In this document: piece after piece, positions 1 through 64,000 of the stretch
Layout: the number at the start of each line of letters is the position of its first letter
How positions within the stretch are numbered: position 1 is the first letter of the stretch
NCBI GenBank assembly: GCA_019686135.1
Contig: JADGHL010000010.1
Coordinates: 1 to 64,000, forward strand
Direction: 5' to 3'
Length of the DNA stretch: 64,000 nt
From: Myxococcaceae bacterium
GTDB taxonomy: Bacteria > Myxococcota > Myxococcia > Myxococcales > Myxococcaceae
Program-made: the position numbers and the translations under genes
The notes under the pieces: generated by a model
What the model was told of the DNA's origin: nothing
Database searches by the model: none
The model's input: the letters and a program-made list of their open reading frames with translations, nothing else

Positions 1-123
1 TGTTGTTTTTTTTTTTTTGTTGGTTGAGGGTTTAGTGGTGTGGCGGGGGGGGGGGGAGGCGCGCCTGGGGCTCCGCGCGGGCGGGCTTCGATGCCGGTGA
101 GCGGGTCGGACGCGCGCTTCGCT
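1..123. other. Low-complexity, gene-free sequence at window start
   Basis: The first 60 bases hold a run of T (about 7-18) and a run of G (about 45-56) broken by GT-rich sequence, unlike the GC-rich coding DNA that follows. No gene is visible before the stop codon of hslO at 124. It looks like a contig end or poorly resolved sequence rather than a functional element, which is inference. Confidence 0.5.
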
Positions 124-1011
124 TCAGTTGAGGCGGTCGATGAGTCCTGCGAGTTCGGCGTCGCTCACGACGTAGGTGCTCGAACAGAACTGGCAGGTGG
201 CCTCCGCCTTCTTGTCACGGGCCAGCATGTCCAGAAGCTCGTCCCTTCCGAGCGTGAGCAGAGCGCGGATGACCCGCTCCTTCGAGCACGGACACTTCCA
301 CTCGAGGGGGTACCGCGAGGTGATCTCCAGCTTCTCCCCTTCGAACAACCGGGTCAGCAGCTGCGCCGGGGGCAGCTCCGGGCCTGCGGCGATGATGGCC
401 TCACGCAGGCGCCCGCCTCGCAGCGCCTCGGTGCGTTGGCGCAAAGCCTCCACGTTTCCTCCCGGCAATGCCTGCAGGAGCACGCCCACCACCCTCCCCA
501 GCGGCTCCTCTCCCTCCGGCACCACCTCGATCGCCACCCCGGTGGGGAGCTGCTCGGAGGCGCTGAAGTAGTGCTCGAAGTCGCGCGCGAGATCGAAGCT
601 CTCCAGCTCCACCGAGGAACGGAAGAACTCTCCGCTGCCTTCATCGCGCAGCACCGAGAGGAAGCCGGCGTTCCCGTAGACGGGCCGCCAGTGGTACGCG
701 CCCTGGTGGCCCTCGTACTCGACGAGCGGGTTCTTCACGTACCCGCGTACCGCGCCCACCGAGTCGCTCTCCACGAACACACCGCGCAACGGGCCGTCGC
801 ACTCCAATTGGAGGTTGATCCGCGCGCTCGACTTCTGGAGCTGGAGCGCCGCGAGCAGCGACGCGGCGGTGAGGCTCTCGGCCAGCACGTGCGCTGCCGC
901 CGGCCGGGCCCGGTGCTTGTCCCGCGCGGTCCGCGCCACGCCCGTGGCGCTGACCAGCACCACCCGCAGCTCGTCCTCGGGCAACACGCCCATCACCACT
1001 TCATCCACCAT
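124..1011 (-). CDS. hslO: Hsp33 redox-regulated chaperone
   Basis: This is a 295-residue cytoplasmic holdase chaperone switched on by oxidation. The C-terminal zinc centre is visible as a CxC pair (C240, C242, in a WKCPC context) and a CxxC pair (C273, C276, CQFC). Those four cysteines hold zinc when reduced and form disulfides under oxidative stress in characterised Hsp33. Length matches the family (about 290). The frame is open from a TTG at 1038, but GGGAGG sits about 10 nt before the ATG at 1011, so 1011 is preferred. It is the last gene on the minus strand here, with no obvious operon partner. Confidence 0.95.
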   Translation of the reverse strand: MVDEVVMGVLPEDELRVVLVSATGVARTARDKHRARPAAAHVLAESLTAASLLAALQLQKSSARINLQLECDGPLRGVFVESDSVGAVRGYVKNPLVEYEGHQGAYHWRPVYGNAGFLSVLRDEGSGEFFRSSVELESFDLARDFEHYFSASEQLPTGVAIEVVPEGEEPLGRVVGVLLQALPGGNVEALRQRTEALRGGRLREAIIAAGPELPPAQLLTRLFEGEKLEITSRYPLEWKCPCSKERVIRALLTLGRDELLDMLARDKKAEATCQFCSSTYVVSDAELAGLIDRLN

Positions 1012-1044
1012 TGTTCCGAACGCCTCCCAACCCCCCAAATGAAA

Positions 1045-1067
1045 CGGGCGGCCGCACAGGCCGCCCG
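1045..1067 (-). terminator. Intrinsic terminator downstream of Cys-rich secreted protein gene
   Basis: A perfect 9-bp GC stem (1045-1053 with 1059-1067) closes a 5-nt loop. Read on the minus strand it is followed by TTTCATTT. It lies about 80 nt after the stop codon at 1146 and before hslO, so it probably ends the 1146-2354 transcript. Confidence 0.6.
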
Positions 1068-1145
1068 CTGGATTTCTACGCCTGGCCGCCCCCTCTCCTC
1101 AGCGGAAAGGGGTGCGACCGATGTCGACGCGACCGGCGACTGCTC

Positions 1146-2354
1146 TTACTGGCACAGACCGGTGGTCGTGTTGCAAGTCCGGTTCGGCGGGCAGCCGTTG
1201 CCCGGCTGGTCGCACCGCGGGATGCAGTGGCCGCCCGCGCCCAGCGGCTCGCAGCTGTACTCGGGGCGGCAGCCACTGTTGCCGCCCGGCATGCAACCGT
1301 CCTCGCAGATCCAGCCGATCAGCGCGGTCTCCTCGAACTCGGGACTGTTCGGGTCGCCGAAGATGTAGCCCACGCACACGCCCGTGGAGCCGCAGATATC
1401 GTCAGCGCCGATCGAGCAATCCGCGGTGCACATGCCACCGGTGTAACCGGTAAGCCCGCCGTCCGGGAGGGTCTCGGTGAAGCAGGTACCGGTGTCCGGC
1501 GGCTGGCACTGCGAGTCCGCCGTGCACGGACCGCCCATCACGCCGGCGTTGGCCGGCGTGCCCGCATCGAGGGGTTTGGGGAACCCACCGTCGACCAGCA
1601 GCGGGATGCAGATATTGTTCGCACCGTACTCGATGCAGGCGTAGCCCTCGCGGCAGTCCTCGGTGTCGCAGCGGGTGACGCAGATGTTCTCGGGCTCGCC
1701 ATACGGGCCGAAGGAGTACAGGCAGTACCCGTCCGCGCCGCACTGCGAGTCGTCGAAGCAGCGGCGGGTGCAGAAGCCATCCTTGAAGCGGAGGTTGCCG
1801 AGGGTCGAAGTGGTCTTGCAGATCGCGTTGTCCGGGTTGTTCACCCCGACGTTGGTGCAGTCGGCGGCGGTGGTGCAGGGCGCGCCGATCTCGCCCTCGC
1901 CGTTGCCGGCGTCGACGAACTCGCAGCGGCCGCCCTTGGTGGTGGCCACGCAGGACTGGCCCGGAGCGCAGGTGGTGCACGCAGCACCGCCCTCGCCGCA
2001 GTGGTTGGTCGAGGTCCCGGGGAACCCGGCGCCGATCGACTCGACGCAGCAGCCGGTGGTCAGGTTGCCGCAGGCGCCGGTGCCGCCGTCGGTACCGGTG
2101 CCGCCGTCGGTGCCGTCCTGCGGCGCGGTGCAGGCGCCCGCGGTGCAGACCTGGCCGGAAGCGCACGCGGTGCAGGCGTTGCCGGACGCGCCACACTGGG
2201 TCGCGTTGGTGGAGGCAGCAGCGATGCAGGTGCCGTCCTCGGTGCAGCAGCCATCACAGTTGGAGGCGTCGCACGCTTTGTTGGGGCCACAGCTTGGAGC
2301 GAGCGCCATGGCGAAGCCGAGCGCGGCTCCGATGGCGAATACCTTGAAGTTCAT
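1146..2354 (-). CDS. Cys-rich secreted/lipoprotein, myxobacterial type
   Basis: This protein of about 402 residues starts with a hydrophobic signal peptide (residues 1-21), then a cysteine (APSC) that could be a weak lipobox. The mature part is packed with regularly spaced Cys (patterns such as CxxxxCxxCC and CxxCxxGxxC) and a short Gly/Thr/Asp linker near residues 95-110. Such Cys-rich repeats are typical of secreted or outer-membrane proteins of myxobacteria, and no catalytic motif is seen. The ATG at 2354 is preceded by GAGAGG. An earlier in-frame start at 2405 would place 17 residues before the signal peptide and is rejected. Function unknown. Confidence 0.8.
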   Translation of the reverse strand: MNFKVFAIGAALGFAMALAPSCGPNKACDASNCDGCCTEDGTCIAAASTNATQCGASGNACTACASGQVCTAGACTAPQDGTDGGTGTDGGTGACGNLTTGCCVESIGAGFPGTSTNHCGEGGAACTTCAPGQSCVATTKGGRCEFVDAGNGEGEIGAPCTTAADCTNVGVNNPDNAICKTTSTLGNLRFKDGFCTRRCFDDSQCGADGYCLYSFGPYGEPENICVTRCDTEDCREGYACIEYGANNICIPLLVDGGFPKPLDAGTPANAGVMGGPCTADSQCQPPDTGTCFTETLPDGGLTGYTGGMCTADCSIGADDICGSTGVCVGYIFGDPNSPEFEETALIGWICEDGCMPGGNSGCRPEYSCEPLGAGGHCIPRCDQPGNGCPPNRTCNTTTGLCQ

Positions 2355-2680
2355 CTCTTCTGCCTCTCTGGGGTTACTTCGACGCCACACCAGCCCGTGG
2401 CGCATAGGTGAATTGCTTCCTGGGGGAACAGGGGCGCGGCAACTTGCTCGAAGCTCGGGCCACCTGTCAATAAGTCGTTCCTGCTGTACGTGTACGGGGA
2501 TACCCGATCAGCCGGCCACGAAGGACGCGCCCCAGATTAGGCAGCCCTGATTTCGGCTCGCAAGAGGTCGCGGCGTCTGGATCAGGCGAGGGTGCGACAG
2601 CTGTGTCAGGGTCCTTCGCCACGGCTCGGCCCGAGGTCCGGATCAGAACCTCGAGGCCGAAGCAGACGCGGTGGACACCT
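2355..2680. other. 326-bp gap between ssb and the Cys-rich protein gene
   Basis: No reading frame here looks coding. Apart from the candidate promoter at 2442-2470 and the ribosome-binding site of the downstream gene, I see no strong hairpin or repeat. Confidence 0.5.
2442..2470 (-). promoter_or_regulatory. Candidate promoter for the Cys-rich protein gene
   Basis: On the minus strand a perfect TTGACA (2470-2465) is followed after 17 nt by GCAAGT, a poor -10. It lies about 90 nt upstream of the ATG at 2354. Only the -35 is convincing. Confidence 0.25.
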
Positions 2681-3151
2681 TTAGAAGGGGATGTCGTCTT
2701 CGACACCGCCCGGAGGACCGGACATACCGCCATCGTCCACGCCCGGCGGCGGTGGGCCGTAGTCGTCCTGGGCGTGGCCGTTCGGCATCGCCGCCCGGGG
2801 ACCTGCGCCATCACCCCTGCCGCCGAGGAACTGGACGGTCTGCGCGACCACCTCGGTGGTCCACTGCTTGCGCCCGTCCTTGTCCATCCACTCGCGCGTC
2901 TGCAGCCGCCCCTCGACGTAGCACTGGCGTCCCTTCTTGAGGTACTGGCCGCACAGCTCCGCCAGCTTCCCCCACACGACGATCCGGTGCCACTCGGTCC
3001 GCTCCTGCTTCTGACCCGAGCTTTTGTCCGTCCAGCTCTCGCTGGTGGCGATGCGGAAGTTCGCCACCGCCTGGCCACCCTGGGTGAACCGGATCTCCGG
3101 ATCGTTCCCGAGGTTGCCGATCAGAATCACCTTATTGATGCCGCCAGCCAT
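2681..3151 (-). CDS. ssb: Single-stranded DNA-binding protein
   Basis: This is a 156-residue SSB. The OB fold spans about residues 1-110, beginning with the usual [14 protein letters not shown] context and containing [13 protein letters not shown] and the [11 protein letters not shown] strand. A Gly/Pro/Asp-rich linker follows, and the protein ends in the acidic tip DDIPF that recruits replication and repair partners. It binds ssDNA as a tetramer in replication, recombination and repair. The frame is open upstream to 3394, but homology begins at the ATG at 3151, preceded by GGGGCGGTG. No SOS box was found in the 70-bp gap to dacB. Confidence 0.97.
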
Positions 3152-3221
3152 GTCACCGCCCCTGGTATCGCCCGACCACCACGGCCGAGCTGTGGAGGCT
3201 TGTAGCAGGAAGTTCTGACAA

Positions 3222-5453
3222 TCACCCGCCCGGACGCGTGTCCGCGACCGGCGGATCGAGGGGCGATGAGGCGGAGGCCGGCGCGGATTCGGCGTTGGCG
3301 GAGGTCTCGGCGGGCAGCGCGGGCGCGCGGGCTTCGGCGATCTTCTTCGACAGCGTGGTCTCCATCTGCCGCGCGAACGCGGAGAGCTCGCCATCCACCG
3401 CGCCCATCGCCCGTTTGAGCGCGGCCCAGAACGGATGCTCCGGATCGGCCGCGGCCACGAAGCCGCGCGCCAACAGCGCGATGGCCGCCTCGCGATCGGC
3501 CGGGGGCGTCCGGCGCAGCGTCACCAGCAGCTCGGTGGGCGCGGTGCGCGAGACGTCCGCCAGCGCCTCGGCCAGCTCCTTCTGCGCGCCCTCGTCGCCG
3601 CCGGTCGCCTTCGCCAGATCCACGAGGTGCGCGAGCGCGTCGGGGTTTCCCTCTGCGGCGAGATCGATGACGGACGAGACGCCGGGGACGTCGATCTCCA
3701 GATCCTTCGCAACCTGCCGCAGCCGCCCGTACACCTCCGGGGTGGCGCTGAACGAATCGAGCAGCGCGCGCGCGGCGAGGTAGTCCTGCGGGTCGGACCG
3801 GTAGAGCGACTCGGCCACCACCACCCGCACCGCCGGATCCTTCTCGTTGCGCCACGCGGTGCGCAGGAACGCAATGTTCCGCTTGTCCGCCTGGCGGCCG
3901 ACCAACAGATAGGTCCGGATCCGCGCGCGCGCCTCGTCCAGAGAGCCCGGGCGGACGTCGTCGGTGAGCGCCTCGGCGACCGCGCGCGTGGGGCCCTCGC
4001 TGCCGCCGACAGCGGCCACCGCCGCGCCCATCGCGTCGAGACCCTTGATGACCGATCCGGCGCGGCGGTCGTAGTCGTTCACCATGATGGAGAAGACGAA
4101 GCGTTCGCCGCCGACGCCGACGACATAGCCGCTCAGCGCGCTCACGTTCTCCAGGGTGCCGGTCTTGGCGCGCAGCCGGCCCACCGCGTCGGTGCCCTCG
4201 AAGCGGCGGCGCACCGTGCCGTCCTTGCCGGCGATGCCCAGGGTGGAGAGGTACTCGGGCATCATCGGGATCTGCTTCGCCATGTAACAGAGCAGCTTCG
4301 TGGTCTGCGCGGGCGAGAAGCGGTTGGTGTCGTTGAGGCCGGACCCGTTCTTCATCACGTAGGTGCCGCGGGCGATCCCCACGTCCTGCGCGAGGAACTC
4401 CTCCACCACCTCCACGCCCTTCTGGGTGGTGCCCGGCGGGCCTTTGACCTCGGCGGCCAGCGTCTTGAGCAGCTGTTCGGCGATGAAGTTCTGCGAGTCC
4501 TTGTTCAGCTTCTTGAGCACCAGGTCGAGCGTGTCGGACTGGTGCAGGTAGAGCAGCCGCGCGTCGGGCGCGACCTGGCCCAGCTTCACCCGCCCGCGCA
4601 CCTTGACACCTCGCTGTTGCAGCAGCGCCTTGAGCGTGTAGCCGAAGTACATCGGCGGGTTGTCGATCTTCTTCCAGCCCACCCACGAGGCGCGGCCCAG
4701 GGTGATCGTCCCCGTCACCCTCACCCGCTGCTTGTCGCCGAGCGGTTCGGAGCGGACGTCCAGGCGCGACCGGCGTTGGCCGGTGGTGGTGAGGCTGGAC
4801 TCGACCACGAAGAACTCGCTCGGCGGATCAATCTCCACCACCGCCGGATCGCCGGGCTTCTCGCCGGCGCGGACGAAGATGCCCACCGCGTTCCAGTTGA
4901 GCGACACCGCGCCCGGCGGCGCCATGTACGCGCGGTCCGAGTCCTCCTGATCGTAACCGGGGGGCACGCGGTCATCGTCGAACCAAGTGTCGTCGATGAC
5001 GATGTCGTGGACCTCCTTCAGCCCGGTGTGCGCGAGCTCGGAGACCATGTTGTAGAGCCGCTCGGTGGTGATCGTCGGATCGCCCTTGCCGCGCACGTAG
5101 AGGACGCGGACCTTGCCGTCTTTGATGGGCGCGTCGGTGAGAAACTCGGTCTGGTAGCGGTACTCCGGCCCCAGCCGCGCCAGCGCGGCGGCGGAGGTGA
5201 AGAGCTTCACGTTGGAGGCCGGGTTGAGCAGATCGTCCGCGTGGCTGGCGTAGACGACCTCGCCGGTATCGAGCGAGGCGATCTGCACGCCGACGCGCGC
5301 GTCGTTGAGCGGCGGCCGCGCGAGCACCTCTTCGATCGCGTTCCTGAGCGCTTCGCGATCCGCTGTCTGCTGAAGCGTCTTGCCCTCGGCCGCGGCCGTC
5401 GCCGTCGCGAACAGCAACGCGGGCAACGCGAGGATGGGGACCAGGCGGGACAA
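3222..5453 (-). CDS. dacB: D-alanyl-D-alanine carboxypeptidase/endopeptidase, PBP4 (S13) family, with C-terminal extension
   Basis: This 743-residue periplasmic enzyme trims peptidoglycan peptides. A signal peptide occupies about residues 1-22. The three penicillin-binding motifs are visible: SNVK with the nucleophile S80 and K83, SQN (S320-N322), and KTG (K430-G432). The large insert between the first two motifs is typical of the S13 family. Residues after about 490 form an additional alpha-helical, Ala/Leu/Arg-rich segment of about 240 residues resembling HEAT-type repeats, which E. coli PBP4 (about 480 residues) lacks. The start is a TTG at 5453 preceded by GAGGA at 5 nt. The frame continues to a TTG at 5519, but that would bury the signal peptide. 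Confidence 0.9.
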
Positions 5454-5616
5454 CGGTTCCTCGGCAGGCAAGGGGCTGCGGATGGCGCAAATTATCGAGG
5501 GCGGTCCCGGGCGCCGCAATGTAGGCGTTCTCTGGTCATCGCCGGGACGGTCGCTCCTCAGACGTTCGGCAGCGTCATTGCAGTTCTGAAGTCATGGACT
5601 AAGCATCGGCCTCTCC

Positions 5617-7167
5617 GTGACGCACTTCCGCGCCCTCGCAGCCACAGTGGTGATGACGTTGCTTGCGGCGTGCCGGTCGGGTTCGCCTCCGAGCGGTATC
5701 ACGGTGCTGATCGAATCGCCGCCGGACAGCATCGACGACCGGATGGCTTTGAGCGCCAACGGTCAGCGGATCGCACAGCTCATCACGCCGGGCCTGGTGA
5801 CGTTCAACGACGAGAGCGAACCGGTGCCGGATCTCGCGGAGTCCTTCCGTTGGGTGGACGATCGGACGCTGGAGTTCACGCTGCGGCCGGGGCTCACGTT
5901 CCACGACGGGAGCGCGCTCACCACCGCGGACGTGAAGGCGACGTACGAGGCGTTGCTGGACCGGACCCTCCCCTCGCCCCGTGCGGACAAGCTCGAGCCG
6001 GTGGCGTCGATCGAAGCGGTGGACGACCGCGTGCTCCGGCTACACCTCAAGCGCGCCTATGCGCCGATGCTGGCGGAGCTCACGATCGGCATCGTCCCAG
6101 AAGAGCGCGCAAACGACATCGCGGCGCAGGGCCGCGCGCCAATCGGAGCCGGGCCGTTCCGTTTCGTCGCACAGCCCGACGAAGAGCACCTCGAGCTCGC
6201 GCCGTTCGACGGCTACTACGGCGGCAAGCCGGACATCCGCGCGCTGCACCTGCGGGTGGTGCGCGACGAGACGACGCGGGTGCTGGAGCTGCTGAAAGGA
6301 CGCGCCGATCTGGTGGTGAACGCGGTCTCGCCCGCGGTGCTGCCCATGCTCACGAAGCAGCCCGGGATCCACGTGCTGACCCGCCCCGGCACCGGTTACG
6401 CGTACATCGGGTTCAACGTGCGCCAGGGGCCCCTGTCGGATCCGCGCGTGCGGCGGGCGATCTGCCACCTGGTGAGGACGGAGCCGATCGTCGAGTACAA
6501 GTTCCACGGCCTCGCGGTACCGGCGACCGGGATGATCCCGAAGAGCCACTGGGCGTACACGCCCACCGCCGGCTGCCGGTACGACCCTGCGGAGGCCGCG
6601 CGGCTGTTGGACGAAGCCGGCTACCCCGACCCGGACGGGCCCGGCGGACAGCCGCGGCTGACGATCTCGTACAAGACCTCGACCGATCGCTTCCGCAAGT
6701 CGATCGCGCTCGTCCTCAAACAAGAGCTCGAGGAGGGCGGGATTGCGATCGACCTGCGCGCGTTGGAGTTCGGGACGTTCTTCTCCGACGTGCGCAAGGG
6801 CAACTTCGAGATGGTGACGCTGAAGTGGGGCGCGGTGGTGGAGCCGGATCTGATGCGCTGGGTGTTCAGCTCGGGCTTCATCCCCACCGCGGAGAACCAC
6901 TTCGGCGGGCTGAACCGCGCCGGGTACGCCGACCCCGAGGTGGACGCCGCGCTCGCGCGCGCGTCGGCGGCAGTCACGCGCGAGGAACGCAAGGCCCTCT
7001 ACGCCGAGGTCCTGCGCGCGCTCGATCGCGACCTGCCCAACGTCCCGTTGTGGCATGAGACCAGCGTGGCGATCGTCTCCGACCGGCTGCGGGGCTACTC
7101 CCCGAGCGCCCACGGGTTCTTCACCCCGCTGGCGAAGGCGCACCAGGTCGACGGAGCCGGACGATGA
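5617..7167 (+). CDS. Peptide/nickel-type ABC transporter substrate-binding lipoprotein (SBP_bac_5)
   Basis: This 516-residue extracytoplasmic solute-binding protein belongs to the DppA/OppA/NikA family. A short signal peptide ends in the lipobox LLAAC (Cys19). Family features include LRPGLTFHDGSALTTADVKATYE near residue 90 and the repeated lobe structure expected for peptide binders. It would deliver a peptide-like substrate to the two permeases encoded immediately downstream, whose first gene overlaps it by 4 nt (ATGA). The start is a GTG with no strong ribosome-binding site. Substrate cannot be read from the sequence. Confidence 0.88.
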   Translation: MTHFRALAATVVMTLLAACRSGSPPSGITVLIESPPDSIDDRMALSANGQRIAQLITPGLVTFNDESEPVPDLAESFRWVDDRTLEFTLRPGLTFHDGSALTTADVKATYEALLDRTLPSPRADKLEPVASIEAVDDRVLRLHLKRAYAPMLAELTIGIVPEERANDIAAQGRAPIGAGPFRFVAQPDEEHLELAPFDGYYGGKPDIRALHLRVVRDETTRVLELLKGRADLVVNAVSPAVLPMLTKQPGIHVLTRPGTGYAYIGFNVRQGPLSDPRVRRAICHLVRTEPIVEYKFHGLAVPATGMIPKSHWAYTPTAGCRYDPAEAARLLDEAGYPDPDGPGGQPRLTISYKTSTDRFRKSIALVLKQELEEGGIAIDLRALEFGTFFSDVRKGNFEMVTLKWGAVVEPDLMRWVFSSGFIPTAENHFGGLNRAGYADPEVDAALARASAAVTREERKALYAEVLRALDRDLPNVPLWHETSVAIVSDRLRGYSPSAHGFFTPLAKAHQVDGAGR

Positions 7168-8075
7168 TCCGCCGGCTCGGCTCGACCGTCATCGCTCTGG
7201 TGGGCGCGCTGCTCCTGGTGTCGCTGTTTTTGAACCTCGTGCCCGGCGATCCGATCGACGTGATGCTCGGCGAGCAGGCGTCGAACGTGGACCGCGAGGC
7301 GCTGCGGCACGCGATCGGCCTCGACCAGCCGTGGTACGTGCAGATCGCCGTCTTCACCCGCGACTTCTTCACCGGCGATCTGAAGACCTCGTTGCCGCCG
7401 TTTCAGAAGGAGATCTGGCCGCAGATCGCCGCCGCGATGCCGAACACGCTGCTTCTGACGTTCACGTCGATGCTGATCGCCGTGCTCCTGGCGGTGCCGC
7501 TGGGCGTGTCCGCGGCCGCGCGCCGGGGGACGCTCGTGGACAACGTCGCGATGGGCGTGGCGGTGACCGGCGTGGCCCTGCCCCGCTTCTGGCTCGGGCC
7601 GATGCTGATCATCCTCTTCAGCATCAAGCTCGACTGGCTGCCGGTCTCCGGCGCGGAGAGCGTGCGTCACCTGGTGCTGCCCGCAGTGACGCTGGGGACC
7701 GCGCTGGCCGCGTTCCTCTCGCGGATGACCCGCGCCTCGATGCTGGAGACGATGCGCGAGGACTACGTGACCGTGGCGCGAGCCAAGGGTCTGGCGCGGT
7801 GGAAGGTGCTGTGGAAGCACACGTTCCGCAACGCGCTGTTGCCGGTCATCACGATCCTCGGGCTCGAGTTCGGGACATTGCTCGGCGGAGCGATCGTCAC
7901 CGAGAAGGTCTTCGCCTGGCCCGGGATGGGGACGCTCCTGCTCAACGGGATCGAGAAGCGCGACTACAACCTGGTGCGGGCTACGGTGCTGGTGTTCACG
8001 CTGTCGTACGTGATCATCAACGCGCTCACCGATGTCGTGTACACGATCGTCGACCCGCGGGTGAGGCGACGATGA
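7164..8075 (+). CDS. ABC transporter permease, DppB/OppB family
   Basis: This 303-residue inner-membrane permease has an N-terminal helix followed by the LVPGDPIDVMLG periplasmic start typical of DppB. Five further hydrophobic segments follow. The EAA loop that contacts the ATPase is visible near residues 196-212 (VTVARAKGLARWKVLWKH). The start overlaps the binding-protein stop and the stop overlaps the next permease, so the three genes are translationally coupled. Confidence 0.93.
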   Translation: MIRRLGSTVIALVGALLLVSLFLNLVPGDPIDVMLGEQASNVDREALRHAIGLDQPWYVQIAVFTRDFFTGDLKTSLPPFQKEIWPQIAAAMPNTLLLTFTSMLIAVLLAVPLGVSAAARRGTLVDNVAMGVAVTGVALPRFWLGPMLIILFSIKLDWLPVSGAESVRHLVLPAVTLGTALAAFLSRMTRASMLETMREDYVTVARAKGLARWKVLWKHTFRNALLPVITILGLEFGTLLGGAIVTEKVFAWPGMGTLLLNGIEKRDYNLVRATVLVFTLSYVIINALTDVVYTIVDPRVRRR

Positions 8076-9388
8076 CGAGGCGGCCGGTGGACGGGAACGC
8101 TCCGGACCTCGAGCGCGATGTCGCCGCGGAAACGAACCGTGCGACCGGAGAGGCGACTGCAGCCGCGGCCGCCACCGCTCCGGACGCGCGCACACGCGGC
8201 GATTCGACACGCACGGTGGACGCGACCACGACCGCCGCGTCGGAGACACGTGCCACACGCCGCGATTCGGCGCAGGAGCAGGATGCGGCCGCCAGCCAGC
8301 GCTCGACACGCGGAACGGAGGAATCCACCCAGGCCGCGCGCAATGCGATGACGCCCGCCACGGGCGCCACGGCCCCGGGTGAACGCCCCCACCTGGGCGG
8401 TAGCGGGGAAACGGGCGCCGCCGGCTCTCCACCCTCCCGCGAGCCGACTGAGCCTCCTGATGTAACGAGCAACCTCGCCCCCGGAGCTGCGGATCCGCGC
8501 GCGGCGATCGACGGAGCTCCCGCAGCGCCTCCGGCCGCTCGCGCCGCTCCGTTGCGATCGCGGAGGTGGCGCTTCCCGTTGAGGACGGCGGGCGGCCGGT
8601 TCGGCCTAGGCGTGGCGCTGGCGCTGGTGGCGACCGCGGTGTTCGCGCCAGTGCTCGCCACGCACGATCCGCGCGCAATCGACCTTGCCGCCGAACTGGC
8701 GGGGCCCGGACGTGACCACCTGTTCGGCGCGGCGGAGAACGGGGTCGATGTGCTCTCGCAAGTCGTCTACGGCGCGCGCGTCTCGCTGGTGGTGAGCGTG
8801 TTCGCCGTGCTGCTGTCCGCGGCGGTGGGCGTGACCCTTGGCGGCATCGCCGGCTACGTGGGCGGGATCGTCGACGAAGTGTTGATGCGGGTCGTCGATG
8901 TGCTGCTCGCGTTCCCCGGGATCCTGCTGGCGATCTTCATCACCGCGGTGCTCGGGCCGTCGCTGGCGAACGTGGTTTTCGCGCTGACAGTGACCGGGTG
9001 GACCGGATACGCGCGGCTGGTACGGGCGCAGATGCTCACCCTGCGCGAGCGCGACTACGTGCAGGCGGCGCGCGCACTCGGCGCGAAGGGCAACCGTATC
9101 CTCTTCCGCCACCTCCTCCCGAATGCGGCCGGGCCCATCCTCGTGCAGGCCACCTTCGCGATCCCCGGCGCGATCCTCGCCGAAGCCTCCTTGAGCTTCC
9201 TCGGCCTCGGCGCACCGCCGGGGACGCCGTCGTGGGGAGCGCTCGTCGACCAAGGCACGCAGTACCTGCTCGTGGCGCCGCACATCGCGCTGTTCCCCGG
9301 GCTCGCGATCGCTATCACCGTCCTCGGCTTCAACTTTCTCGGCGACGCGCTCCGCGACGCGCTCGACCCGAAACGGCGCGAGCGCTGA
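8072..9388 (+). CDS. ABC transporter permease, DppC/OppC family, with long disordered N-terminus
   Basis: This 438-residue protein has a permease domain only from about residue 165 on. It contains the OppC-type transmembrane helices, the [22 protein letters not shown] motif and the EAA loop ([19 protein letters not shown]). Residues 1-165 are almost entirely Ala, Thr, Arg, Pro, Glu and Gly with no predicted fold. DppC proteins are usually about 280-300 residues with a short cytoplasmic start. The ATG at 8072 overlaps the dppB-like stop (ATGA). No later start in a coding context is clearly better, so the extension appears to be translated. No ATPase gene follows. Confidence 0.88.
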
Positions 9389-9879
9389 CACGCACCCCAG
9401 CATCGCTTCGGGGACCGTTCTGCGTGACCGGGCGCCGTGCCACTGCTCGCGCGCCGGGAACAGCTCTGCGCCGGGGCGCCACCACCCTCCAGGCGGCCGG
9501 ACCACTCCGGCACTGGCCCCGCGCCCCGAGCAATTTCGCGCGAGCTCGACGCGCGCAGCGTGAGGCTCGCACGACCCGCTTCGCGTCACCGCGCGCTCTG
9601 GCGCTGCTCACGCGCCACGAACCACTCCGCTCCGGGCTGAAGCCGCTCAGTTTGAATCTGGCCGCCACTCACTCCGCGCAGTCGGATGCTCGAGCGTGCG
9701 GCGTGCAGTTCCGCGCTGAGCGGGCGTGCGATCTTCATCCTGATGGGCTCGGCGACGAGGGCGCTTCTCGATCCACGCATCGTGGAGTGCATGCTGGCGG
9801 GGACCGTCGAACGCGTCGGTCTCCCGCCCACCGACCTTCGGGCTGGTCCGCTCCCACTCTCCGGCTGTACACAGCGCGC
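9389..9879. other. 491-bp gap with no recognised gene
   Basis: Short open frames exist on both strands, but none has a coding signature or a ribosome-binding site. Two stretches (about 9440-9480 and 9598-9640) share a loosely similar core (CTGCTC-CGCGCC-GAAC-CTC-GC-CCGGG). This may be an old degenerate repeat or GC-rich coincidence. Confidence 0.4.
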
Positions 9880-10323
9880 ATGCGAAGCGTCGTGCAGCGC
9901 GTGCAGTCCGCCTCGGTGACGGTGGAGGGGAAGACCATCTCGGAGATCGGCCCCGGGCTGCTCGTCCTCCTCGGCGTGGGCAAGGGCGACACGGGGACGG
10001 ACCTCGACTGGATGGTGAAGAAAGTCTCGCAGCTGCGGATCTTCGAGGACGAGGCCGGGAAGATGAACCGTTCGGTGCTGGAGACGACGAAGCAGCTCAT
10101 CGCCGTCTCCCAGTTCACCCTCTACGGCGACGCGCGGAAGGGCAACCGGCCTTCGTTCATCGACGCGATGGAGCCGGTCGAAGCGAAGCGGATGTACGAC
10201 GAGTTCTGCGAACGCCTCCGCGCGCTCGGGCTTACCGTCGGCACCGGGGTGTTCGGCGCAGACATGAAGGTCGCGCTGGTGAACGACGGACCGGTGACGA
10301 TCGTGCTCGACAGCCGGAGCTGA
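9880..10323 (+). CDS. dtd: D-aminoacyl-tRNA deacylase (DTD)
   Basis: This 147-residue enzyme hydrolyses D-aminoacyl-tRNAs, protecting translation from D-amino acids. It begins [17 protein letters not shown], the canonical DTD start. It carries the SQFTLYGD active-site segment near residue 78 and the C-terminal [11 protein letters not shown] segment with the Gly-cisPro motif that enforces chirality. Length matches the family (about 145-150). The frame is open far upstream, but homology starts exactly at this ATG. Confidence 0.96.
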
Positions 10324-10326
10324 GCG

Positions 10327-11172
10327 CTAGAACCAGCTCCGCGTCCCGCCCGTGATGATCGCCGTCAGCCCCTGCTCTCGCGCCGCGGCTCGGCGGATCT
10401 GCGCGGCGAGGTCGGCGATCTCGCGCACCCACGCGCCGGAGCGCGGGCCGAGCCCGGAGAAGCCGACCACCAGCTGGGGCGGTTCGCTCACCTTCCCCGT
10501 CCAGTAGTCGATCACCTCGTTGGCCTCGGGCACCTCGATGGGCCTGAGCCGCTGCACCTCGCGGTTCATCAGATCGCGCAGCGCGCGCGGCAGATCGTCG
10601 GACCACTCCTGCACGGTGACCGGGTGGCGCCAGGACCAGTCGGCGACGGCGAGGCGCTCGCTGGGGACGTAGATGTTGGTGCCGCGGGTGGTGAGCACCT
10701 CGCCGGGCGCGAAGGCGGGGAACGGCTCCCAGACGCCGCCGATGAACGCCGGCAGACCGCGATCCAGGTACGGCGGGGCGATCGCCTGTCCGCGCTGCCT
10801 CCGAGCCTCCGCCTCGTCCCAGTACGGATACGACGGGTCGGTGATCATCAGCGCCAGGTGGAGCGTCTCCTCGAGATCGCCCGCATAGGCCTCGTCCTGC
10901 GTGTCGGGGATCCAGCCCTCCCCGGTGCGGCGCCATTCGGAGAAGAGCAGCCGGTACACGACCTCCTGGAAGCGGTCCAGATCCACCTCAGACCAGCCGC
11001 CGTCGGACCCGCGTTCGATCAACGCCTCGACCTGCATCCGCGTCAGCGGATCTCCGATCGCCCCGGCGAGCCGCTCCAGCGCCCGCTGGCTGTCCTTCGC
11101 GCCGAGCTCGAAGGTGGGGAACACCACCTCTTCGAGGAAGCGCTGGTTGACCGAACGCAGGACGATGTCCAT
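10327..11172 (-). CDS. Conserved hypothetical protein, function unknown
   Basis: This 281-residue soluble protein has no signal peptide or membrane segment, and I do not recognise the family. It is acidic and Trp-rich (WSEVDLDRF, GVWEPFPAF, ADWSWRHPVTVQEW) with a C-terminal segment containing VVGFSGLGPRSGAWVREIA. Codon use resembles its neighbours and the frame spans the whole interval, so it is very probably expressed. It lies 25 nt downstream of ptsN on the same strand, suggesting co-transcription. It converges with dtd with a 3-nt gap. Confidence 0.75.
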   Translation of the reverse strand: MDIVLRSVNQRFLEEVVFPTFELGAKDSQRALERLAGAIGDPLTRMQVEALIERGSDGGWSEVDLDRFQEVVYRLLFSEWRRTGEGWIPDTQDEAYAGDLEETLHLALMITDPSYPYWDEAEARRQRGQAIAPPYLDRGLPAFIGGVWEPFPAFAPGEVLTTRGTNIYVPSERLAVADWSWRHPVTVQEWSDDLPRALRDLMNREVQRLRPIEVPEANEVIDYWTGKVSEPPQLVVGFSGLGPRSGAWVREIADLAAQIRRAAAREQGLTAIITGGTRSWF

Positions 11173-11197
11173 CGGCGGGCCAGCGTCGGCGAAGCGG

Positions 11198-11659
11198 TCA
11201 GCTCCGCGCGTCCTCTTCTGCGATGAGACGGTAGATGTCCTCGGCCGTCTGCGCCTTGAGGATCGACTCGCGGAAGCGCGGGTTCTTGAACAGCCGCGAA
11301 ATGCGCGCGAGCGCCTTGAGGTGGATGCCCGCCGAGTTCTCCGGGGCCACCAGGGCGAAGAACAGGTAGGTGGGCTTGCCGTCGATGGCCTCGAAGTCCA
11401 CCCCCCGGCGGGCCACGCCGAAGGACGCCATCAACTGCGACAGCCCGCTGAGCTTGCCGTGGGGAATCGCCACGCCCTCGCCGATGCCGGTGGAGCCCAG
11501 CTTCTCGCGGTCCTGCAGCACCTCGACGAGACGTTCCGGTTTCAGCTCGGGGTGGGCGTTCGCAAGCGTGCGGCTGAGCTCGGTCAGGATCTCCGACTTC
11601 GTACGCGCGCTCAGGTCGGCGACCACCGCTTTCGGGCTGAGGAACTCGGCGATCTTCAT
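11198..11659 (-). CDS. ptsN: PTS IIA-like nitrogen regulatory protein PtsN (EIIA-Ntr)
   Basis: This is a 153-residue PTS_EIIA_2 domain. The phosphorylatable histidine is H67 in GEGVAIPHGKL. The EIIA fold is supported by FGVARRGVDF, LFFALVAPENSAGIHLKALARISRL and the FRESILKAQTAEDIYRLI tail. In proteobacteria EIIA-Ntr receives phosphate from PtsP/NPr and regulates nitrogen, potassium and envelope functions by protein contact. Its position downstream of rpoN and hpf is the conserved ntr gene order, here interrupted by a glycosidase gene. Confidence 0.92.
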   Translation of the reverse strand: MKIAEFLSPKAVVADLSARTKSEILTELSRTLANAHPELKPERLVEVLQDREKLGSTGIGEGVAIPHGKLSGLSQLMASFGVARRGVDFEAIDGKPTYLFFALVAPENSAGIHLKALARISRLFKNPRFRESILKAQTAEDIYRLIAEEDARS

Positions 11660-11733
11660 GGTGCGGCGCCCATGTACCTAGGGTCTCCAGAGGGCGCAAG
11701 CGTGAGCGCCGAGAGGAAACGACGAAGCAAACG

Positions 11734-13578
11734 CTACTGCACGGCCCCCGCGGCGGAGAGAGTGCTGGCGGTCTTTTCCCCCAGCCGCCGGCCGTCCGGA
11801 TCCATGCCGAAGCCGAAGGTCAATGTTTCATCCAGCGTCACCGGCAGGCGGCCCGGCGTGGGCTGTTCTCCGAGGAGCGCCGCGGCCGCGGCCTCCGCCG
11901 AGGACTCCTGATACGAGTACACCGCGAGCACCGCCCGCGCATCGTCCACCTGTTCGACCAGGTACGGCAGGCCCATGCTGACGACGATCACCGGCTTGCC
12001 GGTGGCAGCCGCCATCATCACCAGGTCCACCTGGCGGGAGTTGATGAGGCCCACCACCACGACGTCGCTCCGCAGCGCGAGCGCGCGGGCGGCGCGGCGG
12101 AGCTCGGCGCGCGCTCTGCTCCCCGGATAGGCGGGCACGACGACGACCTCGGCGTCCGGATCGCGAGCGGCGATCGCCCTGCCCAGCGCAGCCTCCGCGG
12201 TGAGCACGCCGATCTTCCGGTCCGCGGAGATAGGGAAATAGCGCGGGTCCGTCCGCAGCAACGTCACCGACCGCCGGGCGATTTCCTTCGGCACCTCCAG
12301 GCGATCGGCCTGCCCCAGGCGGGCAAGCCGCTCGTCGATAGGCGGCAGCGGGTCGAACACGCCGCGGCGGGCCTTGGTGAGCAGGATGCGGCGGACCGCG
12401 TCGTCGAGCCGTTCGGCCGGGAGCTCGCCGGACCGCGCGGCCGTCAGCAGCGCCTGGTAGACCTCCACCTTCTTCTCCGGCCGCCAGGGGATGAGGACCA
12501 TGTCCGCGCCCGCGACGATGGACATCACCGCCGCGCGTCCCACCCCGTAGTGGTCGGCGATCGCCTCCATCTCCAGCTCGTCGGTGACCACCAGGCCGTC
12601 GAACCCCAGCTGCTTGCGCAAAAGCCCGGAGAGGAGCGCTTTGGAGAGCGTGGCCGGCGTCTCGTCGCCGGTGAGGCGGGGGATGGCTACGTGCGCGGTC
12701 ATCAGCCCGTCGAGGCCCTCGTCGATTGCCCGCTCGAAGGGAAGCAGCTGGGCCATCACCTCCTCGCGGGACTCGCGCATCACTGGCAGCGCGCGGTGGC
12801 TGTCCGCGTCCGTGTTGCCGTGGCCGGGGAAGTGCTTGGCGACGGTGACCAGGTTGGCGTCCTGCTGCCCCCGGACGAACTCCGCGCCGAACTCCGCCAC
12901 CACCTCCGGGCGGTCGCCGAAGGAGCGGATGCCGATGACCGGGTTCTTCGGGTTGACGTTGACGTCCAGCACCGGCGCCAGGTTCATGTTGAAGCCCAGA
13001 AGGCGCAGGTCCTCCGCCTGGGCGCGCCCCGCCTCGTAGGCCAGCTGCGGCGAGTGCGTGGCGCCGAGCGCCATGTTCCCGGGGAGCACCACGTTGCGGT
13101 CGTGGATGCGGACGACGTTCCCGCCCTCCTGGTCGAGCGCGATGAACGGCGGCACCCCGCCCGCGGAGAGCGCGCGCACCTCCGCGTTGAGGTGGGCGAT
13201 CTGCTCGGCGCTCTCGATGTTGCGCTTGAACATGCAGACGCCGCCGACGCGCATGCCGCGGACGAGCGTCTGCACCTCGTCGTCGATCCGCGTGCCGGCA
13301 AAGCCGACCATCATCAGCTGGCCGACCTTCTCTTCCAGCGACATCCGCGACAGCAGCGCGTCCACGTCTGCGTGCAGAGCGGACGCAGGCGGAGTCACCG
13401 CCCGTTCCGGCTCGGAAGCCGGCTGCGAAGCAGCGGCCTCGGAAGCCACCGGAACGGGCTCCGTGACAGCGCGAACCGGAGTGGATGAAACGACCGTCGC
13501 AGGTGCCGGAGCGTTCGCGTGGCGAACGCAGGCACCCAAACCGATGAAGAGGAAAGCGAGCGCGAAGAGCCGCTGCAC
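11734..13578 (-). CDS. Glycoside hydrolase family 3 beta-N-acetylhexosaminidase (NagZ-like) lipoprotein
   Basis: This 614-residue enzyme removes terminal GlcNAc-type sugars, probably from peptidoglycan fragments. The NagZ signature KHFPGHGNT is at 248-256, the catalytic-loop His at H261 (DADSHR), and the nucleophile Asp at D333 in LVVTDELEMEA. Residues 1-16 plus C17 form a lipobox (GLGAC), so the mature protein should be a lipoprotein, followed by an Ala/Pro/Val linker to about residue 68. E. coli NagZ is cytoplasmic and about 340 residues. This one has an additional C-terminal GH3_C-type domain (about 430-600), as in Bacillus NagZ/YbbD. The start is GTG with a weak ribosome-binding site. Confidence 0.88.
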   Translation of the reverse strand: MQRLFALAFLFIGLGACVRHANAPAPATVVSSTPVRAVTEPVPVASEAAASQPASEPERAVTPPASALHADVDALLSRMSLEEKVGQLMMVGFAGTRIDDEVQTLVRGMRVGGVCMFKRNIESAEQIAHLNAEVRALSAGGVPPFIALDQEGGNVVRIHDRNVVLPGNMALGATHSPQLAYEAGRAQAEDLRLLGFNMNLAPVLDVNVNPKNPVIGIRSFGDRPEVVAEFGAEFVRGQQDANLVTVAKHFPGHGNTDADSHRALPVMRESREEVMAQLLPFERAIDEGLDGLMTAHVAIPRLTGDETPATLSKALLSGLLRKQLGFDGLVVTDELEMEAIADHYGVGRAAVMSIVAGADMVLIPWRPEKKVEVYQALLTAARSGELPAERLDDAVRRILLTKARRGVFDPLPPIDERLARLGQADRLEVPKEIARRSVTLLRTDPRYFPISADRKIGVLTAEAALGRAIAARDPDAEVVVVPAYPGSRARAELRRAARALALRSDVVVVGLINSRQVDLVMMAAATGKPVIVVSMGLPYLVEQVDDARAVLAVYSYQESSAEAAAAALLGEQPTPGRLPVTLDETLTFGFGMDPDGRRLGEKTASTLSAAGAVQ

Positions 13579-13649
13579 GCTCGCAAACTACTTCAGTCCG
13601 TGGTGACGGGTGAGCAGTGAATAGTGCGTTCGAAGTTTGAGGCCGCCTC

Positions 13650-14246
13650 TTACTGGTTCGAATTCGCTTCGATGAGGCCGTAGTGCCCGTCTTTGCGGCG
13701 GTAGACGACGTTCATCACTTTCGTCTCCGCGTTGGTGAAGACGAGGAAGTCGTTGTTCATCAGGTTCATCTGCATGATGGCGTCTTCGACGCGGAGGACG
13801 CGGGCGAGCAGCTCGTTGCTCTTGACGATGCGCGGTGCGGCCGGTTCGGCGGAGGGCGCGGCCTCGTCGTGTTCGGAGGGCTCGTCGAGGGCGATGACGT
13901 TGTGACGGATGCGGAGCTGCTGGAGCACCTGTTCCTGGTGGTGCTCGTAGCGGTGCGAGTGGTGGTTCTTGAGCTTGTCCTTGTAGCGGCGGAGCTGGCG
14001 CTCGATCTTGTCCATCGCCAGGTCGATGGAGGCGTACATGTCCTCGCTCTTCTCGCGGCCGCGCAGGACCCAGCTTCCCGAGTGGATGACGATGTCCGCG
14101 TTGTGCAGGTGCCGCTCGAGCGAGAGGGTGACGTGGGCGTCACCGGCGCGATCGAGGTACTTGTTCACTCTTTCGACCTTCTCTTTCGCGTAGTCCTTGA
14201 GGAAGTCCGACGCGTCCATGTGTCGAAAGGTGATGCTCAGCTGCAT
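13650..14246 (-). CDS. hpf: Ribosome hibernation promoting factor, long form
   Basis: This 198-residue protein combines an N-terminal S30AE domain (about 1-105: LSITFRHMDASDFLKDYA, then HSGSWVLRGREKSEDMYASID) with a linker of Glu/Pro/Ala and a C-terminal dimerisation domain (about 145-198). The latter contains DAIMQMNLMNNDFLVFTNA and VVYRRKDGHYGLIE. Long HPF dimerises 70S ribosomes to 100S in stationary phase. The ATG at 14246 has GGAGG 6 nt upstream, while the frame remains open to 14441 without homology. It lies downstream of rpoN, the classic neighbourhood. Confidence 0.95.
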   Translation of the reverse strand: MQLSITFRHMDASDFLKDYAKEKVERVNKYLDRAGDAHVTLSLERHLHNADIVIHSGSWVLRGREKSEDMYASIDLAMDKIERQLRRYKDKLKNHHSHRYEHHQEQVLQQLRIRHNVIALDEPSEHDEAAPSAEPAAPRIVKSNELLARVLRVEDAIMQMNLMNNDFLVFTNAETKVMNVVYRRKDGHYGLIEANSNQ

Positions 14247-14521
14247 GCGTGCCTCCGTGCTTGGGTGAGACGGATCGAGGGAGCGCCTCCAGCGAAGCGG
14301 TTCGCAAGCTGCCCGAGAACGACCGCGACGAGATCGGGGTGGACCATCCGGGGAGCGCGGCTCCACGGACGATCTGAGGCGACGGCGGCGGCGAAAGCAA
14401 GCCGGCTCGACGCGGAAACTGCGCCACCCGAACGCACACACGCTCCTCCCGTAGAAACGACTCCGATCCGCTTGCGTTCAACCCGCGGCGGCGTTCCGCA
14501 TTTCCCGGGGGGCGCGCCGAA
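14247..14521. other. 275-bp rpoN-hpf intergenic region
   Basis: The region is gene-free apart from the hpf ribosome-binding site. I searched by eye for a sigma-54 promoter (TGGCAC-N5-TTGC on the minus strand) that would tie hpf to rpoN and did not find one. Confidence 0.4.
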
Positions 14522-16027
14522 TCAGAAGTACTTCTTGCGCTTGCTGGAAGGGAGGATGCCGAGCACCTCGCGGTACTTGGCGACCGTGCGCCGGGCGATC
14601 TCGATGCCCTGGGCGTGGAGCAGCTCGACGATCTTCTGATCCGAGTACGGGCTCTTCGGGTCCTCGCCGGCGACGATCTGCTTGATGTGATTCTTGACCG
14701 CCTCGGAAGCGATGTCGTCGCCGGAAACACGGGCGATGGACGAGTTGAAGAAGTATTTGAGCTCGAAGATTCCCTGCGGCGTGTGGACGTACTTGTTGGT
14801 CGTGACGCGGGAGACGGTGGACTCGTGCATCCCGATGTCCTCGGCCACGTCGCGGAGGATGAGCGGCTTGAGGTAGGCGATGCCCTTGTCGAGGAACTCG
14901 CGCTGGAACTTCACGATCGACTCGGTGACCTTGAAGATCGTCCGCTGCCGCTGGTGGATGGAGCGGATGAGCCACATCGCGCTGCGGAGCTTCTCCTGCA
15001 CGAACTCCCGCGTGGCGCCGGGCGGAAGCTGGCCGTTCTTGAGCGCGTCGCGGTAGGCGCCGGAGATGCGCAGCTTGGAGAGCCCGTCGTCGTTGAGGAC
15101 GACCGTGTACTCGTCGCCCATCTTCATGATGTAGACGTCGGGCGTGATGTAGTGGGCGTCCTCGCCGGAGAAGTTGCGGGCCGGCCTGGGGTCCAGGCGG
15201 TTCAGCAGGCGTGACGCCGCCACCACCTCCTCCAGCGGCAGCTTGAGATCGCGGGCGATCGCCGGGAGGTTCTTCGACTCCAGAAGCTTCATGTACCGCT
15301 TGATGATGACGCCCAGCAGCGGCGCGTGCGGTTCCTTGAGCGCCTCCACCTGGACCAGCAGGCACTCCTGAAGGTCGCGCGCGGCGCAGCCCCGCGGGTC
15401 GAGCCGCTGGATCCGCCGGAGCGTACGTTCGGCCAGAGAGAGCGGGACATCCGCTTCGGCGGCAAGCCGGATGAGCGGATCGCCCTCGAAGTCGGGGAGC
15501 TTCAGGTACCCATCGTCGTCGAGGTTGCCGATGATGAGTTCGGCGATGCGGCGCTCCGCGTCATTGAGCTTGAGGAAGCCCAGCTGGGCGCGGAGGTGGT
15601 CGTCGAGGTCCTCCTTCTTGACCAGGTTGGCCTCGAAGGAGGGCAGGTCTTCGAGGTCGACGTTGCCGCGGTTGGAGGTGGTGGTGGGCTCGTTGAACTG
15701 GTAGCTGTTGAGGTACTGCTCCCAGTCGATCTCCGGGGGCTTGTCGCCCTTGAACTCCTCGACCTTCTCCGGGACCGCGCCCGCGTCGTCCAGCCTGGGG
15801 GGTTCGAGGTTCTCCGCCTCGAGGGAGGCCTCGCCCGGGGCCTTGTCGGCGAGGTCGTTGGCCACGTCGTCCGGCTGTTCGAGGAGCGGGTTCTGCTCCA
15901 TCTCGTGGACGACCTGCTCGATGAGCTCCATCCGGGAGAGTTGCAGAAGCTTGATCGCCTGCTGCAGCTGGGGCGTCATCACCAGCTGCTGCGAGAGCTT
16001 GAGGCTCTGCTTGAGTTCCATTCCCAT
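14522..16027 (-). CDS. rpoN: RNA polymerase sigma-54 factor
   Basis: This is sigma-54 of about 501 residues. Region I (ELKQSLKLSQQLVMTPQLQQAIKLLQ) begins at residue 3, followed by an acidic region II. The core-binding domain follows (ERRIAELIIGNLDDDGYL, then QRLDPRGCAARDLQECLL). The C-terminal DNA-binding part has the helix-turn-helix (DVAEDIGMHESTVSRVTTNKYV) and the RpoN box ARRTVAKYR near residue 485, which reads the -24 element. Two adjacent ATGs exist (16027, 16021). 16027 is chosen because GGGGA lies 8 nt before it. The frame upstream to 16561 lacks homology. Expected partners are AAA+ enhancer-binding proteins, common in myxobacteria. Confidence 0.97.
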   Translation of the reverse strand: MGMELKQSLKLSQQLVMTPQLQQAIKLLQLSRMELIEQVVHEMEQNPLLEQPDDVANDLADKAPGEASLEAENLEPPRLDDAGAVPEKVEEFKGDKPPEIDWEQYLNSYQFNEPTTTSNRGNVDLEDLPSFEANLVKKEDLDDHLRAQLGFLKLNDAERRIAELIIGNLDDDGYLKLPDFEGDPLIRLAAEADVPLSLAERTLRRIQRLDPRGCAARDLQECLLVQVEALKEPHAPLLGVIIKRYMKLLESKNLPAIARDLKLPLEEVVAASRLLNRLDPRPARNFSGEDAHYITPDVYIMKMGDEYTVVLNDDGLSKLRISGAYRDALKNGQLPPGATREFVQEKLRSAMWLIRSIHQRQRTIFKVTESIVKFQREFLDKGIAYLKPLILRDVAEDIGMHESTVSRVTTNKYVHTPQGIFELKYFFNSSIARVSGDDIASEAVKNHIKQIVAGEDPKSPYSDQKIVELLHAQGIEIARRTVAKYREVLGILPSSKRKKYF

Positions 16028-16271
16028 CCGGTGAATCCCCGTTCCGTCCGGCAGCCGACGGCGCCAGACAAAGACCGTGCCAAGGTAACAACAACGTCCA
16101 GAAGCGTCTAGGTGCGCCCGGGCGCGGCATGTTGCTTGCTGGCATGGTGCGGGGCTTGTGATTTCAAGAGGTTGAAGATTCGGTCGGCCGTCCACCGTCT
16201 GCCGTCTGGAGCAGGCGTCCCGCTTCGGACAGTGGTGCTCTGACGCAGCGCGGCCGGCTGGCCGGGACGGA

Positions 16272-16745
16272 TCAAGCCCCGGAAGGCGTGACGCAGAACC
16301 CATCCGGCGAACAGGTGAGGGATGGGACGCAGTCGGAGTCGTCGGAGCAGAGGGAAGCAGGGCCGCCCTCGCAGGTGACGTAGGAGCCGTTGCCGCCGTC
16401 GGGCACGAAGCAGTGGAGGCACTCGTCGCGCGCGGTGATGAAGCCCGCGCCGCACCGGACGCGGGAGGTGTCGCTCTCGCAGACCGACGCCCCCGCATCC
16501 GCGCACAGCGGCGAAGGGTCCGGGGAGAGCGCACAAAGCCCGCGCGATCCCGACGTGACACAGACCCGACTCCCGCAGTCGATGCGGCTGAACCGGATGG
16601 GGACGATCTGGTCCACCCCCGGCTCCGGGCACGTCACCAGCACGTTGCCCTCACACCTGGGCCAATCCACCGCTGGATCACACTCGTCCCGGCACCCCAC
16701 CAACCCAACGACCAGAACACAGAACCCCAGGACGAGACGGAACAT
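16272..16745 (-). CDS. Small Cys-rich lipoprotein
   Basis: This 157-residue putative lipoprotein has a hydrophobic signal (residues 1-16) and lipobox GLVGC. The mature part has about 18 further cysteines, including a CSDDSDCVPSLTC pattern close to the Cys-rich repeats of the protein at 1146-2354. No catalytic motif is seen. It sits between lptB and rpoN on the same strand, where other genomes have nothing, so it looks like a lineage-specific insertion. Function unknown. Confidence 0.7.
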   Translation of the reverse strand: MFRLVLGFCVLVVGLVGCRDECDPAVDWPRCEGNVLVTCPEPGVDQIVPIRFSRIDCGSRVCVTSGSRGLCALSPDPSPLCADAGASVCESDTSRVRCGAGFITARDECLHCFVPDGGNGSYVTCEGGPASLCSDDSDCVPSLTCSPDGFCVTPSGA

Positions 16746-16880
16746 CCCCAAACGTTACCCAAACCACCCACAGGTGGAGAACCCATCCGGAGGCCCCGAA
16801 GGGGCCGCAGGATCACCTTACTCACCACTCACCAGCCACCACGGACCACGCGCAAAGCCGGCACTGCCCCCCTCGAAGCC

Positions 16881-17627
16881 TCAAGCGAACGTGAACGACT
16901 CTCCCAGGTAGACGCGCCGCGCGCGTTCGCTGCGGGCCAGTTCGACGGGGGTGCCTTCTTCGAGGATTTTGCCGGAGGCGATGATGTAGGCCCGATCGCA
17001 GATGCGGAGCGTGTCGCGGACGTTGTGGTCGGTGATGAGGACGCCCAGCCCCCGGTCGCGGAGGAGGGCGATTTGCTTCTGGAGGTCGCCGACGTTGATG
17101 GGGTCCACTCCCGCGAAGGGTTCGTCGAAGAGGATGAAGCGCGGGTTGGGGATGAGCGAACGGGCGATTTCCGCGCGCCGCCGTTCGCCGCCGGAGAGTT
17201 GTTCGCCCAGGCTGTCGGCGACTTTCTCCAGGCCGAACTCGGCGATGAGTTGCTCCGCGCGCTGGTGCCGCTCTTCCCGGGTCAGGCGGCGTTGCAGCTC
17301 CAGCACCGCGAGGAAGTTCTGGCGGACCGTCAGTTTGCGGAAGATGGAGGATTCCTGCGGGAGGTAACCCACGCCCCGGCGCGCGCGGCGGTGCATCGGG
17401 AGCTTCGTGAGGTCCTGATCGTCCAGCCGGACCCGGCCCGACTCCGGCCGCACCATGCCGACCACCATGTTGAAGGAGGTGGTCTTCCCCGCCCCGTTGG
17501 GCCCGAGCAGGCCAACGACTTCGCCCTGCTTCACGTGGAAGGAGACCCCGTCCACCACGCGGCGCCGGCGGTAGGTCTTCACCAGGCCTTCGGCGACCAG
17601 CTCGCCCCGGGTGGCGTTGTCCGTCAC
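16881..17627 (-). CDS. lptB: LPS export ABC transporter ATP-binding protein LptB
   Basis: This 248-residue ATPase powers lipopolysaccharide extraction from the inner membrane with LptF/LptG. It shows Walker [10 protein letters not shown] (42-50), a Q-loop at LPQESSIFR, signature LSGGERRR, Walker [13 protein letters not shown] and the switch His in TDHNVRDT. The start is a GTG at 17627 overlapping the lptA stop (GTGA), so translation is coupled. lptF and lptG are not in the window. Confidence 0.96.
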
Positions 17628-18157
17628 TTGCGGCCCCCCAGCTTCGGGATGGGACGGGTGGCGCCCGATTCGAAGATGGTCTGCGCCCCGCCTTCGACCG
17701 AGATGACGTCCCGCGCCACGTCGAAGACGATCTTCGCCCCCTTCATCCGGTTCTGGCCCTTGCGCGCCTCCGGGTTGCCGGTGACGACGAGGATTCCGGC
17801 GACGTTGTCGAAGTCCGCGCGCTCGCCGCCGGCCCACATGTCCTTGTGCGTCGCCTCCACCCGGCCGATGCACTCGATGCGGGTGATTTCCTGCGCCTTC
17901 GTGTAGTGGGCGAGCAGCCGGTCGCACGTCAGCACGGTCTGGCCACGCACCGCCTTCACGTGGCCGATCCACACGGCCTCCTGCCGCTTGCCCTGGATTT
18001 CGAAGCGATCCGCGGTGATCTCCACCGGGTTTTTGAACTCCGTTGGCGACACCGGAGCGGTCGCCGCAGCCGGGGTCCCCGCGTCGGGGGCCACGGCGGC
18101 TCCGGATTTGCCCGGCCCGCCCGCCGCGAAGAACGCCATCAGAAAGTACTCGATCAT
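17624..18157 (-). CDS. lptA: LPS transport periplasmic protein LptA (OstA-like)
   Basis: This 177-residue OstA/LptA-fold protein forms the periplasmic bridge carrying LPS to the outer membrane. Residues 1-15 are a short hydrophobic leader, then an Ala/Pro linker. The beta-jellyroll starts at about residue 42 ([30 protein letters not shown]) and continues with [10 protein letters not shown] and [19 protein letters not shown]. The ATG overlaps the lptC stop and the TGA overlaps the lptB start, giving lptC-lptA-lptB as one coupled unit. Confidence 0.9.
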
Positions 18158-18702
18158 CGGTTGCCCAGCCGGCTGTGCACCCCGCCCTCGAAGTCCAGCT
18201 CCTCGGTCGCGAAGTGGAAGGTGAACGCGTTCGCGGACACCGAGTATCCCGGCCCTTCGATGTCCACCGGCTCCTTCCCGCTCGCCACCAAGGCCACCCC
18301 GTCGAAGTGCGCCGACGGCGTCCGTCCGCGCAACCCCGACGCGGAGCGCACCGTCACGCCGCCCCTGCCGTCCGCCTGGCGCGACTGCAGGTTGCCCGTG
18401 GCCAGCGGCGCCCGGAGCTCGAGGTCCGTGTTCACCTCCCGGCGGCGCGCCGCATCCGCCTTCTTCGAGGGGAACTGCACCAGCGCCTCGTTGGCCTCGA
18501 AGTTCGAGGTGCTGCGATCGTACGTGAGCATCGCCGCGCGGCCGATGGCGACGAGATCGCTTCCCTGCCAGCCGTGCAGCTTCACGCCGATCAGCGTCAC
18601 CTGCGGCGGAAGCGTCTCCTCCGCCTCGTCCTTCCCGCGCCCCTTGGCGCTGCAGGCGGCGAGCACGACCGCGAGCACCCCCGCTACGGCGCCGATACGC
18701 AT
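18154..18702 (-). CDS. lptC: LPS export protein LptC, lipoprotein form
   Basis: This is a 182-residue LptC-type protein. The signal ends in lipobox VLAAC (C17), whereas E. coli LptC keeps a transmembrane anchor. The mature part shows the LptC/LptA beta strands ([47 protein letters not shown]). The start at 18702 is set by the signal peptide. An in-frame ATG at 18834 overlaps the acyltransferase stop (ATGA) and would add a 44-residue hydrophilic leader, which would block lipidation. Assignment rests on operon position and partial similarity. Confidence 0.82.
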
Positions 18703-18830
18703 GCGGCCGTGCCTTTGGCCCTGCCTGCGCTCGAGCGACCGAAGCCTGCAGGCGCCAGGTCGACGCAGCCGCGAAGCGTCTTCTCCGCGAGCGGCATCTT
18801 CTGCCCGAAGATGGACCCCGGCCGCGCCGC

Positions 18831-19757
18831 TCATGGGCGCCCTTCGCTCTGTGGCCGCGTCTTCCACCGCTGGTGCATCCACACCCATTGCTCCGGCGCG
18901 CGCCGGATGGCGTGCTCGATCTCCGACGAGAGCGCTTCGGTGAGCTTCAAGACGTCGCGCTCGCGGTCGCCGGAAGGCTCCACCGGCAGCTCCTTCATCG
19001 TCAACAGGTACCGACCGTCGCTCTTCCGCTGGCAGAAGCCGACCATCAGGGCCGCGCCGGTACGCAACGCCAGATCCGCCGGCGCGCGGGGCGTGGCGGC
19101 GAGCCTGCCGAAGAACGGCACGAACACCGACTGCACCTTCGTGTCCTGGTCGATGACCATGCCGAGGATCTCCCCGGCCCGGAGCGCCCGCAGCATCGCG
19201 CGCGCTGCGCCCTCCTGGCCGCGCCAGATGCTCTTCACGCCGCCGCTTTCGCGGAAGCGCTCCACCAGCGCGGTCGTCCCCGCATCGCTGGTCTCGCGGG
19301 CGATCGACTGTGCGGGGAAGCCCGCCAGCGCCACGCGACGCGCGAGCAGCTCCCAGTTCCCCACGTGCCCAGTGACGAACACCACGCCGCGGCCCCGGGC
19401 GATCGCCGCCTCCAGCGCCCGGCGGTCCGCCTCCGGCCACTCGATGAACCGGTCCACCGCGCGATCCAGCTGCGCCACGCAGGCCAGCTCGAAGGCGCAC
19501 CGGCCCAGGTGCTGGAACGACGCCTTCGCCAGCGCGCGGCGCTCCGCCTCCGGCCGGTCCGGGAACGCCACCGCCAGCGAGGCCAGCGCTTTTCGACGCT
19601 CGTTCGCGGCGAGCCAGAAGGCGACGGTCCCCAGCGCGCGCCCCAGCATCCCCGAAAACGAGATCGGCAGCGCGCCGACCAGGGCCAGCGCGGCGCGGAT
19701 CAGGTGGTAGCGCGCCCGCCGGCGGAGGCGTTTTCGGAGTGGGACAGGGGCGGACAC
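18831..19757 (-). CDS. Lipid A biosynthesis acyltransferase (LpxL/HtrB family)
   Basis: This 308-residue inner-membrane acyltransferase adds a secondary acyl chain to Kdo-lipid A. It has an N-terminal basic stretch and membrane helix (about 20-50) and the catalytic HX4E motif in TGHVGNWELL. Later family blocks GMVIDQDTKVQSVFVPFFG and the C-terminal PEQWVWMHQRWKTRP are also present. The start is a GTG at 19757 with AAGGCGGAG upstream. It leads the lptC-lptA-lptB group, so lipid A completion and LPS export genes are together. Which chain it adds (LpxL or LpxM role) cannot be told. Confidence 0.9.
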   Translation of the reverse strand: MSAPVPLRKRLRRRARYHLIRAALALVGALPISFSGMLGRALGTVAFWLAANERRKALASLAVAFPDRPEAERRALAKASFQHLGRCAFELACVAQLDRAVDRFIEWPEADRRALEAAIARGRGVVFVTGHVGNWELLARRVALAGFPAQSIARETSDAGTTALVERFRESGGVKSIWRGQEGAARAMLRALRAGEILGMVIDQDTKVQSVFVPFFGRLAATPRAPADLALRTGAALMVGFCQRKSDGRYLLTMKELPVEPSGDRERDVLKLTEALSSEIEHAIRRAPEQWVWMHQRWKTRPQSEGRP

Positions 19758-19781
19758 CGGCTCCGCCTTATCGCCCCTTTT

Positions 19782-19809
19782 TTGACGACACGAAACCGTG
19801 TCATATCGA
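19782..19809 (+). promoter_or_regulatory. Candidate promoter with palindrome, upstream of MYXO-CTERM protein
   Basis: TTGACG (19782-19787) and TATCGA (19804-19809) are 16 nt apart. Between and overlapping them lies an inverted repeat, GACACG-AAAC-CGTGTC (19787-19802), that could be an operator. The site is 30 nt before the ATG at 19839, in the 81-bp divergent gap with the acyltransferase gene. Confidence 0.4.
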
Positions 19810-19838
19810 GCGGGCCCAACCGCACAGGGGGAATCCGA

Positions 19839-22439
19839 ATGAAGTCGAACCGTGTGACGCTCGCCGCCGCGGCGTGCGCGATCTGTTGCGCGCTGCCCGC
19901 CCGCGCCGCCGACCTCTCCGGCACGGTGACCAGTGCGACCAACGGTGCACCGCTGCAGAACATCGAGATCCGCCTGTGGACGCAGCAGGACAAGGACTGG
20001 GTCACGGTGCAGACCACCCTCACCGATTCGAACGGCGTGTGGTCGATGACCGGGATTCCGGACGGGACCTACAAGGTGTTCGCGCGGATGGGGCCAGGTG
20101 CCTCCGGCAACTGGGGCGACCGCTGGTACGACGTCGCGCCGCCCACCTCCAACGGGTACGTGGCCGAGGACGCGGATGAGATCACCCTGACGTTTGCGGA
20201 CACGCTGAACGGGATCGACATCCAGCTCGATCAGCTCGGCGGCTTCGACGGCCGGGTGATGTTCAACGGTCAGCCGGTCGCCGGCATCCTGGTGCGCGGA
20301 GAGACCGCGGCCGATCCCCGCATCCACCACAACGACGTCACCCAGACCGGCTTCCACCCCGGCTACTTCTACATGCGCGGGATGCCGGCAGCGACGGACT
20401 ACCGGTTCATCGTGCGCGACCTCGATGGCCTCTACGACACCGTGGTGGCCGAGCCGTTCGCGTGCACCGCGGGCAGCGTGACCCCCGTGCCGAACTTCAC
20501 GCTGCAGTCGATGCCGGCGGACCCGAACGGCCCCAACGACGACATCACCGCACCGGACGTGGACGTATCGGTGCTGCACATGTCGCCGCCGATGCCGTGG
20601 ACCGCGCCATCGCCGAACATCTCGCCGCGCAACACCGGCGACACCGACTGGTACTGCTTCCAGGCGGTGGACGGCGATCGGCTGATCCTCACCGCGCAGT
20701 CGGTCCTGAACACGGCGACCGGACCGCGGGAGGATCCCTGGATGGATCCGATGATCGGCTTCTTCGACGGTGCCGGGAACAAGCTGGCCGAGGACGACGA
20801 CTCCGCGCCGGACAGCCGCGGCGCGCAGCTGGACACCGGCGTGCTGACGGCCGGGCGCTACTGCGCGGTGGTGACGACCTACGGTGACGTCAACTACACC
20901 GGGACCATCCAGGGCAGCGCCGGCCCGTACAGCTTCACCATCGCGATGGGGAACCGGCGCCCCTCCCTGAGCGCGACGATCGGCGGGAACCCCACGCCGG
21001 TGCCGCCGGCGACGATCACCCTGGACGAGGCGCAGTCGGTGAGCATCGACCTCGCGTACTCGGACATCGACGGCGATCCGCTGACCCCGACGGTGGAGAT
21101 GACCGACAGCGCGGGCAACCCGGTGACCAACGGCGTGTTCACGGTCGGCGCAAACAACGCCACCTTCGCGTGGACCGCGGACCAGACCGCCGCGAAGGGC
21201 AGCCCGTACACCATCCGGTTCACTGTGAACGACGGCGAGTTCACCGAGACCGTCACCGTGGCGATCGCCGTGAACAGCGTGAACCTCACCCCGACGATGC
21301 CGGTGCAGGTCGCGCCGGCGGACGGGAACACCGTCACCCTCGACACGCCGGAGCTGGTGGTGGACAACGCCACCGACGGCGACGGCGATCCGCTGACCTA
21401 CGAGTTCGAGCTGTACTACGGCGACGCCACAACCCCGGCCCAGACCGGCTCGGTGCCGGAGGGCATGGGCGGGCAGACCACCTGGGTGCCGGATCCGATC
21501 CCCGAGAACACCCACGTCCGGTGGCGCGTGCGCGCGTTCGACGGGCAGACCGACAGCCCCTACAGCATGTGGACCGGCGAGTGGACGTTCTTCGTGGACA
21601 CGCGGAACGACCCGCCCGAAGCGCCGGTCTTCCTGAAGCCGGACGACTCCGAGACCCTGAACATCCGCAAGCCCACCTGCTCCGCGACGAACCCGGTCGA
21701 TCCCGAAGGGGACGCGGTCGTCCTGCACTTCCAGCTCGCGCGGAACGCCCAGTTCACCGAAGGGTTGATCGAGAGCCAGGACATCCCGGTGAACCAGACC
21801 GGCAGCTCCACCATGTGGAACCTGACGGAGAATCTCCCGTGGGGGACGACCTGGTTCGCGCGGGCGTACGCGAAGGACGCGCGGGGCGGCGTGAGCCCGA
21901 TGAGCGACTACCACGTGTTCACCATCCGGGCGAACGTGGCGCCGATGCCGCCGACGCTGGGCGCGCCGTTCGACGTGACCTGCCAGAACCTCGAGCTCAA
22001 GGAGAAGACGCTCGCGTCGGTGACGGTGCTGGCCGCCAACGATCCCGAGATGGAGCCCGTGACCGTGCAGCTCCGCGTCCTCCCCGGCCAGGGCGATCCG
22101 AACACGCTGACGCCGCTGTATGACGAGACGCAGCCGCAGACCTCGGACAAGACCGTCTTCGACACCTCCGCGCTGATGCTCGAGGAGGACAGCCGCTATC
22201 GCGTGCAGGCACGCGCGTACGACGGGACCGACTACTCGCCCTGGTCGCAGTGCGACTTCGTGGTCAACGCCGAAGCCAACCCCGACGACGGCAACAACGG
22301 GAACAACGGCAACGGCGACGGCGGCAACCCCAGCGTGAAGGAGGGCTGCGGCTGTGCCGCGACGGACGGGTCGGCGCTGAGCCTGTTCGGAGCGCTGGCG
22401 CTGGTGGCGGCGGGGATGAGGCGGCGGCGGGCGGCGTGA
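19839..22439 (+). CDS. Multi-domain surface protein with MYXO-CTERM anchor
   Basis: This 866-residue exported protein has a signal peptide at residues 1-24. A carboxypeptidase-regulatory-like beta sandwich follows (SGTVTSATNGAPLQNIEIRLW, about 27-115), then a second such domain. Next is a pre-peptidase C-terminal-like region (about 265-370, DTDWYCFQAVDGDRL), then several cadherin/fibronectin-III-type domains (DGDPLT, DGDGDPLTYEFEL). A short Asn/Gly linker precedes the C-terminal MYXO-CTERM signal: Cys-Gly-Cys, a hydrophobic helix, then an Arg cluster. MYXO-CTERM tails direct processing and attachment at the myxobacterial outer surface. No catalytic domain is visible, so a structural or adhesive role is inferred. 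The ATG has AGGGGGA 8 nt upstream. Confidence 0.88.
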   Translation: MKSNRVTLAAAACAICCALPARAADLSGTVTSATNGAPLQNIEIRLWTQQDKDWVTVQTTLTDSNGVWSMTGIPDGTYKVFARMGPGASGNWGDRWYDVAPPTSNGYVAEDADEITLTFADTLNGIDIQLDQLGGFDGRVMFNGQPVAGILVRGETAADPRIHHNDVTQTGFHPGYFYMRGMPAATDYRFIVRDLDGLYDTVVAEPFACTAGSVTPVPNFTLQSMPADPNGPNDDITAPDVDVSVLHMSPPMPWTAPSPNISPRNTGDTDWYCFQAVDGDRLILTAQSVLNTATGPREDPWMDPMIGFFDGAGNKLAEDDDSAPDSRGAQLDTGVLTAGRYCAVVTTYGDVNYTGTIQGSAGPYSFTIAMGNRRPSLSATIGGNPTPVPPATITLDEAQSVSIDLAYSDIDGDPLTPTVEMTDSAGNPVTNGVFTVGANNATFAWTADQTAAKGSPYTIRFTVNDGEFTETVTVAIAVNSVNLTPTMPVQVAPADGNTVTLDTPELVVDNATDGDGDPLTYEFELYYGDATTPAQTGSVPEGMGGQTTWVPDPIPENTHVRWRVRAFDGQTDSPYSMWTGEWTFFVDTRNDPPEAPVFLKPDDSETLNIRKPTCSATNPVDPEGDAVVLHFQLARNAQFTEGLIESQDIPVNQTGSSTMWNLTENLPWGTTWFARAYAKDARGGVSPMSDYHVFTIRANVAPMPPTLGAPFDVTCQNLELKEKTLASVTVLAANDPEMEPVTVQLRVLPGQGDPNTLTPLYDETQPQTSDKTVFDTSALMLEEDSRYRVQARAYDGTDYSPWSQCDFVVNAEANPDDGNNGNNGNGDGGNPSVKEGCGCAATDGSALSLFGALALVAAGMRRRRAA

Positions 22440-22453
22440 CCGTCTACCGTCTA

Positions 22454-22529
22454 CAGCAGGCTCTCCGCGCCACCGCATGAGCACGCCCCGGCCGGCGTTG
22501 CCCTGCGGAACGTGTGGCGGAGCCTGCTG
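22454..22529. repeat. 10-bp inverted repeat with long spacer
   Basis: CAGCAGGCTC (22454-22463) and GAGCCTGCTG (22520-22529) are perfect inverted copies 56 bp apart, in the 130-bp gap between the MYXO-CTERM gene and astB. They could form a long-loop transcript hairpin ending the first gene. There is no T-tract, so this is weak as a terminator. Confidence 0.3.
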
Positions 22530-22569
22530 AGCGCTCTACACCGGCGCCGGCTGCTGCTACACCACCCGC

Positions 22570-23910
22570 ATGCCCTCCCCCTCCCGCGAGTACAACTTCG
22601 ACGGGCTCGTCGGCCCCACGCACAACTACGGCGGGCTCTCGCCGGGCAACGTCGCCTCGCTCACCCACGGCGGCAGGCCCTCCAATCCGCGCGAGGCGGC
22701 GCTGCAGGGGCTGGCGAAGATGAAGTTCGTCGCCTCGCTCGGGGTCGGGCAGGCGGTGCTGCCGCCGCACCAGCGGCCGTCGCTGAAGACGCTGCGCCGG
22801 CTGGGGTTCATCGGCACGGACGAGGAGGTCATCACCCGCGCCGCGCGCGAGGCGGAGCACCTGTTGCGCCTGTGCTCCAGCGCCGCGGCGATGTGGACCG
22901 CGAACGCGGCCACCTGCGCGCCGTCCGAGGACACCGAAGACGGGCGGGTGCACCTGACGCCGGCCAACCTCCAGGAGATGTTCCACCGGGTCATCGAAGC
23001 GGACACCACCTGGGCGGTCCTGCGCGCGATCTTCAGCGACGAGCGCCACTTCGTGGTGCACGAGCCGCTCCCCGCGTCGTCCCACTTCGCGGACGAGGGC
23101 GCCGCGAACCACACCCGGCTGAAGGTCCCCGGACGCCCCGCAGTGCACCTGTTCGCCTGGGGCCGCAGCGCGTGGCAGCCCACGGAGCGGCCGCATCAGT
23201 TTCCGGCGCGGCAGACGCTCGAGGCGAGTCAGGCGCTGGCGCGGCTCCACCGGCTCCACCCCGGGCGGGCGATCGCCCTGTTCCCGCAGCAGGATCCGTC
23301 CGGCATCGACGCCGGGGCGTTCCACACCGACGTGCTGGCGGTGGGCAATGACGGCTATCTGATGCTGCACGAGCGCGCCTTCGTGGATCCGCGCGCGTGG
23401 ATCAAGACGCTGCAGGACAGCCTCGGCGATGCGTTCCGCTACACGCTCGCGACCGATCGCGAGCTGCCGGTGAAGGACGCGGTGGCCGCGTACCCGTTCA
23501 ACTCCCAGGTGCTGACCCTGCCGGACGGAACGATGGCCGTCGTCGCGCCGATCGAAAGCCAGGAGCAGCCCGCCCCGCGGCGCTTCCTCGAACGGGTCGT
23601 CGCCGAGGACAACCCGGTGAAGGCCGTGCACTACCTCGACCTGCGGCAGTCCATGCACAACGGCGGCGGCCCGGCGTGCCTGCGCCAACGGATCCGCCTC
23701 ACGGACGAGGAGGTTCGCGCGGTGAAGGCCAACGTGTTCTTCACCGACACGCTCCATCGGCAGCTCGAGGCGTGGGTGAAGAAGCATTACCGCGATCGCC
23801 TCGTGCCGGAGGATCTGAAGGATCCCGCGCTCGCACGCGAAGGGATGGCCGCGCTGGACGAGCTCACCCGCCTGCTGGGCCTGGGCAGCGTCTACGACTT
23901 CCAGCGGTGA
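22570..23910 (+). CDS. astB: N-succinylarginine dihydrolase
   Basis: This 446-residue enzyme of the arginine succinyltransferase pathway converts N2-succinylarginine to N2-succinylornithine, CO2 and ammonia. Family blocks are clear: the start EYNFDGLVGPTHNYGGLSPGN, MWTANAATCAPSEDT, FHTDVLAVGN, and the catalytic cysteine in MHNGGGPACLRQR. Length is typical (about 440-450). No other ast genes (astA, astC, astD, astE) lie nearby, so it is an orphan here. Confidence 0.96.
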   Translation: MPSPSREYNFDGLVGPTHNYGGLSPGNVASLTHGGRPSNPREAALQGLAKMKFVASLGVGQAVLPPHQRPSLKTLRRLGFIGTDEEVITRAAREAEHLLRLCSSAAAMWTANAATCAPSEDTEDGRVHLTPANLQEMFHRVIEADTTWAVLRAIFSDERHFVVHEPLPASSHFADEGAANHTRLKVPGRPAVHLFAWGRSAWQPTERPHQFPARQTLEASQALARLHRLHPGRAIALFPQQDPSGIDAGAFHTDVLAVGNDGYLMLHERAFVDPRAWIKTLQDSLGDAFRYTLATDRELPVKDAVAAYPFNSQVLTLPDGTMAVVAPIESQEQPAPRRFLERVVAEDNPVKAVHYLDLRQSMHNGGGPACLRQRIRLTDEEVRAVKANVFFTDTLHRQLEAWVKKHYRDRLVPEDLKDPALAREGMAALDELTRLLGLGSVYDFQR

Positions 23911-23951
23911 GCCCGCCATGGAGCGCGTGAACTGGGTGAGTATCTTGCCCG

Positions 23952-24220
23952 GTGCTTTCAGCGGCGACGGTGGCCACACCTGCACTTCAAGAGCTCGGGA
24001 GGCGCCTGCGGACCTGCCGCGAAGAGGCAGGGTTCGACATCGCTGCGCTCAACGAGCGGGCGCGCGTCTCCGACGAGGCGTTGCGCAACTTCGAGCGTGG
24101 CGAGGGCGGGATCGGCCTGGCCGGGTTGACGAGAATCGCTTCGACACGCTGGTCTGATCTCCGAAGGACGCGCGCGGGAGCTGCTCGGTGGCCCACTGCC
24201 GGAGCGTGAGCCGTGGCGCC
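23952..24220 (+). pseudogene. Decayed XRE-family HTH (antitoxin-like) gene
   Basis: From a GTG at 23952 the frame encodes LGRRLRTCREEAGFDIAAL, then ARVSDEALRNFERGEGGI and LTRIAS, a recognisable XRE helix-turn-helix. It then loses sense, ending at 24209. The continuation (LISEGRARELLGGPLPEREPW) is in another frame from about 24154, so a frameshift lies between about 24143 and 24157. Together with the broken PIN-like gene just downstream it looks like a dead antitoxin-toxin pair. Confidence 0.6.
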
Positions 24221-24715
24221 GTGACCAGTTGGGCTCTGGACTAGGACGTCCTCAGCGCGCTCAAACCCGCGCGCGAAGCGATCCCCCAACTGGGACCGCG
24301 TCCCGTCCTCATCACCCAGGCGGTCGGGGACGAGTTCACGGATCCGCGAGGCCGTCCCGACGAGCAAAAGCGCGATCTCGCCATGCTGCTGGCGATCTGC
24401 ACCGGCCCGACCGACATTCAGCCGGAGACCCCTGCGGCCGCAAAGTACGCATTGCTGGAGAGCACCGTTCCCCAGATCGATCCGGGTGAGCTGTCGATCA
24501 TCTCCCTGGCGATCGAGGATCCCGACATCACGCCCGTGTGGATCGATCGCCGCGCGATCTATTGCGCCGTCGAGGAGCTCCGGGGATGGGTCCTCTCCTT
24601 CTCCGGGTTCCTCGGCGTCCTGCGGTCCAATCATGGCCTGCCTGCCGAGGCAGCAAGGCTCCTCTCCGAGAACTTCAGGAGGACGAAGGGCACCTCTCCC
24701 CCGTTATGGTGGTGA
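24221..24715 (+). pseudogene. Decayed PIN-domain (VapC-like) gene
   Basis: The frame beginning at the GTG at 24221 reads VTSWALD, then an in-frame TAG (24242-24244), then about 156 residues to 24715. The translated product has the layout of a PIN nuclease. It has an acidic residue at the start (LD-stop-DVLSAL), an acidic residue in ITQAVGDEFTD, the IDPGELSIISLAIED helix typical of PIN domains, and a late Asp in PVWIDRRAI. The premature stop would remove or delay translation. An ATG at 24383 could yield a 110-residue fragment lacking the first acidic residues. Family assignment is from pattern only. Confidence 0.55.
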
Positions 24716-24783
24716 CCTTCCTCGGATGGGGGCGCCATCATTCGTGGACTCGGCCGCCCCCGATGCATAAGTTCCCCCGCCCG

Positions 24784-25077
24784 ATGCGCCCATTCCTTCG
24801 TACCGGTGCGTTCGTCGCCCTCGCCGCGCTCGTGACCTTCGGCGCCGGCTGCAAAAGCCCGTGCCGGCAGCTCAGCGAGAAGCGGTGCGAGTGCACCACC
24901 GGGACCGTGGAGCGGGAGGCGTGCCTGCAGGATGCGCAGCAGCTGGAGGAGAACGCCGATGCGCGCGGCGATCTGGACGCGGCGGCGCAGGAGCGGTGCG
25001 CGAGCTTCCTCGAGACCTGCGACTGCCACAACATCGACACGGCGGAAGGGAAAGCGGCCTGCGGGCTGGCGCGTTAG
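24784..25077 (+). CDS. Small putative lipoprotein
   Basis: This 97-residue protein has a signal peptide with lipobox TFGAGC at about residues 16-21. The mature part is about 75 residues, acidic, with 8 more cysteines (CRQLSEKRCEC, CDCHN). An ATG at 24763 would add 7 residues before the signal. Unknown function. It ends 11 nt before the oxidoreductase gene and may be co-transcribed. Confidence 0.65.
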   Translation: MRPFLRTGAFVALAALVTFGAGCKSPCRQLSEKRCECTTGTVEREACLQDAQQLEENADARGDLDAAAQERCASFLETCDCHNIDTAEGKAACGLAR

Positions 25078-25088
25078 TAGCTGCGGGC

Positions 25089-26426
25089 ATGCTGCGGCGG
25101 AGGGAAGAGGAGCTCACGGGGTTCGGACGGCAGCCGAAGGTGCCCGGCCACGAACGCCGCTCCGAAGATCTCGAAGCGCTGACGAAGGACGCCGTGCTCT
25201 CGCGGGGGCTGGGGCGCGCGTACGGCGACTCGGCGCTGCCGCCGCCCGGAGTGACCGAAGTCGCCGGGACCACGCTCGCGGACCGGATCCTCGCGTTCGA
25301 CCCCGCCACCGGCGTGCTCCGCGCCGAGGCCGGGCTGTCGCTGCGCGAGCTCAACCGGATCTTCCTGCCGCGCGGCTTCTTCACACCGGTCAGCCCCGGG
25401 ACCGCGTTCGTGACCCTGGGCGGGATGGTGGCGAGCGACGTGCACGGCAAGAACCACCACGTCGAGGGGACGTTCGGCGCGCACGTGCGCCGGCTGAAGC
25501 TGCGCGTGGCAGATGGGCGGATCGTCGAGTGTTCCCGCGAGGAGGAACCGGAGCTGTTCCGGGCCACGCTCGGCGGGATGGGGCTGACCGGGCACGTGCT
25601 CGAAGTGGAGGTCACGCTGAAGCGGATCCCCTCGCCGTGGATCCTCCAGGAGAGCGAGCGCGTCCCGAATATCGAGGCGTACCTCGAGGCGCTGGCGAAG
25701 GCGGCGGCGACGTGGCCGATGACCGTCGGGTGGATCGACTGCCTGTCGCAGGGAGAGAAGCTCGGGCGCGGGATCCTCTACAAAGGGCGCTGGGCCGAAC
25801 CGCACGAAGCGCCGAAGCACCTGCCCCGGCCCGCGTTCAGCGTGAGCGTGCCGTTCGACTTCCCCCCGTTCGTGCTCGGGCCGTGGAGCGTGCGGCTCTT
25901 CAACGCGCAGCAGTACTGGCGGCACGGCGCGAAGATCCGGACGCAGATCGTGAGCCCCTGGGCGTACTTCTACCCGCTCGATCGGATCCGCGCGTTCAAC
26001 CGGATGTACGGCCGGCGCGGACTGACCCAGCACCAGGCGGTGCTGCCGAAGGAGGCCGGGCCGGGCGCGGTGCGGCGGTTCCTCGAGCTGTTGACCGCGC
26101 GCGGCGGTGCGTCGCTGTTGTGCGTGATCAAGGACTGCGGCGCAGAGGGCGAAGGGATGCTCTCCTTCCCGCGGCCGGGGATCTCCATCGCGCTGGACAT
26201 CGCGGTGCGGGACGACACCCAGGCGCTGATCGACGCGTTGAACGAGTTCGTGATCAAAGAAGGCGGGCGCATCTACCTGGCCAAAGACGCGTTCACCCGG
26301 CCCGAGCACTACCGGGCGATGGACGGCGAGCGCCTGGCGAGGTTCGAGGCCGTGCGGCGCAGGTGGGATCCCGATCGGAAGCTGCGGAGCGCGCAGTCGG
26401 TGCGGTTGTTCGGAGATCCCGCATGA
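25089..26426 (+). CDS. FAD-dependent oxidoreductase, DprE1-like
   Basis: This 445-residue flavoprotein of the vanillyl-alcohol-oxidase/FAD_binding_4 family has the N-terminal block LSRGLGRAYGDSALPP. It also has the DprE1-characteristic TLGGMVASDVHGKNHHVEGTFGAHV (about 110-134). Its C-terminal domain ends RRRWDPDRKLRSAQS. In mycobacteria DprE1 oxidises decaprenylphosphoryl-ribose at C2, and DprE2 reduces the keto product to the arabinose form. The SDR gene downstream overlaps by 4 nt, reproducing that pair. A role in epimerising a polyprenyl-linked sugar is inferred. The true substrate in this organism is unknown. Confidence 0.85.
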   Translation: MLRRREEELTGFGRQPKVPGHERRSEDLEALTKDAVLSRGLGRAYGDSALPPPGVTEVAGTTLADRILAFDPATGVLRAEAGLSLRELNRIFLPRGFFTPVSPGTAFVTLGGMVASDVHGKNHHVEGTFGAHVRRLKLRVADGRIVECSREEEPELFRATLGGMGLTGHVLEVEVTLKRIPSPWILQESERVPNIEAYLEALAKAAATWPMTVGWIDCLSQGEKLGRGILYKGRWAEPHEAPKHLPRPAFSVSVPFDFPPFVLGPWSVRLFNAQQYWRHGAKIRTQIVSPWAYFYPLDRIRAFNRMYGRRGLTQHQAVLPKEAGPGAVRRFLELLTARGGASLLCVIKDCGAEGEGMLSFPRPGISIALDIAVRDDTQALIDALNEFVIKEGGRIYLAKDAFTRPEHYRAMDGERLARFEAVRRRWDPDRKLRSAQSVRLFGDPA

Positions 26427-27178
26427 AGGTGGCGATCCTCGGAGGGACGAAGGGGATGGGGCGGGCCGTGTCGCGGAGGCTCGCCGAGCGGGGCGATCGC
26501 ATCTGCCTGCTCGGGCGGAACGAGGCCGATCTGCAGAAGAGCGTGGCCGACCTCTGCGTGCGGTCCGGTCACGGCGCCCCGGCTACGCCGGCGGTGCACG
26601 TCTACGCCCACTGCGACCTCGAGGATCCCGCGACGTTCGAACCCGCGCTCGAGGAGGCCCGTTCGCGGCTGGAGGGGCTCGACGCCGTGATCGTCACCGC
26701 GGCGCGGTACGCCACGCAGGAACAGCTCGAAGCCGATCCCGCCCTCGCCCATCGCCTGCTGGTGGTGAACTTCGCCAACACCATCGCCTTCTGCGAAGCG
26801 GCGAAGCGGCAGCTTCTGCGAAGCGGCGGCGGGACTTTGTGCGTGTTCTCGTCGGTGGCCGGAGAGCGCGGCCGCAAGCCCGTCATCCTCTACGGCGCGA
26901 CCAAGGCCGGGCTGAGCCGGTATCTCGAAGGGCTCGACCACAAGTACCGCGGTCGAGGGTTGAAGGTGGTGACCATCAAACCCGGCTTCGTGAAGACCGG
27001 GATGACCGAGGGCCTTCAGCCACCACCATTCGCCGGAGAGCCCGACCAGGTGGCCCGCATCGTGGTGCGGGCGATCGACTCCGGAAGGCCCGTCGCCTAC
27101 GCGCCGCGGATCTGGGCGCTGGTGATGCTGGTGATCCGCTGGCTGCCGCGGTTCGTGATGCGGCGGATCAACTTCTGA
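26423..27178 (+). CDS. Short-chain dehydrogenase, DprE2-like
   Basis: This 251-residue SDR has the Rossmann start VAILGGTKGMGRAVSRRLAERG with the NAD(P) glycine motif. It carries the catalytic Ser in FSSVAGERG and YGATK (the Tyr/Lys pair), followed by VKTGMTEG. A hydrophobic, basic C-terminus (residues about 228-251, LVMLVIRWLPRFVMRRINF) could touch the membrane, as expected for a lipid-linked sugar substrate. Translational coupling with the DprE1-like gene (ATGA) supports a two-step epimerase. Confidence 0.87.
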   Translation: MKVAILGGTKGMGRAVSRRLAERGDRICLLGRNEADLQKSVADLCVRSGHGAPATPAVHVYAHCDLEDPATFEPALEEARSRLEGLDAVIVTAARYATQEQLEADPALAHRLLVVNFANTIAFCEAAKRQLLRSGGGTLCVFSSVAGERGRKPVILYGATKAGLSRYLEGLDHKYRGRGLKVVTIKPGFVKTGMTEGLQPPPFAGEPDQVARIVVRAIDSGRPVAYAPRIWALVMLVIRWLPRFVMRRINF

Positions 27179-27187
27179 TCGGCTCGC

Positions 27188-28186
27188 TCAGAACGAAGAC
27201 CCGGTGAGCAGCCGGCGCAGCCGGTCCATCCCCCGCACCGAGCGGACCCGCCCCAATTGCGAGACCGGCTCCACGATGAGGCGGTCGAGCAACGCACGCG
27301 TGGCCGGACGGAGCGAAGGCAGCATCGGCCGGGCGGCCGGCTCCACGTCCGGGAAGAGGCGGATGAGGATGGACAGCGAGGCATAGAGCGCGCGCTCCAT
27401 CCGCCACTCCTTCGCGCGAGCGCGGACGAGCGCCGCGTCCGGAGGACGGGAGAGCGGCCCCGACATCGACGAAGCGCCCGTGACCAGCTCGCGGAGGTCG
27501 ACGAAGGTGATGAAGGGGACGTCGAAGCCCGCGCGCGCCTGTTCGAGCGAGGCGAGGAGGATGGAGTCCTCCAGATCGACGCGGAAGACCGACGGCCCGT
27601 AGACCTTCATCGGGAGAGCGCGTTCCACGAGAGCCCGCTCCGCCTCTTCGCGCCCCGGCCCGAGCAGCGAGGAGAAGATCAGCAGGAAGGCGTGACCATC
27701 GGAGAGCACCGTCGCGTTCGCGTCCGGGCCCTCCGGGCGCTCCGGGAAGCGCTGGAAGCTCGACTCGCGGAGGAAGCCCGCGAAGGGAGCGACGTCGGAG
27801 GCGTTCACGCGGAGGCGGATCTCCGGGACCGGACGGAAGGCCACGTGCGGATAGACCGCCTCGGCGAAGGAGGCGCCGCCGAAGAGGAGGATGCGCCGGC
27901 CCTCCAGGTCATCGACCGCGCGCTTGAAGGAGACCAGCTTCATCACGTTGTCGTTGACCGACCCCTGGTAGACCGAGAGCAGCCGGTCGCGGGCCCACTC
28001 CGGAGCGCCACCGCCGGTGAGCCGGTACTCCAGGTTGTAGGCCGCCAACGGAGCGAGCCCCTGGGCGATCGCCCAGTCCACGTATTCGTCCCACGGAGCC
28101 GACCGCAGCGACACACGCGGCGGAGAGAAGGAAGAGAGGATGCGGAAGAGGTCCAGCAGCGAAGGCGCGGACATGGCCGTGCCCAT
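27188..28186 (-). CDS. Nucleotidyltransferase-family (PF14907-like) protein with degenerate active site
   Basis: This protein of about 332 residues resembles the uncharacterised nucleotidyltransferase family also encoded at 46330-47427. The corresponding segment reads FGGASFAEAVYPHVAFRPVPEIRLRV. The Asp-x-Asp expected after the Arg-Pro is replaced by Glu-Ile-Arg, so nucleotidyl transfer is doubtful. The rest is alpha-helical. ATGs exist at 28186 and 28174, neither with a strong ribosome-binding site. It is divergent from the wzc-like gene and converges with the SDR (9-nt gap). Role in the polysaccharide locus is inferred from position only. Confidence 0.68.
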   Translation of the reverse strand: MGTAMSAPSLLDLFRILSSFSPPRVSLRSAPWDEYVDWAIAQGLAPLAAYNLEYRLTGGGAPEWARDRLLSVYQGSVNDNVMKLVSFKRAVDDLEGRRILLFGGASFAEAVYPHVAFRPVPEIRLRVNASDVAPFAGFLRESSFQRFPERPEGPDANATVLSDGHAFLLIFSSLLGPGREEAERALVERALPMKVYGPSVFRVDLEDSILLASLEQARAGFDVPFITFVDLRELVTGASSMSGPLSRPPDAALVRARAKEWRMERALYASLSILIRLFPDVEPAARPMLPSLRPATRALLDRLIVEPVSQLGRVRSVRGMDRLRRLLTGSSF

Positions 28187-28353
28187 AGCATGAGGACCGT
28201 AGGTTGCATCCCGCCCGGGAGGCCGGAACCCAGCGAGCGACCGGCCCGAATGCCTGCGAGCACCACCCGCTGAATTGACCAGTGCGGCGAATCGGGGCAC
28301 GTTGGCGGTTCGCGATGCGCACGCCGCGTCGGGCCCGGTTCACCGAGGGACGT
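28187..28353. promoter_or_regulatory. Divergent promoter region of the polysaccharide locus
   Basis: This 167-bp gap lies between the degenerate nucleotidyltransferase-like gene (minus) and the wzc-like operon (plus). TTGACC at 28275-28280 is a possible plus-strand -35, but no good -10 follows at 16-18 nt. No sigma-54 GG/GC pair was found. Confidence 0.3.
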
Positions 28354-30543
28354 GTGGAAGAGTCATCACCCGAAGCCGCCAACCCGCTCCCCCCGGTCGA
28401 CCTGCGCGAATACGCGCGGATGGTCTACCGGAGACGGTGGGCGATCTTCGGGATCTTCTTCGCCGTGCTGCTCGCGGGGACCGTCTACACGCTGCGGCAG
28501 AAGAAGCTCTACACCGCGCGGACCTCGGTGATCATCGATCCCTCCGCACCGCAGTACCTGGACAAGCAGGTCGGCGAGGTCACCAGCAACGGACCGGCGT
28601 ACTACTGGTACAACAAGGAGTATTACGAGACCCAGTACAAGGTGATCACCAGCCGCGCGGTGTCTCAGCGCGTGGTGGACAAGCTGGGGCTCGGTTCAGA
28701 CCCGGTCTTCCTCGGGCTGGACCGTGTGAAGGATCCCGAGAAGCGCGCTGAATTGATGAAGGCCGCGGATCCCGTCGCCATCCTCCAGTCCAAACTCAAG
28801 GTGGAGCCGGTGAAGGATTCGCGCGTCGTCTACCTGGCGGTGACGGATGCGGACCCGGTTCGCGCCGCGCTGCTCGCGAACGAGCTCGCCGAGGCCTACA
28901 TCGACGAGACGCTCGGACTGAAGGCCGAGATCACGGACCAGGCCTCCGAGTGGCTCGAGGAGCGGCTCACCGCGCTCGGCGATCAATCGAGGAAGAGCGA
29001 GCTCGCGCTGTACGACTTCAAGAAGCAGGCGGACATGCTGACCACCTCGCTCGAGGACCGCGTCAACATGGTGAGCCAGCGCTTGAGCGCGCTGAATGCT
29101 GCGCTCACCGAAGTCAGGCTGAAGATTGCGGGCCTCCGCGCGAGGGCCGACTCCGTCGCCGAGCTCCGGAAGAAGGTGGATCAAGACGAGTCGAAGTGGG
29201 CCGACCTCTTCGAGATACCCGCCCCGCAACAGGAGCTGATCCGCCAGTTCAAGGCGGAGTACGTGGAGGCCAGAGCGGAGTGCGCCGAGTTGCAGGAGCG
29301 GTACCTCGACAACCACCCCGCGTTGATCGCCTGCCGCAAGAAGATGCAGGTGGCGGACGAGGCCTTGAGCCGCGAGCTCAAGAACATCGTTCTCGCTCAG
29401 GAGGTCGAACTCTCCGAATCGCTCCGCAAGGAGAAGAACCTCGAGAAGCTGCTGGCAGAGACTAAGGCCGAGGCGTTCGAAATCAACAAGCGCCAGATCG
29501 AGCACGACCGGCTCAAGCGCACCGCCGAGAACGATCAACGGCTGTACGAGATGGTTCTCAAGCGGCTGAAGGAGATCGAGCTCTCCGGGATGCTCAAGAC
29601 GAGCAACGTGCGCATCTTGGACAAGGCACGGCCGAACACGATCCCCGTCAAGCCCAATGTGCCGCTCTACCTGACGCTCGCGGCCGTGCTCGGAATCCTT
29701 CTCGGGGTCGCCGGAGCGTTCGTGTTCGAGTGGCTCGACGACAGCATCGTGAGCCAGCGCGACGTCGAGGAACGGCTGGGCCTGCCGTTTCTGGGACTGG
29801 TTCCCCGGATCGTCACCAAAGCCAACGACGTCTCTTTGGACCTGCACATCCACCACAACCCCAGGTCCTCGGTCGCCGAACACTGCCGTGCGGTCCGCAC
29901 CAACCTGCTGTTCATGTCCCCTGACAAGCCGCTCAAGACAATCGTGGTGACGTCGAGTGGCCCGCAGGAGGGCAAGTCGACCAACGTCGTCAGCCTCGGC
30001 ATCGCGATGGCGCAGAGCGGCAGCCGCGTCCTGCTCGTCGACACGGACATGCGGCGCCCGCGCCTGCACCGCACGTTCGGCGTCCCCAACGACCACGGGG
30101 TCAGCTCGCTCATCATGAGCAGCCAGACGCTCCATCAGGCGATCAAGACCACCGAGGTGCCGGGCCTGTACGTGCTTCCCTGCGGACCGGTCCCGCCCAA
30201 CCCGGCTGAGCTGCTCCACACCGAATCGTTCAAGTCCCTGCTAGCGCAGCTGGCCGATCGGTTCGATCGCGTGATCCTCGACAGCCCGCCGATCGGCGCG
30301 GTGGCGGACGCGCTCGTCCTCGGCGTCAAGGCGGATGGCGTGTTGCTGGTGCTCAAGGCGGGCTCGACCCGCCGGGAGATGGCCCGCCGCGCCGTCCGAT
30401 CGCTCTTCGACGTCAATGCCCGTGTGTACGGCGCCATCCTCAACGACGTCGATCTCGAGGACGGACGGTACGGGAGCTACTACTCCGCGTTTCAGCGCTA
30501 CGGGTACTACTACGCCGAGTCGACGGACAAGGCCGCGTCGTAG
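28354..30543 (+). CDS. Polysaccharide co-polymerase / tyrosine autokinase (Wzc/GumC-CpsD type)
   Basis: This is a 729-residue inner-membrane protein. A cytoplasmic start is followed by helix 1 (about 30-50) and the Wzz domain. A long coiled-coil periplasmic part follows (about 190-400) and helix 2 at about 435-460 after a Pro-rich PNTIPVKPNVP motif. The BY-kinase domain has Walker A SSGPQEGKST (about 533-541), Walker A' VLLVDTDMRRPRLH and Walker B VILDSPPIG (about 639). The tail carries a Tyr cluster (YGSYYSAFQRYGYYY) that would be autophosphorylated. It controls polymer chain length with Wzy. The GTG at 28354 has GAGGGA at 5 nt. ATGs at 28315 and 28282 are alternatives. Confidence 0.93.
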   Translation: MEESSPEAANPLPPVDLREYARMVYRRRWAIFGIFFAVLLAGTVYTLRQKKLYTARTSVIIDPSAPQYLDKQVGEVTSNGPAYYWYNKEYYETQYKVITSRAVSQRVVDKLGLGSDPVFLGLDRVKDPEKRAELMKAADPVAILQSKLKVEPVKDSRVVYLAVTDADPVRAALLANELAEAYIDETLGLKAEITDQASEWLEERLTALGDQSRKSELALYDFKKQADMLTTSLEDRVNMVSQRLSALNAALTEVRLKIAGLRARADSVAELRKKVDQDESKWADLFEIPAPQQELIRQFKAEYVEARAECAELQERYLDNHPALIACRKKMQVADEALSRELKNIVLAQEVELSESLRKEKNLEKLLAETKAEAFEINKRQIEHDRLKRTAENDQRLYEMVLKRLKEIELSGMLKTSNVRILDKARPNTIPVKPNVPLYLTLAAVLGILLGVAGAFVFEWLDDSIVSQRDVEERLGLPFLGLVPRIVTKANDVSLDLHIHHNPRSSVAEHCRAVRTNLLFMSPDKPLKTIVVTSSGPQEGKSTNVVSLGIAMAQSGSRVLLVDTDMRRPRLHRTFGVPNDHGVSSLIMSSQTLHQAIKTTEVPGLYVLPCGPVPPNPAELLHTESFKSLLAQLADRFDRVILDSPPIGAVADALVLGVKADGVLLVLKAGSTRREMARRAVRSLFDVNARVYGAILNDVDLEDGRYGSYYSAFQRYGYYYAESTDKAAS

Positions 30544-30548
30544 CTCCC

Positions 30549-32021
30549 ATGAGCGTCCGGAAGAACACCGTCATCAACATGGCCGGCGCAGTCGTGCCGA
30601 CGCTGGTGATGCTGGTGACGGTGCCGCCGTATTTGCGGCTACTCGGAGAGGATCGTTACGGCGTCCTCGCCCTCGTCTGGCTGATGCTCGGGTACTTCGG
30701 GTTCCTCGAGATGGGCCTGGGCAAGGCCACCGCGAATCAGATCGCCCGGGCTCACGATGCGCCCGCTGAGGAGCGTTCGGAGATCTTCTGGTCGGCCCTG
30801 CTCCTGAACGCGACGATGGGCTGCGTCGGCGCGCTCATCCTCTGGGTCGCCGGCAAGCCGCTCCTGACACACCTGCTGACCCGATCGCCGGCTGACTTCC
30901 GTCAGGAGGTCATGGAGACGTTGCCGTGGATGAGCGGGACACTCCCGTTGGCGCTCGTGTCTTCGGTCCTCACCGGAGCCCTCGAAGGACGGAGTCGGTT
31001 TTTCGCGGTCAACGTCCTTCAGGTTGCGAGCAACCTCCTCTTCCAATCGGTGCCCCTCACAGTGGCGTATTTCAACGGGCCGGACCTGAGCGTGGTCATT
31101 CCGACGGCGATCGGCGTGAAGGTCCTGATGAACGTGCCCTTCTTCATCGTCTGTCACCGGGTCCTGCCGCTTTCGCTCGTACCGAGGTTCTCGCTGCAGC
31201 GCGCACGTTCCCTCTTCTCCTTCGGCGGCTGGGTCGCCATTACGGGGATCATCAGTCCGATCATGGAGACCGCTGACCGGTTCCTCATCGGCGTGGTGAC
31301 CGGCGCCAGGGCCGTGACGCACTACACCGTGGGGGTTCAGCTGGCGACGAAGGTGCGCATCCTCCCGGCCAGCCTCACCCGGGCGCTCTTCCCCAGCTTT
31401 TCGGCGGCCACGGACAAGGGCGAGGAGCTCGCGCTGTCGGCACTCTCGGTCCTGGTCGGACTGATGACGCCGATTACCGTCGTCGGGCTGCTCCTCATCC
31501 GCCCCTTCGAGACGATCTGGCTCGGAGAGTCCGTGGCCACGCACGCGATCCCGGTCACGCAGATCATCCTCGTCGGCGTCTGGGCCAACAGCCTCGCGTA
31601 CATCCCGTACAACTTCCTCCAGGGAAGTGGCCGGCCCGGTCACGTGGCGAAGCTCCACCTCGCGGAGGCACTTCCGTTCCTGGCCCTGCTGTACGGAGCG
31701 ACCAGCCTCTGGGGTGCACGCGGAGCCGCCGTCGCATGGGCCACGCGGGTGGCGGCCGACTCGGCGCTTCTATTCACGCTCGCAGGCATCGGGCGCGCCG
31801 CTGCGCGAAGGGTGGCGCTCCCGATGGGAATCGTGTTTCTGGCACTGTTCGCCTGCGGCCTGGAATCGTATCGCTGGGTGCACCTCGGCCTGGCCGCGTT
31901 GCTTGTGCTGTGCGTCTTCGCCTGGACCGCCACGACCCCCGTGGGCGACTACGTCCTGGGCCAGCTCCGCAGGAGAGCGCAGCGACAGACCGTGACGGAT
32001 ACGCCGCAATCCACCAGGTGA
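30549..32021 (+). CDS. Wzx-type flippase (MATE/MOP polysaccharide exporter)
   Basis: This 490-residue polytopic protein has about 12-14 hydrophobic segments and the N-terminal helix pattern of Wzx/PST transporters (NTVINMAGAVVPTLVMLVTVPPYLRLLGEDRYG, FLEMGLGKATANQIA). It would flip the undecaprenyl-linked repeat unit to the periplasm. It begins 5 nt after the wzc-like stop and is followed by a glycosyltransferase 3 nt later, so the three form an operon. Confidence 0.9.
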   Translation: MSVRKNTVINMAGAVVPTLVMLVTVPPYLRLLGEDRYGVLALVWLMLGYFGFLEMGLGKATANQIARAHDAPAEERSEIFWSALLLNATMGCVGALILWVAGKPLLTHLLTRSPADFRQEVMETLPWMSGTLPLALVSSVLTGALEGRSRFFAVNVLQVASNLLFQSVPLTVAYFNGPDLSVVIPTAIGVKVLMNVPFFIVCHRVLPLSLVPRFSLQRARSLFSFGGWVAITGIISPIMETADRFLIGVVTGARAVTHYTVGVQLATKVRILPASLTRALFPSFSAATDKGEELALSALSVLVGLMTPITVVGLLLIRPFETIWLGESVATHAIPVTQIILVGVWANSLAYIPYNFLQGSGRPGHVAKLHLAEALPFLALLYGATSLWGARGAAVAWATRVAADSALLFTLAGIGRAAARRVALPMGIVFLALFACGLESYRWVHLGLAALLVLCVFAWTATTPVGDYVLGQLRRRAQRQTVTDTPQSTR

Positions 32022-32024
32022 ACC

Positions 32025-32990
32025 GTGTCAGAGACAGCGAAGTCGATTCGCCACGTCGCTTCCGTCGTGTTGACCTACAACAGCGACGAGGATCTGTTCG
32101 TCCTGCTTCCCCAGCTGGTCAGGCAGGAGGGCATCAGGTCGAGTCTCATCGTCGTCGACAATGCCTCCGCGCCCGAGAGCGTTCGGCGGATCCGCGAGTG
32201 GACGTCCCTGAACTACCCCGATGCCGTCGTCGGCCCTTCGGAAGACGTCCAGGCGTGGGCCGAAGCGCATCCCGAAGAGGCGCGGACCTCCGGCCGTGTC
32301 TTCGTCATCTTCAATCGTGAGAACCGCGGCTATTCCGCGGGCAACAACGTCGGGCTCCGGTTCGCAGGTTTCCTCGGCGCCGACGCCGCGCTCATCGCGA
32401 ACCCCGACATGCGCATCGAGGATACGCGCTTCCTCGCGCGGCTTGCGGAGCCGCTCTTTGCCGACGAGCGCCATTGCGTCGCCGCATCCCGCGTGGTCGG
32501 GTTGGATGGAAAGGATCAGAACCCTCAGCGGGAGCCATCGTTCTGGGAGGAGCTCCTCTGGCCTGCGCAATACGTCCGCAGGTGGTTCGGCTTCTCCGGT
32601 TATGTGACCGCTTCCGGTACGACGGAGCCACGGGCGGTCCCGAAGGTCTCCGGCTGCTGTCTGCTCTTGAGGCTCTCCTTCCTCAAAGAGGTTGGATTTC
32701 TCGATGAGAATGTCTTCCTCTACTGCGAGGAGGCGATTCTCGCAGCCAGGATTCGAAGCATCGGCGGTCGCATCGTCTATGTCCCCGACGTGACGGCAGT
32801 CCACGCGCATCGATACGGGGCGAAAGGAAACTCAGCCCGCCACATCGAGTTCTTCGTACAGAGTCGCGGCTACTACCTCCGCACCTACTCCGGCTATTCG
32901 CCCGCTCAACTCACCGCGCTGGCGTTGTCCTATCGGATGCTGCAGTACGCGCTCTCCCTGAAGCAGCAGCTTTCGGCGCGCGGCGCTTGA
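32025..32990 (+). CDS. Glycosyltransferase family 2 (rhamnosyltransferase-like)
   Basis: This 321-residue GT-A enzyme starts with ASVVLTYNSDEDL, then LIVVDNASAPES. It has a NRENRGYSAGNNVGLR segment and an Asp motif in ALIANPDMRI, the pattern of WbbL-type rhamnosyltransferases. FLDENVFLYCEEAILAARI gives the later acidic motif. It transfers a sugar to the lipid-linked repeat unit, and donor and linkage are not readable. GTG start. Confidence 0.88.
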   Translation: MSETAKSIRHVASVVLTYNSDEDLFVLLPQLVRQEGIRSSLIVVDNASAPESVRRIREWTSLNYPDAVVGPSEDVQAWAEAHPEEARTSGRVFVIFNRENRGYSAGNNVGLRFAGFLGADAALIANPDMRIEDTRFLARLAEPLFADERHCVAASRVVGLDGKDQNPQREPSFWEELLWPAQYVRRWFGFSGYVTASGTTEPRAVPKVSGCCLLLRLSFLKEVGFLDENVFLYCEEAILAARIRSIGGRIVYVPDVTAVHAHRYGAKGNSARHIEFFVQSRGYYLRTYSGYSPAQLTALALSYRMLQYALSLKQQLSARGA

Positions 32991-33005
32991 GGTTCCGGGA
33001 CGGCC

Positions 33006-35597
33006 TCACAACCCCTCGACCTCTTCGCTCGAGCCCGGCCCGGGTTCCATCGTCCAGTCGGGTTGCCTTCTGAGCTTCTCGACTTCTGCCTGCTGCCGAA
33101 GGAGGCGCTCCAGCCACGCCCGATTCTCCTCGGACTCGCGCTTCTGGAGCTGAACCCCTTCGCGCACCAGGCGAATCGCTTCGCCGGGGCGGTGCAGCTG
33201 CTCCAGAATCTGCGCCATCGCGAACCGATACTCGGCCAGCTCCGGCTGCAGGCGCGCCGAGGATTCGAACTGCTCGAGCGCTTTGTTGAGCTTGCCCTCC
33301 GCTCGATAGAAGCGGCCCAGCATCGCGAACAGTCGACCGCGATCCCTTGCTGTCTGACTCAATGGCTCGACACGATGCAGCTGGGCTCGAGCCTCGGAGA
33401 CTCTCCCGGCGGCATGGAGATTCTCGGCAAGAGCCAGAGAGAGCTCAAACTCGCCCCGGTGCTTCTGGATGCCTTCCTGAAGCGTCTGGATCGCGGCGTC
33501 ACGCTGGCCCGCCGCCGAGAGGGCCTGCGCCTCTGCGAGGATGCAATCCGGATTGTCCGGAGCAAGCTTGACGGCGCTCTTCGCCAGTTCGAGCGCGCCC
33601 GCTGGATCGCCCTCCATCAAGGAGTAGCGCACGGCCACGGTCCACAATCGCGCCGCCCGGGCATCCCCTTCAAACCGCTGACGACCATGGCTCAACAATC
33701 CCATGGCAAGGTCGCGCTTCCCGATGCTCCACGCGCGATTCGCAACCACAATCATCTGATCGGGATCATCGGGAGTCAGTGCGATCAACTCCTCGACGCT
33801 TCGCGCTTGCGCCACCGACTCCGCAAACACGCGGGAGCCTGCCGCTTCGGCGCCGAGGCGATATTCGAGCATGGCCTGACTTCGTTTCCCCATGCGCAAG
33901 AGCGCTCGGCCGGCCGACAGGTGCGCATCCGGATCGATCGGACGCAGGAAGAGAGCCCGGTTCGCAAACGCCAGAGCCTGACGCGGATCCGCGGCCGTAC
34001 TCCAGGCCGAAGCCAGAATCCCATAGAGAAGGTAGTCGGACGGATGCCGTTCGATCAGTGGCAGAGCCCGTTTCGTGACCTCGTCCGGCGACATCCCGGA
34101 GCGCACCCAATCCGAGAGCGTCTGTTCGTCTCCCGCCAACGTCGACGACCCCTTCCAGGTCGCCACGCATCCGGCAGCGAGAATCGCCGCAGCAGCGGCG
34201 AGAGCCACCTTCGATCCGGCATGCCGGCCTACGGACGGCGTCGAACGGGTCCCTTCGGCGTCACCGGATTCCCGGGAGCCCCCCAGAAGAGGAAGCAGGA
34301 TGACCACGGCCAGCGCCGTCGCCGGAAGCTCCAGGCTGAAGTCGAAAAGATCGTGAAGCACCAGTCCGAAGAGCGCCGCGATGACCACACAACTCGCGAT
34401 GTCCTTCCTTCCGGACCGGATGGCCCGATAAAGGAGAAAAATGGCCGCGCCCGCAAGAATGAGCGTCACCGCCAGGCCGCACTCGGCCGTCCATTGGAGA
34501 ATCAGGTTCTCAGGATGGGTATACGTGGCCGCCGTTCCTTCGACCTGGTAGCGCGTGAACGCCGCCTCGAAGGCCCCACGCCCCATTCCTGTCAGAGGGA
34601 ACGCCCTCGCCGCATTCCAGAACATGGGCCAGAGGCGAACCTTGGAGCTCCGCACCTCCTCGACGCTGGATACGGACTTCCATTCGCCTTCGAGCGAGTC
34701 GAGCGCGAGGTAGGCCCCGGCGCATCCCACCAGAAGCACGCCGACCAACACCCAGAAGATGGGAGCAGCCCGAGCGCGTGATGCGGCCTCGGGCTCGCGC
34801 CATTTCCACACCAGCGCCGCAAGCAGGGCCTGACTCACGACGAAGAAGACGATGCCGCTGCGCGAAAGGGAGAGAATCAGCACCGTCCCGATCACCAGAT
34901 AGCCCAGAGCCCAGGGCCAGGACTTGCTGCGCTTCCGCTTCTCGAGCGCAACGCCCATGGCGCAGCTCGCCGCAATGGTCAGAAATGCAGCGAGGTGATT
35001 CGGATTCCCGAAGGGCGTCAGCACAGGCGACGAAGCGGTGAACTCGTAAAGTCCGAAAAGCGAATGGCCGCCCGCCAGCAGGTGCCCCAGACCGATGATG
35101 GCGACCAGGATCCCCGCCGAGGCGACGAGGACCAGGGGCCACAATCGCCGGCTCCGCAATCGGAGCAGCTGCGCCGTGCTCACGTACAGCGCGAGGTAGC
35201 CGAGGTGCTTCGCAAGCTCCCGCCACGTCGCAGGAGGGTCCTGGCTCAGCGCACCCGCGGGGCTGAACCCGAGCGGTACGAGTGCGAACTCCCTGAGCTC
35301 CGCCGCCGCCGGACTCAGGACGTCAAGGATTCGAGCCGGCAGCGGAATGAGCTGGACCAGGCACACGGCACATACCGCCGCGATGACCCAGGCGAGCCCT
35401 CTGATTCGCAAGGGCTGCCGGAATCGCATGCTGGCAACAGCCGTGAACCCCAGGCCGAGCGCCGAAAACACCACGAGCGGCCACAGCGCCCAGTGCGGCG
35501 CTCCACCGAGGCAGAGCGTGCACACGACCAGGCAACAGACCACCGACGCCTGCGCCAGAGCGAATGCCAGGGAGCCGCTGCTGGGCCAGCGCACCAT
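33006..35597 (-). CDS. O-antigen ligase/polymerase-family membrane protein fused to TPR domain
   Basis: This 863-residue protein has an N-terminal half with about 10-11 transmembrane segments and the Wzy_C/O-antigen ligase core. A periplasmic loop reads VRLWPMFWNAARAFPLTGMGRGAFEAAF, followed by THPENLILQWTAECGL. Another helix (about 480-500) is followed by a periplasmic C-terminal half of tetratricopeptide-like repeats (about 520-840: ALAFANRALFLRPIDPDAHL, ALEQFESSARLQPELAEYRFAMAQ). Such TPR-tailed ligase-family proteins occur in exopolysaccharide loci. Polymerisation or ligation is inferred. It starts 1 nt after the stop of the upstream glycosyltransferase. Confidence 0.85.
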   Translation of the reverse strand: MVRWPSSGSLAFALAQASVVCCLVVCTLCLGGAPHWALWPLVVFSALGLGFTAVASMRFRQPLRIRGLAWVIAAVCAVCLVQLIPLPARILDVLSPAAAELREFALVPLGFSPAGALSQDPPATWRELAKHLGYLALYVSTAQLLRLRSRRLWPLVLVASAGILVAIIGLGHLLAGGHSLFGLYEFTASSPVLTPFGNPNHLAAFLTIAASCAMGVALEKRKRSKSWPWALGYLVIGTVLILSLSRSGIVFFVVSQALLAALVWKWREPEAASRARAAPIFWVLVGVLLVGCAGAYLALDSLEGEWKSVSSVEEVRSSKVRLWPMFWNAARAFPLTGMGRGAFEAAFTRYQVEGTAATYTHPENLILQWTAECGLAVTLILAGAAIFLLYRAIRSGRKDIASCVVIAALFGLVLHDLFDFSLELPATALAVVILLPLLGGSRESGDAEGTRSTPSVGRHAGSKVALAAAAAILAAGCVATWKGSSTLAGDEQTLSDWVRSGMSPDEVTKRALPLIERHPSDYLLYGILASAWSTAADPRQALAFANRALFLRPIDPDAHLSAGRALLRMGKRSQAMLEYRLGAEAAGSRVFAESVAQARSVEELIALTPDDPDQMIVVANRAWSIGKRDLAMGLLSHGRQRFEGDARAARLWTVAVRYSLMEGDPAGALELAKSAVKLAPDNPDCILAEAQALSAAGQRDAAIQTLQEGIQKHRGEFELSLALAENLHAAGRVSEARAQLHRVEPLSQTARDRGRLFAMLGRFYRAEGKLNKALEQFESSARLQPELAEYRFAMAQILEQLHRPGEAIRLVREGVQLQKRESEENRAWLERLLRQQAEVEKLRRQPDWTMEPGPGSSEEVEGL

Positions 35598-35598
35598 C

Positions 35599-36600
35599 TC
35601 AGCTGAGCCCCAGCTTCCGCCTCGCCGCGGACCGCAACGCCCCGCCGACTCTCTGAAGGCGGCGAACCGCCTCTGTCGGCTGCAACAGCGCCGAGAAGCT
35701 CGCGCGCGCAGCGGCGGGCAGGAGCCGTCCGTCGAGGAACGCTTGACCCGCGAGCCGCATCTGGAGCTTCGCCAGATCCTTCCGGTACTGCCGCAGCCTC
35801 ACCCAGACCGTCCGTTCAGGCCCGTCGAGGAACTGTTCGAACGTGGGTTCGGGCAGATGGGCCAGTCGACACCTGCTGCACTCCTCTGCCCACCGGCGCT
35901 TGTGCTGCATGACTGCGTAGACGCGGTACGTGTTCGCGCCGCCGTGAAACCGATACGCAATCAGCGGCTCTTCAATCACGAGCACCTTTCCACGTTCTGC
36001 GAGGCGAAGCTCGAGATCCCAGTCATCAGAAGGATAAAACTCCTGTCGGAACCCTCCCGCGTCCCGCAACACCGACGTGCGGGCGATCATCGTCGATCCC
36101 AGCAGGCATCCGTCCCGCCAGGGGTCGAACTCCTTCAGCGCCCCCTCCTGCATCCGGTATTTGTCCGCATTCATCCACCCCCTCGCGCTGCCAATCTTGG
36201 AGTGGTAGGAAAACGCAGCGATCGCGTCAGGGTGGTTCCTCATGACCTCGACCTGACGTGCGATGCGATCGGGTCTGCTGATGTCGTCCTGATCGCTCCG
36301 CGCAATCAGCAGGGCACGAGCCGCTTCGATGCCCGCATTGAGCGTATGCGCGAGGCCGCGATTCTCCTGCCTGATGAGCCGCACCCGGGAATCACCAATG
36401 CTGCGGACGATTTCGACGGAGTTGTCGGAGCTGCCGTCGTCGACTGCGATCAACTCGAAATCGTCGAAGGTCTGCGTCAAAAGCGATCGCAGCGTTTCGC
36501 GGAGGTGCTGGGCACCGTTGTAGATGGGAACGACGATGCTGACCGCCGGGTTCGGGTTCTCCGCTCGGGCAGCTCCCGGGTCCGCTTCAGGGCTCTTCAC
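35599..36600 (-). CDS. Glycosyltransferase family 2
   Basis: This 333-residue GT-A enzyme has VSIVVPIYNGAQHLRETLRSLLTQTFDDFELIAVDDGSSDNS, the nucleotide-binding start of GT2. Also present are the DxD-like ARSDQDDIS and FYPSDDWDLELRLAERG. The GTG start overlaps the preceding wzy-like stop (GTGA). It acts on the cytoplasmic face during repeat-unit assembly. Confidence 0.92.
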   Translation of the reverse strand: MKSPEADPGAARAENPNPAVSIVVPIYNGAQHLRETLRSLLTQTFDDFELIAVDDGSSDNSVEIVRSIGDSRVRLIRQENRGLAHTLNAGIEAARALLIARSDQDDISRPDRIARQVEVMRNHPDAIAAFSYHSKIGSARGWMNADKYRMQEGALKEFDPWRDGCLLGSTMIARTSVLRDAGGFRQEFYPSDDWDLELRLAERGKVLVIEEPLIAYRFHGGANTYRVYAVMQHKRRWAEECSRCRLAHLPEPTFEQFLDGPERTVWVRLRQYRKDLAKLQMRLAGQAFLDGRLLPAAARASFSALLQPTEAVRRLQRVGGALRSAARRKLGLS

Positions 36601-37937
36601 AGCGCTCTCCCGTAGTTCCCCCGGGACACCGTTCCCCCGGGCTCCGAATGGGGTCGCGGCAGAAATGTTTGCGGCCGTGGGCGCAGGGCTCCTGACGTGG
36701 CCCTCACGGTCTGGCGACGTACCAGGTACCCAAGATAGATGGCGATGCCGTAGGTCACCCAGAATTCCGGGGCAATCAACGCGCTGTTGATCGTCCCGGT
36801 GACGGCCATGCAGATCAACGCAAACATGGCCCCCTCATACAACCCGATCCGGGCAGGGTCCTTCTCGCGCCGAGCGAGCAACCGGGCGGAATTGACGGAC
36901 AGCAGCATGAGGAGAACGTAGCAGAGGCCTCCGAACACGCCGCCATAAGCAAGCACCATCGCGAAGTCGGAGCCGCCCACCTGATATTCGACGCCGGCAA
37001 ACTCGAAGTAGATCTGCCCCCAGCCATTACCGACGAGGAAGGTCTTGTCGGACTCGAAGAAGGAGTCCCAGAGCATGCCTTGCTGCATCAATCGGTACGC
37101 GCTGGACTCTCCTTCCAGGATCTCATCCGGATCGAAGAACCTGGCGATTTTGTGAGCCGCGTACGGATTGAACTCGTCCACCACGTGGGCGAACGTCACG
37201 ACCGACATGGCCACGACCAGCACGACGAGAACAAACCTCGGTATGGCCTTCCCGAGCCGGCCTTTCAGTTGATACCAGACCAGCGCCAGCACCAGCGTGA
37301 CCGCCAACCCATAGATGGCGGAGCGGGTGAAACTCGTCAGCATGCCTGCGGCCAGTGTGGCGATGATGAGGATGGACCTCTTCCGATTGGGCGAGGCAAG
37401 CAACGTGGGAAAGGCGAGGAGGAAGACGACGTTCAGGAATTTGGCAAAGGCGTTGGCCTCGGTTCGGAATCCCGAGGAGAAGCCGCCCTGCACCTGAAGC
37501 TCCTGTGACGGGGACAGCGCCAGGTCAATGCCTGCGAGGTGATAGGCGGCAACCTGAAACACGCCCCAGACAACGGAGATCAGCGCAATGACCACGGCCA
37601 GCCGGACGACGGTCCGGAGGTCCACTTTGCCGCTGATGAGCAGCAGCCCCACCGACACTGCAATACCGGCGTTTGCGACGAGGAGCCCGAAACTCGTGAG
37701 TGCGCGTAATGGTGCGTCCGCCACCAGGGCCGCAATCAGGTTCGCGAAGAGGAATGCGAAAAGGCAGAGGAATACCGGCGACTCGAAGAGGCGGGGGACG
37801 TATCCAATCAGGAGCAGGACGACCACCGGCATCAACAGGTGGTAGATGCGGAGCGATCCACCGAGCACCTCGATGTAGAAGAACTCGGTCCCGAAGAGGG
37901 CGATGAAATAGAGGACGATGAACCACCTGGATCGCAT
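36597..37937 (-). CDS. Wzy-like O-antigen polymerase family membrane protein
   Basis: This 446-residue polytopic protein has about 11-12 hydrophobic segments and a large periplasmic loop (about 255-320, MQQGMLWDSFFESDKTFLVGNGWGQIYFE) as in Wzy/WaaL proteins. GFSSGFRTEANAFAKF and SFTRSAIYGLAVTL match O-antigen polymerase patterns. It would join repeat units in the periplasm. A second ligase-family protein lies two genes downstream, so one may be polymerase and the other ligase. Confidence 0.85.
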   Translation of the reverse strand: MRSRWFIVLYFIALFGTEFFYIEVLGGSLRIYHLLMPVVVLLLIGYVPRLFESPVFLCLFAFLFANLIAALVADAPLRALTSFGLLVANAGIAVSVGLLLISGKVDLRTVVRLAVVIALISVVWGVFQVAAYHLAGIDLALSPSQELQVQGGFSSGFRTEANAFAKFLNVVFLLAFPTLLASPNRKRSILIIATLAAGMLTSFTRSAIYGLAVTLVLALVWYQLKGRLGKAIPRFVLVVLVVAMSVVTFAHVVDEFNPYAAHKIARFFDPDEILEGESSAYRLMQQGMLWDSFFESDKTFLVGNGWGQIYFEFAGVEYQVGGSDFAMVLAYGGVFGGLCYVLLMLLSVNSARLLARREKDPARIGLYEGAMFALICMAVTGTINSALIAPEFWVTYGIAIYLGYLVRRQTVRATSGALRPRPQTFLPRPHSEPGGTVSRGNYGRAL

Positions 37938-37982
37938 GTGCAGCCGCTCTCTCGGGAAGCCGGGTCACCGAGCCCGACAGGA

Positions 37983-39467
37983 TCAACTGCCTCCACCGAG
38001 GCGGCGCAGCACGCGGCCCTGCGCCGGGCGATCGGCCACGTGCTTGTAACGTCGCAGGACGGAGTCTGAAATCACCTCGAGCACCAGCTCCTCGTCGCGG
38101 TCGACGGTTTCCCGACCGTCGCGCCATTCGACGACGAGCTCTCCGCGGGTGGGGTCGTTCGCATCCAATGGAACGCTCAGCGTGAACGGGGCTGCGCCGC
38201 CCGCGTCCATGGCAATCTCGAACGAGAGGAGCTCGCCGGGCTTCTCGATGGATTTGACCTTGAGCCTGAGCGTCGAGGCATTGAGGGCACCACAAAGCGA
38301 CCAGGTTGCGGCCCAGATTTGCTCTATGGTCTCGGCAGCCTCCACCTCTGCGGAGATCTGACGCACGACAGCGCGCAACTCCAGGTTCTTGCGACGCACC
38401 ACGGCCGTCCTGGCCCGGTCGGCGAAGCTGAGGTACCCCAGCCGCCGCACGAAGATCGCCGCCGTCACTGCGACCGCCACCAGGAGCAGCGCCGACTGCG
38501 GCCCGTTCGCAAACGAGAGGCCGAGGGCGACCATCGCGAGGAAGACGCAGAACCCATAGAGCACCAGGACCGCCTGGCGGTGCGACAGCCTGAACCGGCT
38601 CATCAAGCGGTGGTGCATGTGCTCTTTGTCGGCGCTGAAGATCGGCCGCCCCATCGCAGTGCGGCGGATGATCGCCAGCAAGGTGTCCATGATCGGCAGG
38701 CCCAGAGAGATGACCGGGACCAGCATGGCCACGACGGTGCCGCTCTTGGACGAGGTCTTCAGGGATACGGCCGCGAGGACGAAGCCGAGAAACATACTCC
38801 CGGTGTCGCCCATGAAGATGGAGGCCGGGTTGAAATTGAAGACCAGAAAGCCGAGGACGGCGCCTGCGAGCGCGGCCATGCAGAGCGCGAGGAGAATGTC
38901 GCCGCGCCACGCCGCGAGGATGAAATTCGACGCGGCCACCACGAAGGCCACGCCGCCAGCCAGCCCATCGAGCCCGTCGATCAGATTGAGCGCGTTGATG
39001 ATCCCGACGATCCAGAAGACGGTGAACGGCAGCGCGAAGTAACCGAGCGAAAACGGTTCACCGAACGGGCTGGCGATGAACTCGACGCGAAAGCCAATCC
39101 AATACAACAAGAGGGCCACCGCGGTCTGCACCGCGAACTTCAGCTTCGCGCCCGCGCCCCGCAGATCGTCATACAGACCGAGCGCCGCGATGATGAGGCC
39201 GCCGGCGAAGAGCCCCGCGATCATCCGCGGCTGGTTCCGCCACGTCTGGCCGACCACCGATTCGACCAGGAACAGGGCGATCAACGGCGCGAAGAACGCG
39301 AGGACGATGGCGATGCCGCCCAGGCGGGGAACGGGCCGGGTGTGGACCTTGCGGCTCGAGGTGGCCTGGTCCACGAGACCCCAGGCCAACGCCCGGTTCC
39401 TCACCACGAGCGTGAGGACCGCCCCCACGGCAAGAGCGAGGAGGAATGCGACGGAGTAGGTGGTCAT
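37983..39467 (-). CDS. Undecaprenyl-phosphate sugar-1-phosphate transferase, WecA/MraY family, with C-terminal extension
   Basis: This 494-residue initiating transferase loads HexNAc-1-P (or similar) on undecaprenyl phosphate. Motifs: ALGLYDDLRGAG, the GIINALNLIDGLDGLAGG loop, NPASIFMGDTGSMFLGF and the cytoplasmic HMHHRL histidine motif, with about 10-11 transmembrane helices to about residue 355. Residues about 360-494 form an extra soluble domain (ELRAVVRQISAEVEAAETIEQIWAATWSLCGAL) absent from E. coli WecA. It seems to head the wzy and glycosyltransferase genes downstream on the minus strand. Confidence 0.9.
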   Translation of the reverse strand: MTTYSVAFLLALAVGAVLTLVVRNRALAWGLVDQATSSRKVHTRPVPRLGGIAIVLAFFAPLIALFLVESVVGQTWRNQPRMIAGLFAGGLIIAALGLYDDLRGAGAKLKFAVQTAVALLLYWIGFRVEFIASPFGEPFSLGYFALPFTVFWIVGIINALNLIDGLDGLAGGVAFVVAASNFILAAWRGDILLALCMAALAGAVLGFLVFNFNPASIFMGDTGSMFLGFVLAAVSLKTSSKSGTVVAMLVPVISLGLPIMDTLLAIIRRTAMGRPIFSADKEHMHHRLMSRFRLSHRQAVLVLYGFCVFLAMVALGLSFANGPQSALLLVAVAVTAAIFVRRLGYLSFADRARTAVVRRKNLELRAVVRQISAEVEAAETIEQIWAATWSLCGALNASTLRLKVKSIEKPGELLSFEIAMDAGGAAPFTLSVPLDANDPTRGELVVEWRDGRETVDRDEELVLEVISDSVLRRYKHVADRPAQGRVLRRLGGGS

Positions 39468-39531
39468 CTGGATGCCAGTGGCATGGTCGCACGATCAGCG
39501 CTCGCGAGTGAACACCTACCCATTCCCCCGC

Positions 39532-40635
39532 CTACCCACCCTTCGACCGGCCCGTGAACGTCTCTTCGTACCTGCGGGCGATCCGCTCCCACGTATACCG
39601 GCGCTGGGCGATCGCCTGCATCTGCGCGGAGATCTGATCCAGATCCCCGCGCGACACCGTCCGGAGGAGCTCGGCCAGCTCGGACGCGGTGGCAAAGTAC
39701 CGCGCGCGGCCCTCGGTCGTCTCGCGGTTGTATGAGACGTCATGGGCGAAGATCGCCAGTCCCAGCGACATCGCCTCGACCAGTGACGGATTCGTCCCTC
39801 CGGCCGAGTGTCCGTGCAGGTACACGGCGCAGTTGCTTCGCAGCGCATCGAGGCGCCGCTGCTCATAGATGGGATCGAGCAACACGATGTCGGGCCGGCC
39901 GCCGAATTGCCGTCGCAACTGCCGCCCGTAGTCGCTTCGATGCCAGTTTCCGACCGCCACGAGGGGCAGCGCCTTCGCTCGCGCCACGCCTTCGAGGATC
40001 AGATGCAGGTTGTTCTCGGGCTCCACCCGGCAGACGGTGAAAGCGTACGGGCCCTCCGGAACGCCCATGGACCGGAAGTAGACGGGGTCGGCCAATTCTC
40101 TGCGCGCGTGGTCTCCCCCGTATTCGATCAACTGCGCTTCGACGCCATAGCGTTCGCGCACCGAGTCGACGATCACCTGGTTGTCGGCGATGACGACGTC
40201 CGCGTGACGCACGGCAAGCGCTTCGGAACGCCGGAGGATCTGTCGCGCCACCGCCCCCCACTTCGCGCGCTTCCATTCCAGCCCGTCGATGTTGACGACG
40301 ATGCGGGCTCTGGAGATCCGGCGGATGACCGGCAGCGCGGCCGTCCCGCTCACGCCCAGGACGAGGATGACGTCGTGGGACGTCATCGCATCGAGCATCG
40401 ACCAGACGTCGTACGCAATGCTCTGCGGACCGTTGGCGTTCAGCGGGATGTAGCGGAGGCGCGCGTTCTGAAACGTCGCCGGCCGCTCTGGATAGGCGGG
40501 GCGGCTGCAGTAGACGGTGAGCCGATACCGGTCCGAAAGCCGTGTGACGAGCTGTTCGGCAAGCGTCTCGAATCCTCCGTACCGGGACGGGACGCCGACG
40601 GTGCCGATGATGGCCACCCTATCCGATGACGGCAC
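39532..40635 (-). CDS. Glycosyltransferase family 4 with DUF1972 N-terminus
   Basis: This 367-residue GT-B enzyme starts VAIIGTVGVPSRYGGFETLAEQL, the DUF1972 signature seen in bacterial rhamnosyltransferases. It then has the GT4 donor-binding part (FTVCRVEPENNLHLILEGVARA, YLHGHSAGGTNPSLVEAMSLGL with the E-x7-E-like motif). The start GTG at 40635 has GAGGAG 7-8 nt upstream and lies inside the preceding gene (overlap about 17 nt). An open TTG at 40641 is less likely. Confidence 0.88.
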   Translation of the reverse strand: MPSSDRVAIIGTVGVPSRYGGFETLAEQLVTRLSDRYRLTVYCSRPAYPERPATFQNARLRYIPLNANGPQSIAYDVWSMLDAMTSHDVILVLGVSGTAALPVIRRISRARIVVNIDGLEWKRAKWGAVARQILRRSEALAVRHADVVIADNQVIVDSVRERYGVEAQLIEYGGDHARRELADPVYFRSMGVPEGPYAFTVCRVEPENNLHLILEGVARAKALPLVAVGNWHRSDYGRQLRRQFGGRPDIVLLDPIYEQRRLDALRSNCAVYLHGHSAGGTNPSLVEAMSLGLAIFAHDVSYNRETTEGRARYFATASELAELLRTVSRGDLDQISAQMQAIAQRRYTWERIARRYEETFTGRSKGG

Positions 40636-41713
40636 GAACAATCTCCTCTTCGAAGCGCGCCGGGTGGAACGCCCGCGATCGCTCCTTCGCGCTCCGGCTC
40701 ATCCGAAGCCACAGCTCCGGCGAATCCACCAGTCGTGTGATGGCCTCCGTGACCTGCCGCGTGTTCGAGCCGTTGATGAGAAACCCGGTTTCGCCCTCCT
40801 TCACCACTTCCACCGGGCCCCCCACCGGCGGGGCGATCACCGGAATGCCATACGCCATCGCCTCCACGAGCGTCAGCCCGAAGGTCTCAATCCATTCATC
40901 GGGGCGTGAGAGATTCAGGACGAGGTGTGCGCGCCGATAGAACGGGCGCACATCCGCTGCCGCAGGGAAGGCCTCCACATTGGGCGGGACGTCGAAGCGG
41001 CCCAGGTAGGCGTCGATCTCCTCGCGCTGACCATTCAACACGAGCTCGAATCGGATCGCTTCGCGTGAAACGAGCTGGCGAGCCACCTCGAGGAGCTCGG
41101 GGACGCCCTTGTAGTCTCGCGGCGAGCACGCCATCAGGATCACGAACCGCTCGGATCCGGCCGGCGTGGCCGGATGCGCCTCGGCGTCGGCGATCATTTC
41201 GGGCGTGAGCGCATTGGGGATGGTCACCGCGCGGACGCCGGGGTGGGCTTCCGCCTCCCGGAGATAGTTGGAGACAAAAATCTCCAGACTCGCGGTGTGG
41301 CGCGCCACGCGACTCAAGAACATCTTCAGCAGACGCGGGCGGATCGACGTCTCGTGAACGTAGTACACCACCCGCTTTCCCATGAGGCGCCCGGCCAGGC
41401 CGGCTCCGAATGGGAGGAGCGTGTTGACCAGAACGACCGCGTCCTGGTCGCGGTACTGCCACAGGTCCCGGAAGACTCTCAGTTGCGAGGCGGCATAGCC
41501 CCTGAGCGTCGCGAGCTTCGACCGGTGGCTGCGTCGATACTCAAAGGGGCGGTGGACGACATCCATGCCGCTGAGAAATCCCTCGCTTCCGGCCGAGGCA
41601 TGCAGCGTGACCTCCACCCCCGCGCGACGGAGGGCGGCGATCGCCTGGCTCAGGACCCGGGTGCTGCCGCTGAAGTCATTGAGCAGATGTACGCAGACCA
41701 CTCTCGAGGTCAT
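40619..41713 (-). CDS. Glycosyltransferase family 4
   Basis: This 364-residue GT-B enzyme has the acceptor half beginning VVCVHLLNDFSGSTRVLSQAIAALRR and VYYVHETSIRP. The donor half has FVILMACSPRDYKGVPELLEVARQL and ETFGLTLVEAMAYGIPVIAPPVGGPVEVV (E-x7-E), typical of GT4. The ATG overlaps the stop of the upstream gene (ATGA), part of one tightly packed minus-strand operon. Confidence 0.92.
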   Translation of the reverse strand: MTSRVVCVHLLNDFSGSTRVLSQAIAALRRAGVEVTLHASAGSEGFLSGMDVVHRPFEYRRSHRSKLATLRGYAASQLRVFRDLWQYRDQDAVVLVNTLLPFGAGLAGRLMGKRVVYYVHETSIRPRLLKMFLSRVARHTASLEIFVSNYLREAEAHPGVRAVTIPNALTPEMIADAEAHPATPAGSERFVILMACSPRDYKGVPELLEVARQLVSREAIRFELVLNGQREEIDAYLGRFDVPPNVEAFPAAADVRPFYRRAHLVLNLSRPDEWIETFGLTLVEAMAYGIPVIAPPVGGPVEVVKEGETGFLINGSNTRQVTEAITRLVDSPELWLRMSRSAKERSRAFHPARFEEEIVRAVIG

Positions 41714-42933
41714 GGGAACGCTGCCTCGATGGCCTTGTGCATGAATTCGCCCTTGGCGTTCCAATCCAACCAGGTCTCGAAGCGGCGCCGCGCGCCCTTC
41801 GAGAGCGCGTTCCGGCGATCCTCGTCGGCGTACAGCGACCAGAGTGCGTCGGCGAACCCGTGGACGGCCTGTTCATATGACCCATAGGGGACGCGCACCC
41901 CCGAGCCTTCGTCGATCAATTCGCCGGGCCCCACGTTGTCGAAGCAGACAACCGGCAAGCCATGAGAAAGCGCCTCCGCGACGACCATCCCGGCCCCTTC
42001 GTGGGACGGAAAAAGAAAGCACGATGATGCGCGGTACAGCTCATGGAGCCGACGCCGGTCCATCCAATCGATGAACCGGACATTGCCGCGGACGTCGAGC
42101 GACTCGGACAGGCGCTTCAGGAAATCCCGTTCCGGTCCAGCACCGACGAGGACCAGCTCGACCCGCGCCCGCTCCTCCTCCGTGAGGCGGCGAAAGAACG
42201 CGGTGAAGCTCCGCAGCGTGACGTCGAAGCCCTTGAGAGGAACGAAGCGCCCGACCGAGATCACCCGAAACTTTTCGGAGTGCCGCTGCGGAGGCGGGCC
42301 CGGATCCTCGCTGCCCACGGAGGGGAGAATCGCCACCTTGCCGGGCTCGAGGCGCAACGCATCCGCCACACTCGAGTTCATACAGAAGACGAGGTCCGCT
42401 TTGCGCCGGGTCATCCAAAGGAGCGCGTCGAAGCTCCAGAAGCCCTGCTTCGCCATCCACTTGAGCTGGTCCTTGAGCTTCTCGTCGAAGCCGTAGTCCC
42501 GCATGAACTCCGGCGGGATCTTCGGGTGGTGTCCGATGGGCCCCCAGATGAACGGCTTCCCGAACGTCCAAAGCATCGACGGCGCCCAGTCGGCGTGAAA
42601 GTTCAGGTTGTGAGCGAGATCGAACTGGAGTCCCGACGCGCGGATGAACGCCGGCATCGTGATCTGCCAGAGATAGAAGTACAGCGACGAGCCCCGCGGG
42701 CCCCGCTTCCAGAACCGGAGCGCCTTCGGCAGGTCGTAGTAGCGGAACTCCAGATTGGGCAGCGACAGCTTGAACTCTTCGAGGAAGCGCTCGATGTGCT
42801 TCCGGTTGTTCTGCCGGGTGATCGCGACGACGCGATAGAAGCGCGCCAGCTGCCGGATGAAGTTCCACCCCATCCCCGACTCGGAACCCTTGTAGGGGTT
42901 GACGTCGTAGGCGGTGACCAGGATCGTTCTCAC
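41710..42933 (-). CDS. Glycosyltransferase family 4
   Basis: This 407-residue GT-B enzyme has TILVTAYDVNPYKGSESGMGWNFIRQLAR at the start. PFIWGPIGHHPKIPP lies in the middle, and the donor-binding half has FRVISVGRFVPLKGFDVTLRSF and FLFPSHEGAGMVVAEALSHGLPVVCF. The GTG at 42933 overlaps the upstream stop (GTGA) and has AAGAGA 6 nt before it. Sugar specificity unknown. Confidence 0.9.
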   Translation of the reverse strand: MRTILVTAYDVNPYKGSESGMGWNFIRQLARFYRVVAITRQNNRKHIERFLEEFKLSLPNLEFRYYDLPKALRFWKRGPRGSSLYFYLWQITMPAFIRASGLQFDLAHNLNFHADWAPSMLWTFGKPFIWGPIGHHPKIPPEFMRDYGFDEKLKDQLKWMAKQGFWSFDALLWMTRRKADLVFCMNSSVADALRLEPGKVAILPSVGSEDPGPPPQRHSEKFRVISVGRFVPLKGFDVTLRSFTAFFRRLTEEERARVELVLVGAGPERDFLKRLSESLDVRGNVRFIDWMDRRRLHELYRASSCFLFPSHEGAGMVVAEALSHGLPVVCFDNVGPGELIDEGSGVRVPYGSYEQAVHGFADALWSLYADEDRRNALSKGARRRFETWLDWNAKGEFMHKAIEAAFP

Positions 42934-43625
42934 GCGCGTCTCTTGAGCAGCCGGGCGGGGACGCCGCCAATCACGGAGCCCTCCGGGAAGCTCTTCGTGA
43001 CCACGGCCCCGGCGGCGATCACCGAATCGTTGCCGACGCTCACACCGTCCAGCACCGTGACCTTGGCGCCGATCCAGCAATTGCTCCCGATCCGGATCCC
43101 CTTCCGGGTGACCCCCTGCAAGCGGATGGGCTTCTCCCGGTCGGAGAACACGTGGTTCTCGGGGTGAAGGCTGAGGTATTGGCCGACGATCGTGTCGGCC
43201 CCGATTTCGACACCGCCGGCGCCGCCGACGTACGCGAACTCGCCGATTCCCACGTTCGGGCCGATGCGGATGAACCCGCTGGGATCTCTGATCGAGGTCG
43301 ACACCACCAGGCGCGAGAACGCGCCGAGCGAGACGTTTTCTCCAAGCTCGATTTCTCCGCCGCGCGCGTTGAGCAGGACCCGCTCACCGACACGCACGCC
43401 GCGGCCCACCTTGAGACGCTCGCCGCCGATCACCGACACGCCCGGTCCGAAGAAGGCGAGCGCAGGGCGTGACGACAGGGCCGTCGCGATGACGCCGCGC
43501 CGAAGCGCGGCCGCGTTCTCGAAGGCGAGACGGAGCAGCTCGCGGTCGCTGATCGACGGATCGATCGAGAAGTCGGGCGACCGTCTGACGAAGCGAACTG
43601 CCCGCTCGAGTGCCGACCTGATCAC
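42930..43625 (-). CDS. Left-handed beta-helix (hexapeptide) acyltransferase
   Basis: This 231-residue protein has hexapeptide repeats through most of its length (VKVGRGVRVGERVLL, IELGENVSLG, IRIGPNVGIGEFAYVG, GIRIGSNCWIGAKVTVLDGVSVGNDSVIAAGAVV). It ends SVIGGVPARLLKRRA, the standard end of maltose/colanic-acid O-acetyltransferases. The likely catalytic His is in SLHPENHVF. It probably O- or N-acetylates a sugar in the polymer. Starts and stops overlap neighbours (ATGA, GTGA). Confidence 0.9.
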   Translation of the reverse strand: MIRSALERAVRFVRRSPDFSIDPSISDRELLRLAFENAAALRRGVIATALSSRPALAFFGPGVSVIGGERLKVGRGVRVGERVLLNARGGEIELGENVSLGAFSRLVVSTSIRDPSGFIRIGPNVGIGEFAYVGGAGGVEIGADTIVGQYLSLHPENHVFSDREKPIRLQGVTRKGIRIGSNCWIGAKVTVLDGVSVGNDSVIAAGAVVTKSFPEGSVIGGVPARLLKRRA

Positions 43626-44929
43626 AGCGCCTCCACGAGTGTGCCCATGATGCGGGCGACGGTCTGGCTTCTATCGAGGTTCTCGACCGCCATGAACACG
43701 CAATCCGGCTTCCGGGCCTTCAGGCGTTCGAACTCGCGGCGATAGCCCGCGGTGAGCTCTTCGATGTCCTCGATCGCCAGCTCCTGCTTCCGCTGCCGGA
43801 CGACGTCGGGCGGTGCATAGAGGAGGAAGTTGAACGCCGGCGTCGCCAGCAGCGAACCGAAGGCACTCACGAACCGCGGGCTCAGCCGGATGTTGCTCCG
43901 CTTCGCGTCCACGACGAAGTCCAGGAAGTACCGGTCGTAGAGCACGATGTCTCCGCGCAGCGAGTGTTTCGCGAAGACGACCCACTGACCGACGGCGTAG
44001 TCCGAGAAGTAGTAGGCGAAGCGCGCGAGCGAAGAGAGGCGCGATCGATTCTTTCCCGTCCTCGGGAGCCGCGCCATGCTCCGCGCCTCCGCCTCGGCTT
44101 TTCCGTGGATGAACGCGCTCAGAATCGGAAGCAGCCCGGGGCGGTGCCTGAGGATCACGACCCGCTTGCGGTAACGCTCGCGAAGCTCACGCGCGACATC
44201 TTCGAGAATCGTCGACTTGCCGGATCCATCCGCGCCGTAGAAGGTGACGACGATCCCCCGATTCTCCCTGCGCGCACGTGTCAGCACATCCAGCGCATAC
44301 GAGCCGAGGCGAAAGACACGCTGCGTCGGCCGGTTCTCGGGGCGCCGGAGAATCGCCGCGATCACCCGCCGTCGCCGCGCTTCGTCGAAGAGGAACAACT
44401 CCGAGACGTGTGACGCAGACAACCCGTATCGTTCGTTGATCCGCGACAGCACGAGGCGTTGGTCTTCCGGTGACAGCCCCAGGACGTGCCGGCGGTACTT
44501 TTCGGGAAGGTCGGCGCCGTTGAGGAGCGAAAAGAGGAATGGGTATTCAAATGCGCGATCGACCGAAGGGGTGCGCTCGAACGCACCGTCCGCGCTCCGC
44601 AGCAGGTCTCGCGCATCGAGGTAGATCAACGATTTCCTGATGAAGCGGTGGATGAAATCGATCATCAGAAAGCCGCCGTCCCGGAAGAAGACCTTGAGCG
44701 TCGACATGTAGGACAGCGCGACGACGCGCACGCGCGCCACCGCCTCATCGCTCTTCACGAACTGAATCAGCTCGGGCACCCGCTCACGCGGTACCAACAC
44801 GTCGACATCGGACCCCTGCTCTCCCTGCTCCAGCGAACCCACGACATGCTTGAGCAGCGCGTACTCCCCCGAGTTGAGGGCGTTGCGGAACCTCCCCAGG
44901 AAGGCGCGACGATCAGTAGAGGTTTCCAT
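43622..44929 (-). CDS. Nucleotidyltransferase-like / thymidylate kinase-like fusion protein
   Basis: This 435-residue cytoplasmic protein has an N-terminal segment with the nucleotidyltransferase-type Asp-x-Asp (EQGSDVDVLVPRERV). Its C-terminal half is a P-loop kinase of thymidylate-kinase type (FYGADGSGKSTILEDVA, then VLYDRYFLDFVVD with DRY, and a lid-like Arg/Lys-rich segment). Such proteins occur in surface polysaccharide loci. No biochemical role is established to my knowledge. It overlaps the gene on each side, so it is made with the glycosyltransferases and the phosphotransferase-like protein. Confidence 0.78.
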   Translation of the reverse strand: METSTDRRAFLGRFRNALNSGEYALLKHVVGSLEQGEQGSDVDVLVPRERVPELIQFVKSDEAVARVRVVALSYMSTLKVFFRDGGFLMIDFIHRFIRKSLIYLDARDLLRSADGAFERTPSVDRAFEYPFLFSLLNGADLPEKYRRHVLGLSPEDQRLVLSRINERYGLSASHVSELFLFDEARRRRVIAAILRRPENRPTQRVFRLGSYALDVLTRARRENRGIVVTFYGADGSGKSTILEDVARELRERYRKRVVILRHRPGLLPILSAFIHGKAEAEARSMARLPRTGKNRSRLSSLARFAYYFSDYAVGQWVVFAKHSLRGDIVLYDRYFLDFVVDAKRSNIRLSPRFVSAFGSLLATPAFNFLLYAPPDVVRQRKQELAIEDIEELTAGYRREFERLKARKPDCVFMAVENLDRSQTVARIMGTLVEAL

Positions 44930-46307
44930 GCGTGCTTCTCAGCTCCTGAAGGCACCGCCTCCAGCCATCGACCAGCCAATGGGCTTGCGCATGAACGGAG
45001 CTTTGTCTGGCGAATTGCAGCGCGTAACGCGAAGCGTGCGCGAGGAGATAGAGGGCGAAGTGGTGGTTCACGTCGATGCCGCGCTCGTGGATGAGCGCGC
45101 GGATGGGGGCGATCGCGAGCGCGCATCGAATCAACTCCTTCAGATTCCGTCGCCCGGGTAGCAGCAGGCTCGTCTGGAGGACGAAGTGGAACAGATCGTA
45201 GAGGAGCGGGACGTCGAACCGGGCCAGCTCCCAGTCGTAGATGCCGATGGATCCGTCTCCGACGATCATGTTCCACGGAGTGAAATCGCAGTGGCCGAGC
45301 GCAACCGGCACGCGCCGGTCGAGATCGATCGCCGCTGCGACGTGCTCGAGATCGATCGCGAGGGCGGAGATCCCCGCTTCGAGCCCGTTGTAAGCAAGCG
45401 GACCCGAGCGCAGCGTCCGGATGGCGTCCATTGCCTGCGAGACCAGCTCGAGCTCCGCGGTCTTCCTCGTGGTGAGAAAAGGCTCGTAGAGCGCGAGGAG
45501 CGCCCTCGCGTGCGCCAACCCGAACCTCCGTGAAGACCACGGCGGGGCGACGCCGACGCTCCCGAGGAGAATGGAACCTCTCGTCGCTCGCGCGACCTGG
45601 ACCGTCGGGAGCGTCACGCCGCGGACCGCGTTCGACAGGCGCTCGAGGACGGCCACTTCATTCGACACGAGCCTCGCGGAATGGCGGCCGACCGGAACCT
45701 TGAGGAAGTGGGTCGGTCCGTCGCCGGATCCGGACACGGACAGCGCGATGGTCGCCTTCCGATCGTCGCCAGGTGTCCCGGTGAAAATCGCGGAGCCGTG
45801 AAAGGCGAGCTCGGAGTCCATGAGCCCCGAGACGAGCTCACGAGGCGAGAAGGAGCAATACCAGGTCCCCGAGCTGCAGAGGTGCTCGTTCCCGCTTAGA
45901 AAGCACGCCCTCACGAACGCCTTGTAGAGGGCGGCCTTGATCGTCTGTGCGTTATGGAGCGCGAGATGGAGCGGCCGGTTGTGGCCTGCCGGGAAGATCC
46001 ATCGAATCGCTCCGCCGGGCGCGCGCACGTAGTGGAAGCGGTGAAACCCTTCTGCGAGCAGGCCGGGAGCGTCGCAGGCGTTCTTTGCGTCGAACACCAC
46101 CGCCGCATTCGGAGCCGCCCGGCGCGCGCGCAGCGCCGTGAGCGTGGAGTCGGTCAGCACGAAGTGCGCGCGGGAGCTCGTTCGCAAAGGCCGCGCAGGC
46201 TCCGCTCCGTGAGCAGGGTGCACGACGATCTTCGCTTCGGGATCCCAGAGGAACGCGAGCACCTCGACGTCGTCAACACGGAGGCTGGCTTTCATCGCGG
46301 AGTGCAT
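44913..46307 (-). CDS. Phosphotransferase (APH/choline-kinase fold) protein
   Basis: This protein of about 464 residues has an unrecognised N-terminal half (about 1-180). Its C-terminal half is an aminoglycoside-phosphotransferase-like kinase with Brenner-type catalytic motif GHCDFTPWNMIV and metal-binding GIYDWELARFD. An ATP-binding region with FLKVPVG (candidate ATP-Lys) lies near 205. Members of this fold phosphorylate small molecules or sugars, and here a polymer building block or lipid intermediate is a guess. Starts at 46310 (GTG) and 46295 (ATG) are also possible. Confidence 0.75.
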   Translation of the reverse strand: MHSAMKASLRVDDVEVLAFLWDPEAKIVVHPAHGAEPARPLRTSSRAHFVLTDSTLTALRARRAAPNAAVVFDAKNACDAPGLLAEGFHRFHYVRAPGGAIRWIFPAGHNRPLHLALHNAQTIKAALYKAFVRACFLSGNEHLCSSGTWYCSFSPRELVSGLMDSELAFHGSAIFTGTPGDDRKATIALSVSGSGDGPTHFLKVPVGRHSARLVSNEVAVLERLSNAVRGVTLPTVQVARATRGSILLGSVGVAPPWSSRRFGLAHARALLALYEPFLTTRKTAELELVSQAMDAIRTLRSGPLAYNGLEAGISALAIDLEHVAAAIDLDRRVPVALGHCDFTPWNMIVGDGSIGIYDWELARFDVPLLYDLFHFVLQTSLLLPGRRNLKELIRCALAIAPIRALIHERGIDVNHHFALYLLAHASRYALQFARQSSVHAQAHWLVDGWRRCLQELRSTHGNLY

Positions 46308-46329
46308 CACGGAGGGGCTGCGCGCCTCT

Positions 46330-47427
46330 TCAGCCTGCCCACCAGGTCGGCGTGATTCCGGGCAGGAGCCGGTGGGTCCTTCGCCTCAGGGAACGCGCGA
46401 CGATCTGCTGCAGGTATCTGGCGCCGCTCAGCGGACCGGTCGCGAGCAGCGCCTTCTTGAGGACCTCCTCACGAAGACTTCCGACGGCTGTACCACGGAT
46501 GAGCTGATCCGGCGACAGAGCCTTCTGGACCGCGGCCGACTGCCAGGCGGGCGGCCGAAGTCTCCTCAGTACTTCCGCCGGCACCTCCGCCGCCATGACG
46601 TCCTTCGCCATCCGCAGAGCGAAATGCGCTGCCGTGCTCACGCCCGCGGCGTCGGCGGTCGTCACGAGGCGTTCCCAGCTCAGGTCCCGGACCGCCCGGA
46701 TCAACAACTTGAGATCGAGCAACCAGACCAGCCGTTGGCAGAGGTGATGTGCCGCGTGGACGGCGAGGTAGAGGAGCTCGTCCTCGGGCGCTGCGAACCT
46801 CATGGTCCGACCGTCGACGACGGTCTCCCCGGCGCTCTGGAGGAGCACGTCCGCTTCGAGGTGCACACCGAAGTCGGAGAGCGCCCGGAAATGCAACTCC
46901 ACCAGGCCGGCGCTGCCCGAGAACGTCACGTGGTGATGATGCTGGATCGAGAAGTGCCTCGTCGGTCCCGACATGGGCGCAAGCCCGAGTCTGGCGAGCC
47001 CTTCCTCGGCACGTTCGGTCTCCTCGGGACGAATGAGGAGATCGACGTCCGACGTCGGTCGGGAGAGCGGCTCCGGGTAGTACCGCGCCGCAAGTCCGTA
47101 GCCCTTGAGGATGAGTGGCCTGACTTCCCGTTGCTCCAGCGCGTCGAGGGCGCGATGCAGCAGTCGCTTCGTCCGCAACGAGATCGCAGCGAGCTGGTAC
47201 GCCGACTGCCGGAGTGATGCCTGGACCTGTTCGCAGCCGGATCTCGTCAGCGCATCGACCACGACTCCGGAGAGCCGATGCAAGTCGACCAGCGAAAGCA
47301 CCTCCGGATCACCCGCCAGGCGGGTGGCCAGGCTCCTGTCGATGTCCGGGAGGAACCGAAGCAGCGTGGCGAATCGGTCGACGGATGCCGTGCTCGCTGC
47401 GGTGGCTGAAGTGGGCTGCGTAGACAT
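46330..47427 (-). CDS. Uncharacterised nucleotidyltransferase family protein (PF14907-like)
   Basis: This 365-residue cytoplasmic protein carries the family block LILKGYGLAARYYPEPLSRPTSDVDLLIRPEE (about 103-134), with an intact Asp-x-Asp, followed by HHVTFSGSAGLVELHFRAL. These residues resemble the metal-binding site of nucleotidyltransferases. Family members recur in exopolysaccharide and peptide-modification clusters without known substrate. It is the first gene of the minus-strand block 33.0-47.4 kb, divergent from the DUF218 gene. The ATG at 47427 has only a weak ribosome-binding site. Confidence 0.82.
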   Translation of the reverse strand: MSTQPTSATAASTASVDRFATLLRFLPDIDRSLATRLAGDPEVLSLVDLHRLSGVVVDALTRSGCEQVQASLRQSAYQLAAISLRTKRLLHRALDALEQREVRPLILKGYGLAARYYPEPLSRPTSDVDLLIRPEETERAEEGLARLGLAPMSGPTRHFSIQHHHHVTFSGSAGLVELHFRALSDFGVHLEADVLLQSAGETVVDGRTMRFAAPEDELLYLAVHAAHHLCQRLVWLLDLKLLIRAVRDLSWERLVTTADAAGVSTAAHFALRMAKDVMAAEVPAEVLRRLRPPAWQSAAVQKALSPDQLIRGTAVGSLREEVLKKALLATGPLSGARYLQQIVARSLRRRTHRLLPGITPTWWAG

Positions 47428-47494
47428 CCGCGGAAGCACTCTAAGTCGACAGAGGCGGGATTGGGCTGCAGGCTTTCGTCCCCACGAACCGCCC

Positions 47495-48280
47495 GTGTTC
47501 TTCGTTTTTTCCAAGACGCTGGATCTGCTCGTCACGCCGCTCGCGTGGGCCATCCTGTTCTCGCTCGGCACGGCGGTCATAGCCCTGCGCTGGCCGCACG
47601 GACGGCGCTGGCTCGTTGCCCTTCCGCTGTTGTCCGCGCTCATTCTCCTCGTGTTCTCGCTCGCGCCCGTGGCCAACGCGCTCGAGCGGGCGGTAGAGGA
47701 CGACGCGCCGAACACGTTCCGGCCGTCCGAGACCTATGACGCGGTCATCCTCCTCGGCGGCATGGTCGAGCTCTATGTCACGGACCCGAAGGGTCCTCCT
47801 TCCTTCGCGGATGCCACAGAGCGGCTGCTCGCCACCTTCGACCTGCTCCGCCAGAACCGCGCCCGGTTCGTCATCATCACCGGCGGCGCTGCCGAAGGCG
47901 ACTCGCTCACCGAAGCCAGCGTGCTCGGCCGCCAGCTCATCGAGTGGGGCATCTCCCCGGACCGGATCGTCCTCGAAGAGCAGGCGCGCAACACGTACGA
48001 GAACGCGGTCTACTCGAAGCGCATCGTCGACGCGCACGGGTGGAAGAAGGTCCTGATCGTCACCTCCGCCTTCCACATGCGCCGGGCGAAGGAGTGCTTC
48101 AACGCGGTGGGCCTTCCGGTGGACACGTTCCCGGTGGACCGCCGCGTCTACGATTCGTCCCGCGCACCCCTCAACTTGCTCCCGCGCGCGTCCAACCTGA
48201 ACGAGAGCTCGGACGCTCTGCGGGAGCTCTTCGGTCGCGTGGTCTACCGCGTTCGGGGCTACGCGAAGCGCGATCCCTGA
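47495..48280 (+). CDS. YdcF/ElyC-like DUF218 membrane protein
   Basis: This 261-residue protein has two N-terminal transmembrane helices (about 8-30 and 40-58) and a DUF218 domain. The latter includes YDAVILLGGMVE, RFVIITGGAAEGDSLTEASVLGRQLIEWGI, EEQARNTYENAVYSKRI and VLIVTSAFHMRRAKECF. ElyC in E. coli affects undecaprenyl-linked envelope synthesis, so a link to carrier-lipid economy of this locus is plausible inference. GTG start. The 3' end overlaps the convergent epimerase gene by 22 nt. Confidence 0.85.
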   Translation: MFFVFSKTLDLLVTPLAWAILFSLGTAVIALRWPHGRRWLVALPLLSALILLVFSLAPVANALERAVEDDAPNTFRPSETYDAVILLGGMVELYVTDPKGPPSFADATERLLATFDLLRQNRARFVIITGGAAEGDSLTEASVLGRQLIEWGISPDRIVLEEQARNTYENAVYSKRIVDAHGWKKVLIVTSAFHMRRAKECFNAVGLPVDTFPVDRRVYDSSRAPLNLLPRASNLNESSDALRELFGRVVYRVRGYAKRDP

Positions 48281-49302
48281 TCGCCCGCGGTGCGCGCCTG
48301 CTCGACGTACCACGCCATGGTCCGATCCAGGCCTTCCGCGACGCCATAGACGGGCTGGTAGCCGAGGTGCTCCTTCGCACGCGAGATGTCCGCCTGCGAG
48401 TGCCGGATGTCCCCGGGGCGTTCGTTCTCGTACGCGGGCTCGAGCACGCCGATCACGGGATCGACCTCGGCCAGGCGATCGCGGATCATCCGGTACAGCT
48501 GCTTGAGCGTGGTCCGCTCGCCGCACGCGATGTTGTAGACGCGGTTCACGGCCGTGCTCTTCGGCGGCGCCATCGCCGCCAGCACGTTCGCCTGCACGAC
48601 GTTGTCCACGTAGCAGAAGTCCCGACTGGTCTCGCCGTCGCCGAAGATGGTGCACACTTCGTGGCGCAGCAGCGCGGCCACCCAGCGTGGAATCACCGCG
48701 GCGTACGCGCCTTCGGGATCCTGCCGCCTCCCGAAGACGTTGAAGTAGCGCAGCCCGATCGTCTCGAGCCTGTATGCGTCGGTGACGATCTGCGCGTACA
48801 GCTCGTCGGCCTGCTTCGACGCGGCGTACGGCGAGAGCGCTTTGCCGACCCGGTCCTCCACCTTCGGCAACGCGGGCTCGTCGCCGTACACCGAGGACGA
48901 CGACGCGTAGACGAACCGCTTCACGCCGGCGTCCTTCGCCGCGAGCAGAAGGTGCAGTGTCCCGGTGACGTTCACCTCATGGGTCGTCAGCGGATCCTTC
49001 AGCGACCTCGGTACGCTCCCGAGCGCCGCCTGGTGCAGGACGATGTCCACGCCCCGGCACGCCTCCCGGCAGGCGCCGAGCTCGCGCACGTCCGCTTCGA
49101 TGAAGGTGAACCGACTGTCGCCCGCGGCCGGCAGGTTGCGGCGGTGCCCGGTGGCGAAGTTGTCGAACCCGACCACCTCCTGGCCGTTCGCGAGCAGCCA
49201 CTCGACGAGGTTGGACCCGATGAACCCGGCGGCGCCGGTAACCAGCCATCGTCGCGGCCGCGCACGCAGCTCGGCGGTCACTGCTTCGAAGCGGTCGCTC
49301 AT
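48259..49302 (-). CDS. NAD-dependent UDP-HexNAc C4-epimerase (WbpP/Gne type)
   Basis: This 347-residue extended SDR has the NAD motif GAAGFIGS (23-30), the catalytic region SSSSVYG (134-140) and Y159-x3-K163. RYFNVFGRRQDPEGAYAAVIPRW and DFCYVDNVVQANVLA are typical of UDP-GlcNAc/UDP-GlcNAcA 4-epimerases. Its start overlaps the end of the UDP-HexNAc dehydrogenase gene by 1 nt. The pair would make UDP-HexNAcA sugars (GlcNAcA/GalNAcA) for the polymer. Confidence 0.92.
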   Translation of the reverse strand: MSDRFEAVTAELRARPRRWLVTGAAGFIGSNLVEWLLANGQEVVGFDNFATGHRRNLPAAGDSRFTFIEADVRELGACREACRGVDIVLHQAALGSVPRSLKDPLTTHEVNVTGTLHLLLAAKDAGVKRFVYASSSSVYGDEPALPKVEDRVGKALSPYAASKQADELYAQIVTDAYRLETIGLRYFNVFGRRQDPEGAYAAVIPRWVAALLRHEVCTIFGDGETSRDFCYVDNVVQANVLAAMAPPKSTAVNRVYNIACGERTTLKQLYRMIRDRLAEVDPVIGVLEPAYENERPGDIRHSQADISRAKEHLGYQPVYGVAEGLDRTMAWYVEQARTAGDQGSRFA

Positions 49303-50588
49303 CACAGGCTCCAGTAGCGGATGCCCCGCTCGGTGGGTTCGGGCGCCACGGCGCTCTTCACGTCCACGAAGACGCCCCCGTCCTGGATCATCGAGAACAG
49401 CTTCTCCCGCCCGAGCGCGAGGTACGCCCGGTGGTTCACCGCGAACACCAGCGCGTCCAGCCCGCGGAACTCGGTGAGATCGTCCAGCCCGAAGCCGTAC
49501 TCCGCCTTCGCCTGCTCGCTGCTCGCGTACGGGTCGTGCACCAGCGCGTGGATCCCGAAATCCTTCAGCTCGCGCACGATGTCCGGCACCTTGGAGTTCC
49601 TCAGGTCGCTGACGTTCTCCTTGAACGTCAGCCCGAGGATCCCGACCCGCGCCCCCTTCACGGTTCGACCGCTGTGGATGAGCAGCTTCACGGTTTTCTG
49701 CCCGATGTACGGGCCCATGCTGTTGTTGATGCGCCGCCCGGCGAGGATCACCTCGGGCTGATACCCAAGCTCCTCGGCCTTGGTGGTCAGGTAGTACGGA
49801 TCGACCCCGATGCAGTGACCACCGACGAGCCCGGGCGAGAAGGGCAGGAAGTTCCATTTGGTCCGTGCCGCCGCCAGCACGTCCGCGGTCCGGATGTTCA
49901 TCCGGTCGAAGATCAGCGACAGCTCGTTCATCAAGGCGATGTTCAGATCGCGCTGCGTGTTCTCGATCACCTTCGCGGCCTCGGCGACCTTGATGCTGGT
50001 GGCCCGGTACACGCCGCCCTGGACGATCGCCCCGTAGACCGCCGCCACCCGCTCCAGCGTGTCCGCGTCCTCGCCGGAGACGACCTTGGTGATGCGCTCG
50101 AGCGTGTGCTCCTTGTCGCCCGGGTTGATCCGCTCGGGCGAGTACCCGAGCTTGAAGTCCACGCCCTGCTTCAGGCCGCTCACCTCCGCGAGCAGCGGTC
50201 CGCAGATCTCCTCGGTCACGCCGGGGTAGACGGTGGACTCGTAGACGATCACCGGCGACAGCTCGCGCCGGAGCACCTGGCCGACGGTCCGCGTGGCGGC
50301 GAGCACGGGCCGGAGATCGGGGCACCGGTTCTGGTCCACCGGCGTGGGCACGGCGACCACGAAAAAGGTGCTATCCCTCAGCGCGTTCGGATCGCTGGTC
50401 ACCTCGAGGCCGGCGGAGCGGATCTCCTCCTCGCTGACTTCGCCGTTCCGATCGATTCCGCGCCGCAGCTCCTCCACCTTCTCTTCGTTGGTGTCGAAGC
50501 CGATCGTCCCGGGGAACCTCCGCGCAAACGCCAGCGCCACCGGGAGGCCGACGTAGCCCAGCCCGATCACCGCAATCCGCTCGCTCAT
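49302..50588 (-). CDS. UDP-N-acetyl-hexosamine 6-dehydrogenase (WbpA/WbpO/TviB type)
   Basis: This 428-residue enzyme oxidises C6 of a UDP-HexNAc to the uronic acid in two NAD-dependent steps. It has an N-terminal Rossmann motif (IAVIGLGYVGLPVALAFA), EDTP-like ENTQRDLNIALMNELS, the catalytic Cys259 in GGHCIGVDPYYL, and the C-terminal UDPGDH_C domain (GLTFKENVSDLRNSKV). AGGAGG precedes the ATG at 50588, the best ribosome-binding site of the locus. Sequence pattern favours the WbpA/TviB branch over UDP-glucose dehydrogenase. Confidence 0.93.
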   Translation of the reverse strand: MSERIAVIGLGYVGLPVALAFARRFPGTIGFDTNEEKVEELRRGIDRNGEVSEEEIRSAGLEVTSDPNALRDSTFFVVAVPTPVDQNRCPDLRPVLAATRTVGQVLRRELSPVIVYESTVYPGVTEEICGPLLAEVSGLKQGVDFKLGYSPERINPGDKEHTLERITKVVSGEDADTLERVAAVYGAIVQGGVYRATSIKVAEAAKVIENTQRDLNIALMNELSLIFDRMNIRTADVLAAARTKWNFLPFSPGLVGGHCIGVDPYYLTTKAEELGYQPEVILAGRRINNSMGPYIGQKTVKLLIHSGRTVKGARVGILGLTFKENVSDLRNSKVPDIVRELKDFGIHALVHDPYASSEQAKAEYGFGLDDLTEFRGLDALVFAVNHRAYLALGREKLFSMIQDGGVFVDVKSAVAPEPTERGIRYWSL

Positions 50589-50798
50589 CCTCCGCCTCCT
50601 CTCGCCACCGCCGGCCGCGCCCGCACAGAGGCGATCCCTGTCGTCCTCAGCTAGGGATGGCGCGCCCGCCCAGCAACGGTCACCCGCCTCGGAGGCGCTC
50701 GCGGACGCCCGCTCCCCCGGTGGGGATCTGTCCGCCGGTCGCGACCCTCAGCGCGCTCGTCAACACCAGGCCCCCTGCAGGATCGCGGAGTGTCGACC
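50589..50798. other. Divergent intergenic region between UDP-HexNAc dehydrogenase and TonB-like gene
   Basis: This 210-bp stretch separates divergent genes and must hold promoters for both, but it is too GC-rich to point to convincing -35/-10 pairs by eye. The AGGAGG of the dehydrogenase is next to its ATG. Confidence 0.4.
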
Positions 50799-53700
50799 GT
50801 GGCAAGCTGCCCGGGCATGTCGCGCGGGCAGTCGAATCTGGCGTTGTCGCTGGCGCTCTCGCTGGGCGTCCACGTCGTCGCGCCGGTTATCGCTCTCGCC
50901 TTCGCCGCGCTCGTCCCTTCTTCGCCGGAGCGCAACGACGACCGGCCGCCCCGCAGGCCAACGGTGCGGACGGATCCGCCGCGCGAGCTGGGCGGCGGGA
51001 TGGCGGCACACAGCTCGCGCGCGGAGGGGATTCCGGGCGCTCGGGCTTCGTCGACGTTCGAGGTGCGGCTGATCCGGCTTCCGGCTGGAGGTTGCGGTCT
51101 GAAGGATCCGGCGGACTGCGGCGGCGCTGCACCGCGCTCGGGGGATGGTTCCGTCCGGACCGTGAAGGCGGTTGCTCAGTCTAATTCCGGTGGGGGCGGG
51201 AACGAGACGGCGGCCACCGCGCCAGCGCCGGGGACCAGCCATCAGCGGCAGCAGGCCCGGGCTCGGAGCGACGAGGTTCATGGTGGGCGCCCGAGGGAGG
51301 CGACGCCGCTGAATCCCCCTGAGGCCGCGCGGCAGAGGCAGGTGACGTCCCGCCGGAAGCCGGCAATCCCGGCAGACTCGACGGCGCAGTTGTGGCTAAA
51401 GAGCGCGAAGGATGGCGATCACCTCATCGCGCCGAAGATCGAGCGCGCGGAGCACAACGACCGCTTCCGCGCGCCGGATGTCGCACACGTGGAGGACAGC
51501 GGCCGATTGAGCGCCCCTCAGATTGCTGGCGCTGAGAAAGGTGACCGACTCAAGTCACCCACCGCCACTCACGCCGAGCAAAGCGATCGTGTCGTGGTGC
51601 TTGAACTTGCTCGCATTAAGGACGGCCACAGCCTCAACGCTCGCGACTTCACTGGCGCTGAACGCGGAGATCGCGACGTCGCGCTCGAAGCCGCTCGCAC
51701 GAAGAACGGCCTTCTCAACGCGCCCAAACCCGATCGAACCGAACGTGGCGACCATTTCACCGCGGTACAGTCCGCTCACACCGAGGCCGGCGATCGCTTC
51801 AGCGCGTTCGACGCCGCTCACGGTGAGCACGGCGCTCGCGTCGCACTCGACCTTGCTCGCGCGGAGGACGGCAACCGCCTGACTGCGCCCAATATCGATC
51901 GAACCGATCGCAGCGACCGTTTCACAGCGCCCCAAGGCGCTCACACTGAGACCGGTGATCGCTTCGCCGCGCCCCCGGTCGCTGACGCCAACGATCATCG
52001 CGTCATCGCGTTCGAGTTGACTCGCTCGAAGGACGGCGCCCACCATGCCGCACCCGACGTCGAGCGAACCGAACGTGACCGCCCCAGCGCGTCCCAGACC
52101 GCTCACAGCGACGCCGGTGATCGCTTCACCCCGCTCACTGTCGGCCTCACCGACCACGGTGGTCGTCTCATCACGCTCGACCTTGCTCCCTCGAAGGACG
52201 GCGACCACTTTGACACGCCCCACATCGAGCGAACCGAACGTGACCGCCGCAGCGCACCCCAGACCGCTCACAGCGACGCCGGTGATCGCTTCACCCCGCC
52301 CACTGTCGGCCTCACCGACCACGGTGATCGTCTTATCACGCTCGACCTTGCTCCCTCGAAGGACGGCGACCACTTTGACACGCCCCACATCGAGCGAACC
52401 GAACGTGACCGCCGCAGCGCACCCCAGACCGCTCAAAGCGAGGCCGGTGATCGCTTCACCGCGCCGACCATCGACCGCCCAGACGGCGCAGTTTCCACCG
52501 CATCCCCTATCGCTCACGCGGAGACCGCCGGTCAGTTCAACAAACTCACGACGGCTGTACGGGAGCACGGCGACGAGCCCCTTCCGCCGGACGTGTCCCG
52601 TGCACACAGCCGCGATCGCTTCGTCGCGCCCGATGCCGCTCACGTAGAGCACGGCGACCGCTTCCTTGCGCCTGATGTCGCTCGCGTTGAACACCGCGAC
52701 GGCGTCGCCGCACCCGATGCTACCCGCGCGGAGCGAGGCGACCGCCTCACCGCGCCCGAAGCCGCTCGCGTAGAGCACGGCGACCGCTCCGTCGCGCCTG
52801 ATGTCCCTCGCGTTGAACGCCGCGACGGCGTCGCCGCACCCGATGCTACCCGCGCGGAACGAGGCGACCGCTTCACCGCGCCCGAAGCCGCTCGCCTAGA
52901 GCACGGCGACCGCTCCGTCGCGCCGGATGTTGCTCGCGTTGAACACCGCGACGGCGTCGCCGCACCCGATGCTACCCGCGCGGAACGAGGCGACCGCCTC
53001 GTCACACCCGATACCGTTCGCGCCGAACGCGGCGAGCGCTTCAGCGCAACCAATGCCGCTCGCGTAGAGCACGGCGACCGCTCCGTCGCGCCTGATGTCG
53101 CTCGCGTTGAGCACCGCGACGGCGTCGCCGCACCCGATGCTACCCGCGCGGAACGAGGCGACCGCCTCGTCGCACCCGATGTCGATCGCGCTGAACGAGG
53201 CGACCGCTTCAGCGCAACCAATGCCGCTCGCGTAGAGCACGGCGACCGCTCCGTCGTGCCTGATGTCGCTCGCGTTGAACACCGCGACGGCGTCGCCGCA
53301 CCCGATGCTACCCGCGCGGAACGAGGCGACCGCCTCGTCACACCCGATGTCGATCGCGCTGAACGCGGCGACCGCTTCAGCGCAACCAATGCCGCTCGCG
53401 TAGAGCACGGCGACCGCTCCGTCGCGCCTGATGTCGCTCGCGTTGAACACCGCGACGGCGTCGCCGCACCCGATGCTACCCGCGCGGAACGAGGCGACCG
53501 CCTCGTCGCACCCGATACCGTTCGCGCGGAACACAGCGACCACTTCGTCGCACCCGATGTCCTTCGCGCAGAGCGCGGCAACCGCTTCGCCGCGCCCGAT
53601 GTTTCCCGCGCTGAACTCGGTGACCGCTTCCTCGCGCCGCAGGTCGATCCCACACAGGATGGTGATCGCTTCATCCCGCCCGACGCCGCTCGCACGTCGG

Positions 53701-54401
53701 GATCCGAACGCTCCCCCTCGTCGCAGATCGCTCGCGCCAACCAACCTTTCACCGAGGAACTCCGTCGGGTCGCGCCGCAGTTCGAGCGGGCGCACTCACC
53801 GTGGGAGGATGCACTCGGTGGGCGGGTCCGCGAGGCGTCTCGCGTGCAGCCGCCCGGGCCCGAGGCGCCCGCTTCCGCCTCGGTGAACGCTGCTGCCATC
53901 GCATCGCCCGGATCGTCCAACGCCGCGAGTCACCCGCTCGCCGGCACGCCGGGACAGGCTTCCGGCGCGGGCGCACCCGCTCCAGTCGCGGGCCTGACGA
54001 CGAGTACGCCGGAAGGAATCAGCGGCCGTGCTGCGCAGGGTCCTCCGGACGCCGCCCGGACTCCGCCAGCCGCCCCCATCCCGCGGGGAGGCGGGGCCGG
54101 CGTCATCCCCGGCGCCGGGGAGCTCGGGCGGGGAGATCCCACCGAAGCCCTGGTGATCGAGCGGATCACCCACGTGGTCTCGCTCTTCGTCGGTGAGGAG
54201 AAGATCCGGGCACAGGGGAAGCGCCACGCGCTGATCCGCCTGCACATCGACGCGCGCGGTTACGTCCAGGGCTACGAGCTGCGCGAGTCCTCGCAGGTGC
54301 GCGAGTTCGACGAGGCCATCGAACCCATCCTCCACCTCGCCGAGCCGTTCCCGGTCAGCGAGCGCACCTACGAATTCACCCTTCCCTTCGCCGTCCGCTG
54401 A
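50799..54401 (+). CDS. Giant TonB-like protein with central 14-residue repeat array
   Basis: This protein is about 1,200 residues, five times a usual TonB. A transmembrane anchor lies near the N-terminus (NLALSLALSLGVHVVAPVIALAFAAL), as in TonB. A Pro/Arg/Ser segment follows to about residue 200. Then come about 54 tandem units of 14 residues (about 51400-53690) with consensus [AV]-E-[RH]-G-D-R-x-x-A-P-[DE]-x-x-R, and a Pro/Ala/Gly linker. The C-terminal domain of about 85 residues (VIERITHVVSLFVGEEKI, RLHIDARGYVQGYEL, YEFTLPFAVR) matches a TonB/TonB-like C-terminus. The repeats replace the usual Pro-rich periplasmic spacer. Start codons: GTG 50799 (GGAG at 8 nt), GTG 50790 or ATG 50817. Confidence 0.82.
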   Translation: MASCPGMSRGQSNLALSLALSLGVHVVAPVIALAFAALVPSSPERNDDRPPRRPTVRTDPPRELGGGMAAHSSRAEGIPGARASSTFEVRLIRLPAGGCGLKDPADCGGAAPRSGDGSVRTVKAVAQSNSGGGGNETAATAPAPGTSHQRQQARARSDEVHGGRPREATPLNPPEAARQRQVTSRRKPAIPADSTAQLWLKSAKDGDHLIAPKIERAEHNDRFRAPDVAHVEDSGRLSAPQIAGAEKGDRLKSPTATHAEQSDRVVVLELARIKDGHSLNARDFTGAERGDRDVALEAARTKNGLLNAPKPDRTERGDHFTAVQSAHTEAGDRFSAFDAAHGEHGARVALDLARAEDGNRLTAPNIDRTDRSDRFTAPQGAHTETGDRFAAPPVADANDHRVIAFELTRSKDGAHHAAPDVERTERDRPSASQTAHSDAGDRFTPLTVGLTDHGGRLITLDLAPSKDGDHFDTPHIERTERDRRSAPQTAHSDAGDRFTPPTVGLTDHGDRLITLDLAPSKDGDHFDTPHIERTERDRRSAPQTAQSEAGDRFTAPTIDRPDGAVSTASPIAHAETAGQFNKLTTAVREHGDEPLPPDVSRAHSRDRFVAPDAAHVEHGDRFLAPDVARVEHRDGVAAPDATRAERGDRLTAPEAARVEHGDRSVAPDVPRVERRDGVAAPDATRAERGDRFTAPEAARLEHGDRSVAPDVARVEHRDGVAAPDATRAERGDRLVTPDTVRAERGERFSATNAARVEHGDRSVAPDVARVEHRDGVAAPDATRAERGDRLVAPDVDRAERGDRFSATNAARVEHGDRSVVPDVARVEHRDGVAAPDATRAERGDRLVTPDVDRAERGDRFSATNAARVEHGDRSVAPDVARVEHRDGVAAPDATRAERGDRLVAPDTVRAEHSDHFVAPDVLRAERGNRFAAPDVSRAELGDRFLAPQVDPTQDGDRFIPPDAARTSGSERSPSSQIARANQPFTEELRRVAPQFERAHSPWEDALGGRVREASRVQPPGPEAPASASVNAAAIASPGSSNAASHPLAGTPGQASGAGAPAPVAGLTTSTPEGISGRAAQGPPDAARTPPAAPIPRGGGAGVIPGAGELGRGDPTEALVIERITHVVSLFVGEEKIRAQGKRHALIRLHIDARGYVQGYELRESSQVREFDEAIEPILHLAEPFPVSERTYEFTLPFAVR
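52062..52460 (+). repeat. 165-bp tandem repeat inside the TonB-like gene
   Basis: The segment starting GAGCGAACCGAACGTGACCG recurs at 52062, 52227 and 52392, exactly 165 bp apart, giving about 2.4 near-identical copies. Each copy encodes 55 residues (four units, one a residue short). It is separate from the 126/168-bp array downstream and probably arose by recent local duplication. Confidence 0.85.
52640..53560 (+). repeat. 42-bp unit array with 126- and 168-bp higher-order periods
   Basis: Units of 42 bp encode 14 residues. The marker GATGCTACCCGCGCGGA recurs at 52716, 52842, 52968, 53136, 53304 and 53472. Spacings are 126, 126, 168, 168 and 168 bp, which is three units then four. The longer period arises by one extra unit (containing RFSATNAAR). 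Copies are nearly identical at DNA level. Confidence 0.9.
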
Positions 54402-54425
54402 CCGTCACGAGACGACCGTCCGAAC

Positions 54426-54445
54426 CGGCAGAGCTCCGCCTGCCG
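54426..54445 (+). terminator. Possible hairpin between convergent genes
   Basis: CGGCAG and CTGCCG form a 6-bp stem with an 8-nt loop in the 50-bp gap between the TonB-like gene and the convergent toroid-like protein gene, followed by AACTTCT. It may end transcription from the left. It is short and lacks a T-tract. Confidence 0.3.
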
Positions 54446-54451
54446 AACTTC

Positions 54452-55408
54452 TCACCGCAGCGCCAGCACGACCTCCGCCGTCACCTCATGCACCACCTCG
54501 CCCACGAACGGCTCCGGCAACAGGTCGTTGAAGGTCGCCCACGAGCCATCCTGCAGCTGGGTCAGGCGCAGCCAGCGCGCGCCGAGCTGTGCGGAGGTGA
54601 GCGCGGCCTCGCTGCCGTACGCGTTCAAGCCACGGACAGCGAACGCGGTGGCCTGGGTGTTGCGCCCCTCCCAGCTCCCGTCCGAGCCCTGGGTGAGGAT
54701 CAGATGATCGGCGAGGTCCTTCTGGAAGCCCGCGAACCGACGGGTCCCCAACCGGCTGAGCGCTTCCAGCAGCGCCCCGCGCGAGGTGGTGAGGAACCCG
54801 CGCGGATCCCAGCCCTCTACCCAGCGCCCGCCCGACTTCACCGCCGCGGCGGCGATGTCTTCGGCCTTCTCCCGCTCGCCCACTGCGAGCGCGGCGCGGA
54901 TCGCCGACGCAGCGTCGTAGCCGATCAGCCGCCGATCCCGCTTGAGCATGAACCAGCGCTCGACGATCTCCTCCCCGCTGGCGCCGGCGTAGCGGCGATC
55001 GAACGCCTCCTTTGCGACCTCCCGGTAGCGCGGATCGCCGGTCAGATCGGCAGCGCCCACCAGCGCCTCGACGTCGGGGTCGTAGAGGAACTCGCCCTTC
55101 TGGTGACGGACGATCGCCGCTTCGGCGTAGCGTACGACCGCCGCAGTTGCATCGCACCGGGCGGACGTAGCGGCGAGCGCGGCGGCCACCACACCGGAGA
55201 TGCTCGGGGCCTCGCGTGCGTCACCGCGCTGCCACGACCAGCCGCCCTCCTTCTGCGCGGCGATCAACCCCTCGGATGCGCGACACACCTGCTCCACGGG
55301 GCTACGTCGCAGGTTCTCCGCGTAGCTCTTCGGGACGGGCTGTCCCGCCCACGCGGTCCCCACCGCCGCCATCCCAACGGAGATCACGCTGAGGCTCAGT
55401 CGCTTCAT
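54452..55408 (-). CDS. Secreted protein with alpha/alpha-toroid-like (prenyltransferase/squalene-cyclase-like) repeats
   Basis: This 318-residue protein has a signal peptide at about residues 1-22 (ending AWAGQ). Helical repeats with QW-like elements follow (GLIAAQKEGGWSWQRGDAREAPSISGVVAAALAA, ILTQGSDGSWEGRNTQATAFAVRGL, TQLQDGSWATFNDL). This pattern is found in squalene-hopene cyclase-type and terpenoid cylinder folds. Catalytic Asp clusters of cyclases are not seen, so an enzymatic role is uncertain. The ATG at 55408 sets a clean signal peptide. Confidence 0.72.
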   Translation of the reverse strand: MKRLSLSVISVGMAAVGTAWAGQPVPKSYAENLRRSPVEQVCRASEGLIAAQKEGGWSWQRGDAREAPSISGVVAAALAATSARCDATAAVVRYAEAAIVRHQKGEFLYDPDVEALVGAADLTGDPRYREVAKEAFDRRYAGASGEEIVERWFMLKRDRRLIGYDAASAIRAALAVGEREKAEDIAAAAVKSGGRWVEGWDPRGFLTTSRGALLEALSRLGTRRFAGFQKDLADHLILTQGSDGSWEGRNTQATAFAVRGLNAYGSEAALTSAQLGARWLRLTQLQDGSWATFNDLLPEPFVGEVVHEVTAEVVLALR

Positions 55409-55503
55409 GGGCGTCGACGATAGCCCCGACCTGCCCGCGGGCGCCAACGGCGCCCGGATCGCAACGGCCCGGACTGTGGGCTTGTGCTACGTACCCCGGC
55501 GAC

Positions 55504-56220
55504 ATGGACGCAAGCCCCACTGCCGCCGACCAGACTGTGGTTCTCGATCGGATGGAGTCGGCCACCCACTACAACGCATGGCTCGGGCGGAGGTTCCGCG
55601 AACACCTCGGTCGACGGGTGCTGGAGGTCGGCGCGGGTATCGGCACCATCACCGCGCAGATCGCCGGCGGCCGAGAGCTGGTGATCGCCCTCGAGGTGGA
55701 GCGCGAGTACGTCGACCGGCTCACCGAGCGCTTCCGCCACATGCCCAACGTGCGGCCGTACCTTTCCGACGTGACGCTGGCGGACTGGGAGAAGTTGCGC
55801 GAGGAGCGGCTGGACAGCGTCTTGCTCTCCAACGTGCTCGAGCACATCCCGGACGACGCCGCTGCGGTCCGGCGCTTCCGCGAGCTGCTCCCGCCGGGCG
55901 GCCGGCTGGTGCTCTTCGTCCCCGCGCTGCAGCAGCTCTTCGGATCGATGGACGAGGCGGTCGGCCACTACCGCCGCTACACGCCGGCCACCCTGCGCGC
56001 GGTGATGGAACAGAACGGCTTTCGCGTCTCCACCCTGGAGTGGATGAACGTGGTGGGGATCCCCGGCTGGTTCCTCAACAGCCGGATCCTCAAACGGCGC
56101 CACATCCCGCCGCTGCAGCTCAAGGTGTACGACACCATCGCGCCGCTGCTCGCGCGGCTCGAGTCGCACGTGAAGCTGCCGATCGGCCTCAGCCTGTTTG
56201 CGGTGGGAGAGGCGATCTGA
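55504..56220 (+). CDS. SAM-dependent class I methyltransferase
   Basis: This 238-residue enzyme has motif I VLEVGAGIGTITAQIAGG (about 38-55) and an acidic loop after motif I (VIALEVEREYVDRL). Motif IV is SVLLSNVLEHIPDD, followed by LLPPGGRLVLFVPALQQLFGSMDEAVGHYRRYTP. This arrangement is common in methyltransferases linked to lipid-carrier or glycan pathways. Target unknown. The gene is followed 23 nt later by a polytopic membrane protein on the same strand. Confidence 0.88.
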   Translation: MDASPTAADQTVVLDRMESATHYNAWLGRRFREHLGRRVLEVGAGIGTITAQIAGGRELVIALEVEREYVDRLTERFRHMPNVRPYLSDVTLADWEKLREERLDSVLLSNVLEHIPDDAAAVRRFRELLPPGGRLVLFVPALQQLFGSMDEAVGHYRRYTPATLRAVMEQNGFRVSTLEWMNVVGIPGWFLNSRILKRRHIPPLQLKVYDTIAPLLARLESHVKLPIGLSLFAVGEAI

Positions 56221-56243
56221 GCGACCGGGGCACACATCCGCTG

Positions 56244-58019
56244 ATGTCCGATCCATCCGCGTCGTCTCCGCCCACCGCGTCGTTCGTCCCCACGCGGCGC
56301 GATCCCTCCGCCGCCCCCGACACCCCGCAATGGCTCCGCCGCGCGCTCTTCGGCGTCGTCATTGGCCTCTACGTGCTGGCGTTTCCGTACCACCCGGCGC
56401 TCCGTTCGCCCAACGAGCTGTGCCGGTTGTGGCAGACCCGCGCTCTGGTGGACTTCCACACGCTCTCCCTCAACCGGGCGATCGCCACCTGGGGCTGGGT
56501 GGGCGACCTTTCCCGCATGGGCAACACGCTCTACCCGTCCAAGGCGCCGTTGCTCTCGTTCCTCGACGTGCCGGTGTACGCGGGGTTGAGGCTCTATTAC
56601 GGCAATGCGCCGGACGCGGTGCCGGAGCTGGCGTTGGTGTTCTGGTCACGGCTCTTCATCACGGTGCTGCCAACGCTGCTGATGCTGATCCTCGTGCGCC
56701 GCTTTCTGCGCACGTACCTTTCACCGAGGATCGCCGACGGGCTCACCGCCACGTACGCGCTGGGCACGCTCGCCTTCAGCTACTCGCTGCTCTTCATGAG
56801 CCACCAGACGACCGCGGTGCTGGTGTTCTCGTGCTTCTACGTCGTGTGGCGGTGTCTGCGCGGCGACTGGTGCGGATGGCGGCGATGGGCGGGCCTTCTT
56901 CTCGCGGGCGCGCTCGGCGGAGCCACGGTGGCGGCCGAGTACACGGGCGCGTTACCGGTGCTGGCCGTCTACGTGTGGGCGTGCGTGGCGGTGGTGCGGG
57001 AGAGGAGCGGTGAGACGACGAGCGCCCGCTCCAGGGCGTGGGCGATCTCCCGGGAGCTGGCGTTCGATGCCCTGCTCACCGCGCTGGGGGCGCTGCCGTT
57101 CCTCGCGTTCCTCATGTGGTATCACGCGCGGTGCTTCGGCGGCCCGTTCGAGTCCGGGTACAAGCACCTCAACGACCCGGGCTATCAGCCGTGGCACCTG
57201 GGCGGGTTCCTCGGCATCCGCTATCCGGATCCGCGTGCGTTCATGCTGTCGTACTTCTCTCCGCTGCGCGGGTTGTTCACGCTGGCGCCGTTCCTCCTCT
57301 TTGCGCCCTTCGGCGCGCTGCGGATGCGAAGGCAGATCCGCGAGGCGCTTCGCGCGGAGACGCCGGGCCCGTTCTCTCCCGCCGCCGATCGCACGCTGCC
57401 GGTGCTGGTGTGGCTTCTGCTCGCCGGCTACACGTACTTCACCTCGTCCTTCGCCTACGACTCGTGGGGCTGGACCACCGGGCCCAGGCACCTCACGCCG
57501 CTCGTGCCGTTTCTGCTGCTGCCCGTCGGCCTCGTGCTGGAGATGGCGCAGCAGGGCGGCGCGGTCGCGCGGATCGTCTCCGGAATCGCCGCGGCGCTGT
57601 GCGCGGGCGCGGTGATCGTCACCGGCACGCTCTCGCTGGTGAACTACATCCCCGACTCGGTTTCGAACGCGTTCTTCGCGCTCGCGGTGCCGCTGTTCCG
57701 GCACGGCTACCTTCCGCCTTCGGTGCTGGGCTTCGTGCTTCCCAACCCATGGAGCGGCACACCTTTGCTCGTGCTGGTGGCCGTCGCCGCCGTGCTGGTG
57801 TTCGTCGCGCTAACACCGCGCGATCCGAAGCGCGCCGTCGCATCGCCCGTGCCGGTGGTGGCGGCGGTTCTGGTACTGGCCTGCTACTTCGGAGCGCTGG
57901 CTCTGAGCGCCCGGCACGACGCGCGCGATGCGGGCGCACTGCGCCACCTCCAGCAGGATTGGGTGCAGCCCGTGAACGGCACCATCGGCAGCCGACCTTC
58001 AGCGGGAGGGCCGACGTAG
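56244..58019 (+). CDS. Polytopic membrane protein, GT-C-glycosyltransferase-like
   Basis: This 591-residue protein has a hydrophilic Pro/Ser start (1-28) and about 11-12 transmembrane helices. The first periplasmic loop contains SPNELCRLWQTRALVDFHTLSL, reminiscent of the acidic first loop of GT-C enzymes. A later loop reads FGGPFESGYKHLNDPGYQPWHLGGF. A lipid-linked sugar transferase role is inferred, not proven. Its 3' end overlaps the convergent regulator gene by 21 nt. Confidence 0.75.
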   Translation: MSDPSASSPPTASFVPTRRDPSAAPDTPQWLRRALFGVVIGLYVLAFPYHPALRSPNELCRLWQTRALVDFHTLSLNRAIATWGWVGDLSRMGNTLYPSKAPLLSFLDVPVYAGLRLYYGNAPDAVPELALVFWSRLFITVLPTLLMLILVRRFLRTYLSPRIADGLTATYALGTLAFSYSLLFMSHQTTAVLVFSCFYVVWRCLRGDWCGWRRWAGLLLAGALGGATVAAEYTGALPVLAVYVWACVAVVRERSGETTSARSRAWAISRELAFDALLTALGALPFLAFLMWYHARCFGGPFESGYKHLNDPGYQPWHLGGFLGIRYPDPRAFMLSYFSPLRGLFTLAPFLLFAPFGALRMRRQIREALRAETPGPFSPAADRTLPVLVWLLLAGYTYFTSSFAYDSWGWTTGPRHLTPLVPFLLLPVGLVLEMAQQGGAVARIVSGIAAALCAGAVIVTGTLSLVNYIPDSVSNAFFALAVPLFRHGYLPPSVLGFVLPNPWSGTPLLVLVAVAAVLVFVALTPRDPKRAVASPVPVVAAVLVLACYFGALALSARHDARDAGALRHLQQDWVQPVNGTIGSRPSAGGPT

Positions 58020-59423
58020 CCCCAGCCTCCCCATCCGGTACACCACCGTCCGCCTCGGCAGCCCGAGCTCGCGCGCGGCTTGGGTGACGTTCCAATGGGT
58101 CCGCCCCAGCACCTCCAACAGCGCGTCCTTCTCGAGACTCCGCATCGACGCGCGGAAGTTCCGCTCCCCGCGGCTCTCCTGAATCTGCCGCCAGGCACGC
58201 ACCACGGCGGGCGGGAGATCCTCCGCGCGCAGCTCGTCGGAAGCGCTCACCAGCGCGCCCAGCAGCACCGCATTGCGCAGCTCGCGCACATTGCCCGGCC
58301 AATCCCAGGCCTGCAGCGCGGCGCGCGCGTCCGCATTGAGCGCCAGCGCCCGCCGCCCGAGCCATCCGCGCGCGCGCTGCACTGCCTGCATGGCATGGGC
58401 GAGCACCTCGCTGGGACGATCGCGCAGCGGCGGCACCGCCAGCTCGGCGCGGAAGTACCTCTCGCGGATCGCCTCGCTCAGGGGAGCTCGCACCGTGACC
58501 AGCACGCGCGCGCGACCGCGCAGCGCCTCCAGGCGCGCCGCCTGGGCGCTCTGCTCCAGCGCGTCGAAGGACTCCAGCAGCACCGTGCCGCCGCCCGGCT
58601 CCACCTCGGCGTGCCTGCCGGAGTTGGCGGCCGGGTTGGCGCAGTCCACGCGGATCAGCGAATCCGACCGGTGGCCGCTGTGCGCGTGGAGGTGGAAGGC
58701 CCAGCGTGCCCGCCCCGAGCCCGGCTCGCCCACGAAGGCCACCGCGCCCTCGGAAGCGGAGAGGCGTTCGATCAACGCGCGCAGCCGCACCATCGCCGGA
58801 TCCACGGCTATAGGCCCGTCGAAGGGGCGTTCGGGCGGCTCGTTCGCGCCGAGCGCCGTGAGCGCCGCGCTCCACATCGCATCCAGCGTGCGGCCATCCC
58901 GCGGCGCCTGCGCGAAGCCTACGCGTCCGCCGGCGGCGGTGATGCGCGTCCACAACTCCTCCGCGCGGTCGGCGTCGAACGCGAGCACGAAGGTGACCTC
59001 CGGGCTTCGCTCGCACACCTCCACCGAGTCGGGCCAGGCAAGGTGCGCGACGCCGCAGGCGATGCCGAGGTGGAGCGACCCGCGCGGCGGCAGGCGGCGC
59101 AGCTCCGCGCGGACCCGCGCCTCGAACTGCTCGGCAGTCCAGCGCACCGGTTCCGGGCGGGGCTCGCGCACGGTCGCGCGCTGCACGAGGAGGGTGGTGT
59201 CCCCGGCGCGGAGCTGATCGCCCGAACGGAGCTCAGAGACGCCGGCCACCTGCACGTCGTTGAGGAGCACCTGGCCCGGCCTGTCTGCCCGCAGCTCGAG
59301 CAGCCCCGAGCCGGGCGGTGAGATCAAAGTGGCGTGGACGTCGCCGGGGAGGGAGAACCGTTCCCCCGCGCCGAGCTCGACGGTGCGGGCCGCCGTTTCA
59401 GTGACCACGATGATCCGCCACAC
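57999..59423 (-). CDS. FHA / AAA+-like / Fis-HTH regulator lacking sigma-54 activator motifs
   Basis: This protein of about 474 residues is organised like a sigma-54 enhancer-binding protein but is degenerate. The N-terminus is FHA-like (TVELGAGERFSLPGDVHATL, VLLNDVQVAGVSELRSGDQL). The Walker A equivalent is GEPGSGRA (Lys replaced by Arg), and Walker B is GGTVLLES without Asp-Glu. The GAFTGA loop is absent, since CANPAANSGRHAE passes directly to the Walker B strand. The lid WDWPGNVRELRNAV and a C-terminal Fis helix-turn-helix (THWNVTQAARELGLPRRTVVYRMGRLGL) remain. It may bind DNA without activating sigma-54 holoenzyme. Start uncertain: GTG 59423 or 59408. Confidence 0.82.
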   Translation of the reverse strand: MWRIIVVTETAARTVELGAGERFSLPGDVHATLISPPGSGLLELRADRPGQVLLNDVQVAGVSELRSGDQLRAGDTTLLVQRATVREPRPEPVRWTAEQFEARVRAELRRLPPRGSLHLGIACGVAHLAWPDSVEVCERSPEVTFVLAFDADRAEELWTRITAAGGRVGFAQAPRDGRTLDAMWSAALTALGANEPPERPFDGPIAVDPAMVRLRALIERLSASEGAVAFVGEPGSGRARWAFHLHAHSGHRSDSLIRVDCANPAANSGRHAEVEPGGGTVLLESFDALEQSAQAARLEALRGRARVLVTVRAPLSEAIRERYFRAELAVPPLRDRPSEVLAHAMQAVQRARGWLGRRALALNADARAALQAWDWPGNVRELRNAVLLGALVSASDELRAEDLPPAVVRAWRQIQESRGERNFRASMRSLEKDALLEVLGRTHWNVTQAARELGLPRRTVVYRMGRLGLRRPSR

Positions 59424-59600
59424 GCGCGCCAAGGTACCGCAGGGGACCGTGCGACGGCGCTTCGGCCGCCCCGGGTGGCGCGCTACACTCGCGGCGGTCA
59501 CACCCTGTAGTCAAAGACGCCACGTCCCCGGAGTGAAGCTTCGCGGCTCGAGCACGTCGGAGTTGCACCCATTCCGGACCATCCGTTGGAGACATCCCAC

Positions 59601-59921
59601 ATGAAGAAGCTCTGTGCAGGCCTGGTTCTCGCTATCTCCTTCGCCTCCGCGACCGCGTTCGCCGACGACACAGCCGATCTGTGGAAGGCCAAGTGCAAGT
59701 CGTGCCACGGCGCGGACGGCAAGGCCGACACCAAGGAGGGCCGCAAGAGCAAGATCGACGACATGAGCACCGCGGAGTGGCAGTCGAAGCACTCGGACGC
59801 GGAGATCAAGAAGGTCATCTCCGAGGGCAAGCCGGACACGAAGATGAAGCCCTACAAGGACAAGCTCTCCGAGGCGGAGATCGACGGGCTGGTGAAGTAC
59901 ATCCGCGGCCTCAAGCAGTAG
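59601..59921 (+). CDS. Small monohaem cytochrome c
   Basis: This 106-residue periplasmic protein has a signal peptide cleaved near residue 21 (AFADD), the haem-binding CKSCH at about 32-36, and a distal Met in DTKMKPYKDKL. The fold matches class I cytochrome c555/c6-like proteins with the terminal helix EIDGLVKYIRGLK. It would carry electrons between membrane complexes. GGAGA lies 9 nt before the ATG. No oxidase or reductase genes are adjacent. Confidence 0.93.
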   Translation: MKKLCAGLVLAISFASATAFADDTADLWKAKCKSCHGADGKADTKEGRKSKIDDMSTAEWQSKHSDAEIKKVISEGKPDTKMKPYKDKLSEAEIDGLVKYIRGLKQ

Positions 59922-59928
59922 CCGGGCG

Positions 59929-59959
59929 GGCGCGGCGGCCGGAAGCGGGCGGCCGCGCC
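59929..59959 (+). terminator. Hairpin after cytochrome c gene
   Basis: GGCGCGGC (59929-59936) pairs with GCCGCGCC (59952-59959) around a 15-nt loop, 8 nt after the stop codon. It is followed by TGAATAAAG rather than a T-tract, so it may act as a weak terminator or a 3' stabiliser. Confidence 0.4.
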
Positions 59960-60034
59960 TGAATAAAGACCGTGGCCGCTCCGTCGCCAGATTGCATCGC
60001 GCGGAGCGCGCCCGTCGCAGAACGGAGCAGAACC

Positions 60035-60355
60035 ATGCGGAACCTCGCCGTCGCCCTCGTTTCCCTCTTCGCCCTGGTCACCCTTCTTCAGACGCTGCGC
60101 GCGGAGGCGACCCCGTTCGTCCGGGTGGGTTCGGAGGCGCTGAGCGCCCCGGTCCCGCTGGAGGCGTGCGGGGCGATCGCCGCCGAGAAGAAGAAGAAGG
60201 ACGACCGGAAGAAGAAGAAGCAGGACGACAAGGACGAGGAGGACGAGGAGGACTACCGGTCCTACAGAGGCGGGATCGCCGCGCTGCAGCTGGTCGACCC
60301 CGCCGTGCTCCGTCAGGGAATCCAGGCCCGGAGCGTGTTGGAATTGTCGAGGTAG
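60035..60355 (+). CDS. Small secreted protein with Lys/Asp/Glu-rich segment
   Basis: This 106-residue protein starts with a signal-like helix (residues 1-23). After a short hydrophobic part it has a highly charged stretch at about residues 51-74, Lys-rich then Asp/Glu-rich, before YRSYRGG and a neutral tail. GGAG lies 9 nt before the ATG. The last 43 bp overlap the convergent lipoprotein gene, so the C-terminus is less certain. No family recognised. Confidence 0.55.
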   Translation: MRNLAVALVSLFALVTLLQTLRAEATPFVRVGSEALSAPVPLEACGAIAAEKKKKDDRKKKKQDDKDEEDEEDYRSYRGGIAALQLVDPAVLRQGIQARSVLELSR

Positions 60356-62547
60356 AGGACCCCGGGCTTGATGCCGAACATCACCGGCACGTAGCGCTGT
60401 TCGAAAACGTTGGCAGAGAGGGTCAGACTCGACGGCGCAGTGGCGATCACCGTCCAGGGGTGATCAAAGCAGCCGGTATCCACGACGCGCTCGCGCAGCT
60501 CGAGCTTGCCAGCCGAGTTCAACCCGGCGCCGAGAATCTTGTTGGGATCGATGTGCTGGGCAATGACGAGGTTCTCGTTCAGAGGGCGAACCGACTCGGA
60601 CGGGGTGAGGATTGGACAAATCATGCTCGACCCGCATGCCTTGACACACCACTCCCGGATCTTGCCGTCGTACAGGCTGTACCATGTCGTGAGCATGAAC
60701 TTGCCATTCCCGGGGTACACCAGACGTGCGCGGCGGTCTGCCGGCGAAATCTGATAGGTCAGGTACGAGGGAAACCCGCAGAAATAGTCCCAACCAAAGC
60801 AGTAGCACCTGCGCTCGCTGATTGTGAGCGTGAGGTCGTCGTACCCTGCTGCGGCCCAGGCATTCCTGTGGTGTCCGGCAATGCTCGAGGCTTCCTCAAA
60901 CGGAGCGTTCTCCACCAGGGTGCCCGCCCGATAGAGTCCACCCGAGGCATCGAGATACGCGAAATCCGCGCCGGGGTCGTCGGCGCAGCCAGGCTTGAAC
61001 GGGACAATCGCAAGAGCGCTGCTCCCGCCAACCTGTGAGACCGCCCCATTCGGGTCGACCGTGGCCGCGTATTTGGTGCCGTTCTGAGCGTCGAAACCGA
61101 ACCCGCGGTAACGTAGCGCGGTCAGCTGGGGCGTGTTGACCTCCCGGTGGCTGGAGATTGTGAAATCCGAAGTGCTACCCGCACTGACGGTCTTCTTCGC
61201 AACGTAGTTGCCGGATTGAGGATCGATCTCGCCAAATTCGACGAACCCACCCGGCTTTCGATAGACGATCGACACCACACCATCCTCGTCGGAGATCGCG
61301 TCGAACCTCTCGGAAGAAGTCGCATCCACGCTCAGGGAGAACGTGGACGGGTTGGGGGCGGCGGGCGCGGTCAGGAAGGTCGATCCGGTGTAGCTCGGAC
61401 TCGGATTCCCATACGCGTCGACCACCACGCCGGCCGGAAGGGTGAGCGTGTAGACGGCATAGTTGTTGAGCGGAATCGTGAAGGTGCTCTTCGTCTGGGT
61501 CGGCAACGCCACCGGCGGGGTGAAAACGGTCATGCCGCTCTGGAACGTCACCGGTTCGCTGAAGGTCAGCGTCAGGTTGGCATCGACGAGGCGCGCGTTG
61601 TTCGCTGGAATGCTGGAGACGAGAGTGGGCGCCACGCGGTCCACGCTGTAGGCGACCTGCTGGGTCACCTTGTTGCCCATCCGGTCGGTGGCCGTGAGCT
61701 CGATGCCGTAGGTCTTTCCGTTGTCGGTCGCCTGCGTGGGAATGGGCAACGACGTGCCGGTGACGGCGAAGGGCGTGGGGTCCGGGAGGATCCGCAGTGA
61801 CGTGGTGAAAGCGCTGTCCCCGTCGGAGCTCGTCCAGGTGACCACCACGTTGCTGTTACCCGCCATGTCCGCGATGTTGAACTTCTGCCCGTCGGTGGGG
61901 AAGGTGATCGCCACCTTCGGCGCCACGCGATCGACAATGACGTTGCGCGTGAGGGTGGTGGCATTGCCCGCCGCATCCGCGGCGCGGATCACCACCGCGT
62001 GCTCGACGAAATCTTCGAGCGCGAGCGGCACCTCGGCCACGAAGTCCCCTGCGGGCTCTTGCGCCCACTGCACCTCGCGCGGGCCCATGCCGTCGTCGAA
62101 GTCCACGGTCACGTTGAGCGGCAACGAAGAGCCATCGGTGGCATGGCCTTCGAAGGTGAGCGACTCGACGCCCAGGCCGCCCACCAACAGCGGATCCGGC
62201 TCCTCCGCCGGCGCGGTCACCACGAGGGTGGGCGCGACCAGGTCCACGCGCACGTTCACCTGCGCATCGCACGCGTTCCCGGCGTCGTCCACCACGTGGA
62301 GCGCGAGCGTGTGGGGGACGTCGTCATCGGCCGGATTGAGCGCCCAGGTCCAACTGCCGTCGCCGATGGTGGCCGGCAGCGGCTCTGGAGTGGCGGTCCC
62401 GTCGACGGTGAGGGAGATCGCCTTAAGCGCCTTCGAGCCGTCGTCGGCCTGGAACCGCACCTCGAAGCTGGGGCCGCCGGCAGCGTTGATCGCCGCGCCG
62501 TCCACCGGGGCAACGAAGGCACAGGAGGGCGCAACGTTGTCGACTAG
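60313..62547 (-). CDS. Surface lipoprotein, 3' part of a frameshift-split gene
   Basis: This frame of about 745 residues continues the protein that starts at 62984 but is one base out of register with it. It encodes several Ig-like beta domains (NVAPSCAFVAPVDGAAINAAGG, VAPTLVVTAPAEEPD, VAPKVAITFPTDGQKFN) and then a Big_5/SbsA-type domain (VAPTLVSSIPANNARLVDANLTLTFSEPV). A C-terminal region of about 270 residues ends PGVLYLDNSNTLRAWIP and is shared with the protein at 63060-64000. The frame stays open to 62685 but those first residues are out-of-frame sequence. Surface or secreted binding role inferred. Confidence 0.75.
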   Translation of the reverse strand, partial: LVDNVAPSCAFVAPVDGAAINAAGGPSFEVRFQADDGSKALKAISLTVDGTATPEPLPATIGDGSWTWALNPADDDVPHTLALHVVDDAGNACDAQVNVRVDLVAPTLVVTAPAEEPDPLLVGGLGVESLTFEGHATDGSSLPLNVTVDFDDGMGPREVQWAQEPAGDFVAEVPLALEDFVEHAVVIRAADAAGNATTLTRNVIVDRVAPKVAITFPTDGQKFNIADMAGNSNVVVTWTSSDGDSAFTTSLRILPDPTPFAVTGTSLPIPTQATDNGKTYGIELTATDRMGNKVTQQVAYSVDRVAPTLVSSIPANNARLVDANLTLTFSEPVTFQSGMTVFTPPVALPTQTKSTFTIPLNNYAVYTLTLPAGVVVDAYGNPSPSYTGSTFLTAPAAPNPSTFSLSVDATSSERFDAISDEDGVVSIVYRKPGGFVEFGEIDPQSGNYVAKKTVSAGSTSDFTISSHREVNTPQLTALRYRGFGFDAQNGTKYAATVDPNGAVSQVGGSSALAIVPFKPGCADDPGADFAYLDASGGLYRAGTLVENAPFEEASSIAGHHRNAWAAAGYDDLTLTISERRCYCFGWDYFCGFPSYLTYQISPADRRARLVYPGNGKFMLTTWYSLYDGKIREWCVKACGSSMICPILTPSESVRPLNENLVIAQHIDPNKILGAGLNSAGKLELRERVVDTGCFDHPWTVIATAPSSLTLSANVFEQRYVPVMFGIKPGVLYLDNSNTLRAWIP

Positions 62548-62984
62548 ACGTCCACGTCCGCCACCCCCTCCTGATTGAGCGCGTCGAAAGCGCGCACGCG
62601 GAGCTTGGCCGACTTCGCGTCCAGCTTCGGCAACGGGACGGTGGCGGTGAACTTCCCATCGTCGCCGACCTTCACGTCCACCCACTCCCCGCCTTGGACG
62701 CTGGCCTCGGTGTGGACGAGCTTCCCCGCGTCATCCACCACCGTGCCGGTGATCTCGGCGCTATCCCCGGTGAGCCGTGTGGAGGCCTGCGGCGTGTCGA
62801 TGGTCACCTTCGGCGCGACCTCCGCGACGCAGAGCTTCGTCACGGCATCACAGACCTCACCTGCTTTGCAGACCGCGTCGCCGCATCGGTCGCCGCCCGC
62901 GGGTGGCTCCGGGTTGCTGCAACCGCACAGCGCGATGCCCGAGAGGACGCCGAGCGCCAGCACACAGGTGCTTACGGACTTCAT
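62544..62984 (-). CDS. Surface lipoprotein, 5' part of a frameshift-split gene
   Basis: This is a 146-residue frame with a signal peptide and lipobox ALCGC (about residues 18-22). A Cys-rich segment (CGDAVCKAGEVCDAVTKLC) and one Ig-like domain (APKVTIDTPQASTRLTGDSAEITG) follow. It stops at TAG (62544) right after GVADVDV, where the frame one base over continues with VDNVAPSC. AGGGGGAG just upstream of the ATG is a strong ribosome-binding site. The intact ancestor, or the true sequence, would span 60313-62984 (about 890 residues). Confidence 0.78.
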   Translation of the reverse strand: MKSVSTCVLALGVLSGIALCGCSNPEPPAGGDRCGDAVCKAGEVCDAVTKLCVAEVAPKVTIDTPQASTRLTGDSAEITGTVVDDAGKLVHTEASVQGGEWVDVKVGDDGKFTATVPLPKLDAKSAKLRVRAFDALNQEGVADVDV

Positions 62985-63036
62985 GAACTCCCCCTGTTCT
63001 CTCGATTTGACGGTTGAGCGACTCTGCTATGGCCGA

Positions 63037-63055
63037 GCGGCTCTTGACAAGCCGC
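63037..63055 (-). terminator. Small hairpin between the two paralogous surface protein genes
   Basis: GCGGCT and AGCCGC form a 6-bp stem with a 7-nt loop starting 5 nt after the stop codon at 63060 on the minus strand. There is no T-tract. It may attenuate transcription between the paralogues. The minus-strand loop contains TTGTCA, which could instead be part of a promoter for the downstream copy. Confidence 0.25.
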
Positions 63056-63059
63056 ACCG

Positions 63060-64000
63060 TCACGGGATCCACACGCGCAACGTGGAGCCGTCGAGGAGAT
63101 AGAGGACGCCCGGCTTCTTCCCGAACATCAGCGGCTTGTAGACGGACGCCGCGGAGCTGACGCTGCCCGGTGCGGTGGCGATCACCGACCAGTTGTTGTC
63201 GAAGCAGCCGGTGGTGACCTGCCGCTCGACGAGCTCGAGAACCCCCGAGCCGTTGCGGCGCGCGCCGAGGATCTTGTCCGGATTGAGGTGGCGACCCAGC
63301 CTCAGGCCTTCATTGGGCGGCCGGGCGCTGGTCTGCTGCGCCTTAGGGAAGCAGATGATCGGGTTGCTGGTGTTGCACAGCGGGACGCACCACTCGACGT
63401 CCGTCGAGCCCGAACCGGCGTAGGTGGCGATCGCGAACTTGCCGTTGTCCGGCACCACCACCCCGCTGGTCAGGGTGGCGCTCGCCCCCACCGTATAGCT
63501 CGGGCTGAAATTGCAAAACGTGCCGAACGGTGGCTGGCCGCAGCCGCAGCGGCGCTCGGAGATCTTGAGCGCGAAGCTCGAATCGTAGCCCGCGCCCACC
63601 CAGGCCTGTCTCGAGTGGGGTGCGACGCTGAGCGGCATGTTGAACGGCGCGGCCTGGGTGTACTCGCCGCTGGAGGTCGCCCGGTGCAGCACGCCGTCGA
63701 CGTCGATGTACGCCATCGGATCGCCGGCCGGATCGGCGCAGCCGCCAGGGACGGGGACGATCGCAGCTGCGTTGTTGGTGACTTGGGTGGCGGTACCGGT
63801 GGGATCGACGAACACCGCGTAGAAGGTGTGCGGCCCCATGTTGGGGATCAGAAACTTCTGCTCGAGACCGAAGCCGCGGTACCGCAGCGGAGTCATCGAG
63901 ACGGTGGACGGTGGCGTCGGGCCGAGCTCGCGGTGGCTGGCGAGCCGGAGATCGACGATGCCCGGCGAACTGAACGTGTCGATCAGGGTGTAGTTGCCGG
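63060..64000 (-). CDS. Partial surface protein, paralogue of the 60313-62984 gene (5' end beyond window)
   Basis: The frame is open to the window edge (about 313 residues visible). It is clearly related to the C-terminal region of the preceding gene. Shared blocks include LRYRGFG, GAGYDSSFALKISERRC, DNGKFAIATY, the H-x-x-P-x-K-I-L-G-A block, TGCFDNNWSVIATAP and the ending PGVLYLLDGSTLRVWIP. Conserved Cys pairs suggest disulfides in a secreted domain. The two genes are tandem duplicates on the minus strand, with this one upstream. The N-terminus, probably with signal peptide and Ig-like domains, is outside the window. Confidence 0.8.
   Translation of the reverse strand, partial: GNYTLIDTFSSPGIVDLRLASHRELGPTPPSTVSMTPLRYRGFGLEQKFLIPNMGPHTFYAVFVDPTGTATQVTNNAAAIVPVPGGCADPAGDPMAYIDVDGVLHRATSSGEYTQAAPFNMPLSVAPHSRQAWVGAGYDSSFALKISERRCGCGQPPFGTFCNFSPSYTVGASATLTSGVVVPDNGKFAIATYAGSGSTDVEWCVPLCNTSNPIICFPKAQQTSARPPNEGLRLGRHLNPDKILGARRNGSGVLELVERQVTTGCFDNNWSVIATAPGSVSSAASVYKPLMFGKKPGVLYLLDGSTLRVWIP

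Follow-up and report, generated by a model that had tools for sequence, protein, structure and literature searches.

An extreme variant of the TonB/TolA-type proteins, which ordinarily transmit energy from the inner membrane to the outer one, is encoded in the window, i.e. the whole stretch of 64,000 nucleotides of Myxococcaceae DNA analysed here. The spacer that separates the anchor of this protein from its C-terminal domain is about 1,075 residues long. The best overall explanation, to which we would assign a probability of about 0.72, is that of a force transducer of the TonB/TolA family whose spacer, enlarged by duplication, would act as a flexible tether. The new points are the conserved neighbour of the gene and the recurrence of spacer arrays among its relatives. 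The coordinates of all the features are collected in Table 1.

Table 1. Features of the transducer gene and of its convergent neighbour, in positions of the window.
Feature	Position	Strand	Basis or remarks
TonB/TolA-like transducer gene	50799–54401	+	about 1,200 aa; stop-free frame from the anchor through the C-terminal domain
N-terminal transmembrane anchor, with S-x3-H	50841–50912	+	hydropathy 2.2
Candidate motor box strand, FEVRLIRLP	51057–51083	+	residues 87–95, in the putatively disordered stretch past the anchor; by eye
Array of 14-residue (42-bp) units	51417–53702	+	53 of the 54 recognised units; profile segmentation, Tandem Repeats Finder, shuffle test
Three 165-bp higher-order blocks	51986–52480	+	four units each, one of them of 13 aa
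Higher-order blocks of 126 bp (three units), followed by blocks of 168 bp (four units)	52698–53579	+	Tandem Repeats Finder, 945 and 1226
Further degenerate unit	53760–53798	+	profile segmentation
Pro/Gly-rich linker	53799–54125	+	about 16% of each residue; by composition
TonB-type C-terminal domain	54126–54401	+	predicted helix-strand-strand-helix-strand; PF13103, AlphaFold2, Foldseek
Convergent neighbour, putatively secreted and squalene-cyclase-like; candidate partner	54452–55411	-	signal-peptide-like N-terminus, 319 aa

The reading frame, for which GTG 50790 and ATG 50817 are alternative starts, encodes in this order a transmembrane anchor (residues 15–38), a low-complexity segment, the array, a degenerate unit, the Pro/Gly-rich linker and the C-terminal domain. 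The anchor, ALSLALSLGVHVVAPVIALAFAAL, is N-terminal, as the first-pass annotation had it, and is the only one. Of the SHLS motif, it carries S-x3-H (Ser21 and His25, numbered from GTG 50799), while the L and the second S, counted by hand, are off the E. coli spacing. The same S-x3-H is found in all ten relatives with a readable anchor (G009, G120, G121, G122, G123, G124, G125, G127, G163 and G190). The SHLS motif of the anchor is known to bind the motor (PMC12204202). The motor box, a feature set out in the same paper, has a candidate in the window protein (Table 1), and stretches that appear comparable by eye are present in relatives (VEVELVRAE, REVQLVKLP and IEVQFFKIS).

The C-terminal domain scored above the cut-off of 22 bits of the Pfam family TonB_2 (PF13103), both in the context of the whole protein (24.0 bits) and alone (29.3 bits). 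It should be noted that the same domain remains under the cut-off of TonB_C (PF03544; 13.3 against 24.6 bits) and that the window protein by itself is also under the tonB_Cterm cut-off, so that the earlier description of a TonB-type C-terminus holds for TonB_2 and for the fold, but not for TonB_C. Four of the relatives (L016, L062, L063 and L066) do exceed the TonB_C cut-off and, at E <= 0.01, 9 of the 14 family members match TonB_C and 6 match TonB_2. A search of the family profile against the PDB sequences found HasB (4.4e-6) and TonB chains. The AlphaFold2 model of the domain (pLDDT 82, pTM 0.73) gave HasB, Helicobacter pylori TonB and TolA as its best Foldseek matches. Domain family, anchor motif and fold thus support the assignment of the window protein to the TonB type. 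The domain profile search gave strong matches in a small set of Myxococcota genomes, and the transducer is a member of a small Myxococcota family, which is a new point. In one genome (G002), the domain is found on a short secreted protein devoid of an anchor.

Profile segmentation of the array and of the degenerate unit that follows it returned 54 units in all, in agreement with the earlier estimate of about 54, and 45 of them are exact ungapped 14-mers. The commonest residues by unit position are D-R-F-V-A-P-D-V-A-R-A-E-(H/R)-G; D1, R2, A5, P6, R10, E12 and G14 are still common in the old, diverged units. The array is broken by a degenerate stretch at 52488–52571. Identity at a lag of 42 bp was 0.572, compared with 0.336 +/- 0.009 (maximum 0.360) in 300 codon shuffles. 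Tandem Repeats Finder gave its best score (1226) at a period of 168 bp, followed by 945 at 126 bp and 795 at 42 bp. Copies of the marker unit DGVAAPDATRAERG begin at 52698, 52824, 52950, 53118, 53286 and 53454, which reproduces exactly the spacings of 126, 126, 168, 168 and 168 bp reported in the first-pass annotation. Identity among the four 168-bp blocks that follow from 52908 onwards is 89–98%. A second repeat family, overlooked in that annotation, was detected by Tandem Repeats Finder in the first half of the array (165 bp x 3.2, 51938–52465). A unit from the middle of the array is most similar not to the next unit, but to one at a distance of 126, 165 or 168 bp, or some multiple of these; the units at the two ends of the array are far more diverged than the central ones. 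The pattern of the array is satellite-like, with higher-order blocks and divergent edges.

As to composition, 34–37% of the residues of the array are charged, with a net charge near neutral or slightly acidic, 7% are proline, and the second half is free of lysine. The array is therefore a charge-balanced polyampholyte, and is not Lys/Pro-rich. Across its 2.3 kb there are no frameshifts and no stops, and the register is constant; the absence of stops was rejected as proof of coding, because in a simulation random substitutions would yield only about four stops, which makes the argument too weak. Between units, pN/pS is 0.81 in frame and 0.86–1.26 in the other five frames, values so close that purifying selection can act on the unit only weakly, if it is detectable at all. 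AlphaFold, run on six units with a shallow pseudo-alignment built from the array's own units, returned no confident fold (pLDDT 54, pTM 0.11); this outcome is consistent with disorder while falling short of proof of it, and the array is probably disordered. No known repeat or domain family matched the array in the Pfam search, and no other locus with the unit was found in the window's genome. Among 60 related genomes, the unit gave only one weak match (7e-5, L024) and is common to no relative; the L024 match lies in a repeat frame rich in Arg and Gly that has neither anchor nor TonB domain, and was discarded as a counterpart.

In seven relatives without large arrays, the spacer measures 106–259 residues, and in a further one (L016, from the draft genome 'Archangiaceae' nzgw249) 421. 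The surveyed lengths of domain II are 40–245 aa for TonB and 110–335 aa for TolA (PMC12204202). An extended domain II of polyproline or alpha-helical type is a variable, non-essential character of the TonB/TolA family. A survey of TonB_2 over the phylum returned frames of up to 1018 residues among the best-scoring matches listed; the two longest, those of G027 (1018 aa) and G162 (771 aa), were set aside as ordinary transducers of about 230 aa with a chance extension of the open frame. Two relatives have spacer arrays of their own, one of 81 bp x 3.2 (27 aa x 3.2) in L016 and one of 21 bp x 14.8 (7 aa x 14.8), running off the contig, in L091 (G124). Because the units of both arrays are unrelated to that of the window, spacer expansion recurs in this family, which is a new point: tandem arrays have arisen independently of each other at one and the same position of the transducer. 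The expandable, charged spacer suggested by the first-pass annotation is accordingly sustained as regards charge (34%), near-identical blocks and independent expansion in relatives, but the array is not of the Lys/Pro-rich kind.

The convergent neighbour of the transducer gene scored 25.0 bits with SQHop_cyclase_C (PF13243), just below the cut-off of 26.1, and the match spans only profile positions 143–229 of 319, which falls short of a full two-domain cyclase. Its family profile, searched against the PDB, matched the C-terminal half of squalene-hopene cyclase and related cyclases. Unlike these enzymes, the neighbour is only about 320 aa long and has a signal-peptide-like start, and its match extends over part of the C-terminal domain only. 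Homologues of the neighbour adjoin a TonB-type gene at eight loci (L061, L062, L063, L065, L066, L067, L068 and L072). The reciprocal search, run over 195 genomes, found a cyclase-like gene in 13. A TonB-type gene is adjacent to it in 11 of them, a count that takes in the window, L090 (TonB_2, 25.8 bits) and L091, whose gene has anchor and array but breaks off ahead of the domain. The two exceptions are G010, in which no TonB-type gene was spotted near the cyclase-like gene, and G009, in which the two genes are on separate short contigs and the cyclase-like gene is truncated by the end of its own. One family has lspA and two lgt genes close to the pair, and in L066 a dipeptidase gene adjoins it.

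The genes around the transducer in the window encode a UDP-glucose dehydrogenase, an epimerase, glycosyltransferases and the squalene-cyclase-like protein. The surface-polysaccharide locus pointed out in the first-pass annotation is indeed adjacent, as a polysaccharide biosynthesis cluster upstream of the transducer, but no polysaccharide genes were seen beside the transducer in the relatives examined, where the recurrent neighbour is the squalene-cyclase-like gene; the polysaccharide locus was therefore rejected as the partner. The squalene-cyclase-like neighbour is the likeliest partner, and a functional link between the two proteins seems reasonably probable. The reciprocal association offers a concrete partner candidate. 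On the pairing of TonB with a squalene cyclase, and on TonB repeats of great length, a literature search retrieved nothing relevant. We propose only tentatively that the transducer and the secreted cyclase-like protein belong to a motor-driven envelope system of Myxococcota, in which the spacer would be hypervariable, acquiring lineage-specific tandem arrays time and again, and the number of units would tune the reach across the envelope; such a system may perhaps be one without description in the literature found.

It is very likely that the transducer is coupled to a motor. In L016, it adjoins convergent genes for ExbD (48.5 bits) and ExbB (85.3 bits). The window's genome contains 11 ExbD genes above the cut-off, all on other contigs; no ExbD/TolR gene is present on the window's contig, and no copy of the ExbD of L016 was found in the window's genome at 1e-4. 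Through S-x3-H, and probably the motor box, the anchor would couple to an ExbB/ExbD-type motor whose genes lie elsewhere in the genome. The C-terminal domain would bind either the secreted neighbour or a target located at the outer membrane or close to it. The spacer, corresponding to domain II, has probably grown by repeated in-frame duplication, of the 42-bp unit first and of blocks of 126, 165 and 168 bp afterwards, by recombination or slippage. In E. coli, contraction of the tolA repeat depends on RecA (PMC3477136), and a similar process would explain the blocks observed here.

The array is probably a flexible, charge-balanced tether, and a tether role for the whole spacer appears rather probable. 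A rough random-coil estimate (standard scaling, with constants of our own choice) gives an end-to-end distance of 18–33 nm for 1,075 disordered residues. Ordinary TonB and TolA, whose spacers are stiff and much shorter, reach equally far when these are extended; as they do so with far fewer residues, length may here replace stiffness. In E. coli, TolA and TonB still import colicins with a disordered domain II of 127 aa, but TolA with a disordered domain II fails to stabilise the outer membrane (PMC10666116). A very long flexible spacer could therefore transmit force poorly, and the task of the tether, if import is kept where stabilisation is lost, may be uptake-like and not stabilising.

The strongest competitor of the flexible tether is a neutral origin, in which the spacer would tolerate any in-frame repeat and the array would be a by-product of duplication driven by recombination, under no selection other than that the protein stays intact. 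Several of the above results fit it well: pN/pS is near 0.8 and close to the values of the other frames, relatives have unrelated units or none, the homogenised centre and divergent edges are those of satellites, and 106–259 residues suffice in seven relatives. However, the number of repeats does matter in E. coli TolA, whose intragenic repeat is present in 8–16 copies among 234 isolates and alters the phenotype with its number (PMC3477136), and the persistence of D1, R2, A5, P6, R10, E12 and G14 speaks against pure neutrality, even if shared ancestry could account for it as well. We consider a neutral origin a serious possibility, at somewhat less than even chances. An improbable alternative is that each 14-residue unit is a docking site, whether for peptidoglycan, a polysaccharide or a protein; many ligands would then be held at once. 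The regular register of the charged residues, the common A-P step and the upstream polysaccharide cluster would suit such a scaffold, but the array matches no known repeat or domain family and has no confident structure, the unit is absent from relatives, and the link with polysaccharide genes was unseen in the relatives examined; for the binding of peptidoglycan or a polymer by the array, raised in the first-pass annotation, no evidence was found.

The length of the array might also be an artefact of assembly, by collapse or expansion, as the genome is a draft of 245 contigs and the 168-bp blocks are near-identical. Yet, no exact direct repeat in the array region exceeds 101 bp, which is less than the length of common 150-base reads, so that an artefact is unlikely and short reads of ordinary length could resolve the array. 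Moreover, point changes distinguish every block, the divergence of the edge units is far above sequencing error, and arrays are present at the same position in two relatives from other genomes. We regard an artefactual array as very improbable, while the unit count may be slightly off and the copy number could be wrong by a block or two. The preferred reading is still that of a TonB/TolA-type force transducer with a tether-like spacer.

The stiffness and length required of the periplasmic segment of TonB and TolA are an open mechanistic question, which engineered swaps in E. coli answer in part. The present family provides a natural test, in that its members, with similar anchors and end domains, include some with short spacers, one whose spacer reaches about 1,075 residues, and some with unrelated arrays. 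Among known systems, GltG and GltJ of Myxococcus gliding motility are likewise TonB-like transducers of Myxococcota, and GltG interacts with the ExbB-like AglR (PMC3169522). However, GltG has an FHA domain and belongs to the glt cluster, while the window protein has no FHA domain and no glt-type cluster among its annotated neighbours. The window protein resembles TonB and HasB of the ExbB-ExbD-TonB system in its TonB_2/TonB_C-type domain, its S-x3-H anchor and its best PDB and Foldseek matches, and its relative L016 shares with that system the adjacent ExbB and ExbD genes. It differs in its spacer, which is not a Pro-Lys/Glu-Pro polyproline segment; no TonB-dependent receptor was identified among the annotated neighbours of the window transducer. 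With E. coli TolA it has in common the S-x3-H anchor, a long domain II with tandem repeats and a C-terminus of the TonB/TolA fold, but, unlike TolA proper, it is not accompanied by tolQ, tolR, tolB or pal. Moreover, the repeats of E. coli TolA are in an alpha-helical domain, whereas the window unit contains Pro and Gly, and the window protein has about 54 units organised in higher-order blocks, within a spacer three times as long as the longest surveyed TolA domain II (335 aa; PMC12204202).

A TonB-type transducer gene adjoins the squalene-cyclase-like gene in 11 of the 13 Myxococcota genomes that contain the latter (the window, L061, L062, L063, L065, L066, L067, L068, L072, L090 and L091, the L-numbers being loci from other genomes). 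The orientation of the pair is not constant, as the genes are convergent in the window and L063 and lie on the same strand in the other pairs examined. The presence of tandem lgt genes nearby in L065 and L066, with lspA in L065, suggests that the pair is linked to lipoprotein maturation.

Features of the transducer loci
Locus	Position	Strand	Feature
Window	54452-55411	-	Secreted squalene-cyclase-like protein gene, adjoining the transducer gene
L065	3582-6266		Two tandem lgt genes and lspA, near the pair
L066	9722-11601		Two tandem lgt genes, near the pair
L091	8480-8790		7-residue array (21 bp x 14.8) in transducer spacer
L016	770-1025 and 1795-2747		27-residue spacer array; ExbD and ExbB genes

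The unit of the L091 spacer array, which is cut by the contig end, is charged and Pro-rich. In the relative L016, the motor genes are immediately downstream of the transducer gene and convergent with it.

An Arg/Gly-rich short tandem array in a different genome of the same order (L024, 1315-1848) is devoid of TonB features. A 262-aa protein (L045, 3169-3957) bears the C-terminal domain of the transducer family after a signal-peptide-like start, without anchor or spacer.
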